Source: Paracoccus sp. MKU1
GTDB lineage: Bacteria > Pseudomonadota > Alphaproteobacteria > Rhodobacterales > Rhodobacteraceae
Assembly: GCF_001447385.1 (NCBI RefSeq)
Contig: NZ_LLWQ01000142.1
Location: forward strand, 1-64,000
Reading direction: 5' to 3'
Length of the DNA: 64,000 bases
The translations under genes and the position numbers were made by a program. The notes under the pieces are model-generated. The model saw only the letters and a program-made list of their open reading frames with translations, had not been told where the DNA came from and did no database searches. Of this stretch, positions 1-64,000 are shown one piece after another (positions within the stretch are counted from its first letter, which is position 1; each line of letters begins with the position of its first letter).

Positions 1-1
1 C

Positions 2-94
2 GCGCGGATCGCCCACGACCTCGACGAACGGCTCGCGCGCGAGAATGTCACGCTGGCCGAACTCACCGGCAGCGGCAACGCGGACTGGCTCTAG
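2..94 (+). CDS. 3' end of an unidentified gene (partial)
   Basis: An open frame enters from the window edge and runs 30 codons to a TAG at 92-94, ending in GSGNADWL. Too little is visible to name a family. It converges on cysE, and the two stop codons overlap within one CTAG tetramer (91-94), which is why I think the frame is real rather than a chance reading. Confidence 0.4.
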   Translation, partial: ARIAHDLDERLARENVTLAELTGSGNADWL

Positions 95-930
95 AACAGG
101 TCTTCGTGACCCAGAAGCTGGTTCATGGTGTTCGACGGGTCCGCGCAGCCGGCATCGCCCACGATCCGCGCCGGCACCCCGGCCACGGTCTTGCAGGGCG
201 GCACCTCGGCCAAGACGACCGAGCCGGCGGCGATGCGCGAATGATGCCCCACGCGGATATTGCCCAGCACCTTGGCGCCGGCGCCGATCATCACGCCATT
301 GCCGATCTTGGGATGGCGGTCGCCATCCTCCTTGCCGGTGCCGCCCAGCGTTACCGAATGCAGCATCGACACGTCGTTGCCCACCACCGCTGTCTCGCCG
401 ATGACGATGGAATGGGCATGGTCGATCATCACGCCCGTGCCGATCTTCGCCGCCGGGTGAATATCGACGCCGAACACTTCCGAGCAGCGCATCTGCACGA
501 AATAGGCCATGTCGCGGCGGCCCTGCCGCCACAGCCAATGCCCGATGCGATAGGCTTGCAGCGCCTGATAGCCCTTGAAGAACAGGATCGGCTGCATCAG
601 CCGATGCGTCGCCGGGTCGCGGTCATAGACCGCCAGCAGGTCGGCCTGCGCCGCCGCCGACAGTTCCGGCGCGCGGGCCAAAGCATCGTCGGCGATCTCG
701 CGCAGGATCTGCTCGCTCATCTCGCGCGAGGCGAGCTTCAGCGAAAAGCGATAGGCCAGCGCCGCCTCGAAGGTGGCATGATGCAGCAGCCCGGCATGGA
801 TCAGCGCGCCCAGCAAGGGCTCGTCGCGCACGGCGACCCGCGCCTCGCGCTGGATGCGGCCCCAGACCGAATCGCGCGGGGCGTCCCGAGCGTCGGAAAG
901 CGGCTCGATCATGTCTTTCTGCAAGTTCAT
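91..930 (-). CDS. cysE: Serine O-acetyltransferase
   Basis: Acetylates L-serine with acetyl-CoA to O-acetylserine, the first step of cysteine synthesis, in the cytoplasm. The 279-residue protein has the N-terminal helical SATase domain (about residues 20-130) followed by left-handed beta-helix hexapeptide repeats (about 150-255), with the family blocks GVDIHPAAKIG, MIDHAHSIVIGET, LGGTGKE.GDRHPKIG and AGSVVL..VPP..T.AGVPARIVG. Length is normal. The C-terminus ends DLF; in many CysE proteins the last residue is an isoleucine that docks into CysK, so a terminal Phe is a mild variation. It lies 64 bp downstream of the GTA operon on the same strand but is functionally unrelated to it. Confidence 0.95.
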   Translation of the reverse strand: MNLQKDMIEPLSDARDAPRDSVWGRIQREARVAVRDEPLLGALIHAGLLHHATFEAALAYRFSLKLASREMSEQILREIADDALARAPELSAAAQADLLAVYDRDPATHRLMQPILFFKGYQALQAYRIGHWLWRQGRRDMAYFVQMRCSEVFGVDIHPAAKIGTGVMIDHAHSIVIGETAVVGNDVSMLHSVTLGGTGKEDGDRHPKIGNGVMIGAGAKVLGNIRVGHHSRIAAGSVVLAEVPPCKTVAGVPARIVGDAGCADPSNTMNQLLGHEDLF

Positions 931-994
931 TCAGGCGCGCCCGTCAGTTTCATCTTTCAAGTCTAGCGGAAACCGGCGGGCGCGAAAAGTCCGC

Positions 995-1717
995 TCAATC
1001 CGGCAGCCGCAATTCCCACCAATGCAACACGACGCGCACCTTGCCGCCGGCGAATTGCCCGCCCGCCGCAGTCAGCCGCAAGGGCACAGGCTCCCAGAAT
1101 ACCATGGGCGGCGACAACACGCCCCGCGCCCAGGAACCCTGCGCCTTGCCCAGCCCCTGCCCAAAGCGCGAAAGGCTGCCGGCATCGCCCGCTGTGCCCA
1201 GAGACCACGACGTCGCGCTGCCGGTGATCGCCTCTTGTACCCGCGCCGCAGCCCCGATGACCAAAGCGCCGGGCGGAATGGCCATCGCGGTCTCGAACCA
1301 GTCTCCCGCGCCCAGCGTGACATCCTCGGAGAGCTGCCGCGCCAGCAGGCCCGAGCCGTGCTGGCCCAGTGTGACGGCGCCCGCCACCCAGCCCGAACCG
1401 TCATGGATGGCCGTCACCCCTTGATCGGCGATGACCGCGCGCCGGCCAAAGCCCGGCTGGACAAAGATCCAGCCACCGTTCGCGCCGATGGCGACCTTGC
1501 CGCCCTGCCCCTCCCAGGCATTGACCGCGCCCTGCGGCACACCCCAGCACATGCCATCCACCACGCTCGCGGGCGGAGTGATGCGAGTCAGGCTTTGCAG
1601 CACCAAATCGACCTGCCCATCCAGTCGGAGCAGCGCCTCGTTCACCGTGACATGCTTCTGCGCCTGCGCCGGCATCAGCAGCGGCAGGTCGCAATTGGCG
1701 GTCGTGTTCTCAGACAT
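995..1717 (-). CDS. DUF2793 protein at the end of the GTA operon
   Basis: The 240-residue protein opens with the DUF2793 signature LPLLMPAQAQKHVTVNEAL and LRLDG, followed by a Gly/Ala-rich beta-type sequence. DUF2793 proteins are found in phage-like and GTA loci; in Rhodobacter capsulatus I recall a related protein being encoded with the GTA head-spike genes at a separate locus, but I could not check this. Its ATG overlaps the end of the g15-like gene by 8 bp, so it is translationally coupled and is the last gene of the GTA transcript. A receptor-binding or spike-assembly role is inference only. Confidence 0.75.
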   Translation of the reverse strand: MSENTTANCDLPLLMPAQAQKHVTVNEALLRLDGQVDLVLQSLTRITPPASVVDGMCWGVPQGAVNAWEGQGGKVAIGANGGWIFVQPGFGRRAVIADQGVTAIHDGSGWVAGAVTLGQHGSGLLARQLSEDVTLGAGDWFETAMAIPPGALVIGAAARVQEAITGSATSWSLGTAGDAGSLSRFGQGLGKAQGSWARGVLSPPMVFWEPVPLRLTAAGGQFAGGKVRVVLHWWELRLPD

Positions 1718-4700
1718 GGATCATTCTCCTTGCATAGGGACCTGCGCCGAACGTGTCGGAAAGCTGGGCGACCTCGACGGCAAAGCCGCCACCGGCCGTG
1801 GCTTGAGACCAGGTGGTGTCCGGCACCACCCAGCGCGGTTCCGCGACCACGGCCTGCGCCAGCACCTGCCCGTCTCGGACCAGCCGGGCCGAATAACGCT
1901 CCTGCGCCTCGCCCAGCGGCACATCCGGCCCGTCCCAGCCGTCGCCCTGCACCCGCGTACGCCGGATCCAGGTCGCGATCCGGCCCTGGACCTCCAAATG
2001 ACAGGGCGACAGCGGCCGCAGCCCGGCGCCGCGGAATGCGACGGCGACATGGCGATAGCTCGGATCGTCCGGGCTGCGCGTCGCCGGGCCGATGCGCCAA
2101 TGCCGCAGCTGGTTGCGGGCCGAAGGCGCCAGGTCCACCTGCCGCGCCGCCCCGTCCAGCAGCACCACCACGCTGCCCACGGGCCAGACCGCCGGCATGA
2201 AGGCATCCGTCCCCGCCTGCCCGCGCAGCCGGGTCGAGATCTCCCACAGCCCGGTCGAGATCAGCCGCGCCTCGGCGAATTGCAGCAATTCCCAGCCCTC
2301 GGCCGAACCGTCGCCGATCGCCAGCAGGTTCGCGCCCGCCATCAGCGCCTCGGGCGTCGCGGATTCCAGGTTACCGCCCTTGACCCGGACCCGCAGCGGC
2401 GGGCCGCGATCCCAGACCCCGGGCCGCGCCGCCGAAAGCGGGCCTTCGGTCCGGCCCATGATTGCCGGCTCGGCCAGCGTCATGTTCAACCCATAGCCGC
2501 CCGCCCGCGCGGTCGAGGCCCAGACCGCCGCCGCCCCCGGCCAGGGCGTCGCCGTTACTGCCAGATGCGGCGCATGCGCCACTTCGTCGCCGCGCAAGAG
2601 CGGCAGGTCCAGGAAGACCGGCCAGACCGGGATCGGCGGCACGAATGGCCGCAGCGCCGCCTCGCCCTCGACCACGCGGGCCGGGCGATAGACCCCCGGC
2701 TCGACCCGCACCGCATCCACCGTGATCGCGCCGGCCCGCTCGATGCGGTCGATGCGCCAGCGTTTCGCTTCGACACCCGGCTCGGCCAGCCGCACCACAT
2801 CCCCCGGTCCCAGGTGCCCCAGCGAGGGCGGCAGGGCAAAGCGCACCGCATCCCGCGCCACCGCCGCTTCCGACAGCCAGCGTTCCGCCAGCGCCCGCCC
2901 CTCGCCGCGGGTCAGCGCCATCGCCAGCTCGCTGTCCGAGACCGCCAGGAACTCCGCCCCCGGCATCATCGTCTCGGCCGTGCGCGCGGCATAGTCGCCA
3001 CCCGCCTCGACATGGGTCAGCCGGATGCGCCCGACCATCTCGGCATCGGCTGCGCGCGAAACCTCGACCGCCTCGACCTCATCGGCCAGCGCCATGTCGT
3101 CGGGGCCCAGCTCCGCATCGACCCGCGCGCCGCGCATGACGAAGCGCAAGACGCCGTCGCGCTCGACCGCATCGAAACCATGCGCCAGCATCAGCGGTTG
3201 CAAGGCCGCGCGACCGCTCTCGGCCCCCGACAGCACATAGCCGCGCACCAGACCGCGCAGCCCCTCGGCATCAAAGGCGCGCACCCCCGCCTCGCGGCAG
3301 ATCTCGGCCACCACATCGGCCAGCGGCACGGCGCCCGCCCGGCCGTTCAGCCAATGTCCGCGCTCCCATGCCGGGCCGTCCGACCACAGGTCGGTGCGCG
3401 CCGGGAATGCCGGATAGGGCCGCGCATCCCAGCACCAGACATGCGCGCGGCCCATATCGATCATCCGCCCCGCCCCGGTCCTGCCGAACGCGGCACGGGC
3501 CGGGTTGTTCGCCGGGTCCGACCAGAACTCGGTCATCGCCCGTACATAGGCAGCCTGGATCACGTCGTCCCGCCGCCCGTCCGAGAACCAGGGCAGCATG
3601 GATTCCGAGCTCATCGCGTCCAGGAACTTGTTCGGCTGGTTGGTGCCCTTGTCCAGCGCCGCACAGCCCATCTCGGTGAACCAGACAGGTTTCGAACGCG
3701 GCACCCAAGCTGTCGGCTGCCCCTGCCGCACCCCGCCGATGCGGTCGTGATGCCGGTTCTGCCACCAGCCCCGGATATCCTTGTAGCGCCAGATCCAATG
3801 CTCGTGATGCGCGCCGTCGCGGATTTCCGTGCGGCGCTGCCCCTGCCGGTCGGCCTCGCTGGCGTAATACCAGTGGTAGCCCTCGCCGCCCGCGACATTG
3901 GCCAGCAGATAGGCCGGATCGTCGATCCGCCCCCAAGGCGCGTCCAGATGCTCGTCGCCCTCGCGCCAGTCGGACAGCGGCATGTAGTTGTCGATGCCGA
4001 TGAAGTCGATGTTCTCGTCCGCCCAAAGCGGGTCGAGATGGAAATGCACGTCGCCATTGCCGGGGTGATAACCGAAATACTCCGACCAGTCGGCAGCATA
4101 GCCGATCCTGACCCCCTCACCCAGAATGCCGCGCACATCCGCCGCCAGCCGCCGCAACTGCGCGACCGCCGGGAACGAATGGCCGGCCGCCATGATCGTC
4201 GTCAGCCCGACCATCTCCGAGCCGATCAGGAAGGCGTCGATCCCGCCCGCCGCCGCGCAAAGATGCGCATAATGCAGGATGAAGCGGCGATAGGACCACT
4301 CGTCCGGCCCGTCATAGCGGATCGTCAGTCCATCGCGCGAGAAATCTCCCGCCTCGGCCGCGCCGAAGAACCGCGCCACCTCCGCCTCGGCCGCAGCGGT
4401 GCCCGCAGGACTGCCCTCGCGCCCCGGGGCGATGCTGGTGGTGATGCGCCCGCGCCAGGGCATGACCGGCTGATGCGCCGCGCCGCTCCAGGGATCTGGC
4501 CTACCGTTGCCCGCGAGCTGCTCCATCAGGATGAAGGGATAGAACACCGCCTTGCGCCCGCTCTCGGCGATCGCCCGCAGCGCCTCGATCACCGAGCCGT
4601 CCGCCGGCGTGCCGCCATAGATCGGCCGCCCGTCCACCCGCGCCACTTCGGCCGCGCCGTCGCGCCCGATGCCGCCCGCGCGCCAAGCCATCCCCTGCCC

Positions 4701-5600
4701 GTCGCGCGACAGGTCCTCGACCTTGGGCCGCACCGTGCATTCGCCGACCCGCAGGTCGTCGCCGAACCAGGACACCACCAGCGAGACCGAGCCGACATGC
4801 GGCAATTCCCGCCCCAGGATCCGCATCGAGGCCTGGAAATCGGTCGGCGCCAGCGCCGTGTTGCGGTTGGCCACCTGCATCTCGCCCAGGCCCAGGTCAT
4901 AGCTGACCGCCGTGGTCGCCAGCGAATATTCCCCGGTGCCGGGGATCATCGCCACCGCCTGCACCTCGCGCGACAGGCCCCGGCCGTTCCTGGCCGCCCG
5001 TGTCACCTCGAAGGACAGCTGCGGCACCCGGTTGCCCCATCTCTCCAGCGCCAGGTCCTCGAAGACGACATAGGCGATGCCGCGATAGGCCGGGGCCGCG
5101 TCGCCCTCCTGCGCGGCGATGGCCGGGTCGGGCAGCTGCGCCTCGTCGCCCGGATAGACGCGCATGTTCAGGTCGTCGGGCGCGATCTCCTCTCCATCCG
5201 CCCAGATCCGGCCCACGCCCAGGATCGGCCCTTCGCACAGCGCCAGCGCAAAGCTCAACCGATAGCCGATCTCGGTCACGCGCGGCCCCGACCCCTTGCC
5301 GCCGCCATGGCTGCGCCGCGTCTCGTCCAGCGGCCCGGCCCAGATCGCATGGCCCGGCACCCGCATCTGCCCCCAGAGCCGCGGGATCGCCGTGCCCTCG
5401 CCCGCAGTCTGGATGCGCATCCGGTCCACGCGCCCGGTCTCGACCGCCTTCGAGCCGCCGCCCAGCAGGCGCTGGTCGATGACCCGCCCCAACGTCGCGC
5501 CCACGGCCCGGCCGATGACGGCACCCGAAAGCCCCAGAACCGTGCCGCCAAAGCCCGCACCCAGCGATGCCCCGACCGCCGACAGCAGTATCGTCGCCAT
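1710..5600 (-). CDS. GTA tail-tip host-specificity protein (RcGTA g15-like megatron)
   Basis: Largest GTA protein, 1296 residues. The N-terminus carries a Gly/Ala-rich hydrophobic stretch (residues 1-45), then a phage tail domain with a cysteine-poor beta region, a central glycoside-hydrolase-like TIM-barrel segment (about 400-760; blocks FIGIDNYMPLSDWR, WFTEMGCAALDKGTNQPN and MGRAHVWCWDARPYPAFP), and a C-terminal phage-tail fibre-like part. In RcGTA this protein forms the tip of the baseplate that contacts the recipient cell. It starts 18 bp downstream of the g14-like peptidase gene and overlaps the DUF2793 gene. The frame is intact over 3.9 kb, arguing that the particle is under selection. 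Confidence 0.92.
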   Translation of the reverse strand: MATILLSAVGASLGAGFGGTVLGLSGAVIGRAVGATLGRVIDQRLLGGGSKAVETGRVDRMRIQTAGEGTAIPRLWGQMRVPGHAIWAGPLDETRRSHGGGKGSGPRVTEIGYRLSFALALCEGPILGVGRIWADGEEIAPDDLNMRVYPGDEAQLPDPAIAAQEGDAAPAYRGIAYVVFEDLALERWGNRVPQLSFEVTRAARNGRGLSREVQAVAMIPGTGEYSLATTAVSYDLGLGEMQVANRNTALAPTDFQASMRILGRELPHVGSVSLVVSWFGDDLRVGECTVRPKVEDLSRDGQGMAWRAGGIGRDGAAEVARVDGRPIYGGTPADGSVIEALRAIAESGRKAVFYPFILMEQLAGNGRPDPWSGAAHQPVMPWRGRITTSIAPGREGSPAGTAAAEAEVARFFGAAEAGDFSRDGLTIRYDGPDEWSYRRFILHYAHLCAAAGGIDAFLIGSEMVGLTTIMAAGHSFPAVAQLRRLAADVRGILGEGVRIGYAADWSEYFGYHPGNGDVHFHLDPLWADENIDFIGIDNYMPLSDWREGDEHLDAPWGRIDDPAYLLANVAGGEGYHWYYASEADRQGQRRTEIRDGAHHEHWIWRYKDIRGWWQNRHHDRIGGVRQGQPTAWVPRSKPVWFTEMGCAALDKGTNQPNKFLDAMSSESMLPWFSDGRRDDVIQAAYVRAMTEFWSDPANNPARAAFGRTGAGRMIDMGRAHVWCWDARPYPAFPARTDLWSDGPAWERGHWLNGRAGAVPLADVVAEICREAGVRAFDAEGLRGLVRGYVLSGAESGRAALQPLMLAHGFDAVERDGVLRFVMRGARVDAELGPDDMALADEVEAVEVSRAADAEMVGRIRLTHVEAGGDYAARTAETMMPGAEFLAVSDSELAMALTRGEGRALAERWLSEAAVARDAVRFALPPSLGHLGPGDVVRLAEPGVEAKRWRIDRIERAGAITVDAVRVEPGVYRPARVVEGEAALRPFVPPIPVWPVFLDLPLLRGDEVAHAPHLAVTATPWPGAAAVWASTARAGGYGLNMTLAEPAIMGRTEGPLSAARPGVWDRGPPLRVRVKGGNLESATPEALMAGANLLAIGDGSAEGWELLQFAEARLISTGLWEISTRLRGQAGTDAFMPAVWPVGSVVVLLDGAARQVDLAPSARNQLRHWRIGPATRSPDDPSYRHVAVAFRGAGLRPLSPCHLEVQGRIATWIRRTRVQGDGWDGPDVPLGEAQERYSARLVRDGQVLAQAVVAEPRWVVPDTTWSQATAGGGFAVEVAQLSDTFGAGPYARRMIHV

Positions 5601-5618
5601 TGCGCCCTTCCCTTTCCC

Positions 5619-6044
5619 TCAAACCGGCGGAAACCGGAACCGCCCCGCGATCCGCGCCCGCCATGGCGCCGAAAGCGGGCTTTCCACCACGCCATGCCGG
5701 TCATAGGCATGCACGAAGCTGGCCCGCTCGCCGGTTTCCGCCACTATTCCCATATGCTTGGCGATTGCCCCGGCCCGCATGCGAAAGACCAGCACATCGC
5801 CCGGCCGCTCGTCCGGCGCGGGCAGCAGCAGCCGCCCCGCCCCGCCCAGCAGCAACTCGGCCCCGCCGACCTCGCCCCAATCCGGGGTATAGGCCGGCAT
5901 GGCCTCGGGCTCGGCGCCGAAGAGCTCGCGCCAGATGCCGCGCACCAGCCCCAGGCAATCCGTCCCCGCCCCCCGGACCGAGCCCTGATGCACATAGGGC
6001 GTGCCGATCCAGGCCCGCGCCGCCCGAACGACGGCCGCGCTCAT
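5619..6044 (-). CDS. GTA NlpC/P60 cell-wall peptidase (RcGTA g14-like)
   Basis: A 141-residue cysteine peptidase thought to cut recipient peptidoglycan during DNA delivery. Catalytic Cys30 lies in the motif GTDCLGLVRG and the likely catalytic His97 in AKHMGIV, the normal NlpC/P60 order; family block PGDVLVFR is at 81-88. I use the ATG at 6044 because it overlaps the stop of the preceding gene (ATGA), whereas the longer open frame runs into the g13 gene. Confidence 0.9.
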   Translation of the reverse strand: MSAAVVRAARAWIGTPYVHQGSVRGAGTDCLGLVRGIWRELFGAEPEAMPAYTPDWGEVGGAELLLGGAGRLLLPAPDERPGDVLVFRMRAGAIAKHMGIVAETGERASFVHAYDRHGVVESPLSAPWRARIAGRFRFPPV

Positions 6045-6859
6045 CGGTTCACCTTGGGCGCGATCAGCCAGTCCTCGGGCGGCAAATGCGGAAAGCCGCG
6101 AAAGTTCAGGTGGTTCAGGAACTTCATCCGGCAGGTCTCGGCCCGCTTGTCGCAGCCGGCCAGCAGCCGCACCCGGTCGCCCGGGGCCGGGCGAATACCC
6201 AGCGCCGTCCAAAGCTCGACCTCGCGCCGGCCGCCGGGCAGCGCGGCATCCGCCTTGACCAGCCCCGACAGCCCCTCGGCCGCGCCCGACAGCACCACCA
6301 GCTGGCCATGCTCGAACCAGCCCGCGTCATGCCCGGCCAGGCCCGACAGCTCCAGCCGATCCCCCTCGTCAAAGACAACCACCCCCTCGGCCGAATAGCC
6401 GGCGCGCGCCAGGTCGAACCGGCACTGTCCATCGCCCAGCGCCGCCGAGCAGCGCGGGTGATAGACCCGCCCCTGCGCCTTGTTCAGGGGCTCGGACAGC
6501 CCGCGCAGCTCGGCTCGGAAGGCCGCGCCGCTGCGCACCACCTCGCCCAGATGACCGCGAAACACCAGCCGCCGGTTCGCGGTATCAGCCCAGTCCACCT
6601 CCCACAGCCGCACATCGGCCGCGTCCCAGCGCCCGGCCATCAGGTCGCGCTCGGTGATCGCCGCATCCGACAGCGCGCCCACCGCCTCGCTGTTGTCCAC
6701 CGACAGGCCCAGGCCCTGCACCACCGCCCGCGCGCTCAGCCCGCTGTCGGGGCGAAAGGCGATGCCCTCGAAGGACAGCGCCCGGTCGTGATCGGTAAAA
6801 CCCAGCACCAGCCCGTCGCGCCGCCGGACCGCCCAGGCCCTCGCAATCGTCTCGGTCAT
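6041..6859 (-). CDS. GTA baseplate hub protein (RcGTA g13-like, DUF2163)
   Basis: 272 residues. The N-terminal DUF2163 part reads ARAWAVRRRDGLVLGFTDHD, and the C-terminal phage BR0599-like part contains paired cysteines (YHPRCSAALGDGQCRFDL, and LLAGCDKRAETCRMKFLN ending in a FRGFPHLPP motif). In RcGTA the homologue forms the baseplate hub and has been reported to bind an iron-sulfur cluster, which fits the four conserved cysteines. The start at 6859 gives an ATGA overlap with g12; its own stop overlaps the g14 start. Confidence 0.9.
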   Translation of the reverse strand: MTETIARAWAVRRRDGLVLGFTDHDRALSFEGIAFRPDSGLSARAVVQGLGLSVDNSEAVGALSDAAITERDLMAGRWDAADVRLWEVDWADTANRRLVFRGHLGEVVRSGAAFRAELRGLSEPLNKAQGRVYHPRCSAALGDGQCRFDLARAGYSAEGVVVFDEGDRLELSGLAGHDAGWFEHGQLVVLSGAAEGLSGLVKADAALPGGRREVELWTALGIRPAPGDRVRLLAGCDKRAETCRMKFLNHLNFRGFPHLPPEDWLIAPKVNR

Positions 6860-7488
6860 AGCCGCACCTCCACCACCGGCACCTGCGGCAGGTCCCCGGC
6901 CTGGAACGAGGCGACCGAAACGGCGATGCGATCCGTGTCGAAGCGCACCGGCACGTCGAATTCGAACCCCGCCGTGACCACGGCCCCCGCCTCGGGCGGC
7001 GCGGCAAAGCTGACCATGCCCGTGACCGTATCGACCACGAAATCCACGCCCGCGCGCAACTCGACATTGCCGGCCCCGGCCAGCACCGTACCCTCGACCG
7101 GCTTCGTCACCGGCCGCCAATAACGCGCCGGCCCCGAGGCATAGGCCTTGCGCAGCGCAAATTCCCGCCGCACCCCGTTGCCCATGCCGATCTCCTGGTC
7201 CTGGAAACTCACCGCTGCGCTCGGGGCGCAGGACTTGCAATCCGCCCAGTCCTTCCAGCGAAACCCGTGCATCTGCCCGGCCCGCGCCTCGAAAAAGGCG
7301 ATCAGCGCCGCCACGTCGTCCAGCGAGCGCAGCCCCAGCCCGGCATCATAGCGCCGCCGCGAATGCGCCCAAGGCGTGCGCCGTTCCTCATGCCCGTTGG
7401 TCAGCGCGACGATCTCGGTCCGCCGCTCCGGCCCGCCGACCGAGCCGAAGGACAGGTTCGCCGGAAACCTGATCTCGTGAAATGCCAT
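6856..7488 (-). CDS. GTA distal tail protein (RcGTA g12-like, DUF2460)
   Basis: 210 residues with the DUF2460 opening MAFHEIRFPANLSFGSVGGP, followed by ERRTEIVALTNGHEERRTPWAHSRRRYD and the block GFRWKDWADCKS. The family forms the distal tail ring between tail tube and hub in RcGTA. The length is close to the usual 210 residues. It starts only 3 bp after the tape-measure stop. Confidence 0.92.
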   Translation of the reverse strand: MAFHEIRFPANLSFGSVGGPERRTEIVALTNGHEERRTPWAHSRRRYDAGLGLRSLDDVAALIAFFEARAGQMHGFRWKDWADCKSCAPSAAVSFQDQEIGMGNGVRREFALRKAYASGPARYWRPVTKPVEGTVLAGAGNVELRAGVDFVVDTVTGMVSFAAPPEAGAVVTAGFEFDVPVRFDTDRIAVSVASFQAGDLPQVPVVEVRL

Positions 7489-7491
7489 GGA

Positions 7492-8160
7492 TCACCCGTT
7501 CCTTTCCCCGCGCGCCAGCAGCCGCCCCATCTGCGCGGCGATCTGGCTCTGGCTGCGCTGGAACCCCCTCACGTCGGGGGTCGAGACGTTGAAGGTCACG
7601 TTCACCGGCCGCGCAGCCCCGCCCGAGGCCGCCACGCCCAGCCGGCCGTCGGCACCGCGGCGCAGCGGCATGATCGCCTCGGCCCCGGCCTCGCCCATCA
7701 GTCCCGTCGCGCCGCGCATCGGGAAATAGGTCGGCTGGCTGACCACGCCGCCCTTGGCAAAGGGCATCACCCGCCCCTGCGCGAAAGCCGCGCCATCCGC
7801 AAAGGGCAGCGCCGCCGAGACCATGCCGTTCACCCCCTGCGCGATGGCCCCGGCCAGCGCCTGCTCGACCGGCTTCATCGCCACGGCGAAGGCGCTGTCT
7901 GCCATGCTGCGGGCGATGCCCTTCAGCGCGTCCGACAGCTTCATGCCGTCGAAGACCAGCCCCGAGAACGCCCGCCGCAGCCCGCTGCCGATCCCCGATG
8001 TCAGCGTGCCGACCTCGCGATTGGTATAGATCATCGACGCCCGCAGCCGCGCCAGCTCGGCGTCGAACTCCGCCGCCAGCCGGGCGCTCTGCTCCAGCCC
8101 CTTGCCCAGCGCGGCCGGGCCGTCCTCCTCCAGCCGGTCGAATCCGTCCTTGTTCGCCAT
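7492..8160 (-). CDS. GTA tail tape-measure protein (RcGTA g11-like)
   Basis: 222 residues, very short for a tape-measure protein but about the length of the RcGTA one, consistent with the short GTA tail. The N-terminal half is helical (EQSARLAAEFDAELARLRASM), the middle is Ala/Gly-rich and amphipathic, and the C-terminal part has the typical PFAKGGVVSQPTYFPM and MGEAGAEAIMPL motifs of phage tape measures. It presumably occupies the tail tube lumen and sets tail length. Confidence 0.88.
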   Translation of the reverse strand: MANKDGFDRLEEDGPAALGKGLEQSARLAAEFDAELARLRASMIYTNREVGTLTSGIGSGLRRAFSGLVFDGMKLSDALKGIARSMADSAFAVAMKPVEQALAGAIAQGVNGMVSAALPFADGAAFAQGRVMPFAKGGVVSQPTYFPMRGATGLMGEAGAEAIMPLRRGADGRLGVAASGGAARPVNVTFNVSTPDVRGFQRSQSQIAAQMGRLLARGERNG

Positions 8161-8183
8161 GACGGCGCCTCCTTTCCCTCATG

Positions 8184-8393
8184 CTAACCGGCGGGCCGGT
8201 CGGGATAGCGCGCGGCCAGCTCCGCCAGTCGCTCGCGGGTCATCGCCGCGCCCCGCGCCTCGACGCCCAGCATCAGCGCCAGCTCAGCCGGGGTCAGCGC
8301 CCAGAACTGCGCGGGCGTCAGCCCCAGCCCGCCCAGCCGCACCGGCCCCAGGCCGGCACGCATCAGCCCCGGCCAGTCCAGCCCGCCGCTCAT
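8184..8393 (-). CDS. GTA tail assembly protein (RcGTA g10.1-like)
   Basis: 69-residue protein rich in Leu, Ala and Gly, with the family block LTPAQFWALTPAELALML and a tail REALAELAARYPD-like helix. Short proteins of this type sit between g10 and the tape measure in RcGTA and act like phage tail assembly chaperones. Its start overlaps the stop of the g10-like gene by 4 bp. Confidence 0.82.
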   Translation of the reverse strand: MSGGLDWPGLMRAGLGPVRLGGLGLTPAQFWALTPAELALMLGVEARGAAMTRERLAELAARYPDRPAG

Positions 8394-8707
8394 GTGCCCT
8401 CGATGCGGAAAGCCCGCGCCAGCAGCGCCGCCGCCGCATGCGCCGCCGCCACCGGCCCGCCGCGCAGCTCGGCCGCGGCCAGCTCCTCCATGCCGCCCGG
8501 CCAGCCGCCCGCCCGCAAGCCCGCGACCAGCACCGCCATCACGTCGCGGCTGGAAAACCGCCCGCCCTCGAAGCGTTCGACCAGCGCGACCATGCTCTCG
8601 GCGCCCAGTTCCGACTCAAGCCCGGCCAGGGCGCCCAGCGTCAGCCTGGCCACATGCGCCCGGCCATCGAGAAAAATCTCGACCTCGCCCGCCAACGGAT
8701 TGGTCAT
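8390..8707 (-). CDS. GTA tail assembly chaperone (RcGTA g10-like)
   Basis: 105 residues starting MTNPLAGEVEIFLDG, with a GTA gp10 pattern (LTLGALAGLESELG, then SRDVMAVLVAGL). The ATG at 8707 is chosen because it follows the major tail protein stop by one base and matches the family N-terminus; an in-frame upstream extension would overlap that gene. Likely assists tail-tube assembly around the tape measure. Confidence 0.85.
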   Translation of the reverse strand: MTNPLAGEVEIFLDGRAHVARLTLGALAGLESELGAESMVALVERFEGGRFSSRDVMAVLVAGLRAGGWPGGMEELAAAELRGGPVAAAHAAAALLARAFRIEGT

Positions 8708-8708
8708 C

Positions 8709-9122
8709 TCAGAACGCGACGAAGCTGATCGCGCCCGCACTCGCCATGGAAATCTCATAGGTCGCCTCGCCATTGTAACTGCCCGCATATTCCAGCGACG
8801 TGATCTGGAACGGCCCTTCGACGGTGCCGAAATCCGGGATCACCACCTGGAAGCGCGGCACCTCGCCGTCGAAGAACACCTGCCGCGCGCGTTCGTCCGT
8901 CGTCCCGTCCCGAAACACCCCGGACCCCGAGATGCTGGCCGAGCGCACCCCGGCGCCCGCCAGCAGCTCGCGCCAGCGCCCCTCGCTCTCCAGGCTCGTC
9001 ACGTCCACCGTCTCGGCATTGAAGCCCAGCCGGGTGGCCCGCAGCCCCGCCACGGTCTCGAAATGGCCGTCGCCGGTCATGTCCATCTTGATCAGCAGGT
9101 CGCGTCCGTTCTGCACTGCCAT
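8709..9122 (-). CDS. GTA major tail tube protein (RcGTA g9-like)
   Basis: 137 residues opening MAVQNGRDLLIKMD, with the phage major tail protein blocks ATRLGFNAETVDVTS and SGSGVFRD, ending SMASAGAISFVAF. The family polymerises into the tail tube. Normal length; separated by 12 bp from the g8-like gene. Confidence 0.9.
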   Translation of the reverse strand: MAVQNGRDLLIKMDMTGDGHFETVAGLRATRLGFNAETVDVTSLESEGRWRELLAGAGVRSASISGSGVFRDGTTDERARQVFFDGEVPRFQVVIPDFGTVEGPFQITSLEYAGSYNGEATYEISMASAGAISFVAF

Positions 9123-9134
9123 CTTCGTCTCTCC

Positions 9135-9554
9135 TCAACCCAGGTCGATGCGCGCGCGAAAGGTCAGGTCGACCCGCCGCCCCGCGCCGTTTTCCGCGCG
9201 CCGCGCCCGGGCGCGCAGGAACCACAGCCCCACCAGATGCCCGCGATCCAGCGCCATGTCGGCCGTCTCCAGCGCCTCGCTGACCGCGACCGCCACCGCC
9301 TTGACGGCGCCGAAGCCGTTCGCCGCCTCGGCCCCCGACAACACCGAGACGACGAAGTCATGCACCGCCCCCGCCGCCGTCATGTCGCCGGCGTCGCGCA
9401 CCTCCTCGGGACCCAGCGCGACATAGGGGCCCGCCGGCGCCGCCACCGGCATCGCGTCATAGATCGCGTCGCCCACCAGCCCCTCCAGCGCCGCATCCTC
9501 GCGCAGCACCCGATAGACCGCCGCCTGAAGCGCGGCCGTTCCCCGATAGCTCAT
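9135..9554 (-). CDS. GTA tail terminator protein (RcGTA g8-like, DUF3168)
   Basis: 139 residues opening MSYRGTAALQAAVYRVLRED and containing GDAIYDAMP, the usual DUF3168 layout. In RcGTA the homologue caps the tail tube at the head-tail junction. The ATG at 9554 overlaps the stop of the preceding adaptor gene (ATGA). Confidence 0.88.
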   Translation of the reverse strand: MSYRGTAALQAAVYRVLREDAALEGLVGDAIYDAMPVAAPAGPYVALGPEEVRDAGDMTAAGAVHDFVVSVLSGAEAANGFGAVKAVAVAVSEALETADMALDRGHLVGLWFLRARARRAENGAGRRVDLTFRARIDLG

Positions 9555-9901
9555 GCCGGCACCTCCTCCCTTGCCACGCAGACCAGCCAGCGCCCGCCGG
9601 GATCGCTCTCGGCCACCGCCTCGATGCGAAAGCGCCGGGCATGCGCGCCCTCGCCCAGCCGCAGACGCTGCTCGGGGCGCGGGCGGCACGGGTCGCCGAC
9701 AGGCGCCGCCCTGACGGTGATCCGCCAGGTCACGACGCTCTGCGCCCCCACCTCGGCGATGCGCTCGCCGCCCGCGCCCGACCGCATCTCGGCCCAGATC
9801 CGCCCGACCTCCTGCCAGGACAGCTGAAAGCCCCCCATCCCGTCGGGCTCGCGGACCGGAGATTCCACGACCAGCGGCACCGTCAGCCGCGGCACGCTCA
9901 T
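9551..9901 (-). CDS. GTA head-tail stopper/adaptor (RcGTA g7-like)
   Basis: 116 residues resembling phage SPP1 gp16-like head-tail joining proteins: MSVPRLTVPLVVESPVREPD, then GGFQLSWQEVGRIWAEM and RFRIEAVAESDPGGRWLVC. It sits between connector and tail terminator in the conserved GTA order and starts in an ATGA overlap with the connector gene. Confidence 0.87.
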   Translation of the reverse strand: MSVPRLTVPLVVESPVREPDGMGGFQLSWQEVGRIWAEMRSGAGGERIAEVGAQSVVTWRITVRAAPVGDPCRPRPEQRLRLGEGAHARRFRIEAVAESDPGGRWLVCVAREEVPA

Positions 9902-10515
9902 GCCCGGCCGCGCGAAGCACCGCGCCCTCCCAGCACCCGCACCGAGCGCCAGCGTTCGATCAGCGCGCTGACGCCGAAAGGCATCGCGCCCCGGGTGCCC
10001 TCGAAGCTGCGATCCTCGTGATAGCGCGCGGCCAGCAGCAGCACCGCCTGCGCCAGATCGGCCGGCACCCGCGACCATGCCGTGCCGAACCCGGCCTGAA
10101 AGGTGATGCCGACGAACCCGCCCGAGGGCACCGCCGGCAGCAGCGCCCCCATCGGTTTCAGCATCGGCCGCTGCATGTCCGGCACCAGCCGGTAGCGTGC
10201 CGGATCGACCAGCACCACCGCGCCCGCCGCATCGATGATCTCGACCCGCTCCACCGCCTCGACCGGCGCCAGCGGCAGCGGCTGGCCCGATGGGTCGCGC
10301 CAGTCCTCCAGCCGCAGCCGGAACTGCCGGGCCAGCAGAACCTTGCCGGTGCGCGCCTCGATGGTGGCGATGGCCGCGCGCAGGAACCCCGCCAGCGCCG
10401 CGGTCTCGGCCGCGTCCTCCGCCAGGCCGAACCCCGTTCCCAGCCGCAGATGGTCGCGCAACCCCGCGACGGGCAGCGCCTCGGTCGCGGGCGCCGTCAC
10501 TTCCACAAGCATCAT
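9898..10515 (-). CDS. GTA head-tail connector (RcGTA g6-like)
   Basis: About 205 residues of the phage gp6-like connector family, with GLRDHLRLG near the N-terminus and DWRDPSGQPLPLAPVEAVERVEI in the middle. I place the start at the first of two ATGs (10515), preceded by GGGAGAGACGAAG, which offers a good ribosome site; a GTG at 10530 is possible. It lies downstream of a strong hairpin that follows the capsid gene, so its level may be lower than that of the capsid. Confidence 0.87.
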   Translation of the reverse strand: MMLVEVTAPATEALPVAGLRDHLRLGTGFGLAEDAAETAALAGFLRAAIATIEARTGKVLLARQFRLRLEDWRDPSGQPLPLAPVEAVERVEIIDAAGAVVLVDPARYRLVPDMQRPMLKPMGALLPAVPSGGFVGITFQAGFGTAWSRVPADLAQAVLLLAARYHEDRSFEGTRGAMPFGVSALIERWRSVRVLGGRGASRGRA

Positions 10516-10556
10516 CTTCGTCTCTCCCACTCGCAGGGCTGCCGCATCCTCTGGAC

Positions 10557-10637
10557 GAAAAGGGGGCCGCGCATGTCCGCCCTCGCGCGCGCGGACAGTG
10601 GCTTGCCGGTCAGGCGGACATGGCCCGCGCGGCCCCC
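10557..10637 (-). terminator. Hairpin with T-tract after the GTA capsid gene
   Basis: On the minus strand, 15 bases after the capsid stop, GGGGGCCGCGC (10627-10637 complement) pairs with GCGCGGCCCCC (10562-10572 complement). A second 9-bp arm inside (10573-10581 with 10613-10621) extends the stem past a 5-base bulge. The structure ends in TTTT. It looks like an intrinsic, probably partial, terminator inside the operon. Confidence 0.65.
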
Positions 10638-10651
10638 GCTTCGGCCTTGGA

Positions 10652-11818
10652 TCAGCCGAAGACCATCAGCTTGACGGCGCGGGCATCGGTGACGCCGCCG
10701 CCGACGCGCTTGGTGGCATAGAACAGCACATGCGGCTTGGCCGAGAAGGGATCGCGCAGCACCCGCAGGTCCGGCCGCTCGACGATGGTATAGGCCGAGC
10801 GGAAATCGCCGAAGGCGATGGAATGCGAGCCCTGCGCGATGTCGGGCATGTCCTCGCAGACCAGCACCGGATAGCCCAGAAGCTGCGCCGGCTGCCCCAT
10901 GGCCAGGCTGTCTGCCCAGAGAAAGCGGCCATCCGCGTCGCGCATCTTGCGCACCGCCGCGGCGGTCTTGGAATTCATCACGAAGCTCGCATTGGCGCGG
11001 TATTGCGCGCCCAGCGCATAGACCAGGTCGATCAGCGCATTCGCGGGGTTGGTGGCGGCGAAATCGCCGTTCCCGCCCGAGGGGATGGTGCCGATCTGCA
11101 CATTGGTCGCGGTGCCGTTCGGCGCCTTGGCATGGGTCAGGAAGCCCTTGGGCTTGTTCACGCCGTCGCCGTTGACAAAGGCCGTGGCCTCGGCGCGGGC
11201 GAATTTCTCGGCGATGCGCCCGGCCAGCCAGGTCTCGACGTCGAAGGCCGCATCGTCCAGCAGGCGCTGGCTGGCCTTGGGCATGGCGGAAAGCTCATGC
11301 ACCGGGATCACCACCCGCTGCACGGTGGGGGTGCCGGTCTCGGCCTGGGCGGTGGCCTCGCTGGCCCAGCCATGGGCGATGTCGCCCATATCGACCAGCA
11401 CCTCGTAGCTCGCGGATTCCACCGTCACGACATTGGCGACGCGGCGCAGCGAGGCGGTGACGTTCAGCGCCTCCTGCACCTGCATGGCCACCGTCGGCGC
11501 CACCAGGAAGCCGCCGTCCGAGCCGGTGGTCATCGCCTTGCCCTCCAGCGGCAGGCCGCGCAGCGCGCCGTCGTCGCCATGGCGGATATAGGCGTCGAAG
11601 GCCTTCTGATGCGGCGCGCCCTGGTCGGCCTCGACCGACAGAGGGGCGCGGGCGCGGGAAATCGTCTTGCGGTCCAGCATGGTCATGCGTTCTTCCTGTG
11701 CTTCCAATCGGTTCTGAATCTCGCTGCGGAATGCCTTCAATTCCTGGACAAAGCCCAGCATCTCGGCCCCCAGGTCGCCGGGCACATCCGCCCCGGCCGC
11801 GGCTTTCACCTCGGTCAT
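10652..11818 (-). CDS. GTA major capsid protein (RcGTA g5-like, HK97 fold)
   Basis: 388 residues. An N-terminal scaffold-like helix (MTEVKAAAGADVPGDLGAEM to about residue 50) precedes the HK97 capsid domain, with SDGGFLVAPTVAMQVQEAL, VDMGDIAHGWASEATAQAET, IPVHELSAMPKASQRLLDDA and AFVNGDGVNKPKGFL. The start at 11818 fits the family N-terminus. The preceding gene encodes the prohead protease that would remove the scaffold part. The gene is followed by a strong hairpin, which may give the capsid its excess over downstream tail proteins. Confidence 0.94.
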   Translation of the reverse strand: MTEVKAAAGADVPGDLGAEMLGFVQELKAFRSEIQNRLEAQEERMTMLDRKTISRARAPLSVEADQGAPHQKAFDAYIRHGDDGALRGLPLEGKAMTTGSDGGFLVAPTVAMQVQEALNVTASLRRVANVVTVESASYEVLVDMGDIAHGWASEATAQAETGTPTVQRVVIPVHELSAMPKASQRLLDDAAFDVETWLAGRIAEKFARAEATAFVNGDGVNKPKGFLTHAKAPNGTATNVQIGTIPSGGNGDFAATNPANALIDLVYALGAQYRANASFVMNSKTAAAVRKMRDADGRFLWADSLAMGQPAQLLGYPVLVCEDMPDIAQGSHSIAFGDFRSAYTIVERPDLRVLRDPFSAKPHVLFYATKRVGGGVTDARAVKLMVFG

Positions 11819-11841
11819 GATCCCCTCCGTTTCGGTGAAAC

Positions 11842-12378
11842 TCACTTGGCGCGCAGCGCCAGCGTCGCGGCCCGGAAGGCCGCCGCCATCTCGTGGCCGG
11901 CATCGGATTTCGTGCCGACCTTGGCCTCGGCCAGCATCGGGAAGGTGACCAAGGACACCTCCCACAGTTCGACCTCGGACAGCAGGCGCCGGCCCTTGCC
12001 GTCGCGCTCGGCGGCAATGGTGCGATAGCCGATCGACAGCCCGTCGATGGCGCCCGCCGCGACCAGCGCCGCCGCTTCGCGGGCCTGGGCGATCTCGGGC
12101 AACAGCCGCCCCTTGACCCACAGCCCCTTCTCGTCCTCGCGGATCTCCTCCCAGACGCCGATGGGCCGGGCGGGATCGTGCTGCCACAGCATCCGCGCCC
12201 GATCGCCCCGCGCCGCCAGCCGCTTCAGGCTCGCGGCATAGGCGCCCCGGACCACGACGTCGCCGCCCTGGTCGGCCAGGCCGAACAGGCTGGCATAGCC
12301 CTCGATGCGCGTGCCCTCGGCCAGCAGCGACCCGCCGGCGGCATATTTCAGCTCCAGCCCGTAATCTTTCGAACTCAC
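11842..12378 (-). CDS. GTA prohead protease (RcGTA g4-like, HK97 U9/U35 family)
   Basis: 178 residues from a GTG at 12378, chosen because AGGAGG lies 7 bases upstream and the codon follows the g3.5 stop by one base; an ATG 7 codons earlier is possible but lacks a good site. The HK97 protease His-Ser signature is present: His67 in MLWQHDPARPIG and Ser115 in IDGLSIGYR. It probably trims the capsid protein during prohead maturation. Confidence 0.9.
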   Translation of the reverse strand: MSSKDYGLELKYAAGGSLLAEGTRIEGYASLFGLADQGGDVVVRGAYAASLKRLAARGDRARMLWQHDPARPIGVWEEIREDEKGLWVKGRLLPEIAQAREAAALVAAGAIDGLSIGYRTIAAERDGKGRRLLSEVELWEVSLVTFPMLAEAKVGTKSDAGHEMAAAFRAATLALRAK

Positions 12379-12379
12379 C

Positions 12380-12613
12380 TCACCCTCCTTTCGGGGCATA
12401 TTCCAGGATCGACTGCACCGCCTGGGTCAGGATCACCGCCACGACGCCATAGACGGTCATCCACAGCCGCCGCTCCAGCCCCTCGATCAGCGCCTCGATC
12501 CGCTCCAGCCGGCGCTCGACCTGGCCGAATTGCAGCGCCATGATGCGCTCCTGCGTCTCAAGGCGCTGGTCGTGCCAGTCGAAGGGCTCCTTGACGAAAC
12601 GCGAGCCCTCCAT
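12380..12613 (-). CDS. Small GTA membrane-anchored protein (RcGTA g3.5-like)
   Basis: 77 residues: an amphipathic helix rich in Glu/Arg (residues 15-45, VERRLERIEALIEGLERRL) followed by one hydrophobic segment (about 50-68, MTVYGVVAVILTQAVQSIL). Size and position between portal and protease match RcGTA g3.5. Its role is not established; a single transmembrane helix next to a coiled coil could suggest membrane docking of prohead assembly, which is inference. Confidence 0.8.
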   Translation of the reverse strand: MEGSRFVKEPFDWHDQRLETQERIMALQFGQVERRLERIEALIEGLERRLWMTVYGVVAVILTQAVQSILEYAPKGG

Positions 12614-12614
12614 C

Positions 12615-13811
12615 TCATCCCTCCGCCAGCGGCGGCAGCCCCAGCACCGCGCGCTTCTCGGCCTCGGTCAGGAAAACCGCCTCGCCCACGCGCTTCCATT
12701 GCTGGTCGCGCTCCTCGGCCAGCGCCGGCACCTGGTCGGGGTCGGCGCGCAGGTCGATCTCGGCCCCCAGATGCTCGCTCAGCCACCAGGCCACGGCACT
12801 GGCCACGCGCGAGACCAGCGGCAGCACCGTCAGCCGGTAGAAGGCCCGGTGCGCCTCGGCGTAATTGGCATAGGTCGCCTCGCCGGGAATCCCGATCAGC
12901 ATCGGCGGCACGCCGAAGGCCTGGGCGATCTCGCGCGCCGCCGCCAGCTTGGTCTGGTGAAACTCCATGTCGGAGGGCGAGAACCCCATCGGCTTCCAGT
13001 CGAGCCCGCCCTCCAGCAGCATCGGCCGCCCGGCATTGCGCGCGCCCTGATGATGCATCTCCATCTCGGTCACCAGCCGGTCATACTGGTCCGGCGACAG
13101 GCTGCCCTGCCCGTCCGCCCCCTTGTAGACGATGGCGCCCGAGGGCCGCGCCGCGTTGTCCAGCAGCGCCTTGGACCAGCCCGAGGCGCTGTTGTGCACA
13201 TCCACCGCCACCGCCGCCGCCTGCATCGGCGACAGCCCGTAATGGTCGTCCAGCGGATGAAAGCTGCGGATATGGCAGATCGGATCGGGACTGCCGGCCA
13301 TGTCGAAGCGCATCTTGCGCCCGCCCACGCCATATTCATAGGCGACCGGCCAGCCGTCCGGCCCCGGCACCACCGCCATCCGGTCCGAGCGCAGGACGTG
13401 CAGCTCGGCCGGCAGACCCCTGGCACCCTCGCCCACCGCCTCCAGATAGGCGTCGCCGCTCAGCAGGATCTGCCCGAACAGCGCCTCGAACAGCTCGGCC
13501 CGGCCCTGGCCCGGATTGGGCCGGCGCAAGAGGTCCAGCACCGGATGCACCTCATAGCGCCGCTCGCGGTCCCGGCAGATCAGCGGCACGGCCGCCGCCG
13601 CCTCGGCAATCAGCCGTACGGCGCGAAACCCCACCGGATTGCCGACGAAACCCGAGCGCGTCAGGCTGACCAAATCGCGCGGCGACCAGACCACGCGCCC
13701 CGATCCCGCCGCCAGCGCCACCAGCTTGCCGGCGGCGCTGGCCTTCGTCTCGCCCGGGGCGGCGGACGCGCCCGCCGGCACCCGCTTCCGCCCGAACCAG
13801 GAAAATGCCAT
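12615..13811 (-). CDS. GTA portal protein (RcGTA g3-like, HK97 family)
   Basis: 398 residues beginning MAFSWFGRKRVPAG, with portal-family blocks NPVGFRAVRLIAEAAAAVPL, ELHVLRSDRMAVV, HIRSFHPLDDHYGLSPMQAA, SGAIVYKG and AAREIAQAFGVPPMLIGIPG. The ATG at 13811 has GGAGGAAACC just upstream; an in-frame codon 7 residues earlier is less likely. It forms the dodecameric ring through which DNA is packaged. It overlaps nothing but is only 1 bp from g3.5. Confidence 0.93.
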   Translation of the reverse strand: MAFSWFGRKRVPAGASAAPGETKASAAGKLVALAAGSGRVVWSPRDLVSLTRSGFVGNPVGFRAVRLIAEAAAAVPLICRDRERRYEVHPVLDLLRRPNPGQGRAELFEALFGQILLSGDAYLEAVGEGARGLPAELHVLRSDRMAVVPGPDGWPVAYEYGVGGRKMRFDMAGSPDPICHIRSFHPLDDHYGLSPMQAAAVAVDVHNSASGWSKALLDNAARPSGAIVYKGADGQGSLSPDQYDRLVTEMEMHHQGARNAGRPMLLEGGLDWKPMGFSPSDMEFHQTKLAAAREIAQAFGVPPMLIGIPGEATYANYAEAHRAFYRLTVLPLVSRVASAVAWWLSEHLGAEIDLRADPDQVPALAEERDQQWKRVGEAVFLTEAEKRAVLGLPPLAEG

Positions 13812-13881
13812 GGTTTCCTCCTGAAATCCCAAGAAAAAAGGGCCGCCGACGGCGACCCTTCGCTAAGCCCAAGGCCCATTC

Positions 13882-13960
13882 TTCCGTGTCCAAATATCCC
13901 GGGGGGAGCGCCTGCCGCCCCCCGTCGAGGGGGGCGGCAGGCGCGGGGGGCGGAGCCCCC
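13882..13960 (-). repeat. Palindromic intergenic repeat between the terminase and portal genes
   Basis: Contains a perfect 16-bp stem with a 5-base loop (13908-13923 with 13929-13944) and a second GC hairpin (GGGGG..CGGAG..CCCCC, 13946-13960). It is flanked on the plus strand by TTCTTCCGTGTCCAAATATCC, a tag that recurs in a second copy at 39798. This looks like a REP-like dispersed element in a transcribed position rather than a plain terminator, since no T-tract follows. Confidence 0.65.
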
Positions 13961-15370
13961 CTAAAGCCCCCGCACCGCCGGACGCAGATGATGCGCCCCC
14001 GGCGCGATCATCAGCTCGTGGATCGCCCAGACCAGCGCATCCAGCCGGTCGGGCGAGCCGCGCCCGTCATAGCCCGCCACCGTCATGCGGCACATCTGCT
14101 CCTCCAGCGGCCCCAGCCCGCGCAGGTGATGCACCCGCCCCTGCTCGTAAAGCGCCGCCACCGGCTCGGCCCGCAGCCCCTTGCCGCGCCCGGCCCGCAG
14201 GGCGCGGAACGGCACCAGCGGGTCGACCTGCCGGATCACGCTCTCGACCAGGTCGCCGCCCTGGTTGACCTCGGCCACCAGCCGCTCGGCGCCATGGCGC
14301 TGCATCGCCGCAATGGCGGCCCGCGCCCAATCCAGCGGCCCGCCCCGGACCGAGGCATCCTCCAGAACATAGGCCCGCCAATCCGTCACCGGCCCCTCGC
14401 TGACCACGCCCGCCACCACGATGCCGCATTCGTCCGCAGCCGCGCCCGCCGTCACCGCCGGATCGACGGCGACGACGATGCGCGACAGCCGGGGCACCGC
14501 CTCGACGCGGCACCGCTCCAGAGCCGCCGCATTCCACAGCGCCCCCTCGACATCCTCCAGAAGCAGCCCCTCCAGCTCCTGCCGGCCCAGCCGCGTGCCG
14601 CCATAGCGCGCCTGCACCTCGGCCAGGAAGCTCTCGGCCAGATAGGCGCGGTTGGCATCGGTCGGCGCATGGGTGGTCACGGTCGAGGACTGGCGCAACA
14701 GCCGCTTCAGCACCGCCACGTTCTTCGGCGTGGTGGTGACCACCTGCTGCGGATGCGCGCCCAGCCGCAGCGCGAATTGCAGCATGTCCCAGCATTCCTC
14801 GGCCTTCTTCCACTTGGCCAGCTCATCGACCCAGGCGGCGTCGAATTGCGGCCCGCGCAGCGCCTCGGGCTCATGGGCCGAGAACAGCTGCGCCGTGGCC
14901 CCGTTCGGCCAGACCAGCCGCCGCCGCCCCGCCTCCCAGACCGGGCGCCGGTCGGGCGGCGACGAGGCCAGGATGCCCGATTCCCCGAACACCATCACGT
15001 CGCGCGCCTGGTCCAGCGTCTCGCTGACCAGCGCCACCCGATGCGCCCGGCCCGGCGCCTCGGGCGTCGCGCCCTCGACCTGGGCGCGGACCCATTCGGC
15101 GCCGGCGCGGGTCTTGCCCGCGCCGCGCCCGCCCATGATGATCCAGGTCTTCCAGTCGCCCTCGGGCGGCAGCTGATGCGGCAGCGCCCAGAACTCGAAC
15201 AGCCAGGGCAGCGCCGCCAGCGCGTTGTCGCTGAGCCCGCCCAGGAAATCGTCAACCTCCTCCTGCGCGGCGCAGGCAAGCCAGGCGGCGCCCGATCTCG
15301 TCTCGCGCCGCGACAAGGTCGAGTGCGCCTGCACCGACCTGTCCGGCAGCATCCTTGCGAAGCTTGTCAA
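13961..15370 (-). CDS. GTA large terminase (RcGTA g2-like)
   Basis: Packaging ATPase and nuclease that fills heads with host DNA. Walker A is GGRGAGKT at residues 80-87 of the 469-residue reading, followed by FDAAWVDELAKWK (Walker B region), QQVVTTTPKN (coupling motif), and nuclease acidic residues in VVAVDPAV and RLDALVWAIHEL. The start is uncertain: a TTG at 15370 has AAGGAG five bases upstream, and an ATG at 15352 is the next choice. Either way the gene overlaps the small terminase by about 100 bp, and the conserved family block begins only near residue 42. Confidence 0.9.
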   Translation of the reverse strand: MTSFARMLPDRSVQAHSTLSRRETRSGAAWLACAAQEEVDDFLGGLSDNALAALPWLFEFWALPHQLPPEGDWKTWIIMGGRGAGKTRAGAEWVRAQVEGATPEAPGRAHRVALVSETLDQARDVMVFGESGILASSPPDRRPVWEAGRRRLVWPNGATAQLFSAHEPEALRGPQFDAAWVDELAKWKKAEECWDMLQFALRLGAHPQQVVTTTPKNVAVLKRLLRQSSTVTTHAPTDANRAYLAESFLAEVQARYGGTRLGRQELEGLLLEDVEGALWNAAALERCRVEAVPRLSRIVVAVDPAVTAGAAADECGIVVAGVVSEGPVTDWRAYVLEDASVRGGPLDWARAAIAAMQRHGAERLVAEVNQGGDLVESVIRQVDPLVPFRALRAGRGKGLRAEPVAALYEQGRVHHLRGLGPLEEQMCRMTVAGYDGRGSPDRLDALVWAIHELMIAPGAHHLRPAVRGL

Positions 15371-15614
15371 CCTTGCTCCTTTCCTCCAGCACCATCTGGG
15401 TCGCGGCCCGCAGGTCGCGCACCAGCCGGGCGGATTCCTTCAATTCACCCGTCTCGCCCGCCTCGATCTTCTCCCGCAGCCGGTTCAGCTCCGCCGCATA
15501 AGAGCGGAACAGCCCGTCCGCGATCTCCAGCACGTCGATGTCCGGCGCCGCCGCGGCGCCGGACATGAAAGGCCCTTCCGGCGCCAGCGGCCCCGGATCG
15601 AAACTCTTGGTCAT
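15252..15614 (-). CDS. GTA small terminase (RcGTA g1-like)
   Basis: 120 residues, mostly helical (VLEIADGLFRSYAAELNRLREKIEAGE, then LRAATQMVLEERSKVDKLRKD). Its size, its place as first gene and its overlap with the large terminase match RcGTA g1, which lacks the sequence-specific cos/pac recognition of ordinary phages and so helps random packaging. The ATG at 15614 is used; an internal ATG at residue 17 is the alternative. Confidence 0.85.
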   Translation of the reverse strand: MTKSFDPGPLAPEGPFMSGAAAAPDIDVLEIADGLFRSYAAELNRLREKIEAGETGELKESARLVRDLRAATQMVLEERSKVDKLRKDAAGQVGAGALDLVAARDEIGRRLACLRRAGGG

Positions 15615-15630
15615 TCTTGATCGCCCTGCC

Positions 15631-15697
15631 CTCGTGTGCCTGTCCGCACGAGCGAGACATGAAAAAAGCGGCCTCGGGTCGCCCGACCCGGCCGCTT
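15631..15697 (-). terminator. Terminator-like hairpin in the GTA leader
   Basis: On the minus strand AAGCGGCC pairs with GGCCGCTT (15690-15697 with 15666-15673), with an inner GGGTCG/CGACCC stem, followed by six T (15662-15667 complement). A second, weaker hairpin (15631-15638 with 15645-15652) lies between it and the g1 start. It sits about 20-55 bases downstream of a promoter-like sequence, so it may attenuate GTA transcription or end a very short RNA. Confidence 0.65.
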
Positions 15698-15721
15698 GCC
15701 CATTTCTCCCAGCATGGGTAA

Positions 15722-15750
15722 TTTCTACTTCAGGGCGTTCGCAGAGTCAA
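15722..15750 (-). promoter_or_regulatory. Sigma70-type promoter ahead of the GTA operon
   Basis: Minus strand TTGACT (15745-15750) and TAGAAA (15722-15727) are 17 bases apart, a close match to the consensus. It is the only good promoter between mltG and g1 and points toward the GTA genes; the predicted transcript would meet the leader hairpin almost at once. Binding sites for known GTA activators were not identifiable by eye. Confidence 0.55.
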
Positions 15751-15890
15751 CGCAAAACCCCAGGTTGACCAGCGCCGCGCCAATTCCATCTGCAATAACA
15801 ACTCCTTGGCCCACGCAACACCGCAGCGCACGCCCAAGGCAACACCCGCCACCAGCAGGTCCGGGGCGCAAGCATGCGCCTTTCTCCGTT

Positions 15891-15946
15891 GCCCAAATAC
15901 CCAAAAAATCGACCACCCCGCCGGCCCGCCAGACCGGGGCCGGCGG
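15891..15946 (-). terminator. Probable terminator of fabF-mltG
   Basis: CCGCCGGCC (15918-15926) pairs with GGCCGGCGG (15938-15946). On the minus strand the stem is followed after about a dozen bases by GATTTTTTGGG. It begins 6 bp past the mltG stop, a typical intrinsic terminator place, though the T-run is not directly adjacent. The rest of the 15615-15951 gap holds only the GTA promoter and leader. Confidence 0.5.
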
Positions 15947-15951
15947 CCGAT

Positions 15952-17130
15952 TCAATCGCCCTGCACCGGCGACAGCGGCTGGCCGCGCTGGCGCTCGATC
16001 TCGCGCCAGCGGGCGACGTTGCGGTTGTGCTCCTCCAGCGTGCGGGCGAAGGCGTGGCCGCCCGAGCCGTCGGCGACGAAGAACACGTAATCGGTCTCCT
16101 CCGGGTCCAGCGCCGCGGCGATGGCGGCCCGGCCGGGATTGGCGATCGGCGTCGGCGGCAGCCCGTCGATCTGATAGGTGTTGTAGGGCGTGCGCCGCCG
16201 CAACTCCGAAGCGCGGATGCCGCGATCCAGCACTCCCTTGCCCTCGGTGATGCCATAGATCACCGTCGGGTCGGTCTCCAGCCGCATGCCCAGCCGCATC
16301 CGGTTGACGAAGACGCTGGCCACCATGCGGCGCTCGTCGGGAATGCCGGTCTCCTTCTCGACGATCGAGGCCATGATCAGCGCCTCCTCCGGCGTCGCAT
16401 AGGGCAGGTCGGGCTCGCGCGCCTCCCAGGCCGCGGCCAGGATCGCCGCCTGCCGCCGCTCCATCTCGGCCAGCAGCGCGGCGCGGTCGGCACCCTTCTC
16501 GACATCATAGGTGTCGGGCGCGAGACTCCCCTCCTCCGGCACTTTCGCGACCTCGCCGCCCAGGAAGCCGGCCTGTTTCAGCCCCTCGGCCACCTGCCAG
16601 CTCGTCACCCCCTCGGCGACCGAGATGCGCAGCCGCGCATCCGGCTTCGCTTCGGCGGCGGCGATGACCTCGGGCGCCGGCTCGCTGGCGGGGTTGTATT
16701 TCGCCTGCTCGGCAAACACCCCGGTCTCGGCATCCATGTCGCGCAGGATCACCGTGTTCTCGCGCACGCCGATGCGGAACAGGACTTCGGTGCCGCAGGT
16801 GCTGGGACCGCCGGCGGTGATGACCCGGACGATCTCCTCCATGCTGGATTGCGGCGGCATCAGGTAGGAGCCATATTTCAGATCGCGCGATTTCCCGGCA
16901 TAATCGGCGCCCGCCCGGAAGATATAGGCATTGGACACCACGCCCTGCTCGGCCAGCTGCTGGCTGACCGCGTTCAGGCTGGCGCCCGGGGCGACGCGCA
17001 CGCAGGCGGCCACGGCGCTGGGGCCGGGCCGGGTGTATTCGTGCTTGCCCCAGGCCACCGCCGCCGCGACCGCGATCAGGATCACGATCAGCAGCGTCAG
17101 GAAATTCGACGCGATGTGGCGCCAGATCAT
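15952..17130 (-). CDS. mltG: Endolytic murein transglycosylase
   Basis: 392 residues. One N-terminal membrane helix (residues 8-28, NFLTLLIVILIAVAAAVAW) anchors it in the inner membrane with a periplasmic YceG domain. Conserved blocks include GTYL-like KYGSYLMP, SIVEKETGIPDERRMVASVF with the catalytic Glu, LGMRLETDPTVIYGI, and the C-terminal SPYNTY-like RRTPYNTYQIDGLPPTPIANPG. It cuts nascent glycan strands and helps terminate their synthesis. It overlaps the fabF stop by 4 bp, the usual fabF-mltG linkage in Rhodobacterales. Confidence 0.95.
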   Translation of the reverse strand: MIWRHIASNFLTLLIVILIAVAAAVAWGKHEYTRPGPSAVAACVRVAPGASLNAVSQQLAEQGVVSNAYIFRAGADYAGKSRDLKYGSYLMPPQSSMEEIVRVITAGGPSTCGTEVLFRIGVRENTVILRDMDAETGVFAEQAKYNPASEPAPEVIAAAEAKPDARLRISVAEGVTSWQVAEGLKQAGFLGGEVAKVPEEGSLAPDTYDVEKGADRAALLAEMERRQAAILAAAWEAREPDLPYATPEEALIMASIVEKETGIPDERRMVASVFVNRMRLGMRLETDPTVIYGITEGKGVLDRGIRASELRRRTPYNTYQIDGLPPTPIANPGRAAIAAALDPEETDYVFFVADGSGGHAFARTLEEHNRNVARWREIERQRGQPLSPVQGD

Positions 17131-18389
17131 TCCTTGACCCGTCCCATCACCAGGCTGGCATTGGTGCCGCCGAAACCGAAGCTGTTCGACAGCACGTGAT
17201 CCACCTTGCGCCGCACCGCGGCATTGGCGGCCAGGTCGATGGGGGTCTCGCGCGCCTGGTGGTCCAGGTTGATGGTCGGCGGGCAGATCTGGTCGCGGAT
17301 GGCGAGGATGCAGAAGATCGCCTCGACCGCGCCCGCCGCGCCCAGCAGGTGCCCGATGCTCGACTTGGTCGAGGACATCACCACATTGCCCGCCGCATCG
17401 CCCATCAGCCGCTCGACCGCGCCCAGCTCGATCACGTCGGCCATGGTCGAGGTGCCATGCGCGTTGATATAATCCAGCTCGCCCGGCGCCAGGTTCGCAC
17501 GCTTGAGCGCATTGGTCATGCTGCGGAAACCGCCGTCGCCATCCTCGCTGGGCGCGGTGATGTGATAGGCGTCGCCCGACATGCCGTAACCCAGGATCTC
17601 GGCATAGATCTTCGCGCCGCGCGCCTTGGCGTGCTCGTATTCCTCCAGCACCACGACGCCGGCGCCCTCGCCCATGACGAAGCCGTCGCGATCCTCGTCC
17701 CAGGGACGGCTGGCGGCCTTGGGATCGTCCTCGCGCTTGGTTGACAGCGCCTTGCAGGCGTTGAAGCCGGCGATGCCGATCTCGCAGATCGGGCTTTCGG
17801 TGCCGCCCGCGACCATCACATCCGCGTCGCCCAGCGCGATCAGCCGCGCCGCGTCGCCGATGGCATGCGCCCCGGTCGAGCAGGCGGTGACCACCGCGTG
17901 GTTCGGCCCCTTGAAGCCGAAGCGGATCGAGACCTGGCCCGAGACCAGATTGATCAGCGCCCCCGGAATGAAGAACGGGCTGACCCGCTTCGGCCCGCGC
18001 TCCTTGATCAGCACCGCCGTCTCGGCGATCGAGCGCAGCCCGCCGATGCCCGAACCGATCATGACCCCGGTGCGCTCGCGCTCGTCCTCGTTCGCCGGCT
18101 CCCAGCCGGAATCCCTCACCGCCTGCTCGGCGGCGGCCATGCCGTAAAGGATGAAGTCATCGACCTTGCGCCGGTCCTTGGGCTCCATCCAGTCGTCGGG
18201 GTTGAACGTCCCGTCCTTGCCGTCGCCCAAGGGGATCTCGCAGGCATATTTCGTCGCCACGTCCTTGGTGTCGAACCGGGTGATCGGTCCGGCGCCGGAT
18301 TCCCCGGCCAGAAGCTTCGACCAGGTCTCCTCGACCCCCGAGGCCAGCGGCGTGACCATCCCCAGTCCGGTGACGACAACTCTGCGCAT
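17127..18389 (-). CDS. fabF: 3-oxoacyl-ACP synthase II
   Basis: Condenses malonyl-ACP with acyl-ACP in fatty acid elongation. The 420-residue KAS II has active-site Cys170 (TACSTGAHA), the two His in INAHGTST and KSSIGHLLGAAGA, and the C-terminal GFGGTNASLV. The ATG at 18389 starts the canonical MRRVVVTGLGMVTPL. In most relatives acpP lies directly upstream; here the upstream neighbour is a crotonase gene and the 107-bp gap has no room for acpP, but does hold a promoter-like sequence. Confidence 0.95.
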   Translation of the reverse strand: MRRVVVTGLGMVTPLASGVEETWSKLLAGESGAGPITRFDTKDVATKYACEIPLGDGKDGTFNPDDWMEPKDRRKVDDFILYGMAAAEQAVRDSGWEPANEDERERTGVMIGSGIGGLRSIAETAVLIKERGPKRVSPFFIPGALINLVSGQVSIRFGFKGPNHAVVTACSTGAHAIGDAARLIALGDADVMVAGGTESPICEIGIAGFNACKALSTKREDDPKAASRPWDEDRDGFVMGEGAGVVVLEEYEHAKARGAKIYAEILGYGMSGDAYHITAPSEDGDGGFRSMTNALKRANLAPGELDYINAHGTSTMADVIELGAVERLMGDAAGNVVMSSTKSSIGHLLGAAGAVEAIFCILAIRDQICPPTINLDHQARETPIDLAANAAVRRKVDHVLSNSFGFGGTNASLVMGRVKE

Positions 18390-18423
18390 GCACGGGCTCC
18401 CTTCGCAACGCTCAATCGGGCAG

Positions 18424-18452
18424 GTTCTACACGCCGCCCGCCCGCCGCGCAA
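18424..18452 (-). promoter_or_regulatory. Candidate fabF promoter
   Basis: Minus strand TTGCGC (18447-18452) and TAGAAC (18424-18429) are 17 bases apart, about 35 bases before the fabF start. Plausible given that fabF is unlikely to depend on the catabolic operon upstream. Confidence 0.4.
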
Positions 18453-18496
18453 CGCAAAGCGCCGCCCGGCCGGCGGGCCGCCGCCCCCGGCTCCGG

Positions 18497-19267
18497 TCAG
18501 TCGCGATGGAACTCCGGCGTGCGCTTTTCCAGAAAGGCCCGCATGCCCTCGCGCTGGCCCTCGGAGCCGAACAGCCGGTGGAACAGCCGCCGCTCCCAGG
18601 CGACGCCCTCGGCCAGCGACAGCTCCTCGGCCCGCATCACCGCCTCGCGCGCCAGCCGCGTCGCCGGCCGCGAATAGCCGGCGATCTGCTTGGCCGCCGC
18701 CATCGCCTCGGCCACGACCTGATCGTCGGGCACCACCCGCGCCACCAGCCCGGCGCGCAGCGCCTCGGCCGCGTCCATCATCCGCCCGGTCAGGTGCAGG
18801 TCCATCGACAGCGCCCGGCCGATCAGTTTCGTCATGCGCTGCGTGCCGCCCATGCCGGCGATCACGCCCAGCTTGACCTCGGGCTGGCCGAATTTCGCGC
18901 CCTCGCCGGCAATGGCGAAATCGCACATCATCACCAGCTCGCAGCCGCCGCCCAGCGCATAGCCGTTCACCGCCGCGATCTTCGGCGTGCGCGTCGCCGC
19001 GAAGCGGTCCCAGATGGCAAAGAAATCCGCCTCGACCATCTCCTCGGCGCTCTTCTCGGCCATTTCCGAAATATCCGCCCCCGCCGCAAAGGCGCGGTCC
19101 GAGCCGGTGACGACGATGGCCCCCACGCCCTTGTCGGCATCCAGCGCCTCGGCCGCCGCCGTCAACTCCTCGGCCAGGGCCGAGTTCAGCGCGTTCAGCG
19201 CCTCGGGCCGGTTCAGCCGGATCAGCGCCACGCGGCCCTCCCGCGTGATCTCGATCAGTTCAGCCAT
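18497..19267 (-). CDS. Enoyl-CoA hydratase (crotonase family)
   Basis: 256 residues. Hydrates 2-enoyl-CoA to 3-hydroxyacyl-CoA. Both catalytic glutamates are present, Glu110 ([14 protein letters not shown]) and Glu130 (GQPEVKLG), with the oxyanion-hole segments [10 protein letters not shown] and GYALGGG. Last gene of the five-gene acyl-CoA operon, 9 bp after the dehydrogenase. Substrate chain length cannot be told from sequence, although FadB-like short-chain crotonases share this layout. Confidence 0.92.
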
Positions 19268-19276
19268 GCTCCCCCC

Positions 19277-20404
19277 TCACAGGTTGCGGGCGATGACGAG
19301 GCGCTGCACCTCGCTCGTGCCCTCATAGATCTGACAGACGCGCACGTCGCGATAGATGCGCTCGACCGGGTAATCGGCCAGGTAGCCATAGCCGCCATGC
19401 AGCTGGATCGCCGCCGAACAGACTTTTTCCGCCATTTCCGAGGCGAAAAGCTTGGCCATGCTGGCCTCGGTCAGGCAGGGCTTGCCGGCCTCGCGCAGCT
19501 GCGCCGCGCGCAGCACCATCAGCCACGCCGCGTCGATCTGCGTCGCCATGTCGGCGAGCTTGAAGGCCACCGCCTGATGCTCAATGATCGGCCGGCCGAA
19601 GGTGATCCGCTCGCGCGCATAGGCCAGCGCCGCCTCATAGGCGCCGCGCGCCATGCCGACCGCCTGGGCGGCGATGCCGATGCGCCCGCCCTCCAGGTTC
19701 GACAGCGCGATCTTGTAGCCCTCGCCCTCCTCGCCCAGCCGGTTCTCGACCGGAACGCGCATCCCGGTGAAGGCCAGCGCACAGGTGTCCGACGAATGCT
19801 GCCCCAGCTTGTGCTCGACCGAGACGACCTCGTAGCCCGGCGTATCCGTCGGCACGATGAAGGCGGAAATCCCCTTCTTGCCCGCCGCCGCATCCGTCAC
19901 CGCAAAGACGATCACCACCTTGCCGTTCTTGCCCGAGGTGATGAACTGCTTGGCCCCGTCGATGACGTAATGGTCGCCCTCGCGCCGCGCCTTGGTGCGC
20001 AGGTTCGCGGCGTCCGAGCCGGCATGCGGCTCGGTCAGCGCGAAACCCCCGATCCATTCGCCGCTGGCCATCCTGGGCAGGAAGCGCGCCTTCTGCTCGT
20101 CGGTGCCAAAGCGCAGGATCGGCACGCAGCCGACCGAGCTGTGCACCGACATGATGGTCGAGCACGCCCCGTCCGCCGCCGCGATCTCCTCCAGCGCCAG
20201 CGCATAGGCGACCGCGCCGGTTTCCGAGCCGCCATGCTCCTCGGGCACCAGCATGCCCAGGAAGCCCAGCTCCCCCATCTCGGTCAGTTCGGCGCGCGGA
20301 AAGGCGTGCTCGCGGTCGCGCTGCGCCGCCCCCGGCGCCAGCCGTTCGCGCGCAAAGTCGCGGGCGGCGTCGCGGATCTGTTCCTGTTCCTCGGTCAGCA
20401 TCAT
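19277..20404 (-). CDS. Acyl-CoA dehydrogenase
   Basis: 375 residues, a flavoprotein that makes trans-2-enoyl-CoA. Family blocks [26 protein letters not shown] and [20 protein letters not shown] are present, and the catalytic base is Glu361 in IYEGTSEVQ, the position used by short/medium-chain and branched-chain enzymes. The ATG overlaps the thiolase stop by 4 bp (ATGA). Electrons would pass to ETF, not encoded here. Confidence 0.93.
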
Positions 20405-21582
20405 TGCATCCTCTCGATGGCCACCGCCGTCGCCTCGCCACCGCCGATGCAGAGCGACGCGATGCCGCGCTGGCCGCCATGCGTCTCCAGCGCCGCCAGC
20501 AGCGTCACCAGCACCCGCGCGCCGGATGCGCCGATGGGATGGCCCAGCGCGCAGGCGCCGCCATGCACGTTGACCACCTCATGCGACAGGCCAAGGTCGC
20601 GCATCGCCGCCATGGCGACCACGGCGAAAGCCTCGTTCACCTCGAAGAGGTCGTAATCCGAAAGCGCCGTCACCGTCCGCTCCAGCAAGCGCCGGACCGA
20701 GCCGATGGGCGCGGTCGGAAACAGGCTGGGCTTGTCGGCGAAGGTCGCGTGCCCAAGGATCCGCGCCCGCGGAGTCAGCCCGCGCCGCTCGGCCTCGGAT
20801 GCCCGCATCAAGACCAGCGCCGCCGCCCCGTCCGAGATCGAGGAGGAATTCGCCGCCGTCACCGTGCCCCCCGGCCGGAAGGCGGGCTTCAGCGTCGGGA
20901 TCTTGTCCAGCCGCGCCTTGCCCGGCTGCTCGTCGGTATCCACCACCACCTCGCCACCGCGGCCCCTGACCGTCACCGGCGCGATCTCGCCCGCGAAATG
21001 CCCGGCGGCAATCGCCTTCTGCGCGCGGGTCAGCGAGGAAATCGCGAATTCGTCCTGCGCCTCGCGGGTGAACTGATAGGCTTCCGCGCAATCCTCGGCG
21101 AATGTCCCCATCAGCCGGCCCTTGTCATAGGCATCCTCCAGCCCATCCAGGAACATGTGGTCCATCACCTGCCCATGGCCCATGCGATAGCCGCCGCGCG
21201 CTTTGGGCAGCAGATAGGGCGCGTTCGACATGCTCTCCATGCCGCCCGCCACCACCACATCGGCGGAACCGGCCAGGATCAGGTCATGGCCCAGCATCGC
21301 TGCCTTCATGCCCGATCCGCACATCTTGTTGACGGTCGTGGCCCCCGCGCCCAGAGGCAGGCCCGCGCCCAGCGCCGCCTGCCGCGCCGGGGCCTGGCCC
21401 TGGCCGGCGGGCAGCACGCAGCCCATGATGATCTCGTCCACCGCCTGCGGGTCCAGGCCCCCCAGCGCCGCCTTGATCGCGGTCGCGCCCAGCGCCGCGG
21501 CCTCGACCCCGGCGAAATCGCCCTGGAAGCCGCCCATCGGCGTGCGGGCCGCGCCCACGATGACAATCGGATCGGTGCTCAT
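20401..21582 (-). CDS. Acetyl-CoA C-acyltransferase (thiolase)
   Basis: 393 residues of the biosynthetic-type thiolase fold. Nucleophile Cys88 ([10 protein letters not shown]), His348 ([14 protein letters not shown]) and Cys378 (CIGGGEA) are all in place. It would cleave 3-ketoacyl-CoA in the degradation operon; in reverse it makes acetoacetyl-CoA. Starts 12 bp after the SDR gene. Confidence 0.93.
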
Positions 21583-21594
21583 GATGGATCTCCC

Positions 21595-22362
21595 CTATTT
21601 CGGTGCCATGCGCAGCGCGCCGTCCAGCCGGATGACCTCGCCGTTCAGCATCTGGTTTTCGACGATATGGCGCACCAGCGCCGCATATTCCGCCGGATTG
21701 CCCAGCCGCGGCGGAAACGGCACGTTGGCGCCCAGGCTGTCCTGCACCTCCTGCGGCAGCCCGGCCATCATCGGCGTGGCAAAGATGCCCGGCGCGATGG
21801 TCATCACCCGGACGCCGTGCCGCGCCAGTTCCCGCGCCGCCGGCAGGGTCAGCGCCGCGACGCCGCCCTTGGAGGCCGCATAGGCCGCCTGCCCGATCTG
21901 CCCGTCATAGGCCGCGATCGAGGCGGTGTTGACGATCACCCCGCGCTCGCCGCCCTCGCCGGGCGCATTCTTCGCCATGGCATCGGCGGCCAGCCGCAGC
22001 ATGTTGAAGGTGCCGATCAGGTTGATCTGGATGGCGCGGGCGAAACTCTCCAGCCCGTGCGGACCCTCGCGCCCGACGATCTTCTCGCCCGGCGCCACGC
22101 CGGCGCAGTTCACCGCGACGTCGATCCGGCCGAAGGCCTCCAGCGCCGCGGCCACCGCCGCCTCGCCCTCCGGGCCGCTGGTCACGTCGGTCCTGACGAA
22201 ACGCACCGCCTCGCCCAGTTCCGCTGCCATGGCCGCGCCAGCCTCGGCGTTGACGTCCAGCAACACCGCCCGCGCGCCGGCGCCGGCGGCCATGCGCGCC
22301 ACCGCCGCGCCCAGGCCCGAGCCGGCGCCTGTGATCACAAAAACCCTGTTCTCGATCTGCAT
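21595..22362 (-). CDS. 3-hydroxyacyl-CoA dehydrogenase, SDR (type II) family
   Basis: 255 residues. Nucleotide-binding TGAGSGLG (11-18), NCAG (85-88), and catalytic Ser148, Tyr161, Lys165 (YAASK). The overall sequence, with [29 protein letters not shown] and [27 protein letters not shown], resembles the mitochondrial HSD17B10-type enzyme, which oxidises 3-hydroxyacyl-CoA and 2-methyl-3-hydroxybutyryl-CoA. It replaces the FadB-type dehydrogenase in this operon. Confidence 0.9.
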
Positions 22363-22369
22363 GATGTCC

Positions 22370-24028
22370 TTACTCCCGGGCCAGTTTCTCGACTTCCGCC
22401 TTGCGCAGGATGAAGCGCTGGATCTTGCCGCTCGGCGTCTTGGGCAGGTCGGCGACGAAATCGATCATCCGGGGATAGGCATGGGCCGACAAGCGTTTCT
22501 TGACATGCTGCGCCAGTTCCTCGCGCAGCGCCTCGCTGCCCTCGGCCCCCTTGGCCAGCACGACGAAGGCTTTCACGATCTCGGTCCGCTCGGGGTCCGG
22601 CACGCCGACCACCGCCGCCTCGACCACCGCGGGATGCTCGATCAGCGCGCTTTCCACGTCGAAGGGCCCGATGCGATAGCCCGAGGAGGTGATGACGTCG
22701 TCCGACCGCCCGATGAAGCTGATCGACCCGTCCGGCTCGAACTCCACCGAATCGCCGGTGCGGTAATAGCCCCCCGCCAGGGCCGGCGTCGCCTGGTTCA
22801 GATAGCCCGAGAACCACATCAACGGCGAGCGCTTCATGTCGATGGCCAGCACGCCCGGCTGGTTCGGCCCCAATTCGTTGCCCTCATCGTCCAGCACCAC
22901 GACGCGATAGCCCGGCATCGCCAGCCCGGCCGAGCCCGGACGCACCGGATGCTCCAGCCCGTGATGGTTGTTCACGCACATGCCCATCTCGGTCTGGCCG
23001 TAATGGTCATGGATCGGCACCGCCAGATGCTCGCCGAACCAGCGGATGATCTCGGGGTTCAGCGGCTCGCCGGCGGAACTGACCACCCGCAGCTGCCCCT
23101 TGACCGCCGCGGCCGCCTCCGGCCCCGCCGCGATCAGCAGCCGGTAGGCGGTGGGCGAGCCGGCAAGGCTCGTCACCCCCATGCGCTCGATGATGCGATA
23201 GGTGGTCTCGGCGGTAAAACCGCCCTCGTAGAAGATCGTCGGCTGGCCCAGCAGCAAGGGGCCGGTCAGCGCATAGTAAAGCCCGTAGGCCCAGCCCGGA
23301 TCGGCGATGTTCCAGAACACGTCCGTCTCGCGCAGGTCCACCGCGTCGCGCATATAGGCGCCGAAGGCCAGCAGCGCCCGCAGCGGCACCGGCACCCCCT
23401 TGGGCAGGCCGGTGGTGCCCGAGGTGGACATCATCATGAACAGATCCTCGCCGCGCCGCATCACCGGCTCGAACTGGTCCGAGGCCATGGCCAGCGCCGC
23501 GCGGAAATCGACATCGCCCGGCGCCAGCGGCGCCTCGCCGCGCAGCACGGCGACCAGCGGGCAGTCCTCGACCTCGTCCAGCTTGGGCCGCTGCGCGGCA
23601 TTCGTCACCACCAGCTTGGCGCCGCTGGTCTTCAGCCGGTGCTCGATGGCCTTGGGGCCAAAGGCGGTGAACAGCGGCTGATAGACCGCGCCCAGCCGCC
23701 AGGCGCCCAGCACCACGGCGACCAGCTCGACCGTGCGCGGCAACAGCCCCGCCACCACGTCGCCCGGCCGGATGCCCTTGTCGCGCATCAGGTTCGCCGC
23801 CCGCGCCGACAGCGCGCGCAGATCCTCGAATGTGTATTCCGTCAGCGCCTCGTCCGCCGACAGGCAGCGCAGCGCCACCCGGTCCGCGCCGCAATGGCGG
23901 TCGCAGCATTCGACGCAGGCGTTCAGCCCGGTCTCCAGGTCGCCGCGCAGCCCGGCGATGGCGTCCTCGATGCGGAAGCGCGCCACGGCCTCGTCATAGC
24001 GCGTCCGGGACAGGATGGTCGCAGACAT
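22370..24028 (-). CDS. Acyl-CoA synthetase (AMP-forming)
   Basis: 552 residues. AMP-binding loop [15 protein letters not shown]5-type motif [19 protein letters not shown], and the C-terminal hinge and catalytic Lys block [11 protein letters not shown]. Sequence such as [25 protein letters not shown] points to the acetyl/medium-chain (ACSM-like) branch. The ATG at 24028 follows AGGAGGAGAGAC. First gene of the operon, so it activates the acid that the following four enzymes degrade; the natural substrate is not evident. Confidence 0.92.
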
Positions 24029-24097
24029 GTCTCTCCTCCTCAACTCTCCCGCATCCTGCGGGCTCCGCGAGTTCGGCGGCAGCTTAGCGCCGGCGAC

Positions 24098-24146
24098 ATT
24101 GCAAACAATGCCATTCGCGGCCAGAATATCTGATCGTTTTTGCAAT
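24098..24146. promoter_or_regulatory. Inverted repeat between the acyl-CoA operon and araC-type gene
   Basis: ATTGCAAA (24098-24105) and its exact complement TTTGCAAT (24139-24146) are 33 bases apart in the divergent promoter region, and the first half also forms CATTG-CAAA-CAATG. This is a likely operator for the divergent AraC-type regulator. Confidence 0.45.
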
Positions 24147-24155
24147 ACGGCCGCC

Positions 24156-25178
24156 ATGGAACGCCGCACCATCTCTCCCGGCTTCGTCGAGGACGCGCTG
24201 GACTGCCTTCACCGCCGCGGCATCGACCCGGCGCCGCTCTTGGCCCAGGCCGGCATCGCGGCCTTGGGCGAGCCGGTCTCGAACCTGCAATACGGCAAGC
24301 TCTGGCTCGCCATCGCCGACCTGATCCGCGACGAGTTCTTCGACGAGGCCGCCCGCCCCATGCGCCCCGGCAGCTTCCAGCTGCTCTGCCATGCGGTCCT
24401 GCATGCCGGCACGCTGGAACGCGCCCTGCGCCGGGCGCTGCTGTTTCTCTCCGTGACCCTCGACGACCCGACCGGCACGCTGCGCCTGCGCGACGGCCAG
24501 GCCGAGATCGTGCTGCGGGACGCCGGCCCGCCGCGCCGCGCCTTCGCCTATCGCACCTACTGGCTGGTCCTGCTGGGCGTCATGTGCTGGCTGATCGGCC
24601 GCCGCATCCCGCTGATGCAGGTCGATTTCGCCTGCCCGGCGCCGGAAAACCGCCGCGACTACCACCAGTTCTTCGGCGCCCCGGTGCATTTCGACCAGCC
24701 GGCCAGCCGGCTGAGCTTTGCCGCCAGCTACCTGTCCCTGCCGACCATCCGCAGCGAAAAGGCGCTTCAGGGCTTCCTGCGCGGCGCCCCCGCCAACATC
24801 CTGCTGCGCTATCGCCACGACCAGGGGCTGTCGGCGCGCATCCGCGCCCGGCTGCGCGCCGCCCCGCCCGAGGACTGGCCGGATTTCGACCGCCTCGCCG
24901 CCGAGCTGCGCCTGGCCCCCGCCACCCTGCGCCGCCGCCTGCGGGCCGAGGGCCAGGGCTTCGCCGCCATCCGGGCCGAGATCCGGCTGATGCGCGCCCG
25001 CCAGCTTCTGCGCGACACCGAGCTCAGCGTGGCCGAGATCGCCGCCCGGCTCGGCTATGGCGAACCCAGCGCCTTCCACCGCGCCTTCCTGAAACTGGCC
25101 GGCACCACGCCCGCCGGCTTTCGCCGCGACGCGCTCAGCCCGCCAGCATCCACAGCCGGAACCGCCGCCCGCCGGTGA
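24156..25178 (+). CDS. AraC-family regulator of the acyl-CoA operon
   Basis: 340 residues from the ATG at 24156. The N-terminal arabinose-operon-regulator-like ligand domain (about 20-200) is of the OruR/ArgR type (SFQLLCHAVLHAGTLERALRRAL; YHQFFGAPVHFDQP), and two C-terminal helix-turn-helix units cover about 245-330 (LAAELRLAPATLRRRLRAEGQ; SVAEIAARLGYGEPSAFHRAF). Divergent from the acyl-CoA synthetase operon, so a transcriptional activator responding to a fatty or branched acid is likely. Its 3' end overlaps the convergent neighbour by 44 bp. Confidence 0.88.
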   Translation: MERRTISPGFVEDALDCLHRRGIDPAPLLAQAGIAALGEPVSNLQYGKLWLAIADLIRDEFFDEAARPMRPGSFQLLCHAVLHAGTLERALRRALLFLSVTLDDPTGTLRLRDGQAEIVLRDAGPPRRAFAYRTYWLVLLGVMCWLIGRRIPLMQVDFACPAPENRRDYHQFFGAPVHFDQPASRLSFAASYLSLPTIRSEKALQGFLRGAPANILLRYRHDQGLSARIRARLRAAPPEDWPDFDRLAAELRLAPATLRRRLRAEGQGFAAIRAEIRLMRARQLLRDTELSVAEIAARLGYGEPSAFHRAFLKLAGTTPAGFRRDALSPPASTAGTAARR

Positions 25179-26118
25179 TCTCGCGCGCCAGCCCCAGCGC
25201 CTTCATCCGCGCCAGCATCCGCTCGGCGGTGTCGCGGCTGATGCCGGCGCTGTCCTCCAGCATCGCCGCGTTCAACAGCGGATGCGCGGCCAGCGCCCGG
25301 ATCACCCGGCCCGGATTGTCGCCCTTGACCCCCGCCATGGCCGCCAGCGCCCGGGCCTGCCAGTCGGCGACCCGCGCCAATTCGTGCCGCGCGTCCATGA
25401 TCGCCGCCGTGACCGCGGCAAGATGCCGCGCCATGCGCTCGGCCGGGGGGCCGGCATCGACCCAGACCGCGCGGCCGTGCCGGCCCAGGGGCACGAAGCG
25501 CAACGCCTCGCAGCCCTCGGCCATGTCGCGCGCCGTCCAGGTGGCCGGCTCTGCCAGCACCTCGGGCGCCGACAGCCCGCAAAGCCGCCACAACACCCGC
25601 AGCGCCGCCGCCCGCACCAGCGGCGCCAGCCCGGCGACCTGCCCGGCCAGGTCCCGGAACTCGTCCACCGCCGCGTCGAAATCCCGCCCGGTCGGCCGCG
25701 TCGCCAGCAGCTCGTCCAGCCCCGAGACCGCGGCCCGGTGCAGCCCCAGAAAGCCGCGCAGGTCGCGCGGATCGCCCTGCCCCTCCAGCCGCCGGATGCC
25801 CCAGCGCGCCAGCCGCATCGCCTCCAGGTCGGCGCCGGCCCGCGCTTCCATCAGGTCGCGGCCGATCTCCTCGCGCCGCAGAGGCGTGCCCTGCGCCCAC
25901 AGCATCGCCTCGACCTCGATCAGCGCCAGCCGCCGGTTGGCGCCGGCCTGGGCCTCGGGCTCCAGCGCCGCGACCGCGCCGTCCAGCCGCCCCAGCGCAA
26001 AGGCCGCGCGGGCCAGTTCCGGCGCCAGCCCGGCCTGGGCGGAAAACCAGTCCGAGGCATCAAAAAACTGGTGCGCAGCCGATTTTCCGTGATAGTCTGT
26101 GTCCGAAGCGGATGGCAT
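25135..26118 (-). CDS. RHE_PE00001-type protein (DUF1612/HTH) beside the partition genes
   Basis: 327 residues of a family common on alphaproteobacterial plasmids. The middle matches the DUF1612-type region (LIEVEAMLWAQGTPLRREEIGRDL; RRLEGQGDPRDLRGFLGLH) and the C-terminal 60 residues look like a winged helix-turn-helix (LNAAMLEDSAGISRDTAERMLARMKALGL, then GRRFRLWML). No function is established. Its constant occurrence near replicon maintenance genes suggests a DNA-binding accessory; that is inference. It is read toward the araC-type gene and overlaps it. Confidence 0.7.
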   Translation of the reverse strand: MPSASDTDYHGKSAAHQFFDASDWFSAQAGLAPELARAAFALGRLDGAVAALEPEAQAGANRRLALIEVEAMLWAQGTPLRREEIGRDLMEARAGADLEAMRLARWGIRRLEGQGDPRDLRGFLGLHRAAVSGLDELLATRPTGRDFDAAVDEFRDLAGQVAGLAPLVRAAALRVLWRLCGLSAPEVLAEPATWTARDMAEGCEALRFVPLGRHGRAVWVDAGPPAERMARHLAAVTAAIMDARHELARVADWQARALAAMAGVKGDNPGRVIRALAAHPLLNAAMLEDSAGISRDTAERMLARMKALGLAREITGGRRFRLWMLAG

Positions 26119-26142
26119 GTTTCCCGACCTGCAAGCAAGCTT

Positions 26143-26170
26143 ATCCGCAGAATAACCCCATTTTGCGGAT
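26143..26170. promoter_or_regulatory. Inverted repeat upstream of the RHE_PE00001-type gene
   Basis: ATCCGCA (26143-26149) and TGCGGAT (26164-26170) flank a 14-base spacer. The left half reads TTATCCGCA, one mismatch from the DnaA-box consensus TTATCCACA. It could be an operator or a DnaA-box pair in the gap between this gene and parB (26119-26274). The remainder of the gap has only small GC hairpins. Confidence 0.35.
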
Positions 26171-26254
26171 CACTGGAAGAGGGGCTTTTCCGCCCCCATC
26201 CGCAGCGCCGTTTCCCGACCCGAAAGCCCGCCCCGCAGTCCCCGAACGGGGCCG

Positions 26255-26276
26255 GACCTTCCCCGCGGGGAAGGTC
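26255..26276. other. parS-like palindrome 1
   Basis: Perfect 22-bp palindrome with core CTTCCCCGCGGGGAAG, overlapping the parB stop codon. The longest of four copies. Confidence 0.65.
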
Positions 26277-27378
26277 AATCGAGGCTCTCCAGCATCGCCC
26301 GCACCGCCGCCTCCAGCTTGCGCCGGTCCACCGCCGAGAAGTCGCGCGGCAGGCGGATTTCCAGCCGCCCGTTCGAGGCCGTGCACTTGGCGCTGCCCTG
26401 CGGCCGCTGGATCTGGAAGCTGATGCGCGCCTTGCCGGCGGGCACGGCCGGCGTCGCGCTGCGCGGCGCGGCGGCGGCGGATTCCGTGTCGCCCCCCTGC
26501 CCCGCATAGCGGCGCAGCACGTCCAGCTCGTCCTTGACCGAGCGCGAGTCCCAGTCCTTCAGCTCGGCCCGGATCGCCGCCGCCGCGCCCGGCACCTCGT
26601 CCAGCCGTTGCGCCAGCGCCAGCCCCAGCGCACGCGGGATCTCGGGCGCGTAAAGCAGCACCTCGCCCAGGGCCTCGATCAGCCGGATGAAGCTGCGGAT
26701 ATAGCTGCGCTTCTGGTAGCCGGCCGATTTGAACAGGATCGCCACCGCCTTCTCGGGGTCGTTCTCCTCGGTCGCCGGGTCCATGGCGTAATGCAGCGCC
26801 AGCTGCGCCATCTCGGCAAAGGAGATGTCCTTGCGCACCATGTTCTCATCGACCATGCGCCGGTAAAGCCGCTCCAGCTCGTCGCCGCGCGCCGCGATGC
26901 CGGCCGGGATGCGGCCCCATTTCTCGGCATCGCCCGTCTCCTCCAGCAGCTGGCGATAGGCCGAAAGCCGGCGCCAGCCCTGGATCAGCTCATAGCGGCC
27001 GTCCTCGGCCGGCTCGACCCGGATCGGGTTCGACAGGCCGATGTCGCGGATCGACTCGACCAGTTCGGTCAGTTCGTAATCCGGCCCCGGCGCGCGGTCG
27101 CGGATCAGCTTCTGCGCGTCGATGGCGTCCAGCGGGATCATGTCGGTGATCAGCCCGGCGCGCTTCAGCCGCACATGTTCCTGGGCCAGCGCGTCGTTCT
27201 CGGCGCGGATCTGCGCCTCCAGCCGGGCGCGGTCGCGGGTGGATTCGGCGGTCTCGGTGATGGCGGTCGCCATCGGGCCGCGGCGATGCTCCTTTTCCTC
27301 CTTCCCCGCGGGGAAGGTTTCCGGCGCGGCCTCGGCATCCGGCATCTCGATCTCGAACATGCGGCGCTTGCGGCTCAT
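26275..27378 (-). CDS. parB: Partition protein ParB
   Basis: 367 residues. The ParB/Srx domain has IPLDAIDAQKLIRDR, the LVESIRDIGLSNPIRV box and YELIQGWRRLSAYRQL, then the ENMVRKDISFAEMAQLA block and a helix-turn-helix (about 200-245). The C-terminal part (about 310-367, ISFQIQRPQGSAKCTASNGRLEI) resembles dimerisation tails of plasmid ParBs. It should bind the palindromes described here and stimulate ParA. Its start overlaps the ParA stop by 4 bp. One palindrome copy lies in its own N-terminal linker, coding FPAGK. Confidence 0.9.
   Translation of the reverse strand: MSRKRRMFEIEMPDAEAAPETFPAGKEEKEHRRGPMATAITETAESTRDRARLEAQIRAENDALAQEHVRLKRAGLITDMIPLDAIDAQKLIRDRAPGPDYELTELVESIRDIGLSNPIRVEPAEDGRYELIQGWRRLSAYRQLLEETGDAEKWGRIPAGIAARGDELERLYRRMVDENMVRKDISFAEMAQLALHYAMDPATEENDPEKAVAILFKSAGYQKRSYIRSFIRLIEALGEVLLYAPEIPRALGLALAQRLDEVPGAAAAIRAELKDWDSRSVKDELDVLRRYAGQGGDTESAAAAPRSATPAVPAGKARISFQIQRPQGSAKCTASNGRLEIRLPRDFSAVDRRKLEAAVRAMLESLD
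27300..27317. other. parS-like palindrome 2 (inside parB)
   Basis: Perfect 18-bp palindrome around CTTCCCCGCGGGGAAG within the parB coding sequence, read as Phe-Pro-Ala-Gly-Lys. Confidence 0.6.
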
Positions 27379-28679
27379 GCCTCGCCCTCCAGCTTGCCCC
27401 AGGCCGCGACGACATGGGACTTGAACTCCTCATAGGCCTGGTCGAAGGTCGCCCGCGCCCGGCGCCAGGTGCCGCGCGTCATCTCGCGATAGTCGATCTC
27501 GTAGATCGAGCTGAGGAACCGGCCCGATTGCTCGACCGCGCGGGTCAGCTCGATCGGGTGCTGGGCCATGTGCTGGCCGAAGACCTGCTGGAAGGCGCCA
27601 TACATCGCCTGGTGCAGCTCGTTCGAGGGCTCGTAGCGCGTCATCAGGAAGCGGATGTCGGCAAAGGCCTTGGGCAGCTTGATCTTCCCCGTGGGGAAGT
27701 TTTCGAAGCCATGCGACAGATCCTCCAGCGCCTCGGACAGCTGGCCGATGAAGCTGGTGGTCGAGTCGTATTCCCAATAGCCGGGACCCGAGGGGATATA
27801 GAGCATGTCGGCGGCAAAGACCGCGTTCATCGACTGGTAGCCGATGGCCGGCGGGCAATCGAACAGGATCAGGTCATAGGCATCGTCCGCCAGGCTGTCG
27901 AGAAAGCGCGACACGGCGCCGAAGAAGGTCCATTCCGGGTTCAGATGCCGGTACTGGGCGCTGGCGAACTCGACGAAGGCGGCATTGGCGCAGCTCGGGA
28001 TGATGTCGATGGTCGGCCAGGCGGTCGGCTTGATGAAGTCCGCCGGGCGCAGCATGCCGAGCCCCATGTCGCGGATCGAGGCCGGCAGTTTGCGCTGGGG
28101 CAGGGCGGTGCCGCTCTCGGCGCCGCGGGCGGCGGCGTTCATGCGGTCGGTCTCGCGCTCCAGGTCGCGGGCCATGATGCCCCAGACGGTATGGTCCTCG
28201 CCGACATCGGTCAGGCCCATGGAATGGCTCAGCGTGGCCTGCGGGTCGAAATCCACCAGCAGCACCCGATAGCCGTCCAGCGCCGCGGCATGGGCGAAAT
28301 GCAGCGCCACAGTGGACTTGCCGGCGCCGCCCTTGAAATTGGCGATGGCGGCGCGGAAGGCGCGCTTGCCCTCGGGCCGCCAGGGCATCAGCGTCTTGCG
28401 GTTGATGCGGATGCGGCGGCGCAGCTCGTTGATCTCGTCGAGCGAGAACCAGCGCTGGCGGCCGTCCTCCTCGACTTCCCCGAGGGGAAGGTTCGGCTCG
28501 GCCGCGAGCTTGCCGCGGAAGGTGGACTGGTTGATGCGAAAGATCAGCTCGGACACCTCCCAGCTGGAGAAGCGGCGCAGCGTCTTCTCGTTGGCCGGGC
28601 TGAAGGTCTGGCGCCGGATCCAGCCCTGCATCTTCAGCGATTGCGCCTGTAGCTTGGCGAGGTCTTCATGCGTGTACAT
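27375..28679 (-). CDS. parA: Partition ATPase ParA
   Basis: 434 residues. An N-terminal region of about 105 residues with a MerR-like HTH (RRFSSWEVSELIFRINQSTFRG) precedes the deviant Walker ATPase: FKGGAGKST at 115-123, VDFDPQAT, and ILFDCPPAIGYQSMNAV. Plasmid-type ParA proteins with this N-terminal DNA-binding domain usually repress their own operon. The ATG at 28679 has only a weak ribosome site. It is transcribed away from the initiator gene across the origin region, the arrangement known for DnaA-like replicons of Rhodobacterales. Two palindrome copies lie in its coding sequence. Confidence 0.92.
   Translation of the reverse strand: MYTHEDLAKLQAQSLKMQGWIRRQTFSPANEKTLRRFSSWEVSELIFRINQSTFRGKLAAEPNLPLGEVEEDGRQRWFSLDEINELRRRIRINRKTLMPWRPEGKRAFRAAIANFKGGAGKSTVALHFAHAAALDGYRVLLVDFDPQATLSHSMGLTDVGEDHTVWGIMARDLERETDRMNAAARGAESGTALPQRKLPASIRDMGLGMLRPADFIKPTAWPTIDIIPSCANAAFVEFASAQYRHLNPEWTFFGAVSRFLDSLADDAYDLILFDCPPAIGYQSMNAVFAADMLYIPSGPGYWEYDSTTSFIGQLSEALEDLSHGFENFPTGKIKLPKAFADIRFLMTRYEPSNELHQAMYGAFQQVFGQHMAQHPIELTRAVEQSGRFLSSIYEIDYREMTRGTWRRARATFDQAYEEFKSHVVAAWGKLEGEA
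27684..27699. other. parS-like palindrome 3 (inside parA)
   Basis: CTTCCCCGTGGGGAAG, with both 7-base arms intact and a non-palindromic centre; read in ParA as Phe-Pro-Thr-Gly-Lys. Confidence 0.55.
28475..28490. other. parS-like palindrome 4 (inside parA)
   Basis: CTTCCCCGAGGGGAAG with intact arms. Here it is read in a different codon phase (Leu-Pro-Leu-Gly-Glu), so the DNA rather than the peptide is what is conserved. Confidence 0.55.
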
Positions 28680-29162
28680 AGGATGCCTGTATTTTTAGGA
28701 CGCAGATTTTCTTCCGTTTCGCTTTTACGCCGGATTTGCACTTTTGGCAAAAGGCGTTTTAATGGAACGGCCAGGATATGGGAATTCAGGCATTTCCCGG
28801 CGCCTCCCGGCGAATCGGCCAGCGAATCCCCGGCCGCCGGGACCGGGACGCAGATGCCGGAAATGGGGGACGCGAGATCGCGTTGCGCGCCGGAATAGGG
28901 GACAAAACGGCGCGAATGGGTGACGCCATGAATGTCCCCCTATACCATTTGATACCGATTTTCTTTGATGATTTGGTCCGGAAATCCGGGCCGGCGGGGA
29001 ATCGCTTGACAGAATCGGAATTCAGGACGCAAATACGAAACAGATGGCGAAAAGCGTTTCGAACGGCATGAGACCGACGCCGCCATCCGGGTCTTTGCCC
29101 CCAAGGGCAGGGCTCAGCGGGCAGATGAGGGCAGCCGGACAAGTCCGGGCGCAGGAGCAGAC
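28680..29162. other. Probable replication origin between parA and the initiator gene
   Basis: A 483-bp gene-free interval, locally AT-richer than its surroundings (28681-28765 and 28940-28975). It contains iteron-like repeats, three copies of GGACGCA(G/A)AT (28698-28707, 28846-28855, 29025-29034), the palindrome CTTTTGGCAAAAG (28741-28753), CGCGAGATCGCG (28871-28882) and four GANTC sites (28812, 28824, 28999, 29012). A TTGACA at 29006-29011 may begin the initiator promoter. Position and repeat content fit an oriV with par and rep promoters. Confidence 0.65.
28857..28946. repeat. Iteron-like repeats in the origin region
   Basis: Degenerate direct repeats with core (A/G)AT(A/G)GGGGGAC: CCGGAAATGGGGGACGC (28857-28873), CCGGAATAGGGGACAAA (28890-28906), GCGAATGGGTGACGCC (28912-28927), and an inverted copy ATGTCCCCCTATACC (28932-28946). 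Spacing is irregular (33, 22 and about 20 bases). Likely binding sites for the replication initiator. Confidence 0.5.
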
Positions 29163-29837
29163 ATGCAGGTGATCCGTGCCGTCGGCCGAGAGGCCGCGGC
29201 CAAGAAATACGATTTGCTCTCGGCCATGATGGCGCATGGGCTGGCCGGCGACAAGCATCGCCAGCGCCTGGTGCTGCGGCTGATGGCGCTGATCACCACG
29301 CGCTACAACTGGCAACGCGACGAACTGACCATCGGCCAGCGCGAGATCGCCCGGCTGTGGTGCGTCGATGAGCGCACCGTCAAGCGCGAGATGGCCAAGC
29401 TGCGCGCCCTCGGCTGGATCGAGATCAAGCAGCAGGGCGCGCGGGGGCGGGTGTCGGTGCTGGGGCTGAACCTGGAGCGTATCCTGTTGGATACAAAGGC
29501 GGAATGGCCGAATATCGGCCCGGATTTCGTCGAGCGCGTCGGCGGCAGGCGGGCCGAGCCGGCCAGCAATGTCGTGCCGCTGCACCGGCCCGAGCCGATG
29601 CCGGCGGAGGGGCTGTGGGCCGAGGCGCGGGCCCGGCTGGCCGAGGAGGACCCGGCGCTGTTCGACGCCTGGTTCGCCGGGCTGATCGAGGCCGAGCGGA
29701 GCGAGTCCTGCCTGACCCTGTTCGCGCCCAGCCGCTTTCATGCCAATTACGTCCAGACCCATCTGATCGAGCGGCTGCGCATCGCCGTGCAACGCTGCGA
29801 CGGGCGCGTCGGCAAGCTGCGGATCCTTGGTCCCTGA
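29163..29837 (+). CDS. DnaA-like plasmid replication initiator
   Basis: 224 residues. The N-terminal half is a winged helix-turn-helix replication-protein domain (about 15-105; LTIGQREIARLWCVDERTVKREMAKL). Residues 151-210 resemble the DnaA N-terminal domain (LWAEARARLAEEDPALFDAWF, then LTLFAPSRFHANYVQTHLIERL), the hallmark of the Rhodobacterales DnaA-like replicases. There is no AAA+ domain, so it is not chromosomal DnaA. GCAGGAGCAGAC precedes the ATG. It should bind the adjacent repeats and start replication of this replicon. Confidence 0.88.
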   Translation: MQVIRAVGREAAAKKYDLLSAMMAHGLAGDKHRQRLVLRLMALITTRYNWQRDELTIGQREIARLWCVDERTVKREMAKLRALGWIEIKQQGARGRVSVLGLNLERILLDTKAEWPNIGPDFVERVGGRRAEPASNVVPLHRPEPMPAEGLWAEARARLAEEDPALFDAWFAGLIEAERSESCLTLFAPSRFHANYVQTHLIERLRIAVQRCDGRVGKLRILGP

Positions 29838-29857
29838 GCGAGCTGCGAATCGGCCCG

Positions 29858-29879
29858 GCTGTAAGCGGGCTGTAAGCCT
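29858..29879 (+). promoter_or_regulatory. Direct repeat upstream of the PepSY gene
   Basis: GCTGTAAGCGG and GCTGTAAGCCT are adjacent 11-bp direct repeats, the spacing used by OmpR/PhoB-type response regulators. They lie about 50 bp ahead of the PepSY gene start. Confidence 0.4.
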
Positions 29880-29927
29880 GACCCTGCTATCCCGGTTGCG
29901 CAGAACGCAAATGCAGGAGATGGAATC

Positions 29928-30185
29928 ATGCGTCTTGTTCCGTTGATATCCGCCATTCTGGTGACGGCGACCCCGGCCGTCGCCTCGGATCGCTGCCAGG
30001 TGCCGCCGGACCAGCGGCGCCCGGCCAACGAGCTGCGGGCCGAACTGACCGCCAAGGGCTGGACCGTCGGCAAGATCGAGCTGGAGGAGGGCTGCTATGA
30101 GGTTCGCGGCCAGGACCAGACCGGCCTGTCGGTCGAAGTGCTGTTCGATCCGGCCAGTTTCCAGGACATGGGCCGCGACGATTGA
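29928..30185 (+). CDS. Small periplasmic PepSY-domain protein
   Basis: 85 residues. A Sec signal peptide (MRLVPLISAILVTATPAVAS, cleavage near residue 19) precedes a single PepSY fold (ELRAELTAKGWTVGKIELEEGCYEVRGQDQTG). Two cysteines (23 and 58) could pair in the periplasm. Single-PepSY proteins are often controlled by two-component systems and are thought to inhibit or sense proteases or cations. AGGAGATGGAATC sits ahead of the ATG. Confidence 0.8.
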   Translation: MRLVPLISAILVTATPAVASDRCQVPPDQRRPANELRAELTAKGWTVGKIELEEGCYEVRGQDQTGLSVEVLFDPASFQDMGRDD

Positions 30186-30191
30186 ACGGGC

Positions 30192-30219
30192 GGCGCGCCT
30201 CTTGCGGCGGGGGCGCGCC
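30192..30219 (+). terminator. GC inverted repeat after the PepSY gene
   Basis: GGCGCGCC (30192-30199) is repeated at 30212-30219; as the octamer is self-complementary the two form a stem with a 12-base loop, 7 bp past the stop. No T-run follows, so termination is only possible. Confidence 0.35.
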
Positions 30220-30244
30220 AGCAGCCGGTGATGGTTCCCGAAAA

Positions 30245-30297
30245 TAATAGATAATATATATGGATTAACAAAGCGGCCGCGACGGTTTTATAGATAC
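30245..30297 (+). promoter_or_regulatory. bioB promoter with two BioR-like boxes
   Basis: TTAACA (30265-30270) and TATAGA (30289-30294) form a promoter with an 18-base spacer. The box TTATAGATAC (30288-30297), one mismatch from the published BioR consensus TTATMKATAA, covers the -10 element. TAATAGATAA (30245-30254) on the opposite strand reads TTATCTATTA, also one mismatch off. This arrangement suits repression of bioB by BioR. Confidence 0.6.
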
Positions 30298-30324
30298 TCC
30301 CACATGAGGCTCAGGGAGGTATCC

Positions 30325-31287
30325 ATGCCCCAGCAATCGCGCCGCGCCGCCGAGATCTATCACCAGCCGCTGATGGACCTGCTGTTCCAGGCCCAGACCG
30401 TCCATCGCGCGCATTTCGACCCGAACGCCGTGCAATGTTCCAAGCTCCTGTCGATCAAGACCGGCGGCTGCCCCGAGGATTGCGCCTATTGCTCGCAATC
30501 GGCGCGCAACGGCTCGGACCTGTCGGCCTCGAAACTGATGGAGGTGCAGCGCGTGCTGGCCGAGGCCAGGCGCGCCAAGGAGGCGGGGGCGACGCGCTAT
30601 TGCATGGGCGCCGCCTGGCGCTCGCCCAAGGAGCGCGACATGCCGGCGGTGCTGGCGATGATCCGCGGCGTCAAGGCGATGGGGATGGAGACCTGCATGA
30701 CGCTGGGCATGCTGGACGCGGACCAGGCGCTGCGGCTGAAGGACGCGGGGCTGGACTATTACAACCACAATATCGACACCTCGGAACGCTATTATTCCGA
30801 GATCATCACCACGCGGACCTTCCAGGACCGGATCGAGACGCTGGAGCGGGTGCAGGCGGCGGGCATCAATGTCTGCGCCGGCGGCATCGTCGGCATGGGC
30901 GAGACGGCCGAGGATCGCATCTCGATGCTGGAGACGCTGGCCGGGCTGGAGGTGCCGCCGCAATCGGTGCCGATCAACATGCTGATGCCGATGGCGGGCA
31001 CGCCCTTGGCCGATGTGCCGAAGCTGGACCCGATCGAGATGGTGCGCACCATCGCCACGGCGCGCATCCTGATGCCGGCCTCCTATGTGCGGCTGTCGGC
31101 CGGGCGGTCCGAGATGAGCGACGAGATGCAGGCCATGTGCTTCTTTGCCGGGGCCAATTCGATCTTCGTCGGCGACACGCTGCTGACCGCCGGCAACCCG
31201 GACGAGGACAAGGACGCGCTGCTGTTCGCCAGGCTGGGGCTGCGGGCCGAGGTGCTGGAGGCGTCGCAGGAGGGCTGCGCGGCATGA
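30325..31287 (+). CDS. bioB: Biotin synthase
   Basis: 320 residues from the ATG at 30325, which follows AGGGAGGTATCC; an upstream in-frame ATG at 30304 lacks such a site. A radical-SAM enzyme that inserts sulfur into dethiobiotin. The SAM-cluster cysteines are Cys49, Cys53 and Cys56 (CPEDCAYC), followed by [28 protein letters not shown] and the late block RLSAGRSEM that contributes the Arg ligand of the second cluster. First gene of the operon; its stop overlaps the bioF start. Confidence 0.97.
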
Positions 31288-32399
31288 GCTTTTCCCGGCA
31301 CGGGGCGGCGCTGGAGGCGCTGGCGCGGCGCGGACGGCTGCGCCGGGTGGCGCCGGCGGCGGGGGCGGATTTCGCCTCGAACGACTATCTGGGGCTGGCG
31401 GGGTCGGAACTGCTGGCCCGGGCGGCGCGGGATGCGCTGGCGCGCGGCGTGCCGGTGGGCGCCGGGGGGTCGCGGCTGTTGCGCGGCAACCATCCCGAGC
31501 ATCAGGCGCTGGAGGCCGAGGCGGCGGCGTTCTTCGGCGTCGAGGCCGCCTTGTATATGGGCGGCGGGTTCCAGGCCAACCAGGCGATCTTTTCGGCGCT
31601 GCCGATGCAGGGCGATCTGGTGGTTCATGATGCGCTGGTCCATGCCAGCGCGCATGAGGGGATGCGGCTGGGCCGTGCCGAATGCCGCGGCTTTGCCCAT
31701 AACGATGCCGGCGACGCGGCGCGGGTGATCGCCGAGTGGCGCGATGCGGGCGGGCGCGGCCGGGTCTGGATCGCGGTCGAGAGCGTCTATTCCATGGAGG
31801 GCGATCTGGCGCCCTTGCCCGCGCTGGCGGCGCTGGCGGCGCGCGAGGACGCGGTGCTGGTGGTGGACGAGGCGCATGCGACCGGGGTTTTCGGCCCGCA
31901 GGGCAGGGGGCTGGCGCATGGGCTGGGCTGTCCCGTGGTGAGCCTGCATACCGGGGGCAAGGGGCTGGGCGGCTCGGGCGCGCTGGTCTGCGCCGACCGG
32001 GTGCTGGTCGAGACGCTGGTGAACAAGGCGCGGCCGTTCATCTATGCCACGGCGCCGCCGCCCCTGTCGGCGGCGGTGCTGCGCGGCGCCTTGCGGGCGC
32101 TGGAGGATCAGCCGGCGCTGGTCGAGGGCGCGCGGGCGCGCATGGCGCAGGCGGCGGAGGCCGCGCGGCGTTGCGGCATCGCGGCGCAGAGCCAGATCGT
32201 GCCGGTGATTCTGGGCGAGGATCATCGGGCGCTGGCCATGGCGGCGGATTTGCAGGCGCAGGGCTTCGACATCCGTGCCATCCGGCCGCCGACGGTGCCG
32301 AAGGGGACGGCGCGGCTGCGGGTCTCGGTCACCGGCAATGTCGGGGCGGGCGAGATCGCGGCGCTGTTCGCCGCGCTGGAGGCAGCATGGCTGCGGTGA
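31284..32399 (+). CDS. bioF: 8-amino-7-oxononanoate synthase
   Basis: 371 residues, PLP-dependent condensation of pimeloyl-ACP with alanine. Family motifs: [42 protein letters not shown], and PLP lysine Lys226 in HTGGKGLGG. The ATG overlaps the bioB stop (ATGA). Strongly G-rich sense strand, unlike genes left of the origin. Confidence 0.95.
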
Positions 32400-33007
32400 T
32401 CGTGGCGGGCACCGATACCGGCATCGGCAAGACGGTGTTCAGCGCCGGGCTGACCCGCGCGCTGGGGGCGACCTATTGGAAGCCGGTGCAGGCGGGGCTG
32501 GAGGAGGAGACCGACAGCGAAATCGTGGCGCGGCTTTCGGGGCGGCCGGTGCTCGCCGAGGCTTACCGGCTGCGGCTGCCGGCCTCGCCGCATCTGGCGG
32601 CCGAGCGCGAGGGGGTGGAGATCGATCCGGCGCGGCTGGTGCTGCCAAGCGTCGATGGCCCGCTGGTGGTCGAAGGGGCGGGCGGGCTGATGGTGCCGCT
32701 GACCCGGCGGCTGCTTTATTTGCAGGTGATCGCGGGCTGGGGGGCGCCGGTGGTGCTGTGCTGCCGCACCGCGCTTGGCACCATCAACCATTCGCTGCTG
32801 TCGCTGGTGGCGCTGCGCGCCGCTGGTTGCCGGGTGGCGGGCGTGGCCTTCATCGGCGAGGAGAGGGCGGACAGCCGCCGGGTGATCTGCGAGGTCGGCG
32901 CGGTGCGCGACCTGGGCCGGCTGCCGGTGCTGGAGCGGGTGACGGCCGGGGCGCTGGAGGCGGCATTCGCCGGCATCGAGGTCGATGCGATCCGAGAGGT
33001 GCTGTGA
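32387..33007 (+). CDS. bioD: Dethiobiotin synthetase
   Basis: 206 residues. P-loop GTDTGIGKT (8-16), substrate-lysine block WKPVQAG, and VVEGAGGLMVPL. ATP-dependent carboxylation of 7,8-diaminononanoate. The start overlaps the end of bioF by 13 bp, so translation is coupled. Confidence 0.95.
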   Translation: MAAVIVAGTDTGIGKTVFSAGLTRALGATYWKPVQAGLEEETDSEIVARLSGRPVLAEAYRLRLPASPHLAAEREGVEIDPARLVLPSVDGPLVVEGAGGLMVPLTRRLLYLQVIAGWGAPVVLCCRTALGTINHSLLSLVALRAAGCRVAGVAFIGEERADSRRVICEVGAVRDLGRLPVLERVTAGALEAAFAGIEVDAIREVL

Positions 33008-34293
33008 TGCGGGATCTGGCGTTCGACCGGCGGCACCTGTGGCATCCCTACAGCGCGATGCGCGAGCCGGGGCCGGTGCATGAGGTCGCGGCGGCCGAGG
33101 GGGTCTGGCTCACGCTGGCGGACGGGGTGCGGATGATCGACGCCATGTCCTCGTGGTGGGCGGCGGCGCATGGGCATCGCCATCCCCGGCTGGTCGCGGC
33201 GATGCAGGCGCAGCTGGCCCGGCTGCCGCATGTGATGTTCGGCGGGCTGACGCATGGGCCGGCGGTGGGTCTGGCGCGGCGGCTGGTCGCGATGCTGCCC
33301 AAGGGGCTGGATCGGATCTTCTACTCGGACAGCGGCTCGGTCGCGGTCGAGGTGGCGCTGAAGATGGCGGTGCAGGCGCAGCTGGGGCTGGGCCATCCCG
33401 GGCGGGTGGCTTTCGCCTCGGCCCGCGGCGGCTATTACGGCGATACCTGGAAGGCGATGAGCCTCTGCGATCCGCAGACCGGCATGCACAGCCATTTCGG
33501 CGCCGCCTTGCAGGTCCAGCATTTCGTGCCGCGCCCGCCCATTCCCTTCGGCGCGGAATGGGACGAGGATCCGGCGCGGAACGGGCTGGGCGCAGTCGAA
33601 GCGCTGTTTGCCGAGAAAGCGCATGACATCGCGGGCTTCATCGTCGAGCCGGTGGTGCAGGGCGCGGGCGGCATGTGGTTCTATCATCCGCACTGGCTGG
33701 CCGGGCTGCGCGCGCTGTGCGACCGGCATGGCGTGCTGCTGATCCTGGACGAGATCGCCACCGGCTTCGGCCGCACCGGCACGCTGTTCGCCATGGAGCG
33801 GGCGGGGGTGGTGCCGGATATCCTGTGCCTGGGCAAGGCGCTGACCGGGGGCATGATGAGCTTTGCCGCCACCGTCGCGTCGGGGCAGGTGGCCGAGGCG
33901 ATCTCGGACGGGCCGGCGCCGGTGCTGATGCACGGGCCGACCTTCATGGGCAATCCGCTGGCCTGCGCGGTGGCCTGCGCCAGCCTGGACCTGCTGGCGG
34001 AAGGCGGCTGGCAGGCGCAGGTCGCGGGGATCGAGGCGGGGTTGCGCCACGGGCTTGCCCCGGCGCGCGGCCTGCCCGGCGTGCGGGACGTGCGCGTGCT
34101 GGGCGCCATCGGAGTGATCGAGACGCAGGCGCCGGTGGACATGGGCCGCGTGCATGGGTTCTGCCGCGACAGCGGGGTGTGGCTGCGGCCCTTCGGGCGG
34201 CTGCTTTACTGCATGCCGCCCTTTGTCGCCGCGCCGGACGAGGTCGCGCGCATCTGCGCCGCCATGGTCGAGATCGCGGGGTGGCCGGCATGA
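33007..34293 (+). CDS. bioA: Adenosylmethionine-8-amino-7-oxononanoate aminotransferase
   Basis: 428 residues, class III aminotransferase using SAM as amino donor. PLP lysine Lys277 lies in LCLGKALTGG, with upstream LDEIATGFGRTG and the SGSVAVEVALKMA helix; HGPTFMGNPLACAVA is the family C-terminal block. The ATG and the bioD stop share one base (TGATG). Confidence 0.95.
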   Translation: MRDLAFDRRHLWHPYSAMREPGPVHEVAAAEGVWLTLADGVRMIDAMSSWWAAAHGHRHPRLVAAMQAQLARLPHVMFGGLTHGPAVGLARRLVAMLPKGLDRIFYSDSGSVAVEVALKMAVQAQLGLGHPGRVAFASARGGYYGDTWKAMSLCDPQTGMHSHFGAALQVQHFVPRPPIPFGAEWDEDPARNGLGAVEALFAEKAHDIAGFIVEPVVQGAGGMWFYHPHWLAGLRALCDRHGVLLILDEIATGFGRTGTLFAMERAGVVPDILCLGKALTGGMMSFAATVASGQVAEAISDGPAPVLMHGPTFMGNPLACAVACASLDLLAEGGWQAQVAGIEAGLRHGLAPARGLPGVRDVRVLGAIGVIETQAPVDMGRVHGFCRDSGVWLRPFGRLLYCMPPFVAAPDEVARICAAMVEIAGWPA

Positions 34294-34898
34294 GGGCGGA
34301 ATGGCTGCGCCGCGAGGGTGCCGACGAGTTGATCGTGGTGCTGACCGGCTGGGCGGTGGGGGTGGAGCCGATCCGGCATCTGGCCGGGCCGGCGGATGTG
34401 CTGGTGCTGTCGGATTACCGCGACCTGTCCGCGCCGGACTGGCCCGAGGGCTATGCGGCGATGGATCTGGTCGCCTATTCCTTCGGCGTGGCGGCGGCCT
34501 GCCAATTGCCGGAGCTGGGGGGCTTTCGCCACAAGGTGGCGGTCTGCGGGTCCTGGGTGCCCTGCGACGACGATCTGGGGGTTCCGCGCGAGCTGATGCG
34601 GGCCACGGCGGCGAACCTGTCCGACCTGTCGCTGCGGCGCTTCGCGCGGCGGGCGGGATGCCCTGCGGCCGCCGGCGCCGATCTGGCCGATCTGGGCGAG
34701 GAGTTGCAGGCGGTGATGGGCTGGGAGGCCGGGCAGGTCCCGGGTTTCGACCGCATCCTGCTGGGCGCCGCCGACCGCATCTTTCCGCTGAAGAACCTGA
34801 TCCGCGCCTGGCAGGGCTGGCCGGTCGAGACCCGGGTGCTGGATTGCGGGCACAATCCCTTCGCCCTGTGGCGCGACTGGTCCGAGGTGCTGGCATGA
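34290..34898 (+). CDS. bioG: Pimeloyl-ACP methyl ester esterase, BioG type
   Basis: 202 residues of the DUF452/BioG family: an alpha/beta-hydrolase that removes the methyl group from pimeloyl-ACP methyl ester after chain elongation. Visible are LTGWAVG near the N-terminus, the nucleophile region LVAYSFGVAAA with Ser as catalytic nucleophile, WVPCDDDLGVP, and the C-terminal DCGHNPFALW with the likely catalytic His. It substitutes for E. coli BioH. Confidence 0.88.
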   Translation: MRAEWLRREGADELIVVLTGWAVGVEPIRHLAGPADVLVLSDYRDLSAPDWPEGYAAMDLVAYSFGVAAACQLPELGGFRHKVAVCGSWVPCDDDLGVPRELMRATAANLSDLSLRRFARRAGCPAAAGADLADLGEELQAVMGWEAGQVPGFDRILLGAADRIFPLKNLIRAWQGWPVETRVLDCGHNPFALWRDWSEVLA

Positions 34899-35638
34899 AC
34901 GCGCTGGCCGGGCGGGTGGCGCGGTCCTTCGCGCGCGGCATGCGGACCTATGACGGGGCGGCGCTGGCGCAGCGGCAAATCGCGGCGCGGCTGTTCGCGG
35001 CCTATCGCCGGGCAGCGCCGGGGCATCGCCCGGAACGGGTGCTGGAGGCGGGTTATGGCTCGGGCCACCTGACCCGGCAGCTGCTGGGGTTGCGGCCGGC
35101 GCGGCTGTGGCTGAACGATCTGGCGGCGCCGGAACTGCCGGGGGTCGCGGCGGAATACCGGCCGGGCGACGTGGCCGAGGTGGCGCTGCCCGAAGGGGTG
35201 GAGCTGGCGGCCTCGGCCTCGATGATCCAATGGGTCGAGGATCCGGCGCGGGTCGTCGGCCGGCTGTGCGATGCGGTCGCGCCGGGGGGCTGGCTGGCGC
35301 TCTCGGGCTTCGCGCCCGGGCATTTTCCCGAGTTGCGGGCCTTGGGCAGCCGGGCGGCGGCGCCGTCCTATCTGACCGGGGCCGGGATGGCGGCGCTGCT
35401 GCCGCCGGGCTGGCGGGTCCGGGGTGCCGGGGAATGGCGGATCGCGCTGCATTTTCCCGGCGCGCTGGAGGTCTTGCGCCATCTGCGCGCCACCGGGGTC
35501 AATGGCTGCGCCGGGCAGTTCCGTTCGCCGGGCGCGCTGCGCGATTTCATGGCGCGCTACGAGGCGCGGCATGGCGGGGCGCGGGGCGTCGCCCTGACCT
35601 ATGTCGCCAGCTGGCTGGTGGCTGAGCGGTGCGCCTAG
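34895..35638 (+). CDS. bioC: Malonyl-ACP O-methyltransferase
   Basis: 247 residues. SAM-binding Rossmann motif VLEAGYGSGHLTRQLL, with WLNDLA and ASASMIQWVEDPARVV downstream. It methylates malonyl-ACP to begin pimeloyl synthesis with the fatty acid enzymes. Last operon gene. Its TAG overlaps the convergent bioR stop in a CTAG tetramer. Confidence 0.9.
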   Translation: MNALAGRVARSFARGMRTYDGAALAQRQIAARLFAAYRRAAPGHRPERVLEAGYGSGHLTRQLLGLRPARLWLNDLAAPELPGVAAEYRPGDVAEVALPEGVELAASASMIQWVEDPARVVGRLCDAVAPGGWLALSGFAPGHFPELRALGSRAAAPSYLTGAGMAALLPPGWRVRGAGEWRIALHFPGALEVLRHLRATGVNGCAGQFRSPGALRDFMARYEARHGGARGVALTYVASWLVAERCA

Positions 35639-36300
35639 CCGTGGATGGCGAAGGCGTCGGGCTTGCCGCTGGTCGAGGGCGCCGGGCGGCGGCCGATCCA
35701 GCGCACATGGCGGGCGAGCGTGGCGCAGGCGGTGTCCACCTCGCCCTTGCGCAGGGCGGCCAGGATGGCGCGGTGGTCGTGATCGGTGCGCGTTTCCCAG
35801 TTCGATTGCCAGGCGGCGAAGAGGAAACGGGCGCTGGCCGCGTGCAGGTCGTCGATGGCGGCCAGCAGGCGCGGCATGGCGCAGGGGGTCAGGATCAGCT
35901 TGTGGAAACGGCGGTTCGCCGCCTCCCACGAACGCACGTCGCGCGAGGCGTCGCCGGCCTTGGTCGCCTCTTCCGCGGCATTGAGGATCGCCGGGGTCAG
36001 GTGCGGCGCGGCGTGGCGCAGCGCGAGTTCCTCGAGCGCGGCGCGCATCTCGGCCACTTCCTTGACCTCGGGCAGGTCGAAGGCGGCGACGCGCACGCCG
36101 CGGCGCGGTTCGCTGATCGCCAGGCCCTGGGCCTCGAGCCGGCGGAAGGCTTCGCGCACCGGGACGTGGCTGGCGCCGAATTCCTCGGCGATGCGGTCCT
36201 GGCGCAGGCGCTCGCCGGGGCCGATCTCGCCCGATACGATCCGGTCGGCCAGCACGCGGCTGATGCGGACGGCCAAGGTTTCTTCCGATCCTGCGCTCAT
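35635..36300 (-). CDS. bioR: GntR/FCD regulator, probable BioR
   Basis: 221 residues from the ATG at 36300. The N-terminal winged HTH has RISRVLADRIVSGEIGPGERLRQ and EEFGASHVPVREAFRRLEAQGL; the C-terminal FCD domain has helical blocks with metal-site histidines (NRRFHKLILTPC; HDHRAILAALR). BioR is the biotin repressor of alphaproteobacteria and usually adjoins bio genes; here it converges on the bio operon, whose promoter bears BioR-like boxes. The BioR assignment rests on context plus family. Confidence 0.8.
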   Translation of the reverse strand: MSAGSEETLAVRISRVLADRIVSGEIGPGERLRQDRIAEEFGASHVPVREAFRRLEAQGLAISEPRRGVRVAAFDLPEVKEVAEMRAALEELALRHAAPHLTPAILNAAEEATKAGDASRDVRSWEAANRRFHKLILTPCAMPRLLAAIDDLHAASARFLFAAWQSNWETRTDHDHRAILAALRKGEVDTACATLARHVRWIGRRPAPSTSGKPDAFAIHG

Positions 36301-36329
36301 GGCGGCATGGATAAGCCGCGGGGCGGGGA

Positions 36330-36339
36330 TTGTCGATAA
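36330..36339 (-). promoter_or_regulatory. BioR-like box ahead of bioR
   Basis: TTATCGACAA on the minus strand, one mismatch from TTATMKATAA, 30 bp upstream of the bioR start. Suggests autoregulation. Confidence 0.4.
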
Positions 36340-36343
36340 GGCT

Positions 36344-36913
36344 TCAGGGCAGGGGCCAACGCGCCAGGGGGACATGCCGGCCCAGGCCTTGCAGGCTGTC
36401 GATCAGCACCAGCTCGTCCACCCGCCAATGCACCGGCGGCACGGCGATGCCTTCGGGCGGCAGGGGCTTGCCATAGGCCAGCGTCACATGCGGCGTGACC
36501 CGGTGGCGGGCGACGGCCAGCCCGGCTTCGGCAAGGCGCTGCCAGAGCGTCTGGCACAGCGCGTCGGGGGCGGGGCTTTCCTGCCGGCCGACCAGCACCA
36601 GCGGCCGGTCGCGGCGGCGCGGCGGGCCGAAGGTGGTCAGCCGGTCCAGCACCAGCTCGAAAGCCGGGAAATCCAGCCCGTCCAGCGGCCGGCCAAGCGC
36701 CTCGGCCATCCATGGCTGGAGCTGCGGGGTGCGGATCACCGGCAGGATGGTCATGTGCAGGGTGGCGCGGCGAAAGCGGTCGCGGCGGTTCGCGATCTGC
36801 CAGGCCGCCTCGATCTGCGTCACCACCTCGGGCGGCGGGATGGCGACGAAAAGCAGGAAATGCTCGCGCGGCGTTTCCTGCGGTATGTCCTGCGCTTGCG
36901 TGGCGTCGGGCAT
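36344..36913 (-). CDS. thpR: RNA 2',3'-cyclic phosphodiesterase / 2H ligase family
   Basis: 189 residues. The two 2H-superfamily motifs HMTI and HVTL (each HxT followed by a hydrophobic residue) are present in TLHMTILPVI and VTPHVTLAYG, together with an N-terminal LLFVAIPPP. The family opens 2',3'-cyclic phosphates of RNA and was first named 2'-5' RNA ligase. It follows lutC by 48 bp and may ride on the lactate transcript without a functional link. Confidence 0.85.
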   Translation of the reverse strand: MPDATQAQDIPQETPREHFLLFVAIPPPEVVTQIEAAWQIANRRDRFRRATLHMTILPVIRTPQLQPWMAEALGRPLDGLDFPAFELVLDRLTTFGPPRRRDRPLVLVGRQESPAPDALCQTLWQRLAEAGLAVARHRVTPHVTLAYGKPLPPEGIAVPPVHWRVDELVLIDSLQGLGRHVPLARWPLP

Positions 36914-36961
36914 CGCGGCCTCCCATGGCTGCCGCCATGCTAGGGCAAATCGCGGCGGCGG

Positions 36962-37606
36962 TCAGCCCGGCTCGGCGATGAGGATGACATGCAGGAAGCC
37001 GGGGCCGTGCGCGCCGCGCACATAGCTGCCCTCGATATCGGTGGTGCCGCTGGGGCCGGTGATGAGGATGGCGTTGCGCGGGATCGCCTGGGCGGACAGG
37101 CGGGCGGCGTAATCCTCGAGATGCGGCAGCAGCGTCGCCTCGCGCAGCACCACGACGTGATGCAGCGGCAGGAAGGCCATGAGGATCGGGTTTTCGGGCC
37201 CGGAATGGACGACCAGAGAGCCGCTTTCGGCGATGCCGTAAAGCGCCAGGCCAAGCGCCGCGGGCTCGTCCGCGGCGACGCCCGGATGCGGGGCGAGGCC
37301 CTGCCAGTCCAGCGCCGCCAGCTCCGGCGCGGGCTGCATGGCGAAGCTTGGCGGCAGGCCATGGGCGGAAAGATAGCGGGCCATGGCCTGCGGCAGCTCG
37401 GCCATGCCGGCCACGCGGTCGATGCTGGTGCCGAGCGCCGTGGCCTTCAGCGCGAAGGCATCGGGCAGCGCCGGCGCAGCCAGGCGCGGGCGGGCGGTGT
37501 CGGCGGGGTCGAGCAGCGCGACGGCCTCGGCCGCGATCTGCGCCGGCGGCTTGCCGGGGCCGAGGGTGGCGCGGATGGCCGAGAGGATGCGGTCGCGGGC
37601 GGTCAT
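36962..37606 (-). CDS. lutC: L-lactate utilisation protein LutC
   Basis: 214 residues, DUF162/LUD family: ILSAIRATLG near the N-terminus, GIAESGSLVV, RNAILITGPSGTTDIEGSYVRGAHGP near the end. LutABC together oxidise L-lactate to pyruvate in organisms lacking or complementing LldD. Its ATG overlaps the lutB stop by 4 bp. Confidence 0.9.
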   Translation of the reverse strand: MTARDRILSAIRATLGPGKPPAQIAAEAVALLDPADTARPRLAAPALPDAFALKATALGTSIDRVAGMAELPQAMARYLSAHGLPPSFAMQPAPELAALDWQGLAPHPGVAADEPAALGLALYGIAESGSLVVHSGPENPILMAFLPLHHVVVLREATLLPHLEDYAARLSAQAIPRNAILITGPSGTTDIEGSYVRGAHGPGFLHVILIAEPG

Positions 37607-39012
37607 TTGCGGCCTTTCTGCTGGGCACGGTATTGGTCCATGAAGCTTTGCGCCGCCGGGCGGGGCAGGTCGCGATGGTCGGTCCAGCCCCCGGCCAGCG
37701 GCAGGCGCGAGATCCAGCCGCCCCTGCCGAACAGCCGCAGAAGCGGCAAGCCGATGCGGGTGGCGAGGCGATAGAGCCGGGGGCGGCGGGCCAGTTGCGC
37801 CCAGAGGCCGATGCCGGCGCGGACCGAACCGGGCTCCAGCCCCTCGCGCCAGCTGCGGCGGCGCCAGGCGCGCAACAGCGTCGGCAGCGGGATGCCGACC
37901 GGGCAGACCTCGGCGCAGCGGCCGTTCATGGTGCAGGCATTGGGCAGGTCGCGGGACGCCGCCAGCCCGTCCAGCACCGGCGTCAGGACCGAGCCCATCG
38001 GGCCGGGATAGGTGCCGCCATAGGCATGGCCGCCGATCTGGCGATAGACGACGCAATGGTTCATGCAGGCGCCGCAGCGGATGCAGCGCAGCATCTCGCG
38101 GAACTCGTTCGCCAGCATTGTCGCGCGGCCGTTGTCGACCAGCACGATATGCATCTCTTCGGGCCCGTCGGCATCGCCGGGGCGCCTGGGGCCGGCATGG
38201 AAGGTGGTGTATTGCGTCATCTCGCCGCCCGTCGCGGACCGCACCAGCAGGCGCAGCAGCGCGAAGGCATGGGCGGTCGAGGGCACCAGCTTCTCGATCC
38301 CCGCGGTGACGATATGGATGCGCGGCGGCGTGGTGGTCAGTTCGGCATTGCCCTCGTTGGTAACGGTGCAGGTGGCGCCGGTATCGGCGACCAGGAAATT
38401 CGCGCCCGAGATGCCGATATCGGCGGACAGGAATTTCTCGCGCAGCACCCGGCGGGCGCTTTGCACCATGGTCGCCGGATCCTCGGCGGCGGGGGGCGGC
38501 TGGTGGCCGGCCTTGAAAAGCTCGGCCACCTGTTCGCGGGTGCGGTGCATGGCGGGCCAGATGATATGCGAGGGCGCCTCGCCGGCCAGCTGGATGATGT
38601 GCTCGGCCAGATCGGTCTCGACCCGCTCGATGCCGGCATCGGCCAAGGCATGCGGCAGGCCGATCTCCTCGCCCAGCATGGATTTGGCGCGGGTCACCAG
38701 CTTGGCCTCGGCGGCCAGGCAGATGCGGGTGACGATGGCGCGGGCCTCGGCATCGTCGGCGGCCCAGTGGACCTGCGCGCCGCGGGCGGTGGCGTTTCGC
38801 TCGAACTGTTCCAGGTAATGGTCGAGATGGGCGGTGACATGGTCCTTGATCGCCTTGCCGCGGGCGCGGGCGGCCTCGAATTCCGGGAAGGCGGCGAGGG
38901 CCGCGGCGCGCTTCCTTTCGGCATTGCCGGTGGTGCGGTCGATGGCGGTTTTCAGCACCGGATCGGCCAGGGCCGCCTTGGCGCGGTCCTTGAAATCGGG
39001 CAGGGCGCTCAT
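37603..39012 (-). CDS. lutB: L-lactate oxidation iron-sulfur protein LutB
   Basis: 469 residues. The LUD domain comes first (AKSMLGEEIGLPHALADAGIE; SGANFLVADTGA), then two 4Fe-4S motifs, CIRCGACMNHC and CTMNGRCAEVCPVG, and a DUF3390-like C-terminus. It carries electrons between the LutABC subunits and presumably the quinone pool. Starts in an overlap with lutA. Confidence 0.93.
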   Translation of the reverse strand: MSALPDFKDRAKAALADPVLKTAIDRTTGNAERKRAAALAAFPEFEAARARGKAIKDHVTAHLDHYLEQFERNATARGAQVHWAADDAEARAIVTRICLAAEAKLVTRAKSMLGEEIGLPHALADAGIERVETDLAEHIIQLAGEAPSHIIWPAMHRTREQVAELFKAGHQPPPAAEDPATMVQSARRVLREKFLSADIGISGANFLVADTGATCTVTNEGNAELTTTPPRIHIVTAGIEKLVPSTAHAFALLRLLVRSATGGEMTQYTTFHAGPRRPGDADGPEEMHIVLVDNGRATMLANEFREMLRCIRCGACMNHCVVYRQIGGHAYGGTYPGPMGSVLTPVLDGLAASRDLPNACTMNGRCAEVCPVGIPLPTLLRAWRRRSWREGLEPGSVRAGIGLWAQLARRPRLYRLATRIGLPLLRLFGRGGWISRLPLAGGWTDHRDLPRPAAQSFMDQYRAQQKGRK

Positions 39013-39779
39013 GATGCCTCCTCGCCGATGGCGGGGCCATCCGCTTGGCCGGCCAGCACCTCGACGGTGTGGAAGCAGCGGGTCTTTGCGCCGCGGCGAT
39101 GCAGTTTGCCGGCCATGTTCATCAGGCAGCCCAGATCGCCGGCCAGCAGGATCTCGGCGCCAGTCTCCTCGATGGCCTCGGCCTTTTCGGTGACGATGGC
39201 GTTGGAGATGTCGGAATATTTCACGCAGAAGGTGCCGCCGAAGCCGCAGCAGACATCGTTGCCGGGCAGGCCGCGCATTTCCAGCCCTTCGACATGGGAC
39301 AGCAGCGCGCGCGGCTGGGCGGCGATGCCAAGCTCGCGCAGGCCCGAGCAGCTGTCGTGATAGGTGGCGGAAGCATTGAGCCTCCGCCCCGCGGGCGCAT
39401 AGCCCATGACATCGGCCAGGAAACTGGTGATCTCATGGGTTTTTGCGGCCATGGCCCTGGCGCGGGCGGCCCAGTCCGGGTCGCCCGCCAGCAGGTCCGG
39501 ATAGCCATGCACTATGGTTGCCGCGCAGGAGCCCGAGGGCAGGACGACATGGTCGTAACCCTCGAAGGCCGCGATGGTCTGGCGGGCCAGATGCGCCGCA
39601 TCGCGGTCGTCGCCGCTGTTCAGCGCCGGCTGGCCGCAGCAGGTCTGGGCCTGCGGCACCTCGACCACGCAGCCCGCTTCCTCAAGAAGCTGGAGGGTTG
39701 CGAAGCCGATCTGCGGGCGGATGGCATCGACAAGGCAGGTCACGAACAGACCGACCCTGGGACGTGGCTGTGCGGACAT
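39009..39779 (-). CDS. lutA: L-lactate oxidation protein LutA (CCG domains)
   Basis: 256 residues with two cysteine-rich CCG domains: AQTCCGQPALNSG and NDVCCGFGGTFCVKY, the motif of heterodisulfide-reductase-like subunits. The ATG at 39779 is preceded by AGGAGGATGCAGCC; a longer in-frame extension would cross the palindromic repeat upstream and is unlikely. First of the three lut genes. Confidence 0.92.
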   Translation of the reverse strand: MSAQPRPRVGLFVTCLVDAIRPQIGFATLQLLEEAGCVVEVPQAQTCCGQPALNSGDDRDAAHLARQTIAAFEGYDHVVLPSGSCAATIVHGYPDLLAGDPDWAARARAMAAKTHEITSFLADVMGYAPAGRRLNASATYHDSCSGLRELGIAAQPRALLSHVEGLEMRGLPGNDVCCGFGGTFCVKYSDISNAIVTEKAEAIEETGAEILLAGDLGCLMNMAGKLHRRGAKTRCFHTVEVLAGQADGPAIGEEAS

Positions 39780-39797
39780 GGCTGCATCCTCCTGTTC

Positions 39798-39841
39798 TTT
39801 CGTGGATAAATATCCTGGGGGTCCGGGGGCAGCGCCCCCGG
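39798..39841 (-). repeat. Second copy of the palindromic intergenic repeat
   Basis: Plus strand TTCTTTCGTGGATAAATATCC followed by GGGGG and a perfect 8-bp stem CCGGGGGC-AGC-GCCCCCGG (39823-39841). The tag differs from the copy at 13882 at only a few positions and has the same orientation relative to transcription. It separates lctP from lutA. Confidence 0.6.
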
Positions 39842-39861
39842 TCCGTTTGGCGGAGCCCGGC

Positions 39862-41553
39862 CTATTGGGCCGGGGCGACGATGGGCGGGGCCTCGGGCAC
39901 CATTGCGGTAAAGGGCGGCAGATAGGCCTGGGCCATGACGAGCACGCCGACCAGCGCCGCCAGCGCCACCGAATGGAAGAACACGAAGCGCAGGATCGAA
40001 CCCTCGTGCCCATAGCATTTGGTCGCGGTCGAGGCGACGACGATGGATTGCGCGTCGATCATCTTGCCCATGACCCCGCCCGAGGAGTTGGCCGCGGCCA
40101 TCAGCACCGGGTTCAGGTTCAGCTGCTGCGCCGTGACCTTCTGCAAGCCGCCGAACAGCACGTTCGAGGCGGTGTCCGAGCCGGTGACGGCGACGCCGAG
40201 CCAGCCCAGCAGCGTGCCGAAGAACGGATAGAGCCAGCCGGTATTGGCGAAGGCCAGGCCCATGGTCGCGTCCAGCCCCGAATAGCGGGTGACGTAACCC
40301 AGCGCCAGCATGCAGGCGATGGTGATCAGCGAGAAGCGGATCATCCAGAAGGTCCTGCCATACATGCGCAGCAGGCCCATCGGGCTGTAGCCCAGCATCA
40401 GCCCCGAGACCAGCGCCGACAGCAGGATGCCGGTGCCGGTCATCGACAGGATGTTGAAGTTGAAGATCGCGGCCTCGGCATGCGCCTCGGGGGCGACCGG
40501 GGGCACCTTCTGGACCAGCCCGTCCAGGCCCGCGACCGGGATCTTGGCGCTGAAGACGCCGTCGAGCAGCACCTTGATCTGCGGCACGCCCCAAAGGAAG
40601 ACGAAGACCGACAGGATGACCCAGGGCATCCAGGCCTTCAGCACCGAGCGGCTGGCGACGGGCTTGCCCGCGGCGCCCTCATGCACCTCGTCCTTGACGT
40701 CGTCCGAGGACCAGTCGCGCGGCGCCTCGGTGATCGGGTTCTTCGGCCGCCAGATGCGCAGGAAGCCGGCGAGGCAGAGCATCGAGCTGATCGCGGCGAC
40801 GATGTCCACCAGCCAGGGGCCGTGGAAATTCGAGACCAGGTATTGCGGGATGGCGAAGGAGGCGCCCGCCACCAGCAGCGCCGGCCAGACCTCGATCATG
40901 CGGCGGAAGCCGACGAAGGCCCAGATCAGCCAGAAGGGCACGATGACCGAGAAGAAGGGCAGCTGGCGGCCGATCATGGCCGAAAGCTCCATCAGGTCGA
41001 GCCCGGTCACGGCGGAAAGCGCGATCACCGGCGTCCCCAGCGCGCCATAGGCCACCGGCGCCGTGTTGGCGATCAGCGACAGGCCCGCGGCCGAGAGCGG
41101 CGAGAAGCCCAGCCCCATCAGCATGGCGGCGGTCACGGCGACCGGGGTGCCGAAGCCCGCCGCGCCCTCGAAGAAGGCGCCGAAGCTGAAGGCGATGAAC
41201 AGGAGCTGCATGCGCCTGTCGTCGGAGATGTTGCGGATCGAGTGCCGCAACACGTCGAACTCGCCCTTTTCGTTCGTCAGCTGGTAGAGGAAGATGACGT
41301 TCAGGATGATCCAGCCGATCGGCATCAGGCCGAAGGCGGCGCCATAGACGGCGGACATGCCGGCAAGGCCGACCGGCATGCCGAAGCCGATGATCGCCAC
41401 GGCCAGCGCGGCGATCAGGCCCAGCATGGCGGCGATATGGGCGCGGATCTCGAAAATGCCGATGGCGCCCAGAAGGACCAGCACCGGGATGGCGGCGACG
41501 ATGGTCGACAGGACCATGTTGCCGAAGGGGTCGTATATCTGTGACCAGATCAT
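39862..41553 (-). CDS. lctP: L-lactate permease
   Basis: 563 residues of the LctP/LldP family with about 13 hydrophobic segments. Signature blocks: FGAFFEGAAGFGTPVAVTAA, PVAYGALGTPV, and near the end VTGSDTASNVLFGGLQ and ANSSGGVMGKMIDAQSIVVAS. Proton-coupled uptake of lactate (and glycolate) through the inner membrane. Lies between dld and lutA; the 181-bp gap upstream (41554-41734) shows no clear promoter. Confidence 0.94.
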   Translation of the reverse strand: MIWSQIYDPFGNMVLSTIVAAIPVLVLLGAIGIFEIRAHIAAMLGLIAALAVAIIGFGMPVGLAGMSAVYGAAFGLMPIGWIILNVIFLYQLTNEKGEFDVLRHSIRNISDDRRMQLLFIAFSFGAFFEGAAGFGTPVAVTAAMLMGLGFSPLSAAGLSLIANTAPVAYGALGTPVIALSAVTGLDLMELSAMIGRQLPFFSVIVPFWLIWAFVGFRRMIEVWPALLVAGASFAIPQYLVSNFHGPWLVDIVAAISSMLCLAGFLRIWRPKNPITEAPRDWSSDDVKDEVHEGAAGKPVASRSVLKAWMPWVILSVFVFLWGVPQIKVLLDGVFSAKIPVAGLDGLVQKVPPVAPEAHAEAAIFNFNILSMTGTGILLSALVSGLMLGYSPMGLLRMYGRTFWMIRFSLITIACMLALGYVTRYSGLDATMGLAFANTGWLYPFFGTLLGWLGVAVTGSDTASNVLFGGLQKVTAQQLNLNPVLMAAANSSGGVMGKMIDAQSIVVASTATKCYGHEGSILRFVFFHSVALAALVGVLVMAQAYLPPFTAMVPEAPPIVAPAQ

Positions 41554-41734
41554 GGAATATTCCTTGTCATGGCAGGCATGTCAGCGCGACGCGGCCGGGC
41601 CGCCGGCATGGCTGTCCTGATGAAGCGATGGATCTGTGGCGCCGGCATGCCGGGCGCGGCGGGATTGCATTCCTCTCCTCCCTGTCTCCTCTGCTGATGC
41701 TCCTGGCGGCGCGGGGCCGCGTTCGCGCCGGCGG

Positions 41735-43444
41735 TCAATGCCAATGCGCGCATTTCGAGGTCTGGCCGATGCCCGGGTTCAGGCTGTTGGTCGGGTCCAG
41801 CTGCCGATAGAAGCCGGCCAGTTCCGGCTTGGCGTGGTAAAGGTGACCGACATTGTGCTCGGCCGGGTATTCGGCGCCGCGTTCGTCCAGCAGGCGCCAC
41901 ATCTCGTGCTCGACGGTCAGGCAGTCCTGGCCTTTCTTCACCACGTAGTCCTGATGGAAGACGTGGCAGAAGAAATGGCCGTAATAGAGCTTCTTCTCGA
42001 TCTTGGCGTCGAGCTCGGGCGGCAGGCGCTCGACCCAGTCGCGGTCGTTGCGGCGCAGCGCGATGTCGAGGGCCACGATGTCCTCGACCTCGCGGGCATG
42101 GATGGCGCGGTAGCGCACGGCGGCGCCGGCCACGGCGAAACGGTGCAGGAAGGCGGCCTTGCCCTCGTCGGGGGTGCATTCGAACATGTCGCCCTGCGCC
42201 GAGGGGAAGATGCGGCCGAGATGGTCGCGCGCCTCGGCGATGCCGGCGCCGCCCATGCGCAGCAGCAGGTGGTGTTCGTAGCGGTCGCGGAAGGCGTTCA
42301 TGCGCTTGGGCAGGTGCTGGGGCATCAGCGCCGCGATCCCCTGCGCCAGCCGGTCCGAGAGCGTCGCGCCCAGCCCCAGCCGCTCGGTCAGCGCGTCCAT
42401 GCGCGCCTTGGCGGCGAACAGGGCCGGCATGCGGTCGGTGCCGGCATGGCGGATGAACAGGAAGGTGTCCTTGCCGTATTGCGCCGCGATGTCATAGGCG
42501 TCGCGGTGGATGTATTCGCCGGCGATGGGCAGGCTCTGGAAATGCGCCAGGATGTGGCGGCGGATCTCGGTCAGCTCGTCCGGGTCGTTGCTGCCGATAT
42601 AGAAGACCGCCGTGTCCGTTTCGGCCTGGAACGTGTCCAGCCGCACGGCGAAGACCGCGAGCTTGCCGGCGCAGCCCGAGGATTCGTGCAGCCGGCGCGG
42701 GTCGGCGTTGAAGCGGGCGGGCGTCGCGGCCTCGATGTCGCGGACATGATCGGCATATTCTCGGTCCGAGGCCCAGGCGTCGGTGGGCGCGGGGGCGGGC
42801 AATTCGCCCCTTTCGACGCGGGCCAGGATGGTTTCGGGATCGTCGCCGAGGTCGAGGCCCAGGTGGTTGACCAGCGCGACCGAGCCGTCGGCGCGCACCT
42901 CGGCGTAGAGGCTCATCTCGGTATAGGCCGGGCCGCGCTGGATCAGCGCGCCGCCGGAATTGTTGCAGATGCCGCCCAGCACCGAGGCGCCGATGCAGCT
43001 TGAGCCGATGACCGAATGCGGCTCGCGTCCCAGCGGGCGCAGGCGCTTTTCCAGCGCGTCGAGCGTGGCGCCGGGCAGGCAGAGCACCTGTTCGCCCGCG
43101 CCGATGAGGTGGATGCCGCGCAGGCGCATGACCGAGACCAGCACGATCTCGCGGTCGTAATCCTGGCCCCAGGGGGTTGAGCCGCCGGTGAGCCCGGTAT
43201 TCGCCGCTTGCAGGATCACCGCGCGGCCGGAGGCGACGGCGGCGTTCAGGACCCGCCACATCTCGACCAGCGAGCCGGGGCGGACCACCGCGGCGACCGG
43301 CCCCTCGCCATAGCGGAAGCCGCGGCTATAGCGGCGGGTGGCGCGGGGCGCGGTCAGCACATGCGCCGGCCCCACGATCTGGCGCAGCCGGTCCAGCAAC
43401 TGGGCACGGTCTGCGGCTGGCTCGGCCTGGCCGGGTCGCGTCAT
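41735..43444 (-). CDS. dld: Quinone-dependent D-lactate dehydrogenase
   Basis: 569 residues. FAD-binding PCMH domain (about 40-215: LQAANTGLTGGSTPWG; IGSSCIGASVLGGICNNSGGALIQ) and the C-terminal membrane-binding D-lactate dehydrogenase domain (GRIFPSAQGDMFECTPDEGKAAFLHRF; YGHFFCHVFHQDYVVKKG). Peripheral membrane enzyme that passes electrons from D-lactate to quinone. First gene of the lactate transcript, divergent from the GntR-type regulator. Confidence 0.94.
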   Translation of the reverse strand: MTRPGQAEPAADRAQLLDRLRQIVGPAHVLTAPRATRRYSRGFRYGEGPVAAVVRPGSLVEMWRVLNAAVASGRAVILQAANTGLTGGSTPWGQDYDREIVLVSVMRLRGIHLIGAGEQVLCLPGATLDALEKRLRPLGREPHSVIGSSCIGASVLGGICNNSGGALIQRGPAYTEMSLYAEVRADGSVALVNHLGLDLGDDPETILARVERGELPAPAPTDAWASDREYADHVRDIEAATPARFNADPRRLHESSGCAGKLAVFAVRLDTFQAETDTAVFYIGSNDPDELTEIRRHILAHFQSLPIAGEYIHRDAYDIAAQYGKDTFLFIRHAGTDRMPALFAAKARMDALTERLGLGATLSDRLAQGIAALMPQHLPKRMNAFRDRYEHHLLLRMGGAGIAEARDHLGRIFPSAQGDMFECTPDEGKAAFLHRFAVAGAAVRYRAIHAREVEDIVALDIALRRNDRDWVERLPPELDAKIEKKLYYGHFFCHVFHQDYVVKKGQDCLTVEHEMWRLLDERGAEYPAEHNVGHLYHAKPELAGFYRQLDPTNSLNPGIGQTSKCAHWH

Positions 43445-43538
43445 GGCTTTCCCCTCCCGTCACATGCGGGGGCCGGTCCCGCGCATGGCGCGGCCTGAGC
43501 AGATCGCTTTACCTTCCCCTCTATCTTGGTAAAATAAT

Positions 43539-43555
43539 TTGACCATTTGGGTCAA
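43539..43555. promoter_or_regulatory. Operator-like inverted repeat between dld and gntR-type gene
   Basis: TTGACC-ATTTG-GGTCAA is a perfect 6-bp inverted repeat with a 5-base centre in the divergent region, about 100 bp from each start. Half-sites of this form are typical of FadR/PdhR/LldR-type GntR regulators. Confidence 0.5.
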
Positions 43556-43659
43556 GCGGGAAATCCATTGCGCCGGATCGCGGGCTTCGGCTAATCTTCA
43601 AGGCCGGAGAATGCCGGATAAGTCCCTGAAATTCCGGTATCCCCTTCAAGGAGACGAGC

Positions 43660-44433
43660 ATGGCCAGCGAAGTGAACAAGGGCGCCCCTGCCGCGGAAAC
43701 CACCGCCCGGCATATCGAGGACCTGATTCTCGAAGGCTCGCTGCGCCCCGGCGATCCCTTGCTGCCCGAACGCGAGATGGCGCTGCGGCTGAACGTCTCG
43801 CGCCCGACCTTGCGGCAGGGCATCCGCATGCTGGAGGAGAAGGGGCTGATCGTTGCCGATCCGGGCGGCGGGCGGCGGGTGGCGCAGCTGGCGACCAGCA
43901 TCACCGATCCGCTGATCGAGCTGATGGCCTCGCGCGGGGAGGTGGTGGACGATTATCTGGAGCTGCGCGGCACGCTGGAGGGCATGGCGGCGAGCCTGGC
44001 CGCGACGCGGGCCAATGACGTGGACCGCGCCACGCTGAGCCGCTGCATGGAGCGCATCGACCTGGCCCATGACGAGGCCGACCCCCGCCACGAGGCCGAG
44101 GCCGATGTCGATCTGCATATCGCGGTCTATGAGGCCAGCCACAATATCGTGCTGCTTCAGATCATGCGGGCGCTGTCGGGCATGCTGCGCAAGGGCGTGT
44201 TCCACAACCGCGAGAAGCTCTATGCCCGGCCCGAGGTGCGCGACGTGCTGCGCGCCCAGCATCGCGCCATCCATGACGCGATCATCGCCCGCGATCCCGA
44301 GGCGGCGGCCCGTGCCGCCCAGGACCACATGAGCTATACCAAGCGCGTCCGGGCCGAGATCATCGCCGCCGAGACGCGGCTGGAAATCTCGTTGCGCCGC
44401 ATCGAGGGCGGCAGCCTGACCGCCCGGAACTGA
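43660..44433 (+). CDS. FadR-subfamily GntR regulator, probably of lactate genes
   Basis: 257 residues. N-terminal winged HTH (TARHIEDLILEGSLRPGDPLLPEREMALRLNVSRPTLRQGIRML) and C-terminal FCD domain (HIAVYEASHNIVLLQIM; LRAQHRAIHDAIIARDPEAA). Divergent from dld, as PdhR/LldR proteins often are; lactate or pyruvate would be the inducer. It also precedes the gluconate genes, so a role there is not excluded. AAGGAGACGAGC precedes the ATG. Confidence 0.85.
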   Translation: MASEVNKGAPAAETTARHIEDLILEGSLRPGDPLLPEREMALRLNVSRPTLRQGIRMLEEKGLIVADPGGGRRVAQLATSITDPLIELMASRGEVVDDYLELRGTLEGMAASLAATRANDVDRATLSRCMERIDLAHDEADPRHEAEADVDLHIAVYEASHNIVLLQIMRALSGMLRKGVFHNREKLYARPEVRDVLRAQHRAIHDAIIARDPEAAARAAQDHMSYTKRVRAEIIAAETRLEISLRRIEGGSLTARN

Positions 44434-44496
44434 ACGGCTTTGCCGGTCCCGGCAACTGTGCCATCATGATTCCCTGCAACCCCAGGGAGATGGCGC

Positions 44497-44763
44497 ATGG
44501 ACATGATGGACAGGCTGGCCGCCCGGATCGACGGTCTCGAAGGCCGGATGATCGCGCATCGCCGCACGATTGAGACGCTGCTGGACCTTTCGCCCGAAAG
44601 CGTCCGGGCCGCAATGCTGGCATGGCTGGAGGAGCGCGAGGTGATGCTGGACGGGCAGGAGGATCCCGGCGTGGTTGCCGGCCCCGAGGCGGCGCTGGAG
44701 CTGGCGCTTTCGGACGAGATGCGCCTGCTGCACGATCACTTGGCCGCCGCGGCGCAACGCTAG
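44497..44763 (+). CDS. Small helical hypothetical protein
   Basis: 88 residues with no recognised domain. Strongly helical: MDMMDRLAARIDGLEGRMIAHRRTIETLLD, then AMLAWLEEREVMLD and LALSDEMRLLHDHLAAAA. Acidic overall, no membrane segment or signal. AGGGAGATGGCGC lies ahead of the ATG. It follows the GntR-type regulator by 63 bp and ends 131 bp before gntP, so it could belong to either transcript. Confidence 0.65.
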   Translation: MDMMDRLAARIDGLEGRMIAHRRTIETLLDLSPESVRAAMLAWLEEREVMLDGQEDPGVVAGPEAALELALSDEMRLLHDHLAAAAQR

Positions 44764-44778
44764 CAAACCCTCTTAACC

Positions 44779-44807
44779 TTTTGCGCAGCACGTGTTAACG
44801 CTAACAT
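44779..44807 (+). promoter_or_regulatory. gntP promoter with a LacI-type operator
   Basis: TGTTAACGCTAACA (44793-44806) is an inverted repeat like operators of LacI-family gluconate repressors. It covers a possible -10 (TAACAT, 44802-44807), 17 bases after TTTTGC (44779-44784). No LacI-type regulator is in the window. Confidence 0.45.
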
Positions 44808-44894
44808 AGACATTGCCGCTACGCATCCGGGGAGGACGGGGCGGCAGGATCCGATCACAGGCTGACCCAAGACCATTCCGCTGGAGGAGTTTTC

Positions 44895-46271
44895 ATGAAT
44901 TCTGTCGAGCCCGTTCACAGCACGGCGGTGCTGTTGCTGATCGCCCTGGCGGCGGTCCTTGTCCTGCTGGTGCTCATCATGCGGTTCCGGCTGCATGCCT
45001 TTGTCTCGCTGGTTCTGGTCAGCCTGATGACCGCGATGGTCGCCGGCATTCCCATGGCCGATGTGATTCCGGCGCTGATGCAAGGCTTCGGCTCGACCCT
45101 GGCCACGGTGGCGCTGCTGGTGGGCTTCGGCGCCATGATCGGGCGGCTTCTGGAGATCACCGGCGGCGCGCAGGTGCTGGCGGACCGGCTGATCGGCCAG
45201 TTCGGCGCCGAGCGCGCGCCCTTTGCGCTGGGCGTGGCCTCGCTGCTGTTCGGCTTTCCGATCTTTTTCGATGCCGGGCTGGTGGTGATGCTGCCGATCA
45301 TCTTCAGCGTGGCCTATCGCTTCGGCGGCTCGGTGCTGCTTTACGCGCTGCCGGCGGCGGGGGCCTTTGCGGCCATGCATGCGCTGTTGCCGCCGCATCC
45401 GGGGCCGGTGGCGGCGGGCGACCTGCTGGGGGCCGATATCGGGCTGCTGGTGGTGGTCGGGCTGGTCGTGGCGCTGCCGACCTGGTTCTTCGGCAGCTAT
45501 CTGTTCGGGCTCTGGGCCGGGCGGCGCTTCGTGCTGCCGATCCCGCAGATCCTGGGCGCGGTCGAGGCCGAGGCGCATGACCGCATCCCGCCGAGCTTTG
45601 GCACCGTGATGCTGGTGCTGTTGCTGCCGCTGGGGCTGATCTTCCTGAATACCGGGCTGGGCACGTTGGCAACGGCGGGGTTGGTCGATGCTGGTGCGGG
45701 CTGGGTCACGGTGCTGCGGCTGATCGGCCAGACGCCCATCGCGCTGCTCATCACCGTGCTGGTCGCCATGGCGCTGTTGGGCCGGGGCCGCAGCGCGGCC
45801 GAGATCGAAAAGATCATGGACGGCGCGCTGGCGCCGATCTGCGCCATCATCCTGGTCACCGGGGCGGGCGGCATGTTCGGCGGCGTGCTGCGCGCCAGCG
45901 GCATCGGCGAGGCGCTGGCCTCGAGCCTCGATGCCGTGGGCATGCCGCTGATCGTCGCGGCCTTCGTCATCTCGATGGCGCTGCGGGTGGCGCAGGGCTC
46001 GGCCACGGTGGCGCTGACCACCACCGCCGGGCTGATCGCGCCCACGGTGGCCGCGACCACCGGCCTGAGCGAGTTCGACCGCTGCTTCCTGGTGGTGGCC
46101 ATCGCCGGCGGCGCGACCGTGCTGAGCCATTTCAACGATTCCGGCTTCTGGCTGGTCGGGCGGTTCCTGGAGATGGACGAAAAGACCACGCTGAAGACCT
46201 GGACGGTGATGGAGACGCTGCTGGGCAGCATCGCCTTCGGCTTCGCCCTGCTCGGCTGGTGGCTGCTGTGA
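44895..46271 (+). CDS. gntP: Gluconate permease, GntP family
   Basis: 458 residues with about 12-13 hydrophobic segments. Family features include GFGSTLATVALLVGFGAMIGRLLEITGGAQVLAD, FPIFFDAGLVVMLPI, LPPHPGPVAA and, near the end, HFNDSGFWLVGRFLEM. Proton-coupled uptake of gluconate or a related aldonate across the inner membrane. GGAGGAGTTTTC precedes the ATG. gntK follows in overlap, which supports gluconate as substrate. Confidence 0.92.
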   Translation: MNSVEPVHSTAVLLLIALAAVLVLLVLIMRFRLHAFVSLVLVSLMTAMVAGIPMADVIPALMQGFGSTLATVALLVGFGAMIGRLLEITGGAQVLADRLIGQFGAERAPFALGVASLLFGFPIFFDAGLVVMLPIIFSVAYRFGGSVLLYALPAAGAFAAMHALLPPHPGPVAAGDLLGADIGLLVVVGLVVALPTWFFGSYLFGLWAGRRFVLPIPQILGAVEAEAHDRIPPSFGTVMLVLLLPLGLIFLNTGLGTLATAGLVDAGAGWVTVLRLIGQTPIALLITVLVAMALLGRGRSAAEIEKIMDGALAPICAIILVTGAGGMFGGVLRASGIGEALASSLDAVGMPLIVAAFVISMALRVAQGSATVALTTTAGLIAPTVAATTGLSEFDRCFLVVAIAGGATVLSHFNDSGFWLVGRFLEMDEKTTLKTWTVMETLLGSIAFGFALLGWWLL

Positions 46272-46783
46272 GCGGCGCGGCGCAGCATATCGTGGTGATG
46301 GGCGTCTCGGGCGCCGGGAAAAGCACCACGGGCGAGGCGCTGGCCCGGCACCTGGGCTGGCCCTTCGTCGAGGGCGACAGCTTCCACCCCGAGGCCAATG
46401 TCGCCAAGATGCGCGCCGGCATGCCGCTGGACGATGACGACCGCGCGCCCTGGCTGCGGGCGCTGGCCGCCGAGATCGGCCGCCACGAGGCGCGGGGCCA
46501 GTCCTCGGTCATCGGCTGCTCGTCGCTGAAGCGGGCCTATCGCGACATCCTGCGCGAGGGCGCGCCGCGGGTCCGCTTCCTGCATGTGCATGGCCCGCGC
46601 GACCTGCTGGAAAGCCGGCTCTCGCATCGCGCGGGGCATTTCTTCCCGGCCAAGCTGCTGGATTCGCAGCTGGCGACGCTGGAGCCGCTGGCCGCGGACG
46701 AGGACGGCGCGGTTGTGGATATGGCGCTGTCGGTCCAGGATCAGGTTCGGCAGGCGCTGCGCCTGCTGGCGCTGGACGGCTGA
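46268..46783 (+). CDS. gntK: Gluconokinase
   Basis: About 171 residues from a GTG at 46268 that overlaps the gntP stop (GTGA); a GTG three codons earlier is possible. P-loop GVSGAGKSTTGEAL, then FVEGDSFHPEANVAKM, PLDDDDRAPWL, SSLKRAYRDILR, and LESRLSHRAGHFFPAKLLDSQLATLEP, all standard for thermoresistant gluconokinases. Phosphorylates gluconate to 6-phosphogluconate for the Entner-Doudoroff or pentose phosphate route. Confidence 0.95.
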   Translation: MSGAAQHIVVMGVSGAGKSTTGEALARHLGWPFVEGDSFHPEANVAKMRAGMPLDDDDRAPWLRALAAEIGRHEARGQSSVIGCSSLKRAYRDILREGAPRVRFLHVHGPRDLLESRLSHRAGHFFPAKLLDSQLATLEPLAADEDGAVVDMALSVQDQVRQALRLLALDG

Positions 46784-46810
46784 AGGCCGGCCGGAAACAG
46801 GAGGACCGAG

Positions 46811-47743
46811 ATGAGCTGGAACCCCGCCCTGGCCCCCGGCTGCCCCGATGCGGTCGGCATGGACCAGATCGAGACGCTGATCATTCCCCGCGCCCGCGAC
46901 ATCGGCGGTTTCGAGGTGCGCCGGGCGCTGCCGGCGCCGAGGCGGCAGATGGTGGGGCCGTTCATCTTCTTCGACCAGGCCGGGCCGGCCGAGTTCCTGA
47001 CCGGGCAGGGCATCGACATCCGCCCGCATCCGCATATCGGGCTGGGCACGGTGACCTATCTCTATCGCGGCGATTTCCACCATCGCGACAGCATCGGCAG
47101 CGACCAGGTGATCCTGCCCGGCGCGGTCAACTGGATGGTGGCCGGCCGTGGCGTCACCCATTCCGAGCGCACCTCCGAACAGGCGCGGCGGGGGCCGCAC
47201 GGGCTGTTCGGCATCCAGACCTGGATCGCCCTGCCCGAGGATCGCGAGGACATGGCGCCGATCTTCGAGCATCACGGCAAGGAGGCGCTGCCCGAGATCG
47301 AGGCCGAGGGCGTCCATGCCAGGCTGATCCTGGGAAATGCCTATGGCGAGCGCGCCCCGGCGACGCTGTATTCCGAGACCTTCTATCTGGACGTGACGCT
47401 GGCCCCCGGCGCGCGCTTTCCGCTGCCGGACGAGCACGAGGATCGCGGGCTCTATATCACCCAGGGCTCGGTCGGCATTGCCGGGCAGGTGTTCGAGGCC
47501 GGGCGGATGATGGTGTTCCGGCCCGGCGACCGCATCACCGTCGCCGCCGGGCCGCAGGGCGCGCGGTTGATGGCGCTGGGGGGCGCGACGCTGAACGGGC
47601 CGCGCCATATCTGGTGGAATTTCGTCGCCTCGTCGCGTGAGCGCATCGAGCATGCCAAGGAGCAATGGCGCGCGGCGCATTGGGGTCGGGGGCTGTTCGA
47701 CCTGCCGCCCACCGACCGCGAGGACTATATCCCGCTGCCCTGA
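46811..47743 (+). CDS. Pirin family protein
   Basis: 310 residues, two-cupin pirin fold. The N-terminal metal site is visible in IRPHPHIGLGTVTYLYRGDFHHRDS and MVAGRGVTHSERT (three His and one Glu). The C-terminal pirin domain contains LPDEHEDRGLYITQGSV and WWNFVASSRERIEHAKEQW. Some members have quercetinase activity, others regulate transcription or pyruvate dehydrogenase; nothing here decides. 27 bp after gntK, overlapping the convergent photolyase gene by 19 bp. Confidence 0.9.
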   Translation: MSWNPALAPGCPDAVGMDQIETLIIPRARDIGGFEVRRALPAPRRQMVGPFIFFDQAGPAEFLTGQGIDIRPHPHIGLGTVTYLYRGDFHHRDSIGSDQVILPGAVNWMVAGRGVTHSERTSEQARRGPHGLFGIQTWIALPEDREDMAPIFEHHGKEALPEIEAEGVHARLILGNAYGERAPATLYSETFYLDVTLAPGARFPLPDEHEDRGLYITQGSVGIAGQVFEAGRMMVFRPGDRITVAAGPQGARLMALGGATLNGPRHIWWNFVASSRERIEHAKEQWRAAHWGRGLFDLPPTDREDYIPLP

Positions 47744-49155
47744 ACCCGGTGCCGGAACGCCGCATGGGCGGCCAGCGCCCGGGCCCGGCCGCTGGTCGGA
47801 TCCGCGCCGTCCTCGGCATAGTGCCGCGAGACCTGCCATGCCGGCGGCAGGCTGTCGAAATACCCGCGCGCCTCCTCGGCCTCGGCGCCCTGCCAGCCCA
47901 GCAGCCAGCGCCGGCGATAGCGGCCCTGCGGGTCGAATTGCGCGGCCTGCCTTTCGGGGTTGAAGATGCGGAAGAAGGGTGCCGCATCCGGGCCGCAGCC
48001 CGCCACCCATTGCCAGTTCATCGCGTTCGAGGCCGGGTCCCAGTCGGTCAGGCTGTCGGCGAAATGCGCCAGCCCCAGCCGCCAGTCGGTCAGCAGGTGC
48101 TTGGTCAGCCAGCTTGCCGCCACCATGCGCACCCGGTTGTGCATCCGCCCCGTCACCCGCATCTCGCGCAGCCCGGCATCGACCAGCGCGATGCCGGTTT
48201 CGGCGCGCTGCCAGCGGGTCAGGTCGCCGCTGGCGCCGCGCCAGGGGAAATCCGACCATTCCGGCCGCCAGGGCTGGCGGGCGAGCCGGGGAAACGCGAT
48301 CAGCAGGTGCCAGGCGAATTCGCGCCAGATCAGCTCGGTCAGGAAGGCGGCGATGCCGGCGCCGGCGGCGGAATCGGCCCTGGCCCGTGCCGTGGCGATG
48401 GCCCAGAGGTCGCGCGGGCCGATCTCGCCCACCGCCAGAGACTCGGACAGGCCCGAGGTCGCGTCGCGGTCGGGCCGGTCGCGCTGCGCGGCATAATCGC
48501 CGGCGCGGTCGAGGAAATCGCCGAGCCGGGCCAGCGCCGCCGCCTCGCCGGCCGGCAGGGCGTGGCGCTCCAGCACCGCGCGGCCGCGATGCAGGTCCGG
48601 CGCCAGGTCCAGCCGGTCGAGCGCCAGCCCCTGCGGCGGATCGGCCAGCGGCGCGAGCCTTGGCGCCTCGCCGCCGGGCCGGTCGGGGCCGATGGCGCGC
48701 AGGGTGCGGGCGAAGGGGGTGAAGACACGATAGGCGCCGCCCGAGCCGGTGCGCAGGGCGCGCGGATGCAGAAGCAGATGGCCCGGATGCAGCACCAGCC
48801 GCGCCGGCGTGCCGGCCAGCGCCCGGCCCAGCCGCTGCTGCGCGGCGATCGTCCCGGGCTCGGGCCAGTCGTTCATGTGCAGCGCGGCCGCGCCGATGCG
48901 GGCGGTCAGATCGGGCAGAAGCGCCTCGGGCTCGCCCTCCAGCACCAGCACGGCCGCGCCATGGCGGCGGCGCAGCTCGGCGTCGAAGGCCCGCAGGGCG
49001 CGCTCGATCCGCCAGCGGCTGGCCGCGCCCTGCGCCCGCAAGCCGCGGTCGATCAGAAAGACCGGCAGCACCGGCCCCGCGGCCGCGGCGGCGGCCATGG
49101 CGGCATTGTCCCGGAAACGGAAGTCGCGGCAGAGCCAGAGGATGCTGGGCGGCAT
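47725..49155 (-). CDS. phrB: Deoxyribodipyrimidine photolyase (class I)
   Basis: 476 residues. N-terminal antenna domain (ILWLCRDFRFRDNAAMAAA to about 130) and C-terminal FAD domain with LIWREFAWHLLIAFP, RMHNRVRMVAASWLTKHLL, the tryptophan-rich DWDPASNAMNWQWVAGCG and PFFRIFNPERQAAQFDPQG. Uses blue light to split cyclobutane pyrimidine dimers. The start at 49155 gives the family N-terminus. Confidence 0.94.
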   Translation of the reverse strand: MPPSILWLCRDFRFRDNAAMAAAAAAGPVLPVFLIDRGLRAQGAASRWRIERALRAFDAELRRRHGAAVLVLEGEPEALLPDLTARIGAAALHMNDWPEPGTIAAQQRLGRALAGTPARLVLHPGHLLLHPRALRTGSGGAYRVFTPFARTLRAIGPDRPGGEAPRLAPLADPPQGLALDRLDLAPDLHRGRAVLERHALPAGEAAALARLGDFLDRAGDYAAQRDRPDRDATSGLSESLAVGEIGPRDLWAIATARARADSAAGAGIAAFLTELIWREFAWHLLIAFPRLARQPWRPEWSDFPWRGASGDLTRWQRAETGIALVDAGLREMRVTGRMHNRVRMVAASWLTKHLLTDWRLGLAHFADSLTDWDPASNAMNWQWVAGCGPDAAPFFRIFNPERQAAQFDPQGRYRRRWLLGWQGAEAEEARGYFDSLPPAWQVSRHYAEDGADPTSGRARALAAHAAFRHRVQGSGI

Positions 49156-49306
49156 GGGCAGGGTCCGGCGGCAAGGTCGCGGGCCAGTGAGCAGGGTTTC
49201 GCGCGCCGGCGCAAGACCTGCCGGCGACGCTGGTTCGACGGGGCCATGCTGCGCCCGTTGCCGCCGGCGGCCCGCCGCCTTGCGGCTGGGCCGGGGCTTG
49301 GCGGGC

Positions 49307-51145
49307 CTATTCCGGCAGGATGCGCACCGCGCCCTTGTCGGCCGAGGCGGCGAATTGCGCATAGACCTTGAGCGCCGCCGAGACCTGGCGCTGGCGCGGC
49401 TGCGCGGGCTTCCAGCCCCTGGCGTCCTGTTCGGCGCGGCGCGCGGCCAGCTCGTCCTCGGGCACCGCCAGCCGGATCGAGCGGTTGGGGATGTCGATCT
49501 CGATCAGGTCGCCGTCGCGCACCAGGCCGATGGTGCCGCCGGCCGCCGCCTCGGGGCTGACATGGCCGATGGAAAGGCCCGAGGTGCCGCCCGAGAAGCG
49601 CCCGTCGGTGATCAGCGCGCAGGCCTTGCCCAGGCCCTTCGATTTCAGGTAGCTGGTCGGATACAGCATTTCCTGCATGCCCGGCCCGCCCTTGGGGCCT
49701 TCGTAGCGGATGACCACCACGTCGCCGGCCTCGACCTTGCCGGTCAGGATGCCGGACACCGCGGCGTCCTGGCTTTCATAGACCTTGGCCTTGCCGGAAA
49801 ACACCAGAATGGATTCGTCCACGCCGGCGGTCTTCACGATGCAGCCGTCCAGCGCGATGTTGCCCTTCAGCACCGCAAGCCCGCCATCCTTGGAAAACGG
49901 CGCCTTGGCCGAGCGGATCACGCCCTTTTCGCGGTCGAGGTCCAGATCGGGCCAGAGCGTCGCCTGGCTGAAGGCCACCTGCGTCGGCACGCCGCCCGGC
50001 GCGGCCAGGAACAGCTCGCGCGCAGCTGGATCGTTGCTGCGGGCGATGTCCCATTGGTCGATGGCGGCGCCGATGGTGGGGGCATGCACGGTCGGGCAAT
50101 CGCGGTCGATCAGCCCGGCGCGGTCCAGTTCCCCAAGGATCGCCATGATGCCGCCGGCGCGGTGGACGTCCTCCATATGCACGTTGGCGGTGTTCGGCGC
50201 GACCTTGCACAGGCAGGGCACCCGGCGCGACAGCGCGTCGATGTCGTCCATGGTGAAATCGACCCCGCCTTCCTGGGCGATGGCCAGCAGGTGCAGCACG
50301 GTGTTGGTCGAGCCGCCCATGGCGATGTCCAGCGCCATGGCGTTCTGGAACGCCGCCTTGCTGGCGATGGCGCGCGGCAGGACGCTCGCGTCGTCCTGTT
50401 CGTAATGGCGGCGCGTCACCTCGACGATGCGGCGGCCGGCCTCGAGGAACAGGTTCTTGCGCAAGGCATGCGTGGCCAGGGTCGAGCCGTTGCCGGGCAG
50501 CGACAGGCCCAGGGCTTCGCTGAGGCAGTTCATGGAATTGGCGGTGAACATGCCCGAGCAGGAGCCGCAGGTCGGGCAGGCGGCCTCCTCGATGGCGGCG
50601 AGATCGGCGTCCGAGACCTTGTCGTCGGCCGCCGCGACCATGGCGTCAACCAGGTCCAGCGAGACCTTGCGCCCGTCGCCCAGCGTGACCTTGCCCGCCT
50701 CCATCGGCCCGCCCGAGACGAAGACGGCGGGGATGTTCAGCCGCATCGCCGCCATCAGCATGCCGGGGGTGATCTTGTCGCAGTTCGAGATGCAGACCAT
50801 GGCATCGGCGCAATGCGCGTTGACCATGTATTCGACCGAGTCGGCGATCAATTCGCGCGAGGGCAGGGAATAGAGCATCCCGTCATGGCCCATGGCGATG
50901 CCGTCGTCGACCGCGATGGTGTTGAATTCCTTGGCGATGCCGCCGGCCGCCTCGACCTCGCGGGCGACCATCTGGCCCAGATCCTTCAGATGCACATGGC
51001 CCGGCACGAATTGGGTGAAGCTGTTCACGATGGCGATGATCGGCTTGCCGAAATCGCTGTTCTTCACCCCGGTCGCGCGCCAGAGGCCGCGGGCCCCTGC
51101 CATGTTGCGGCCATGGGTGGTGGTGCGGGAACGATATGCGGGCAT
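49307..51145 (-). CDS. ilvD: Dihydroxy-acid dehydratase
   Basis: 612 residues. Iron-sulfur ligands lie in [12 protein letters not shown] and [19 protein letters not shown]; other blocks are [33 protein letters not shown] and [20 protein letters not shown]. Makes the 2-keto acids in valine, isoleucine and pantothenate synthesis. Start at 51145 ([20 protein letters not shown]) is family-typical. A core biosynthetic gene on this replicon. The upstream gap 51146-51250 has TATCACG repeated at 51189 and 51220 but no certain promoter. Confidence 0.96.
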
Positions 51146-51250
51146 GGCTGGGTTCTCTGTCGTCTGATGTCCGTGCTGAGCGGCCAGTATCACGAAGGAA
51201 TTGGCGAAGTTACCCCATATCACGCTGGGCAGCGGCGACTACCCCCGATT

Positions 51251-51910
51251 TCACGCCCCGCCGGCCAGCCCGTGCAGGAGGCGCCGGCTGCGGCGCAGGA
51301 TGGTGATCGCGATCAGCGCCAGCACCAGCCACAGCGTCCAGACCAGCACCGGCCAGCCCGCGCCGGCGATCCAGGCGCCGGTCTGCACCAGCGCGCCCAG
51401 CGTCACGGCGGCCATGCGGTGCGACTTGGCCCCCGGGCCGCGGAAATCCGAGCCGAGCCCCGAGGCGCGGCCGAATTCGCGCAGATAGGCGGTCAGGATC
51501 GCCAGCGCCCCGGCCAGCAGCCCCAGCCCGGGCAGGCCCGCCGCCATGCCGAAGCCGGCCAGGATCAGCAGGTCGGAAAGCCGGTCCGGCACCTCGTTCC
51601 AGAAGGCGCCGTCGGGTGTGCCCAGGCCGCCCTCGACCGCGACCAGCCCGTCGAACAGGTTGCAGAGCAGCCGCAACTGGCAGAACAGCGCGCCGAGGAC
51701 GAGCAGCAGGCCCGAGGCCCAGAGCGCGCCGGCCTGCGCCGAGAGCGCGAAGGCCCCGCCCGAAAGCGCCGCGGCCACCACCGATCCGGCCGAGATGCGG
51801 TTCGGCGCGATCCCGCGCGCGACCAGGCGGCGGGTCACATGGGCCGCCCATTTCGTGTTGCGGCTGGCGATCGGGCGCCGGCTGAAATCCTCGGTCACAT
51901 CCACCCCCAT
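51251..51910 (-). CDS. CDP-alcohol phosphatidyltransferase family protein
   Basis: 219 residues with about five membrane helices. The family catalytic motif D-xx-DG-xx-AR...G-xxx-D-xxx-D appears in altered form: NLFDGLVAVEGG then GAFWNEVPDRLSD, so the first Asp is Asn, the Arg is Val and one further Asp is Asn. Relatives in other bacteria share this form, but which lipid head group is used is unknown. Overlaps the cdsA end by 16 bp, forming a plsC-cdsA-transferase operon. Confidence 0.82.
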   Translation of the reverse strand: MGVDVTEDFSRRPIASRNTKWAAHVTRRLVARGIAPNRISAGSVVAAALSGGAFALSAQAGALWASGLLLVLGALFCQLRLLCNLFDGLVAVEGGLGTPDGAFWNEVPDRLSDLLILAGFGMAAGLPGLGLLAGALAILTAYLREFGRASGLGSDFRGPGAKSHRMAAVTLGALVQTGAWIAGAGWPVLVWTLWLVLALIAITILRRSRRLLHGLAGGA

Positions 51911-52833
51911 GCCAGGATATGCAGGAAGACCGGCGCCGAGAAGACCAGGCTGTCCAGCCGGTCCAGGATGCCGCCATGGCCCTGGACCAGCGTGCCCCAG
52001 TCCTTGACGCCGCGGTCGCGCTTGATCGCCGACATGATGAGCCCGCCGAGCGCGCCGAAGCCGGTGACGGTCAGGGCGATCAGCCCGGCCTCCCACCACA
52101 GGAACGGCGTGATCGGCGTCAGCGCCATCCCCAGCGCCGTGGCGCTGAGCATGCCGCCGGCCAGCCCCTCGACCGTCTTGGAGGGCGAGACGCGCGGCGC
52201 CAGCAGGTGCCGGCCGATGCTCTTGCCCCAGACATATTGCAGCACGTCCGAGGCCTGCACCACCAGGATCAGCCAGGCGACCAGCGTGAAGGCGCTGTAG
52301 CGATAGCCCGGAATGTCCAGCGTCAGGATCGCCGGGATATGCGAGACGCAATAGACGCAGACCATCAGCCCCCATTGCGTCTCCGACACCCGGGTCAGGA
52401 AGCCCTGCACCTCGCCCTTGAACACGGTCACGACCGGCAGGAGCAGGAAGCTGTAGACCGGGATCAGCAGCGCGGCAAAGACCGGTACCTCGAAATAGAC
52501 CAGCAGGTATTGCAGCGGCAGGATCAGGTAGAAGGCGATGGCCAGCCCGTCATGGTCGTCGCGCCGGGTATGGGTGATGGTGGCAAACTCGCGCAGCGCC
52601 GCCATCGAGCAGAGCGCGAAGAACAGCGTGATCGCCCCGGCGCCCAGGGTGAAGATCAGCGCCAGCACGCCGATCATCACCCACCAGGCGCGGATGCGGT
52701 CGGCGAGGTTCTGCGCCATCGGCCCGCCGACGCGCCCCGAGCGGATCAGCCAGCGCGCGACTAGCGAGGCCAGGATCAGGAAGCCGAAGAGCCCGTAGAA
52801 CACGAAGGCCGAGGGAGAGTGGAAACGGTCCAT
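51895..52833 (-). CDS. cdsA: Phosphatidate cytidylyltransferase
   Basis: 312 residues, multi-spanning. CDS signature toward the C-terminus: LAPRVSPSKTVEGLAGG, then GFGALGGLIMSAIKRDRGVKDWGTLVQGHGGILDRLDSL. Makes CDP-diacylglycerol. It is longer and in a different setting than the usual uppS-cdsA-dxr copy, so it may be a second CdsA feeding the adjacent CDP-alcohol transferase. Confidence 0.9.
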   Translation of the reverse strand: MDRFHSPSAFVFYGLFGFLILASLVARWLIRSGRVGGPMAQNLADRIRAWWVMIGVLALIFTLGAGAITLFFALCSMAALREFATITHTRRDDHDGLAIAFYLILPLQYLLVYFEVPVFAALLIPVYSFLLLPVVTVFKGEVQGFLTRVSETQWGLMVCVYCVSHIPAILTLDIPGYRYSAFTLVAWLILVVQASDVLQYVWGKSIGRHLLAPRVSPSKTVEGLAGGMLSATALGMALTPITPFLWWEAGLIALTVTGFGALGGLIMSAIKRDRGVKDWGTLVQGHGGILDRLDSLVFSAPVFLHILAWGWM

Positions 52834-52836
52834 GGC

Positions 52837-53469
52837 CTATGCCTTCGGTTCGGAGAGCGCCAGCATCGCGGCGGCGAGGCGTTGCAGGAAATCCTCGCGG
52901 CTCTCGCCGGTCTCGACCCGCATCGGGCTGCCGAAGCGGACGGCGCAGTTCAGCGGCACCGGCAGGAAGGCGCCCTTGGGCAGGATGCGGTCGAGGTTCA
53001 GGATCCAGGCCGGCACGATCTCGGCCTCGGGGACGGCGCGGGCCAGGTGATAGATGCCGGATTTCAGCGGCAGGAGCCGGGCGTCGGTCAGGTTGCGCGT
53101 GCCTTCGGGAAAGAAGATCACGTCCTCGCCGCCGCGCAGCACCTGGGCCACGGTCTCGACGGGATCGGCACGGCGGCTGGCGGGGTCGCGGTCGATCAGC
53201 ACGGCGCGGAACACCTGATGGGCGATCCAGCGGCGGATGGCCGAGCGTTCCCAGTAATCGGCGCCGGCGACCGGGCGGGTGCGCAGGCGGTGCGGCTTGG
53301 GCAGCGCCGACCAGAGCGCGACGAAATCGGCATGGCTGACATGGTTCGCGACCAGGATGCGCGGCCCGGCGCCGGGCGGCGGCAGGTCGATGGCGCGCAG
53401 GCTGATGAGGATGCGCGCCGTCGCAACCAGTCCCGCGCGGGTCAGTCTTGCCGGAATCGTCGCCGTCAT
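52837..53469 (-). CDS. 1-acyl-sn-glycerol-3-phosphate acyltransferase
   Basis: 210 residues, PlsC family. Acyltransferase box HVSHAD (HX4D) in ILVANHVSHADFVALW, second box FFPEGTRN, and VPAWILNLDRILPKG after it. Acylates lysophosphatidate to phosphatidate, the substrate of the next gene product (3 bp away). No strong membrane helix beyond the N-terminal amphipathic part. Confidence 0.9.
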   Translation of the reverse strand: MTATIPARLTRAGLVATARILISLRAIDLPPPGAGPRILVANHVSHADFVALWSALPKPHRLRTRPVAGADYWERSAIRRWIAHQVFRAVLIDRDPASRRADPVETVAQVLRGGEDVIFFPEGTRNLTDARLLPLKSGIYHLARAVPEAEIVPAWILNLDRILPKGAFLPVPLNCAVRFGSPMRVETGESREDFLQRLAAAMLALSEPKA

Positions 53470-53604
53470 CGGGTGCCTTCGCTCAGCCTGTCCTTGCAGG
53501 TTCTGGCATGAAACCGCGACCGGACGGAAGGGCGCGGCGCGCGCTTTTTTCCGTCATGCGGTGCTGCGGCGCGGCCGGCACGCCATGGCGCGCGGCGGGC
53601 CGCG

Positions 53605-53781
53605 TCATTCCAGCCAGAGATCGCGCAAGAGCGATTGCGCCAGGTGATCCACCGAGCCGCCGTCGATGCGCACGCATCGCTCATGGCCCGCATAGGACAC
53701 CCGGATGGTGTCGCCGACGACCTCGTATTCGCCTGAAACGACGGCTCCCTTGCGGCCGGTGAGGGTGACTTTGTCTTTCAT
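53605..53781 (-). CDS. Small hypothetical protein (58 residues)
   Basis: Short frame starting MKDKVTLTGRKGAVVSGEYE and ending LAQSLLRDLWLE. AGGAAAGGAACAGGGGCA precedes the ATG. The sequence has a beta-strand pattern (VTLTG, EYEVVGDTIRVSYAG) and then a short helix. Below usual annotation length and not recognised, but codon use looks like a real gene and the ribosome site is good. It lies between plsC and macB. Confidence 0.6.
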   Translation of the reverse strand: MKDKVTLTGRKGAVVSGEYEVVGDTIRVSYAGHERCVRIDGGSVDHLAQSLLRDLWLE

Positions 53782-53825
53782 TGCCCCTGTTCCTTTCCTC
53801 CTTCCATACCAGCAGTTTGGGCGCG

Positions 53826-53891
53826 CTTCCCGAGTCTGGGAAGTTCAACTTTAGGATAGGTGCGACGACTGTGTGGCTGCTGCCACAGTCG
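53826..53891. promoter_or_regulatory. Two inverted repeats between the 58-residue gene and macB
   Basis: CTTCCC-N6-GGGAAG (53826-53843) lies 45 bp before the small gene and looks like an operator. CGACTGTG...CACAGTCG (53866-53873 with 53884-53891) follows the macB stop and may be a weak terminator. Confidence 0.4.
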
Positions 53892-53916
53892 CGCAAGGAC
53901 GGGGAATCGCCGCGTT

Positions 53917-55866
53917 TCAGCCCTTGGCCAAGGCGTTGACGGGGTCGAGTTTCGCGGCGTTGACGGCGGGCAGGTATCCGAAGACCAGGCCGATGGCGGA
54001 GGAACTGGCCAGCGCCGCCAGCATCGAGAGCGGCGAATAGACCAGGGTGAAATCGCTGCTCAGCCGCTCGAAGGCCAGGCCGAAGCCGAGCGCCGCCAGG
54101 ATGCCCGCCGCGCCGCCGATGACGCAGACCAGCACCGCCTCGATCAGGAATTGCGCGCGGATGTCGCCGCGCCGGGCGCCCACCGCCATGCGCAGGCCGA
54201 TCTCGCCGATGCGCTCGGTGACCGAGACCAGCATGATGTTCATCACCCCGATGCCGCCGACCAGCAGCGAGATCACCGCGATGGCGGCGATCAGCAGCGT
54301 CAGGGTCTGGGTGGTCGCGGTGATGGTCTGGCGGATCTGGTCGTTGTTGACGATGAAGAAATCCTTGCTGCCGTGGCGCTGGGTCAGCAGCTCGGTGACC
54401 ATCTGCTCGGCCAGCGCCATGTCCACCTCGTCGGCGACCCGCAGCGTCAGGCCGCTGACGCTGGTCGAGCCCAGGTAGCGCGCCTGCACCGTGGTATAGG
54501 GGGCATAGACGGTCAGGCTGGTGGAGCCGCCGGGGCCGCGGCTCTGCACCTCGGCCACGCCGATCACCCGCAGCGGCACCTTGCCGGCCATGAACACCTG
54601 TCCCAGCGCCGGGCCGTCGCCGAACAGGCTGTTGCGGGTGTTGTCGTCGATGACGACATTCTGGCTCATTGCCGTCACGTCGCTTTCGTCGAAGCCGCGG
54701 CCCTGGGTCAGCCTGACGCCGGCCACGTCGAAATACTGCTCGCCCACGCCGCTGATCTGGGCGCTGGCCTCGGTGGCGCCGTAGCGCAGGGTCTGGCTGG
54801 AGCTGACCGTCGGGCTGACCGAGGCGACATGGGGCTGGCGGGCCAGCGCCGCGCCGTCGGCGGTGACCAGCGTCGTCACCCGCCCCGAGCGCATGTCGCC
54901 GAAATCGCGGCCCGGGAAGACTTGCAGCGTGTTGGTGCCCAGCCCGGCGATGTTCTGCAAGACCCGCTGGCGCGAACCCTCGCCCAAGGCCACCACCGAG
55001 ACCACCGAGGCGATGCCGATGATGATGCCCAGCATGGTCAGGAAGCTGCGCAGCTTGTGGGCGCGCATGGCCAGCACCGCCATGCGCAGCGCCTCGGCCA
55101 GCCGGCCCAGCACCGGCACGGCGGCGCGGGCGGAGTCCGGCGCCGCAAGCGCGGGGGCCGCGGGCGGCGCCTCGGTGCGGCGGTCGGCGATGATGCGGCC
55201 GTCGGCGATCTCGACCACGCGGCGGGCGCGGGCGGCGACCTTGGGGTCGTGGGTGACGATGACCACGGTGCGGCCCTCGGCGTTCAGCCGTTCGAGGATG
55301 GCCAGCACCTCGTCGCCGCTGCGGCTGTCGAGCGCGCCGGTGGGTTCGTCGGCCAGGATCACCCGGGCGTCGTTGACCAGCGCGCGGGCGATCGAGACCC
55401 GCTGCTGCTGGCCGCCCGACAGCTGGCCGGGCCTGTGCCCCAGCCGGTCGCCCAGGCCCAGCCGGTCCAGCAATTCGCGGGCGCGGGCGCGGCGCGCCTG
55501 GGTGGGCAGGCCGCGATAGATCGCCGGCACCTCGACATTCCCCAGCGCCGTCATCTCGGAGAGCAGGTGGTAGCGCTGGAAGATGAAACCGAAGACCTCG
55601 CGGCGCAGCGCCGCCAGCTCGCCCGCGCCCAGCCGCGCCACCTCGCGCCCGTCCAGCAGGTAGCTGCCGGATGTGGGCCGGTCGAGGCAGCCCAGGATGT
55701 TCATCAGCGTCGATTTCCCCGAGCCCGAGGCGCCCATGACGGCGACGAACTCGCCCTGCCCGATGTCGAGATCGATGTCCTTGAGCACGCGCAGCACCCC
55801 CTCGCCCGAGGGGTATTCGCGGTTGACGCCGCGCAGCCGGATCAGCGGGGCGTCCATCTCAGCCAC
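53917..55866 (-). CDS. macB: MacB-type ABC transporter
   Basis: 649 residues. N-terminal ABC domain with Walker A GASGSGKST (45-53), signature LSGGQQQR, Walker B VILADEPTGALD; then a linker and four membrane helices of the MacB/FtsX permease part (about 275-295 and the C-terminal 530-640) flanking a periplasmic domain. Exports macrolides, lipopeptides or heme precursors through MacA and an outer membrane channel. Its ATG overlaps macA by 8 bp. Confidence 0.92.
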   Translation of the reverse strand: MAEMDAPLIRLRGVNREYPSGEGVLRVLKDIDLDIGQGEFVAVMGASGSGKSTLMNILGCLDRPTSGSYLLDGREVARLGAGELAALRREVFGFIFQRYHLLSEMTALGNVEVPAIYRGLPTQARRARARELLDRLGLGDRLGHRPGQLSGGQQQRVSIARALVNDARVILADEPTGALDSRSGDEVLAILERLNAEGRTVVIVTHDPKVAARARRVVEIADGRIIADRRTEAPPAAPALAAPDSARAAVPVLGRLAEALRMAVLAMRAHKLRSFLTMLGIIIGIASVVSVVALGEGSRQRVLQNIAGLGTNTLQVFPGRDFGDMRSGRVTTLVTADGAALARQPHVASVSPTVSSSQTLRYGATEASAQISGVGEQYFDVAGVRLTQGRGFDESDVTAMSQNVVIDDNTRNSLFGDGPALGQVFMAGKVPLRVIGVAEVQSRGPGGSTSLTVYAPYTTVQARYLGSTSVSGLTLRVADEVDMALAEQMVTELLTQRHGSKDFFIVNNDQIRQTITATTQTLTLLIAAIAVISLLVGGIGVMNIMLVSVTERIGEIGLRMAVGARRGDIRAQFLIEAVLVCVIGGAAGILAALGFGLAFERLSSDFTLVYSPLSMLAALASSSAIGLVFGYLPAVNAAKLDPVNALAKG

Positions 55867-57061
55867 CCAGCGGCCCCACCATGCGCCGGCTGCCGCGCGG
55901 GGCGGCGGGGGTCGCGGCGGCGCCCGGCTGGCCGGTGACCACGCGCTCGCCCTCGGCCAGGCCTGAGACCACCTCGGCCACCACCTTGTCGTTGAGCCCG
56001 ATCACCACGTCGCGGGTCTCGACGGCGCCGCCGGCGGCGACCACCCGGACCTGGTGGCTGCCGTCCGGGTTGCGCCGGCCGAGCGCGCTGGAGGGGATGG
56101 TCAGCACGTCCTGCGCCGCGCCCAGCACGATGCTGACCTGCGCGGTCATGTAGCTGCGCAGGCCGCCGTCGGGGTTCTCGACCGGAATGATGCCGGTGTA
56201 GTAGATGGCGCCGCTGCTGCTGTCGGTGGCGCCGCCGCCCTGCAACGCGCTGTCGTTGACGATGCTTTGCGGCGCCGGCGCGATGGAGGCCAGCACCCCC
56301 TCATAGTTGCGGCCGCTGTCGTCCAGCAGGCTGAAGCGCACCTTCTGGCCCGGCCGGACCTTGCCGATATCGGCCTCGGAGATCTCGGCATGCACGTCCA
56401 TGCGGTCGAGCTGGCCCAGCACGACGATGGTGGGCGAGGACTGCACCGCGTTCACCGTCTGCCCGGCCTGGCTGACGATGGCCAGCACCGTGCCGTCCAT
56501 CGGCGCGGTGATGCGGGTATAGTCGAGGTCGGTCTGGGCAATCTCGATGGCCACCTCGGCCTGGGCGATCTGCGCCTCGAGCGCGGCGATCTGGGCGCGG
56601 GCGACATCCACCTCCTGCTGGGCGCTGTCGAAGGTGCTGCGCGCGGCGGCGGAGGAGCGGATCAGGTTTTCGGCCCGTTCCAGGGTCTTTTCGGCCAGCG
56701 CCAGCACGGCCCGGCGCTCGGCCATCTGCGCCTGGAGATTGGCCAGCGCCGCCTTGGCGGTGCGCAGCTCGTTGGTCTGCTGGACCGAGTCGATCTGGGC
56801 GATCAGCGCGCCCTGTTCCACCCGGTCGCCCAGCCGCACCGCCAGTTCGGTGATCCGGCCCGAGACCTGCGCGCCGACCGCGACCAGGTTCTGCGGCTTC
56901 AGCCGGCCCTCGGCCATCACCGCCATCTCGACATCGCCGCGCGTGACCTCGGCGCTCAGATAGGCGGGCGCGGCGGATTTGCCCTCGGTGATCCCGGCCA
57001 GCCCGGCCCAGAGGCCGACCAGCGCCAGGGCGACCAGGACAAGGGCGAAAGGCTTGCGCAT
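55859..57061 (-). CDS. macA: MacA-type membrane fusion protein
   Basis: 400 residues. N-terminal anchor (FALVLVALALVGLWAGLAG), barrel-sandwich LKPQNLVAVGAQVSGRITELAVRLGDRVEQG, long coiled hairpin (about 95-170), and the beta-barrel domain ending in IPSSAL. The ATG at 57061 is preceded by GGAG at good distance; an ATG seven codons earlier is possible. Partner of MacB; no dedicated TolC is linked. Confidence 0.9.
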   Translation of the reverse strand: MRKPFALVLVALALVGLWAGLAGITEGKSAAPAYLSAEVTRGDVEMAVMAEGRLKPQNLVAVGAQVSGRITELAVRLGDRVEQGALIAQIDSVQQTNELRTAKAALANLQAQMAERRAVLALAEKTLERAENLIRSSAAARSTFDSAQQEVDVARAQIAALEAQIAQAEVAIEIAQTDLDYTRITAPMDGTVLAIVSQAGQTVNAVQSSPTIVVLGQLDRMDVHAEISEADIGKVRPGQKVRFSLLDDSGRNYEGVLASIAPAPQSIVNDSALQGGGATDSSSGAIYYTGIIPVENPDGGLRSYMTAQVSIVLGAAQDVLTIPSSALGRRNPDGSHQVRVVAAGGAVETRDVVIGLNDKVVAEVVSGLAEGERVVTGQPGAAATPAAPRGSRRMVGPLGG

Positions 57062-57219
57062 CGGCGACTCCGTGACATTCATCCGCGTGACGGGACGAAA
57101 AAGGCGGGGAGCCCGGTCCGGGACGGCCCGTTTCGCGACGCTTTTAGCGCGGATTGCAGCCCCGCGCGACCATGGTTTTCGCCTTTCGCCGCGACCCTTT
57201 CGCCGCGTCCTCGGGGAGG

Positions 57220-57257
57220 TTGACAGATCCGGATCCGAATTATAAACGAACGGTCGT
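57220..57257. promoter_or_regulatory. TetR-type operator and promoter region
   Basis: TTGACA (57220-57225) precedes TAAACG at 17 bases; ACGAACGGTCGT (57246-57257) is an inverted repeat ACGA-N4-TCGT as in many TetR operators, and GATCCGGATC (57226-57235) is a 10-bp palindrome. About 22 bp upstream of the tetR gene. Confidence 0.5.
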
Positions 57258-57278
57258 ACTGAAATTATCGGGCCGGAT

Positions 57279-57845
57279 ATGGGACGCAAGCGCACGATCG
57301 ACCGCGACGAGCTGATGGCCGCCATCGAACGGGTGGCGCGGCGGTCGGGCATTACCGGGCTCAGCATCGACGCGGTGGCCAAGGAGGCCGGGATCAGCAA
57401 GTCCAGCGTGGTCTATGATTGCGAAAGCAAGGCCGGGCTGCTGGCCGCCTTCATCCGCCACAAGATGGCCCAGCATCAGGCGCGCTTCGTCGAAATCCGC
57501 GCCCGGCGCGAGGGCGAGCCGAACGCCCGGCTGCGCGCGCTGATCGACGAATACCGCCGCGTGCCCACGGACGAGGAGCTGGACATGGCGCTGCTCGTCA
57601 GCGCCAGCATGGGCGAACATGCCGAATGCCGCGAGATCATGCGCGAAAAGCTGGCCAGCGATGCCGAGACGGTGGCGGCCCAGGCGGCCGACCGGCGGCG
57701 GATGCTGATGGCGCTGCTGACGCTGCACGGCATGGCATTCCTGGAATATTTCGGGTTCCACCGCTTCGACCAGGAGACCCGCGATGAGATCCTCGATGAA
57801 TTGATGGCGGTCGCGGAAAGCGACCCCGGCGCAGCCGGAGACTGA
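57279..57845 (+). CDS. TetR-family regulator of the efflux operon
   Basis: 188 residues. HTH at about 15-60 (ITGLSIDAVAKEAGISKSSVVYDCESKAGLLAAFI) and a ligand-binding C-terminal helical domain. It is 38 bp ahead of, and on the same strand as, the RND genes and divergent from macA, so it may repress both. Inducer unknown. Confidence 0.85.
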   Translation: MGRKRTIDRDELMAAIERVARRSGITGLSIDAVAKEAGISKSSVVYDCESKAGLLAAFIRHKMAQHQARFVEIRARREGEPNARLRALIDEYRRVPTDEELDMALLVSASMGEHAECREIMREKLASDAETVAAQAADRRRMLMALLTLHGMAFLEYFGFHRFDQETRDEILDELMAVAESDPGAAGD

Positions 57846-57883
57846 TCCCTCCCCGAACCATTCAGCCTTCCCAGGAAAGAACC

Positions 57884-59077
57884 ATGACCATGAGACTTTC
57901 TCCCGGCGTCTGCGCCGGGCTTGTGCTTTGCTGCCTGACGGCGGCCGTTCCGGCGGCGGCGCAGCAATTGCCGCCGCCGCAGGTCAGCGTGCAGGAAATG
58001 ACGCCCGAGGCGCTGCCGGTGGTGAACGAATTGCCCGGCCGCGTGGCCGCGACCCGCACCGCCGAGGTGCGGCCGCGCGTCGGCGGCATCGTGATCGAGC
58101 GCGTTTTCGAACAGGGCGGCAAGGTCGAGGCGGGCGACGTGCTGTATCGCATCGATCCCGCCCCCTATGACGTGCGCGTCGCCAGCGCCGAGGGCGCGCT
58201 GGCCCGGGCCGAGGCGACGGCGCTGAACGCCGCCGACCAGGAAAAGCGCGCCCGCGCCCTGCGCGAGCGCAAGGTAACGGCGGGGGTCGATCTGGACAAT
58301 GCCGCCACCGCGCTGGCCCAGGCCCAGGCGGATGTCGCCATCGCCCGCGCCGCGCTGCAAGAGGCGCAGCTGAACCGTTCCTATACCGAGGTCGCGGCGC
58401 CCATCGCCGGCGTGGTCGGCCGGGCGCTGGTGACCGAGGGCGCGCTGGTCAATGCCCAGACCGACATCATGGCGACCATCCAGCAACTCGACCCGGTCTA
58501 TGTGGACTTCACCCAGTCCTCGTCCGAGCTGTTCGCGCTGCGCCGGGCGCTGGCGGCGGGGCAGCTGGCCATGACCTCGGCGGACGCGGCGGCGGTGCGG
58601 CTGATCTTCGACGACGGCAGCGAATATGCCCATCCCGGCAAGCTGCTGTTTTCCGAGGCGAGCGTGGACAGCTCGACCGGGCAGATCACGCTGCGCGCCG
58701 AGTTCCCGAACCCCGAGGGCGAGTTGCTGCCCGGGCTTTACGTCCGGGTGCGGATCGAGCAGGCGGTGCGCGACAACGCCCTGACCGTGCCGCAGATGGC
58801 GGTGCAGCGCGACCAGTCGGGCCAGGCCTATGTCTATGCGCTGAAGGACGACCAGACGGTCGAGCGCCGCGACGTGACCCTGGGCCAGACCACCGACAAC
58901 CGCTGGCTGGTGGAAAGCGGGCTGGAGCCGGGCGACCGGGTCGTGGTGGCCGGCGCGCAGAAGCTTTACCCCGATGCCAAGGTGGTGCCGCAGCCCGTGG
59001 ACGCGGCCCAGCCGCCGGTGCCGGCCGGTGCCGCCGCGGCGGCCGAAGCGCCCGCACCGGCCCCGGCGCAGGAGTAG
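57884..59077 (+). CDS. RND efflux periplasmic adaptor
   Basis: 397 residues. Signal sequence (residues 1-27, ending AAAQQ), lipoyl halves VNELPGRVAATRTAEVRPRVGGIV and QLNRSYTEVAAPIAGVVGRA around a coiled hairpin, and the beta-barrel with SSSELFALRRALAAG. AcrA/MexA family. No lipobox Cys follows the signal, so it is likely soluble or anchored otherwise. The C-terminal tail is Ala/Pro-rich. Confidence 0.92.
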   Translation: MTMRLSPGVCAGLVLCCLTAAVPAAAQQLPPPQVSVQEMTPEALPVVNELPGRVAATRTAEVRPRVGGIVIERVFEQGGKVEAGDVLYRIDPAPYDVRVASAEGALARAEATALNAADQEKRARALRERKVTAGVDLDNAATALAQAQADVAIARAALQEAQLNRSYTEVAAPIAGVVGRALVTEGALVNAQTDIMATIQQLDPVYVDFTQSSSELFALRRALAAGQLAMTSADAAAVRLIFDDGSEYAHPGKLLFSEASVDSSTGQITLRAEFPNPEGELLPGLYVRVRIEQAVRDNALTVPQMAVQRDQSGQAYVYALKDDQTVERRDVTLGQTTDNRWLVESGLEPGDRVVVAGAQKLYPDAKVVPQPVDAAQPPVPAGAAAAAEAPAPAPAQE

Positions 59078-59081
59078 GGCG

Positions 59082-62000
59082 ATGGCACGGTTCTTCATTC
59101 ACCGGCCGGTGCTGGCCTGGGTGATCTCGATCTTCATCGTCATTGCCGGGGTGCTGGCGCTGCCGATGATGCCCATCGCGCAATATCCGCAGGTGGCCTG
59201 GCCGCAGATCACCATCTCGACCGCCTATACCGGCGCCGCGCCGGGCGAGATCAACCGCGCCGTCGCCCAGCCCATCGAGGACGAGCTGAACGGCGTCGAG
59301 GGGCTGGCCTATTACGAATCCGTCTCGGACAGTTCGGGGGCCATGTCGATCACCGCCACCTTCGAGCCGGGCACCGACATCGCCCGCGCCCAGGTGGACG
59401 TGCAGAACGCCGTGGCGCGGGTCGAGCCGCTTTTGCCGCAAAGCGTGGTCGATCAGGGCGTGCTGATCGAGGAGGCGGGCACCGGCTTCCTGATGATGGT
59501 GGCGCTGACCTCGGATGACGGCATGATGGACGACATCGCGCTGGGCGACTATCTGAACCGCAACGTGGTGGGCGAGATCCGCCGCATCGAGGGCGTGGGC
59601 CGGGCGCAGGTCTTTGCCCCGGAACGGGCGCTGCGCATCTGGGTCGATCCGGCCAAGATGACCGGGCTGAATCTCAGCTCGGCCGAGATCGTCGCGGCGG
59701 TGCGGGCGCAGAACGCGCAGGTCGCGGCGGGCAAGGTCGGCGCCGACCCGAACCCCATCGGTCAGCAGCTGACCGCGACCGTGCTGATCAAGGGGCAGCT
59801 GGACGACGTGGACGAGTTCGGCAACATCGTGCTGCGCGCCAATCCCGACGGCTCGACCGTGCTGCTTCGCGACGTGGCCCGGCTTGAGGTGGGCGCGGAA
59901 AGCTACAGCTTCGCCTCGCGCATCAACGGCAAGCCGGCGGCGGCGCTGGGCATCCAGCTGTCGGCCACCGGCAACGCGCTGAACACCTCCGAGGCGGTGC
60001 ACCAGAAGATGGAGGAGCTGTCGCGGTTCTTCCCCGAGGGCGTCAGCTACACCATCCCCTATGACACCACCCCCTTCGTCGAGGCCTCGATCGAGAAGGT
60101 GCTGCACACGCTGGTCGAGGCGGTGGCGCTGGTCTTTGTGGTGATGTTCCTGTTCTTGCAGAATTTCCGCTATACCATCATCCCGACCATCGTGGTGCCC
60201 ATCGCGCTGATGGGGACGGTGGCGGTCATGCTGGCGGCGGGATTCTCGATCAACGTGCTGACCATGTTCGCCATGGTGCTGGCCATCGGCATCCTGGTCG
60301 ACGATGCCATCGTGGTGATCGAGAACGTCGAGCGCATCATGGCGACCGAGGGGCTGCCCCCGCGCGAGGCGACCGAAAAGGCCATGGGCCAGATTTCCGG
60401 CGCCATCGTCGGCATCACGCTGGTCCTGGCGGCGGTCTTCGTGCCGATGGCCTTCTTTCCCGGCTCGTCGGGCATCATCTATCGCCAGTTCGCGCTGACC
60501 ATGGTGGTGTCGATCCTGTTCTCGGCCTTCCTGGCGCTGACGCTGACCCCGGCGCTTTGCGCGACCTTCCTGAAGCCGATCAGCGGCCATCACGAAAGAA
60601 AGGGCTTCTTCGGCTGGTTCAACCGCAAGTTCGACCGGCTGACCGAGCGCTATACCAGCGCGGTCGGGCTGGTCACGCGGCGGCGGCTGGTGATGATGGC
60701 GTTCTATCTGGTGCTGGTCGGAGCGACGGCCATGGGCTTCCTGCGCCTGCCGACCAGCTTCCTGCCGAACGAGGACCAGGGCTTCATCATCGCCGATATC
60801 CAGACCCCGGCCACGGCGAGCTCGAACCGCACCGACGAGGTGCTGGCCGAGGCCACGCAGATGTTCCAGGGCAACGAGGCGGTCGAGAACACCGTCGCGA
60901 TCCGTGGCTTCAGCTTTTCGGGGCAGGGGCCGAATGCCGGGCTGATGTTCGTCACCTTCAAGGACTGGGCCGAGCGCGAGCAATCGGCGCAGGACATCGC
61001 CAATGCCGCGAACATGCAGATGTTCGGCTATCAGGACGCGCAGGCCTTTGCGCTGTCGCCGCCGCCGATCCCCGGCTTCGGCGCCACCGGCGGCTTCAGC
61101 TTCCGTTTGCAGGACCGCGGCGGGCAGGGGCAGGAGGCGCTGCTGGCCGCCGCCCAGCAGATCATCGCCAAGGCGCAGGAAAACGGCATCGCCACCGGGC
61201 TGCGCATCGAGGGGCTGCCCTCGGCCGCGCAGGTCTTCGTGACCATCGACCGCGAAAAGGCCAATGCCTTCGGCGTGACCTTCGCCGACATCTCGGCGAC
61301 GATCTCGCAATACCTGGGCTCGGCCTATATCAACGACTTCCCCAATGCCGGGAAGATGCAGCGCGTGGTCATGCAGGCCGAGGACAATTCCCGCATGCAG
61401 GCCGAGGACATCCTGAAGCTGACCGTGCGCAATTCCAATGGCGGCATGGTGCCGTTCTCGTCCTTCGCCAGCGTGACATGGGAGCAGGGGCCGTCGCAGG
61501 TCGTGGGCTATAACGGCTATCCCGCGATCCGCATCGCCGGCGCCGCCGGTCCGGGCTACAGCTCCGGCGCCGCCATGGCCGAGATGGAGCGGCTGGCGGC
61601 CGAGCTGCCGCAGGGCTTCGGCTATGAATGGACCGGGCAGTCGCTGGAGGAGATCCAGGCCGGGTCGCAGGCGACGCTGCTTTACGCGATGAGCATCCTG
61701 TTCGTCTTCCTGCTGCTCTCGGGGCTTTACGAAAGCTGGTCGATCCCGCTGTCGGTGATGCTGGTGGTGCCGCTGGGCGTCCTGGGCTGCGTCGTCGCGG
61801 TCATGCTGCGCGACATGCCCAACGACATCTATTTCAAGGTCGGGCTGATCGCGATCATCGGGCTATCGGCCAAGAACGCCATCCTGATCGTCGAGTTCGC
61901 CAAGGACCTGCGCGAGCAGGGGCAAAGCCTGATCGACGCGGCGGTGACGGCGGCGAAGCTGCGCTTTCGCCCGATCCTGATGACCTCGCTGGCCTTCACG

Positions 62001-62207
62001 CTGGGCGTGGTGCCGCTGGCCATCGCCACCGGGCCCTCGGCGGCCAGCCAGAACGCCATCGGCACCGGGGTGATCGGCGGCATGGTCGCGGCCACGGTGC
62101 TGGCGGTGTTCTTCGTGCCGGTGTTCTTCGTCTTCGTGCTGGGTCTGTTCAGCCGGCTGACCGGCGGCAGGACGGCGACCCCGGCAGGGGCCGATACGGC
62201 GGGCTAG
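59082..62207 (+). CDS. RND multidrug efflux pump (HAE1 family)
   Basis: 1041 residues, twelve membrane helices and two large periplasmic loops. N-terminal MARFFIHRPVLAWVISIFIV, the TM4 proton-relay motif GILVDDAIVVIENVER, the NT-terminal porter GTDIARAQVDVQNAVA, and late GLSAKNAILIVEFAKDL plus FRPILMTSLAFTLG. AcrB/MexB type. Starts 4 bp after the adaptor stop. Confidence 0.95.
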   Translation: MARFFIHRPVLAWVISIFIVIAGVLALPMMPIAQYPQVAWPQITISTAYTGAAPGEINRAVAQPIEDELNGVEGLAYYESVSDSSGAMSITATFEPGTDIARAQVDVQNAVARVEPLLPQSVVDQGVLIEEAGTGFLMMVALTSDDGMMDDIALGDYLNRNVVGEIRRIEGVGRAQVFAPERALRIWVDPAKMTGLNLSSAEIVAAVRAQNAQVAAGKVGADPNPIGQQLTATVLIKGQLDDVDEFGNIVLRANPDGSTVLLRDVARLEVGAESYSFASRINGKPAAALGIQLSATGNALNTSEAVHQKMEELSRFFPEGVSYTIPYDTTPFVEASIEKVLHTLVEAVALVFVVMFLFLQNFRYTIIPTIVVPIALMGTVAVMLAAGFSINVLTMFAMVLAIGILVDDAIVVIENVERIMATEGLPPREATEKAMGQISGAIVGITLVLAAVFVPMAFFPGSSGIIYRQFALTMVVSILFSAFLALTLTPALCATFLKPISGHHERKGFFGWFNRKFDRLTERYTSAVGLVTRRRLVMMAFYLVLVGATAMGFLRLPTSFLPNEDQGFIIADIQTPATASSNRTDEVLAEATQMFQGNEAVENTVAIRGFSFSGQGPNAGLMFVTFKDWAEREQSAQDIANAANMQMFGYQDAQAFALSPPPIPGFGATGGFSFRLQDRGGQGQEALLAAAQQIIAKAQENGIATGLRIEGLPSAAQVFVTIDREKANAFGVTFADISATISQYLGSAYINDFPNAGKMQRVVMQAEDNSRMQAEDILKLTVRNSNGGMVPFSSFASVTWEQGPSQVVGYNGYPAIRIAGAAGPGYSSGAAMAEMERLAAELPQGFGYEWTGQSLEEIQAGSQATLLYAMSILFVFLLLSGLYESWSIPLSVMLVVPLGVLGCVVAVMLRDMPNDIYFKVGLIAIIGLSAKNAILIVEFAKDLREQGQSLIDAAVTAAKLRFRPILMTSLAFTLGVVPLAIATGPSAASQNAIGTGVIGGMVAATVLAVFFVPVFFVFVLGLFSRLTGGRTATPAGADTAG

Positions 62208-62309
62208 GCTCCGGCGCCGCCGCGAGGCACGGGCGGGACCAAGGCCGCCCGTGCCGCCATTTCCCTTTCCGCGGCCCCCGGCCTGGCCGCGTTCAACAGA
62301 GAGTTTCGG

Positions 62310-63689
62310 ATGATCCAGACCTTGCCTCTTTCCCGTCGCGGCCTGCTGGGCGGGCTTGTCTCGACCCTGGCGCTCGCCGCCTGCAACCCGGTCAGCTATA
62401 CCGCGCCCCGGGCCGAGGTGGCCGGCGCTTTCGCCGCCAATTCCCCGGCCCGCCGCGCCGGCGCCAACGCCTGGTGGGCGGCGTTCCGCGACAGGCGGCT
62501 GGACGCGCTGGTTGCCGCCGGGCTGCGCCGCAACCTGGACGTGCAGACCGCCGTCGCCACCATCCGCGAGGCCCAGGCCAATGCGCGGCTGGTCGGCGCC
62601 AGCGACCTGCCGCAGGTCGAGGCGCAGGGCTCGGCCGGGCGCAACCGCAATGAGACCGGCATCGTCGAAAGCAGCTCGGCGACGCTGGGCGTGTCCTGGC
62701 TGGTCGACCTGTTCGGCCAGAACCGGGCGGCGCGGCAGGGGGCCTCGGCCCGGCTGGACGCGGCCTATCTCTCGGCCGAGGTGGCGCGGCTGACCGTGGC
62801 CAGCGCCGTCGCCTCGGCCTATGTCGATGCGCGCTATTACCAGGAGGCGCTGGCGCTGACCCGGCAAAGCCTGACCAGCCGCAAGCGCACGCTGGAGATG
62901 ACCCGCACCCAGGACGCCTTCGGCAGCGTCTCGCGGCTGGAGGTGTTGCAGGCCGAGCAGTTGGTGGCGCAGGCCGAGGCGGCCCTGCCCGGGCTGGAGG
63001 TCGGCTTCGACCAGTCGGTGAACCGGCTGGCCACGCTGACCGCCGGGCGCAGCGCCGATATCGCGGCGCAGCTGCGCCAGGGCGGCGGCCAGCCGCGCGC
63101 CCGCTACAGCGCCAGCGTCGGCGTGCCGGCCGATGTGGTCCGGGTGCGCCCCGACGTGCGCATGGCCGAGCGCAACCTGGCCGCCGCCGCCGCCGATGTG
63201 GGCGAGGCGCAGGCGGCCTTCTATCCGCGGCTGACGCTGTCCGGCTCGATCACGCCGACGAATATCGGCGGCGGCGGCAGCAGCAAGAGCTGGGGCTTCG
63301 GGCCGCAGATCTCGTTGCCGCTGTTCACGGGCGGGGCGAACCAGGCGCAGCTTTCCGCCGCGCAGGCGCGGGCGGAACAGGCGCGGCTGGCTTGGCAGGC
63401 CTCGGTCCTGGGCGCGGTCGAGGAGGTCGAGAACGCGCTGGCCGGCTATAACCGCGACGCCCGCGCCGTTGCCGCGCAATCGCGGCTGGTCGAGAACGCG
63501 CGCGAGACGGTGAACCTGACCCGCAGCTCCTATGAGCTGGGCGAGGCGGATTTCTTCCCGGTCCTGGATGCCGAGCGCAGCCTGCTGTCGGCCCGGCAGG
63601 AACTGGCCTCGGCCGTGCGCCAGCAGGCGCTGAACTTCGTCGCGCTCAGCGCCGCCTCGGCCGGCGGTGTCGGCCTGCCCGCGATCTGA
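62310..63689 (+). CDS. Outer membrane efflux lipoprotein, OprM/NodT type
   Basis: 459 residues. Lipobox LAAC with Cys25, preceded by SRRGLLGGL, which resembles a twin-arginine motif. Two TolC-type repeats: WWAAFRDRRLDALVAAGLRRNLDVQ and VRVRPDVRMAERNLAAAAADVGEAQAAFYPRL. Forms the trimeric outer membrane channel for the preceding pump. 102 bp separate it from the pump gene. Confidence 0.92.
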   Translation: MIQTLPLSRRGLLGGLVSTLALAACNPVSYTAPRAEVAGAFAANSPARRAGANAWWAAFRDRRLDALVAAGLRRNLDVQTAVATIREAQANARLVGASDLPQVEAQGSAGRNRNETGIVESSSATLGVSWLVDLFGQNRAARQGASARLDAAYLSAEVARLTVASAVASAYVDARYYQEALALTRQSLTSRKRTLEMTRTQDAFGSVSRLEVLQAEQLVAQAEAALPGLEVGFDQSVNRLATLTAGRSADIAAQLRQGGGQPRARYSASVGVPADVVRVRPDVRMAERNLAAAAADVGEAQAAFYPRLTLSGSITPTNIGGGGSSKSWGFGPQISLPLFTGGANQAQLSAAQARAEQARLAWQASVLGAVEEVENALAGYNRDARAVAAQSRLVENARETVNLTRSSYELGEADFFPVLDAERSLLSARQELASAVRQQALNFVALSAASAGGVGLPAI

Positions 63690-63731
63690 GGGATTGACCG
63701 CCCGGCGGGAAACGGCCATGCTCCTCTCACG

Positions 63732-63840
63732 TCAGGGGAGTCCCGCCAAGGGGACTGAGAGGCTGACAGGGACCGCCCATGGGCGGTTCCGGTGAAGCGA
63801 CCCTTTGAACCTGACCCAGTTGATACTGGCGTAGGAAGAC
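63732..63840 (+). ncRNA. TPP riboswitch
   Basis: THI-element landmarks in order: AGGGGAG (63733-63740), CTGAGAGG (63755-63762), a GC hairpin arm with GACCGCCCATGGGCGGTTC (63771-63789), ACCCTTTGAACCTGACCCAG (63800-63819) and ACTGGCGTAGGAAG (63825-63838). A small GGGCC/GGCCC hairpin at 63896-63909 may be part of the expression platform. Controls the truncated gene at the window end in response to thiamine pyrophosphate. Confidence 0.95.
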
Positions 63841-63977
63841 CGAAGGGCAGCTTTCCCCATATGCAGATCGCGGGGTGGTCCTTTCGGGCCATCGGGCCCT
63901 TTGCGCGTGATCCGCAGGGCCGGCATGGTCCCTTTCTGCCCCGTTTTCCTCTGGGTCTTTCGCCGAAGGAGGACCAG

Positions 63978-64000
63978 ATGAGCCAGACCATCCCGCAAAT
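63978..64000 (+). CDS. Start of a TPP-riboswitch-controlled gene (partial)
   Basis: ATG at 63978 after GAAGGAGGACCAG; reads MSQTIPQ before the window ends. By position it is a thiamine biosynthesis or transport gene, but which one cannot be told from seven codons. Confidence 0.6.

Follow-up and report, generated by a model that had tools for sequence, protein, structure and literature searches.

Results

The gap between parA and the initiator gene

The window analyzed here is the whole stretch of 64,000 bases, which corresponds to bases 1-64000 of a 77,556-base contig (C142) in a 5.39-Mb draft genome of 242 contigs. Within it, a gap of 483 bp (28680..29162) separates parA from a replication initiator gene and constitutes the candidate oriV and divergent control region of this study. 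On the minus strand lie parA (27375..28679), which encodes a partition ATPase of 434 aa (AAA_31, E 2e-24), and parB (26275..27378; 367 aa; ParB_N, E 3e-6). ParA also matches the partition_RepA model TIGR03453 with an E value of 3e-60, which is under the cut-off of that model. On the plus strand, the initiator gene (29163..29837) encodes a protein of 224 aa with a predicted winged helix followed by a C-terminal DnaA domain I. The initial annotation had described 28680-29162 as the gap between a divergent parA and an initiator, and this was borne out. The arrangement recurs among the relatives, where a divergent parA accompanies the initiator at 134 of 144 loci; in the remaining ten, the record ends short of parA.

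Initiator matches with an E value of 0.001 or better were found in 81 of 125 Paracoccus genomes, our own included, although a handful of these are weak and cover the helix-turn-helix part only. The closest named matches (95-98% identity) lie on replicons of 1.46-2.24 Mb from Paracoccus versutus, P. pantotrophus, P. ferrooxidans, and P. denitrificans. The window is therefore a piece of a Paracoccus DnaA-like chromid ("chromosome II"), a replicon type that was known before and is described in print (PMC3925955, PMC11578231). The window initiator is 53.3% identical over 99% of its length to the protein of pGal_A255 from Phaeobacter gallaeciensis, which has been typed as DnaA-like-I (PMC4148982). 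By sequence comparison we assign the replicon to this same type, as the initiator homology, the C-terminal DnaA domain I module, and the divergent parA-parB pair are all found. It does not fall among repABC replicons: the initiator showed no RepC-type match and is transcribed divergently from parA.

Pfam searches placed DnaA_N (PF11638) at initiator residues 151-209 (E 6e-6, above the cut-off) and a Crp-type helix-turn-helix at residues 34-92 (under the cut-off), and found no AAA+ family in the protein. The C-terminal part also matched DnaA domain I of the PDB with an E value of 2e-4. In the predicted model (mean pLDDT 85.9, pTM 0.53, 39 sequences), a linker of uncertain placement joins the two domains of the initiator. 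The C-terminal domain superimposes on DnaA domain I from 4tps (Z 13.1, rmsd 1.7, 77 residues) and on 2wp0 (Z 10.8, rmsd 2.1, 76 residues). The N-terminal domain is modeled as a winged helix with many fold matches of similar rank. We dropped its assignment to a plasmid Rep family since 4pt7, 4pql, and 5kbj (Z 7.7-8.5, rmsd 5.0-5.5) appeared only among many winged-helix matches. Domain I of DnaA contacts the replicative helicase, and on this basis we propose a helicase role for the initiator C-terminus.

A candidate iteron array beside an AT-rich stretch

Upon analysis of the gap, we found four repeats arranged as three direct copies and one inverted copy of GGKGAC. Iteron 1 (28861..28872, plus strand; core GGGGAC at 28866-28871) is followed after 32 nt by iteron 2 (28893..28904, plus strand; core GGGGAC at 28898-28903) and after a further 21 nt by iteron 3 (28914..28925, plus strand; core GGTGAC at 28919-28924), while iteron 4 (28932..28943) is inverted on the minus strand (GTCCCC at 28934-28939), giving start-to-start spacings of 32, 21, and 14 nt. 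Four iterons with an ATRGGGGGAC core had been proposed initially. The four copies exist, but that core fits, with one mismatch, at the inverted copy only; the core conserved among relatives is GGKGAC.

We scored 142 gaps for the array, namely 69 of class A from Paracoccus, 54 of class A from other genera, and 13 + 6 of class B, the Paracoccus class B initiators being 37-43% identical to that of the window. Loci L070 and L084 were left out of these counts. The array is present in 139 of the 142 gaps, our own included, and the three gaps without it come from records truncated by a contig end. The spacing is 32 nt in 121, 21 nt in 115, and 14 nt in 130 of the 139 arrays, so that the direct copies stand approximately three and two helical turns apart. 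Because the motif was derived from the same gaps that were scored, the weight of this result rests on the controls rather than on the raw count: 135 loci reached a score of 40 or more, a level attained by none of 142 reverse complements and by none of 426 mononucleotide shuffles. The array was also found in 80 of 80 named records, a set that partly overlaps the first. Classes A and B co-occur in 11 genomes, as counted by eye, and their cores differ in the third letter, which is G in 311 of 360 class A copies versus T in 50 of 57 class B copies. These class-specific cores fit separate initiator-iteron pairs.

Directly after the inverted iteron lies an AT-rich stretch (28944..28976), a candidate unwinding element that holds the conserved ATACCATT and TTTTCT. 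In the 20-nt bin 80 nt past iteron 1, the mean AT content is 0.66-0.70 in Paracoccus class A, other class A, and Paracoccus class B; in class A, a lower peak (0.57-0.62) precedes the array by about 160 nt. The layout, as read from sequence, is that of an iteron-type origin, with helically phased repeats beside an AT-rich element and the initiator gene. Within the initiator gene itself, 0 of 72 four-fold sites reach 95% conservation, which speaks against an origin inside the gene.

GC skew around the partition-replication module

In the window, the cumulative GC skew reaches its minimum at 27485, and in G059, a 98%-identical relative, at 25995; both positions are displaced from the gap by about 1.2 kb toward parB. 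Averaged over 83 named loci (L148-L227, L278-L280), the skew stands at -0.02 between -2000 and -1500 relative to the initiator start and has a positive sign in the bins that follow. This supports an origin in the partition-replication module without singling out the gap. We gave up GC skew as proof of the gap, since these finer profiles put the turn about 1.2 kb away at the parA-parB end; local skew within a kilobase would also reflect gene strand and codon content. The opposite switch of G059 occurs near 1.0 Mb on a replicon of 1.53 Mb, leaving unequal arms of about 0.97 and 0.55 Mb.

Taken together, the fixed-spacing array in 139 of 142 gaps, the adjacent AT-rich peak, the lack of conserved elements in the initiator gene, and the DnaA domain I of the protein lend good support to the initial reading of the gap as oriV. 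The origin of this DnaA-like-I chromid very probably lies within 28680-29162, a judgment that we lowered slightly because the skew turns 1.2 kb from the gap.

Conserved blocks and candidate promoters in the gap

For footprinting within Paracoccus, we aligned 62 complete gaps, our own included, whose initiators are 57-100% identical to that of the window. These remained from 84 loci after 13 class B loci were set apart and after seven without parA, where the record ends, and L070 and L084, without an aligned initiator start, were left out. Outside the genus, 60 of 104 match rows were fetched, picked by score and spread and hence a non-random sample. Start codons there were set by rule, so the parA-side edge of some gaps is approximate; counts anchored on the iterons or the -35 element are unaffected.

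Across the 62 gaps, most of the sequence is weakly conserved and the blocks TGCCTGTATT, AGGACGCAGATT, CTTTTACGCCGGATTTGC, TTTTGGCAAAAG, GCGAATCG, the iterons with ATACCATT and TTTTCT, CGCTTGACAGAATCGG, TCAGGACGCAAAT, and GATGGCGAAAAGCGTTT stand out. A -35 element of the initiator gene, TTGACA (29006..29011, plus strand), occupies conserved columns, and TTGAC[AT] or a permitted near form was found downstream of the iteron array in 139 of 139 loci. The conserved repeat AGGACGCAAAT (29024..29034, plus strand) lies over the expected -10 region of this promoter, and the conserved GATGGCGAAAAGCGTTT (29043..29059, plus strand) lies in the expected 5′ leader, where it is a candidate operator. On the minus strand, the likely parA promoter TTGCCA-N17-TAAAAG (28722..28750), also in conserved columns, falls within the palindrome CTTTTGGCAAAAG and the block CTTTTACGCC. 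The repeat AGGACGCAGATT (28697..28708, plus strand), a conserved block near the expected parA transcript start, is a candidate for an operator shared by the two promoters.

Three GGACGCA(G/A)AT repeats had been noted initially, and copies are indeed present at 28698, 28846, and 29025 (0.11 expected from gap shuffles), but only the first and last fall in conserved blocks; the middle copy, GGACGCAGAT at 28846, is without conservation in the Paracoccus gaps. The AGGACGCARAT repeats of the two promoter regions, like the block GGCGAAAAGCGTTT, are candidate operators that ParA, ParB, or the initiator may bind. Two palindromes had likewise been proposed. That at 28741-28753 (CTTTTGGCAAAAG) is real and conserved, but we identified no convincing second one. 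The class B gaps (L071-L083) share CGCGTTTTA, AATAACGCGAAA, and AAGAACGCGA near parA, possibly as partition-site or operator repeats.

We also considered two familiar regulators of replication. No DnaA boxes were found in the gap, and TTATNCACA with one mismatch occurs in 18 of 132 gaps versus 26 of 132 for the reversed control; a DnaA-dependent oriC was dropped, as the boxes show no excess over the control. CtrA sites (TTAA-N7-TTAA, one mismatch) occur in 9 of 132 gaps versus 46 of 132 for a control word, and a CtrA-controlled origin was dropped for the same reason.

Two of the four GANTC sites are conserved

The gap contains all four of the GANTC sites counted in the initial annotation (28812, 28824, 28999, and 29012), but only those at 28812 and 29012 are conserved. 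The distal site GCGAATCG (28812..28816) is kept in 57 of 62 Paracoccus gaps and the promoter site TTGACAGAATCGG (29012..29016) in 51 of 62, and both are candidate CcrM sites of the GcrA type. The site at 28824..28828 is non-conserved (8 of 62), and that at 28999..29003, just before the -35 element, is weakly conserved (16 of 62). In the window, the distal site sits 50 nt upstream of the iteron array; the promoter site touches the -35 element of the initiator gene (TTGACAGAATC) about 70 bp from the array.

By number, four GANTC sites are unremarkable for a sequence of this composition (mean 2.4 in dinucleotide shuffles of the gap, P 0.21), and we dropped the count by itself as evidence. The whole 64-kb window holds 52 GANTC versus 234 in whole-window shuffles, which indicates avoidance, and the gap is its densest place; at 0.81 GANTC per kb, a Poisson estimate puts the probability of four within 483 bp at about 7 in 10,000. 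Over 800 kb of the G059 replicon, however, 76 of 15,640 overlapping 483-bp windows hold at least four, so density alone does not make the gap unique.

With the gaps L049, L066, and L091, which are cut by a record end, left out of the GANTC counts, 134 of 139 loci have a GANTC within -20 to +60 of the -35 element and five are without one. It stands directly after TTGACA in 103 of the 139, just before it in 7, 30-60 nt further on in 23 (including all 19 class B loci), and overlapping it in one. As background, 8 of 61 TTGACA words in 800 kb of G059 have a GANTC in the same range and 1 of 61 has it directly after, this one being the initiator gene itself. Among 120 class A loci, 113 carry the promoter GANTC, as compared with 7-55 for control pentamers, and the 55 belongs to TCNGA, which overlaps the conserved block itself. 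Similarly, 115 of 120 have the distal GANTC, taken as one at most 120 nt upstream of iteron 1, versus 10-51 of 120 for seven control pentamers of equal make-up. Class B is mostly without the distal site (present in 7 of 19), and every one of the 139 loci carries at least one of the two.

The pattern extends well beyond the genus. The promoter GANTC was found in all examined loci for 34 of 35 non-Paracoccus genera and the distal GANTC for 32 of 34 class A genera. In the named records, whose genomes partly repeat those of the main set, the promoter GANTC occurs in 74 of 80 (within -10 to +60 in this set) and the distal GANTC in 79 of 80. At its center, the distal site has A in 74 cases and T in 40, and parsimony places 12 such changes on the initiator tree. 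Because GAATC is the reverse complement of GATTC, each change is also an orientation flip of one site. We read the A/T changes at the distal site and the shifting position of the promoter site as likely signs of selection on a methylation site.

Compensation between GANTC sites before and after the -35 element in Paracoccus was considered and dropped: three loci without the after-35 site have one before it, but so do loci with both. In L205 and L208, the promoter GANTC is lost (TTGACAGGATC), yet six GANTC lie in the distal region upstream of the initiator.

Correspondence with CcrM and GcrA

In Caulobacter, promoters that carry a methylated YGAKTCK or YGAKTCG are the proposed targets of activation by GcrA (PMC7987155). 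Read on either strand, YGAKTCK fits 102 of 103 after-35 sites and 132 of 149 distal sites; in the after-35 sites, one letter of the word comes from TTGACA, so that part of their fit is automatic. For comparison, the word matches 12 of 48 window sites, 120 of 367 sites of flanking coding DNA, and 4 of 60 among the remaining GANTC of the gaps. Against a uniform rule, it fits just 1 of 22 sites before the -35 element and 14 of 25 sites at +30 to +60. For the window and most class A loci, the sequence presents a GANTC in the promoter within a YGAKTCK word, although CGATTC(T/G) could be the word of another regulator. The CcrM link that had been drawn for all four GANTC sites is supported, through conservation and the YGAKTCK fit, for the two conserved sites and is unsupported for the other two.

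The host genome encodes the corresponding proteins. Its CcrM gene (L147:682-1815, 377 aa) has CcrM as its best NCBIfam match with an E value of 1e-191, under the cut-off (636 vs 830 bits), and its GcrA gene matches with an E value of 3e-46, over the cut-off. A CcrM-type domain was found in nine of nine further genomes, including the five without a promoter GANTC; loss of the promoter GANTC through loss of CcrM was dropped as an explanation since those five retain the gene. Published work on related systems is in line with these assignments. On ctrAP1 hemimethylated on the plus strand, GcrA covers 12 nt comprising the -35 element and the adjacent GANTC (PMC3667746), the CcrM of P. aminophilus is an essential enzyme with GANTC as its methylation site (PMC3925955), and one study detected GANTC methylation in every Sulfitobacter genome that it covered, from strains that carry DnaA-like replicons (PMC9025767).

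The pattern TTGACAGANTC occurs at five other places in the host genome (C8:17591, C8:101366, C189:1797, C214:3183, and C225:67641) versus none for the reversed pattern. The ORFs behind the other occurrences, named by eye from their translations, are tail sheath-like, peptidyl-tRNA hydrolase-like, substrate-binding, GntR-like, and others. We dropped a shared regulon, since the five places in the host and four examined in relatives precede unrelated ORFs and not a cell-cycle set.

Discussion

A proposed methylation switch at the probable chromid origin

The elements of the gap, their spacing and conservation, the predicted protein folds, and the host CcrM and GcrA genes are at hand in the sequence, and from them we infer origin activity, initiator binding, methylation of both GANTC sites, GcrA binding, and the sign of a switch that could operate as follows. 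Late in the cycle, CcrM would fully methylate both GANTC sites, and GcrA-dependent transcription would then supply the initiator. The winged helix of the initiator would bind the four iterons, the adjoining AT-rich stretch would melt, and the C-terminal DnaA domain I would recruit the replicative helicase. Since no more than about 50 and 70 bp separate the two GANTC sites from the array, replication should leave both hemimethylated simultaneously, until late CcrM synthesis. Hemimethylation may then change GcrA-dependent transcription of the initiator such that a second start is blocked, the direction of this effect being a guess. We hold with moderate confidence that CcrM and GcrA control initiator transcription. 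The combined reading, in which the gap is both the chromid origin and the initiator/parAB control region and initiation is tied to the cell cycle via two CcrM/GcrA sites, seems to us somewhat better than an even prospect. More tentatively, and short of even, we suggest a self-limiting methylation switch for DnaA-like secondary chromosomes across the order Rhodobacterales, with a GcrA/CcrM site on the promoter of the replicon's own initiator, under about 100 bp from the iterons in the window, to which class A would add the second site on the other side of the array.

The explanation that competes best, though we consider it unlikely, keeps the origin in the gap and assigns the conserved GAATC words to the site of a methylation-blind regulator, whether ParA, ParB, the initiator, or another repressor, that controls the initiator gene. 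Initiators and ParA commonly autoregulate, the promoter site is embedded in a longer conserved stretch of TTGACAGAATCGG and then AGGACGCAAAT, and the central base of the promoter GANTC is A in nearly all cases, all as such an operator would have it. The distal site, however, is conserved as little beyond CGAWTCG. The promoter GANTC also shifts among lineages, lying after the -35 element, before it, or about 40 nt on, and a fixed operator is not expected to move yet keep GANTC. In addition, the fit to the GcrA word is far above background at the two main positions.

It is quite improbable, in our estimate, that GANTC acts chiefly on the origin itself, like GATC in the E. coli oriC, through a sequestering factor or altered initiator binding, with promoter control secondary. 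The distal site would suit this role, as no promoter-like block surrounds it, it lies just upstream of iteron 1 in the window, and it is slightly more constant than the promoter site (115 vs 113 of 120 class A loci; 79 vs 74 of 80 named records). Yet the iteron block itself is without GANTC in 131 of 139 loci and the distal site is mostly missing from class B; we know of no SeqA-like protein in alphaproteobacteria. Least probable of all is that the gap is a divergent promoter region only and that the origin lies elsewhere in the module, inside the initiator gene, as in repABC replicons, which carry oriV within repC (PMC9040568), or at the parA-parB junction, near which the skew of the window, G059, and the 83-locus mean turns, for the helically phased iterons occur in both classes and the AT-rich stretch in all three groups profiled, synonymous positions of the initiator gene show no strong conservation, and skew at this scale presumably also follows gene strand and codon content.

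Comparison with known systems

The DnaA-like-I replicons share a homologous initiator and divergent parA-parB with the window; pGal_A255, P. denitrificans HAMBI_2443, and Ruegeria pomeroyi have the same iterons and both GANTC sites, and we found nothing essential to differ. The window promoter also resembles Caulobacter crescentus ctrAP1, where a GANTC lies beside the -35 element and GcrA is bound, and both hosts have CcrM and GcrA genes. The activity of the Caulobacter ctrA and dnaA promoters changes with methylation state (PMC3667746, PMC3973325). In contrast to ctrAP1 and dnaA, the gene in the window is a chromid initiator whose promoter GANTC stands about 70 bp from its own iterons, and it would therefore be hemimethylated by the very event that it controls.

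The repABC replicons pTiR10 and pAMI4 are, like the window, alphaproteobacterial replicons of the plasmid type with CcrM sites in control regions (PMC6090056, PMC9040568). They differ in that the window initiator is not RepC, its partition genes are divergent rather than co-transcribed, its iterons lie outside the initiator gene, and its GANTC sites occupy two fixed places conserved across many genera. Another secondary chromosome with iterons and a link between methylation and the cell cycle is chromosome 2 of Vibrio cholerae, whose origin combines iterons and Dam methylation, with the methylated GATC within initiator-binding sites. In the window, unlike in V. cholerae, the GANTC lies outside the iterons, and its proposed action is on initiator transcription.

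Clusters of GANTC in repABC replicons are in print (PMC6090056, PMC9040568), as is an enrichment of GANTC close to ori and ter and on conjugative plasmids in Dinoroseobacter. In the portions of the literature covered by our search, a body that does not include the founding paper (Petersen 2011), we found no description of a GANTC or iteron layout in the DnaA-like-I gap. The replicon type and its chromid role are known, and the layout of an iteron array with two conserved GANTC sites is apparently new.

If the proposed switch is correct, firing of the origin would itself hemimethylate the initiator promoter and lock it until the late CcrM pulse, which would lead to once-per-cycle replication and would mirror the methylation control of Caulobacter dnaA on an unrelated initiator. 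Such a switch would help to set the late start of large replicons. Marker-frequency analysis of a panel that includes P. denitrificans indicates that the chromosome starts before the large replicons, with similar termination in most strains (PMC13342612). A 2018 review could point to no mechanism described in alphaproteobacteria and notes only GANTC-rich repABC regions (PMC6090056). With two fixed sites in a 483-bp gap of laboratory species, the question is testable by two small mutations. The DnaA-like replicon type resisted removal from P. aminophilus (PMC11578231), and the element map offers a concrete origin candidate for this replicon type.

Flanking genes and replicon composition

Across Paracoccus (L013-L069), the part of parA that was fetched is 87-96% identical, versus 57-79% for the initiator, which evolves much faster. 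Adjoining the candidate origin at 30304-33004 are genes resembling those of biotin synthesis, a BATS/radical SAM gene of the bioB type followed by a bioF-like aminotransferase and a bioD-like ATPase. Further along the G059 replicon, which is mostly near 68% GC, a 20-kb stretch (G059:C1:120001-140000, L249) has a GC content of 48.8% and is probably an acquired element.
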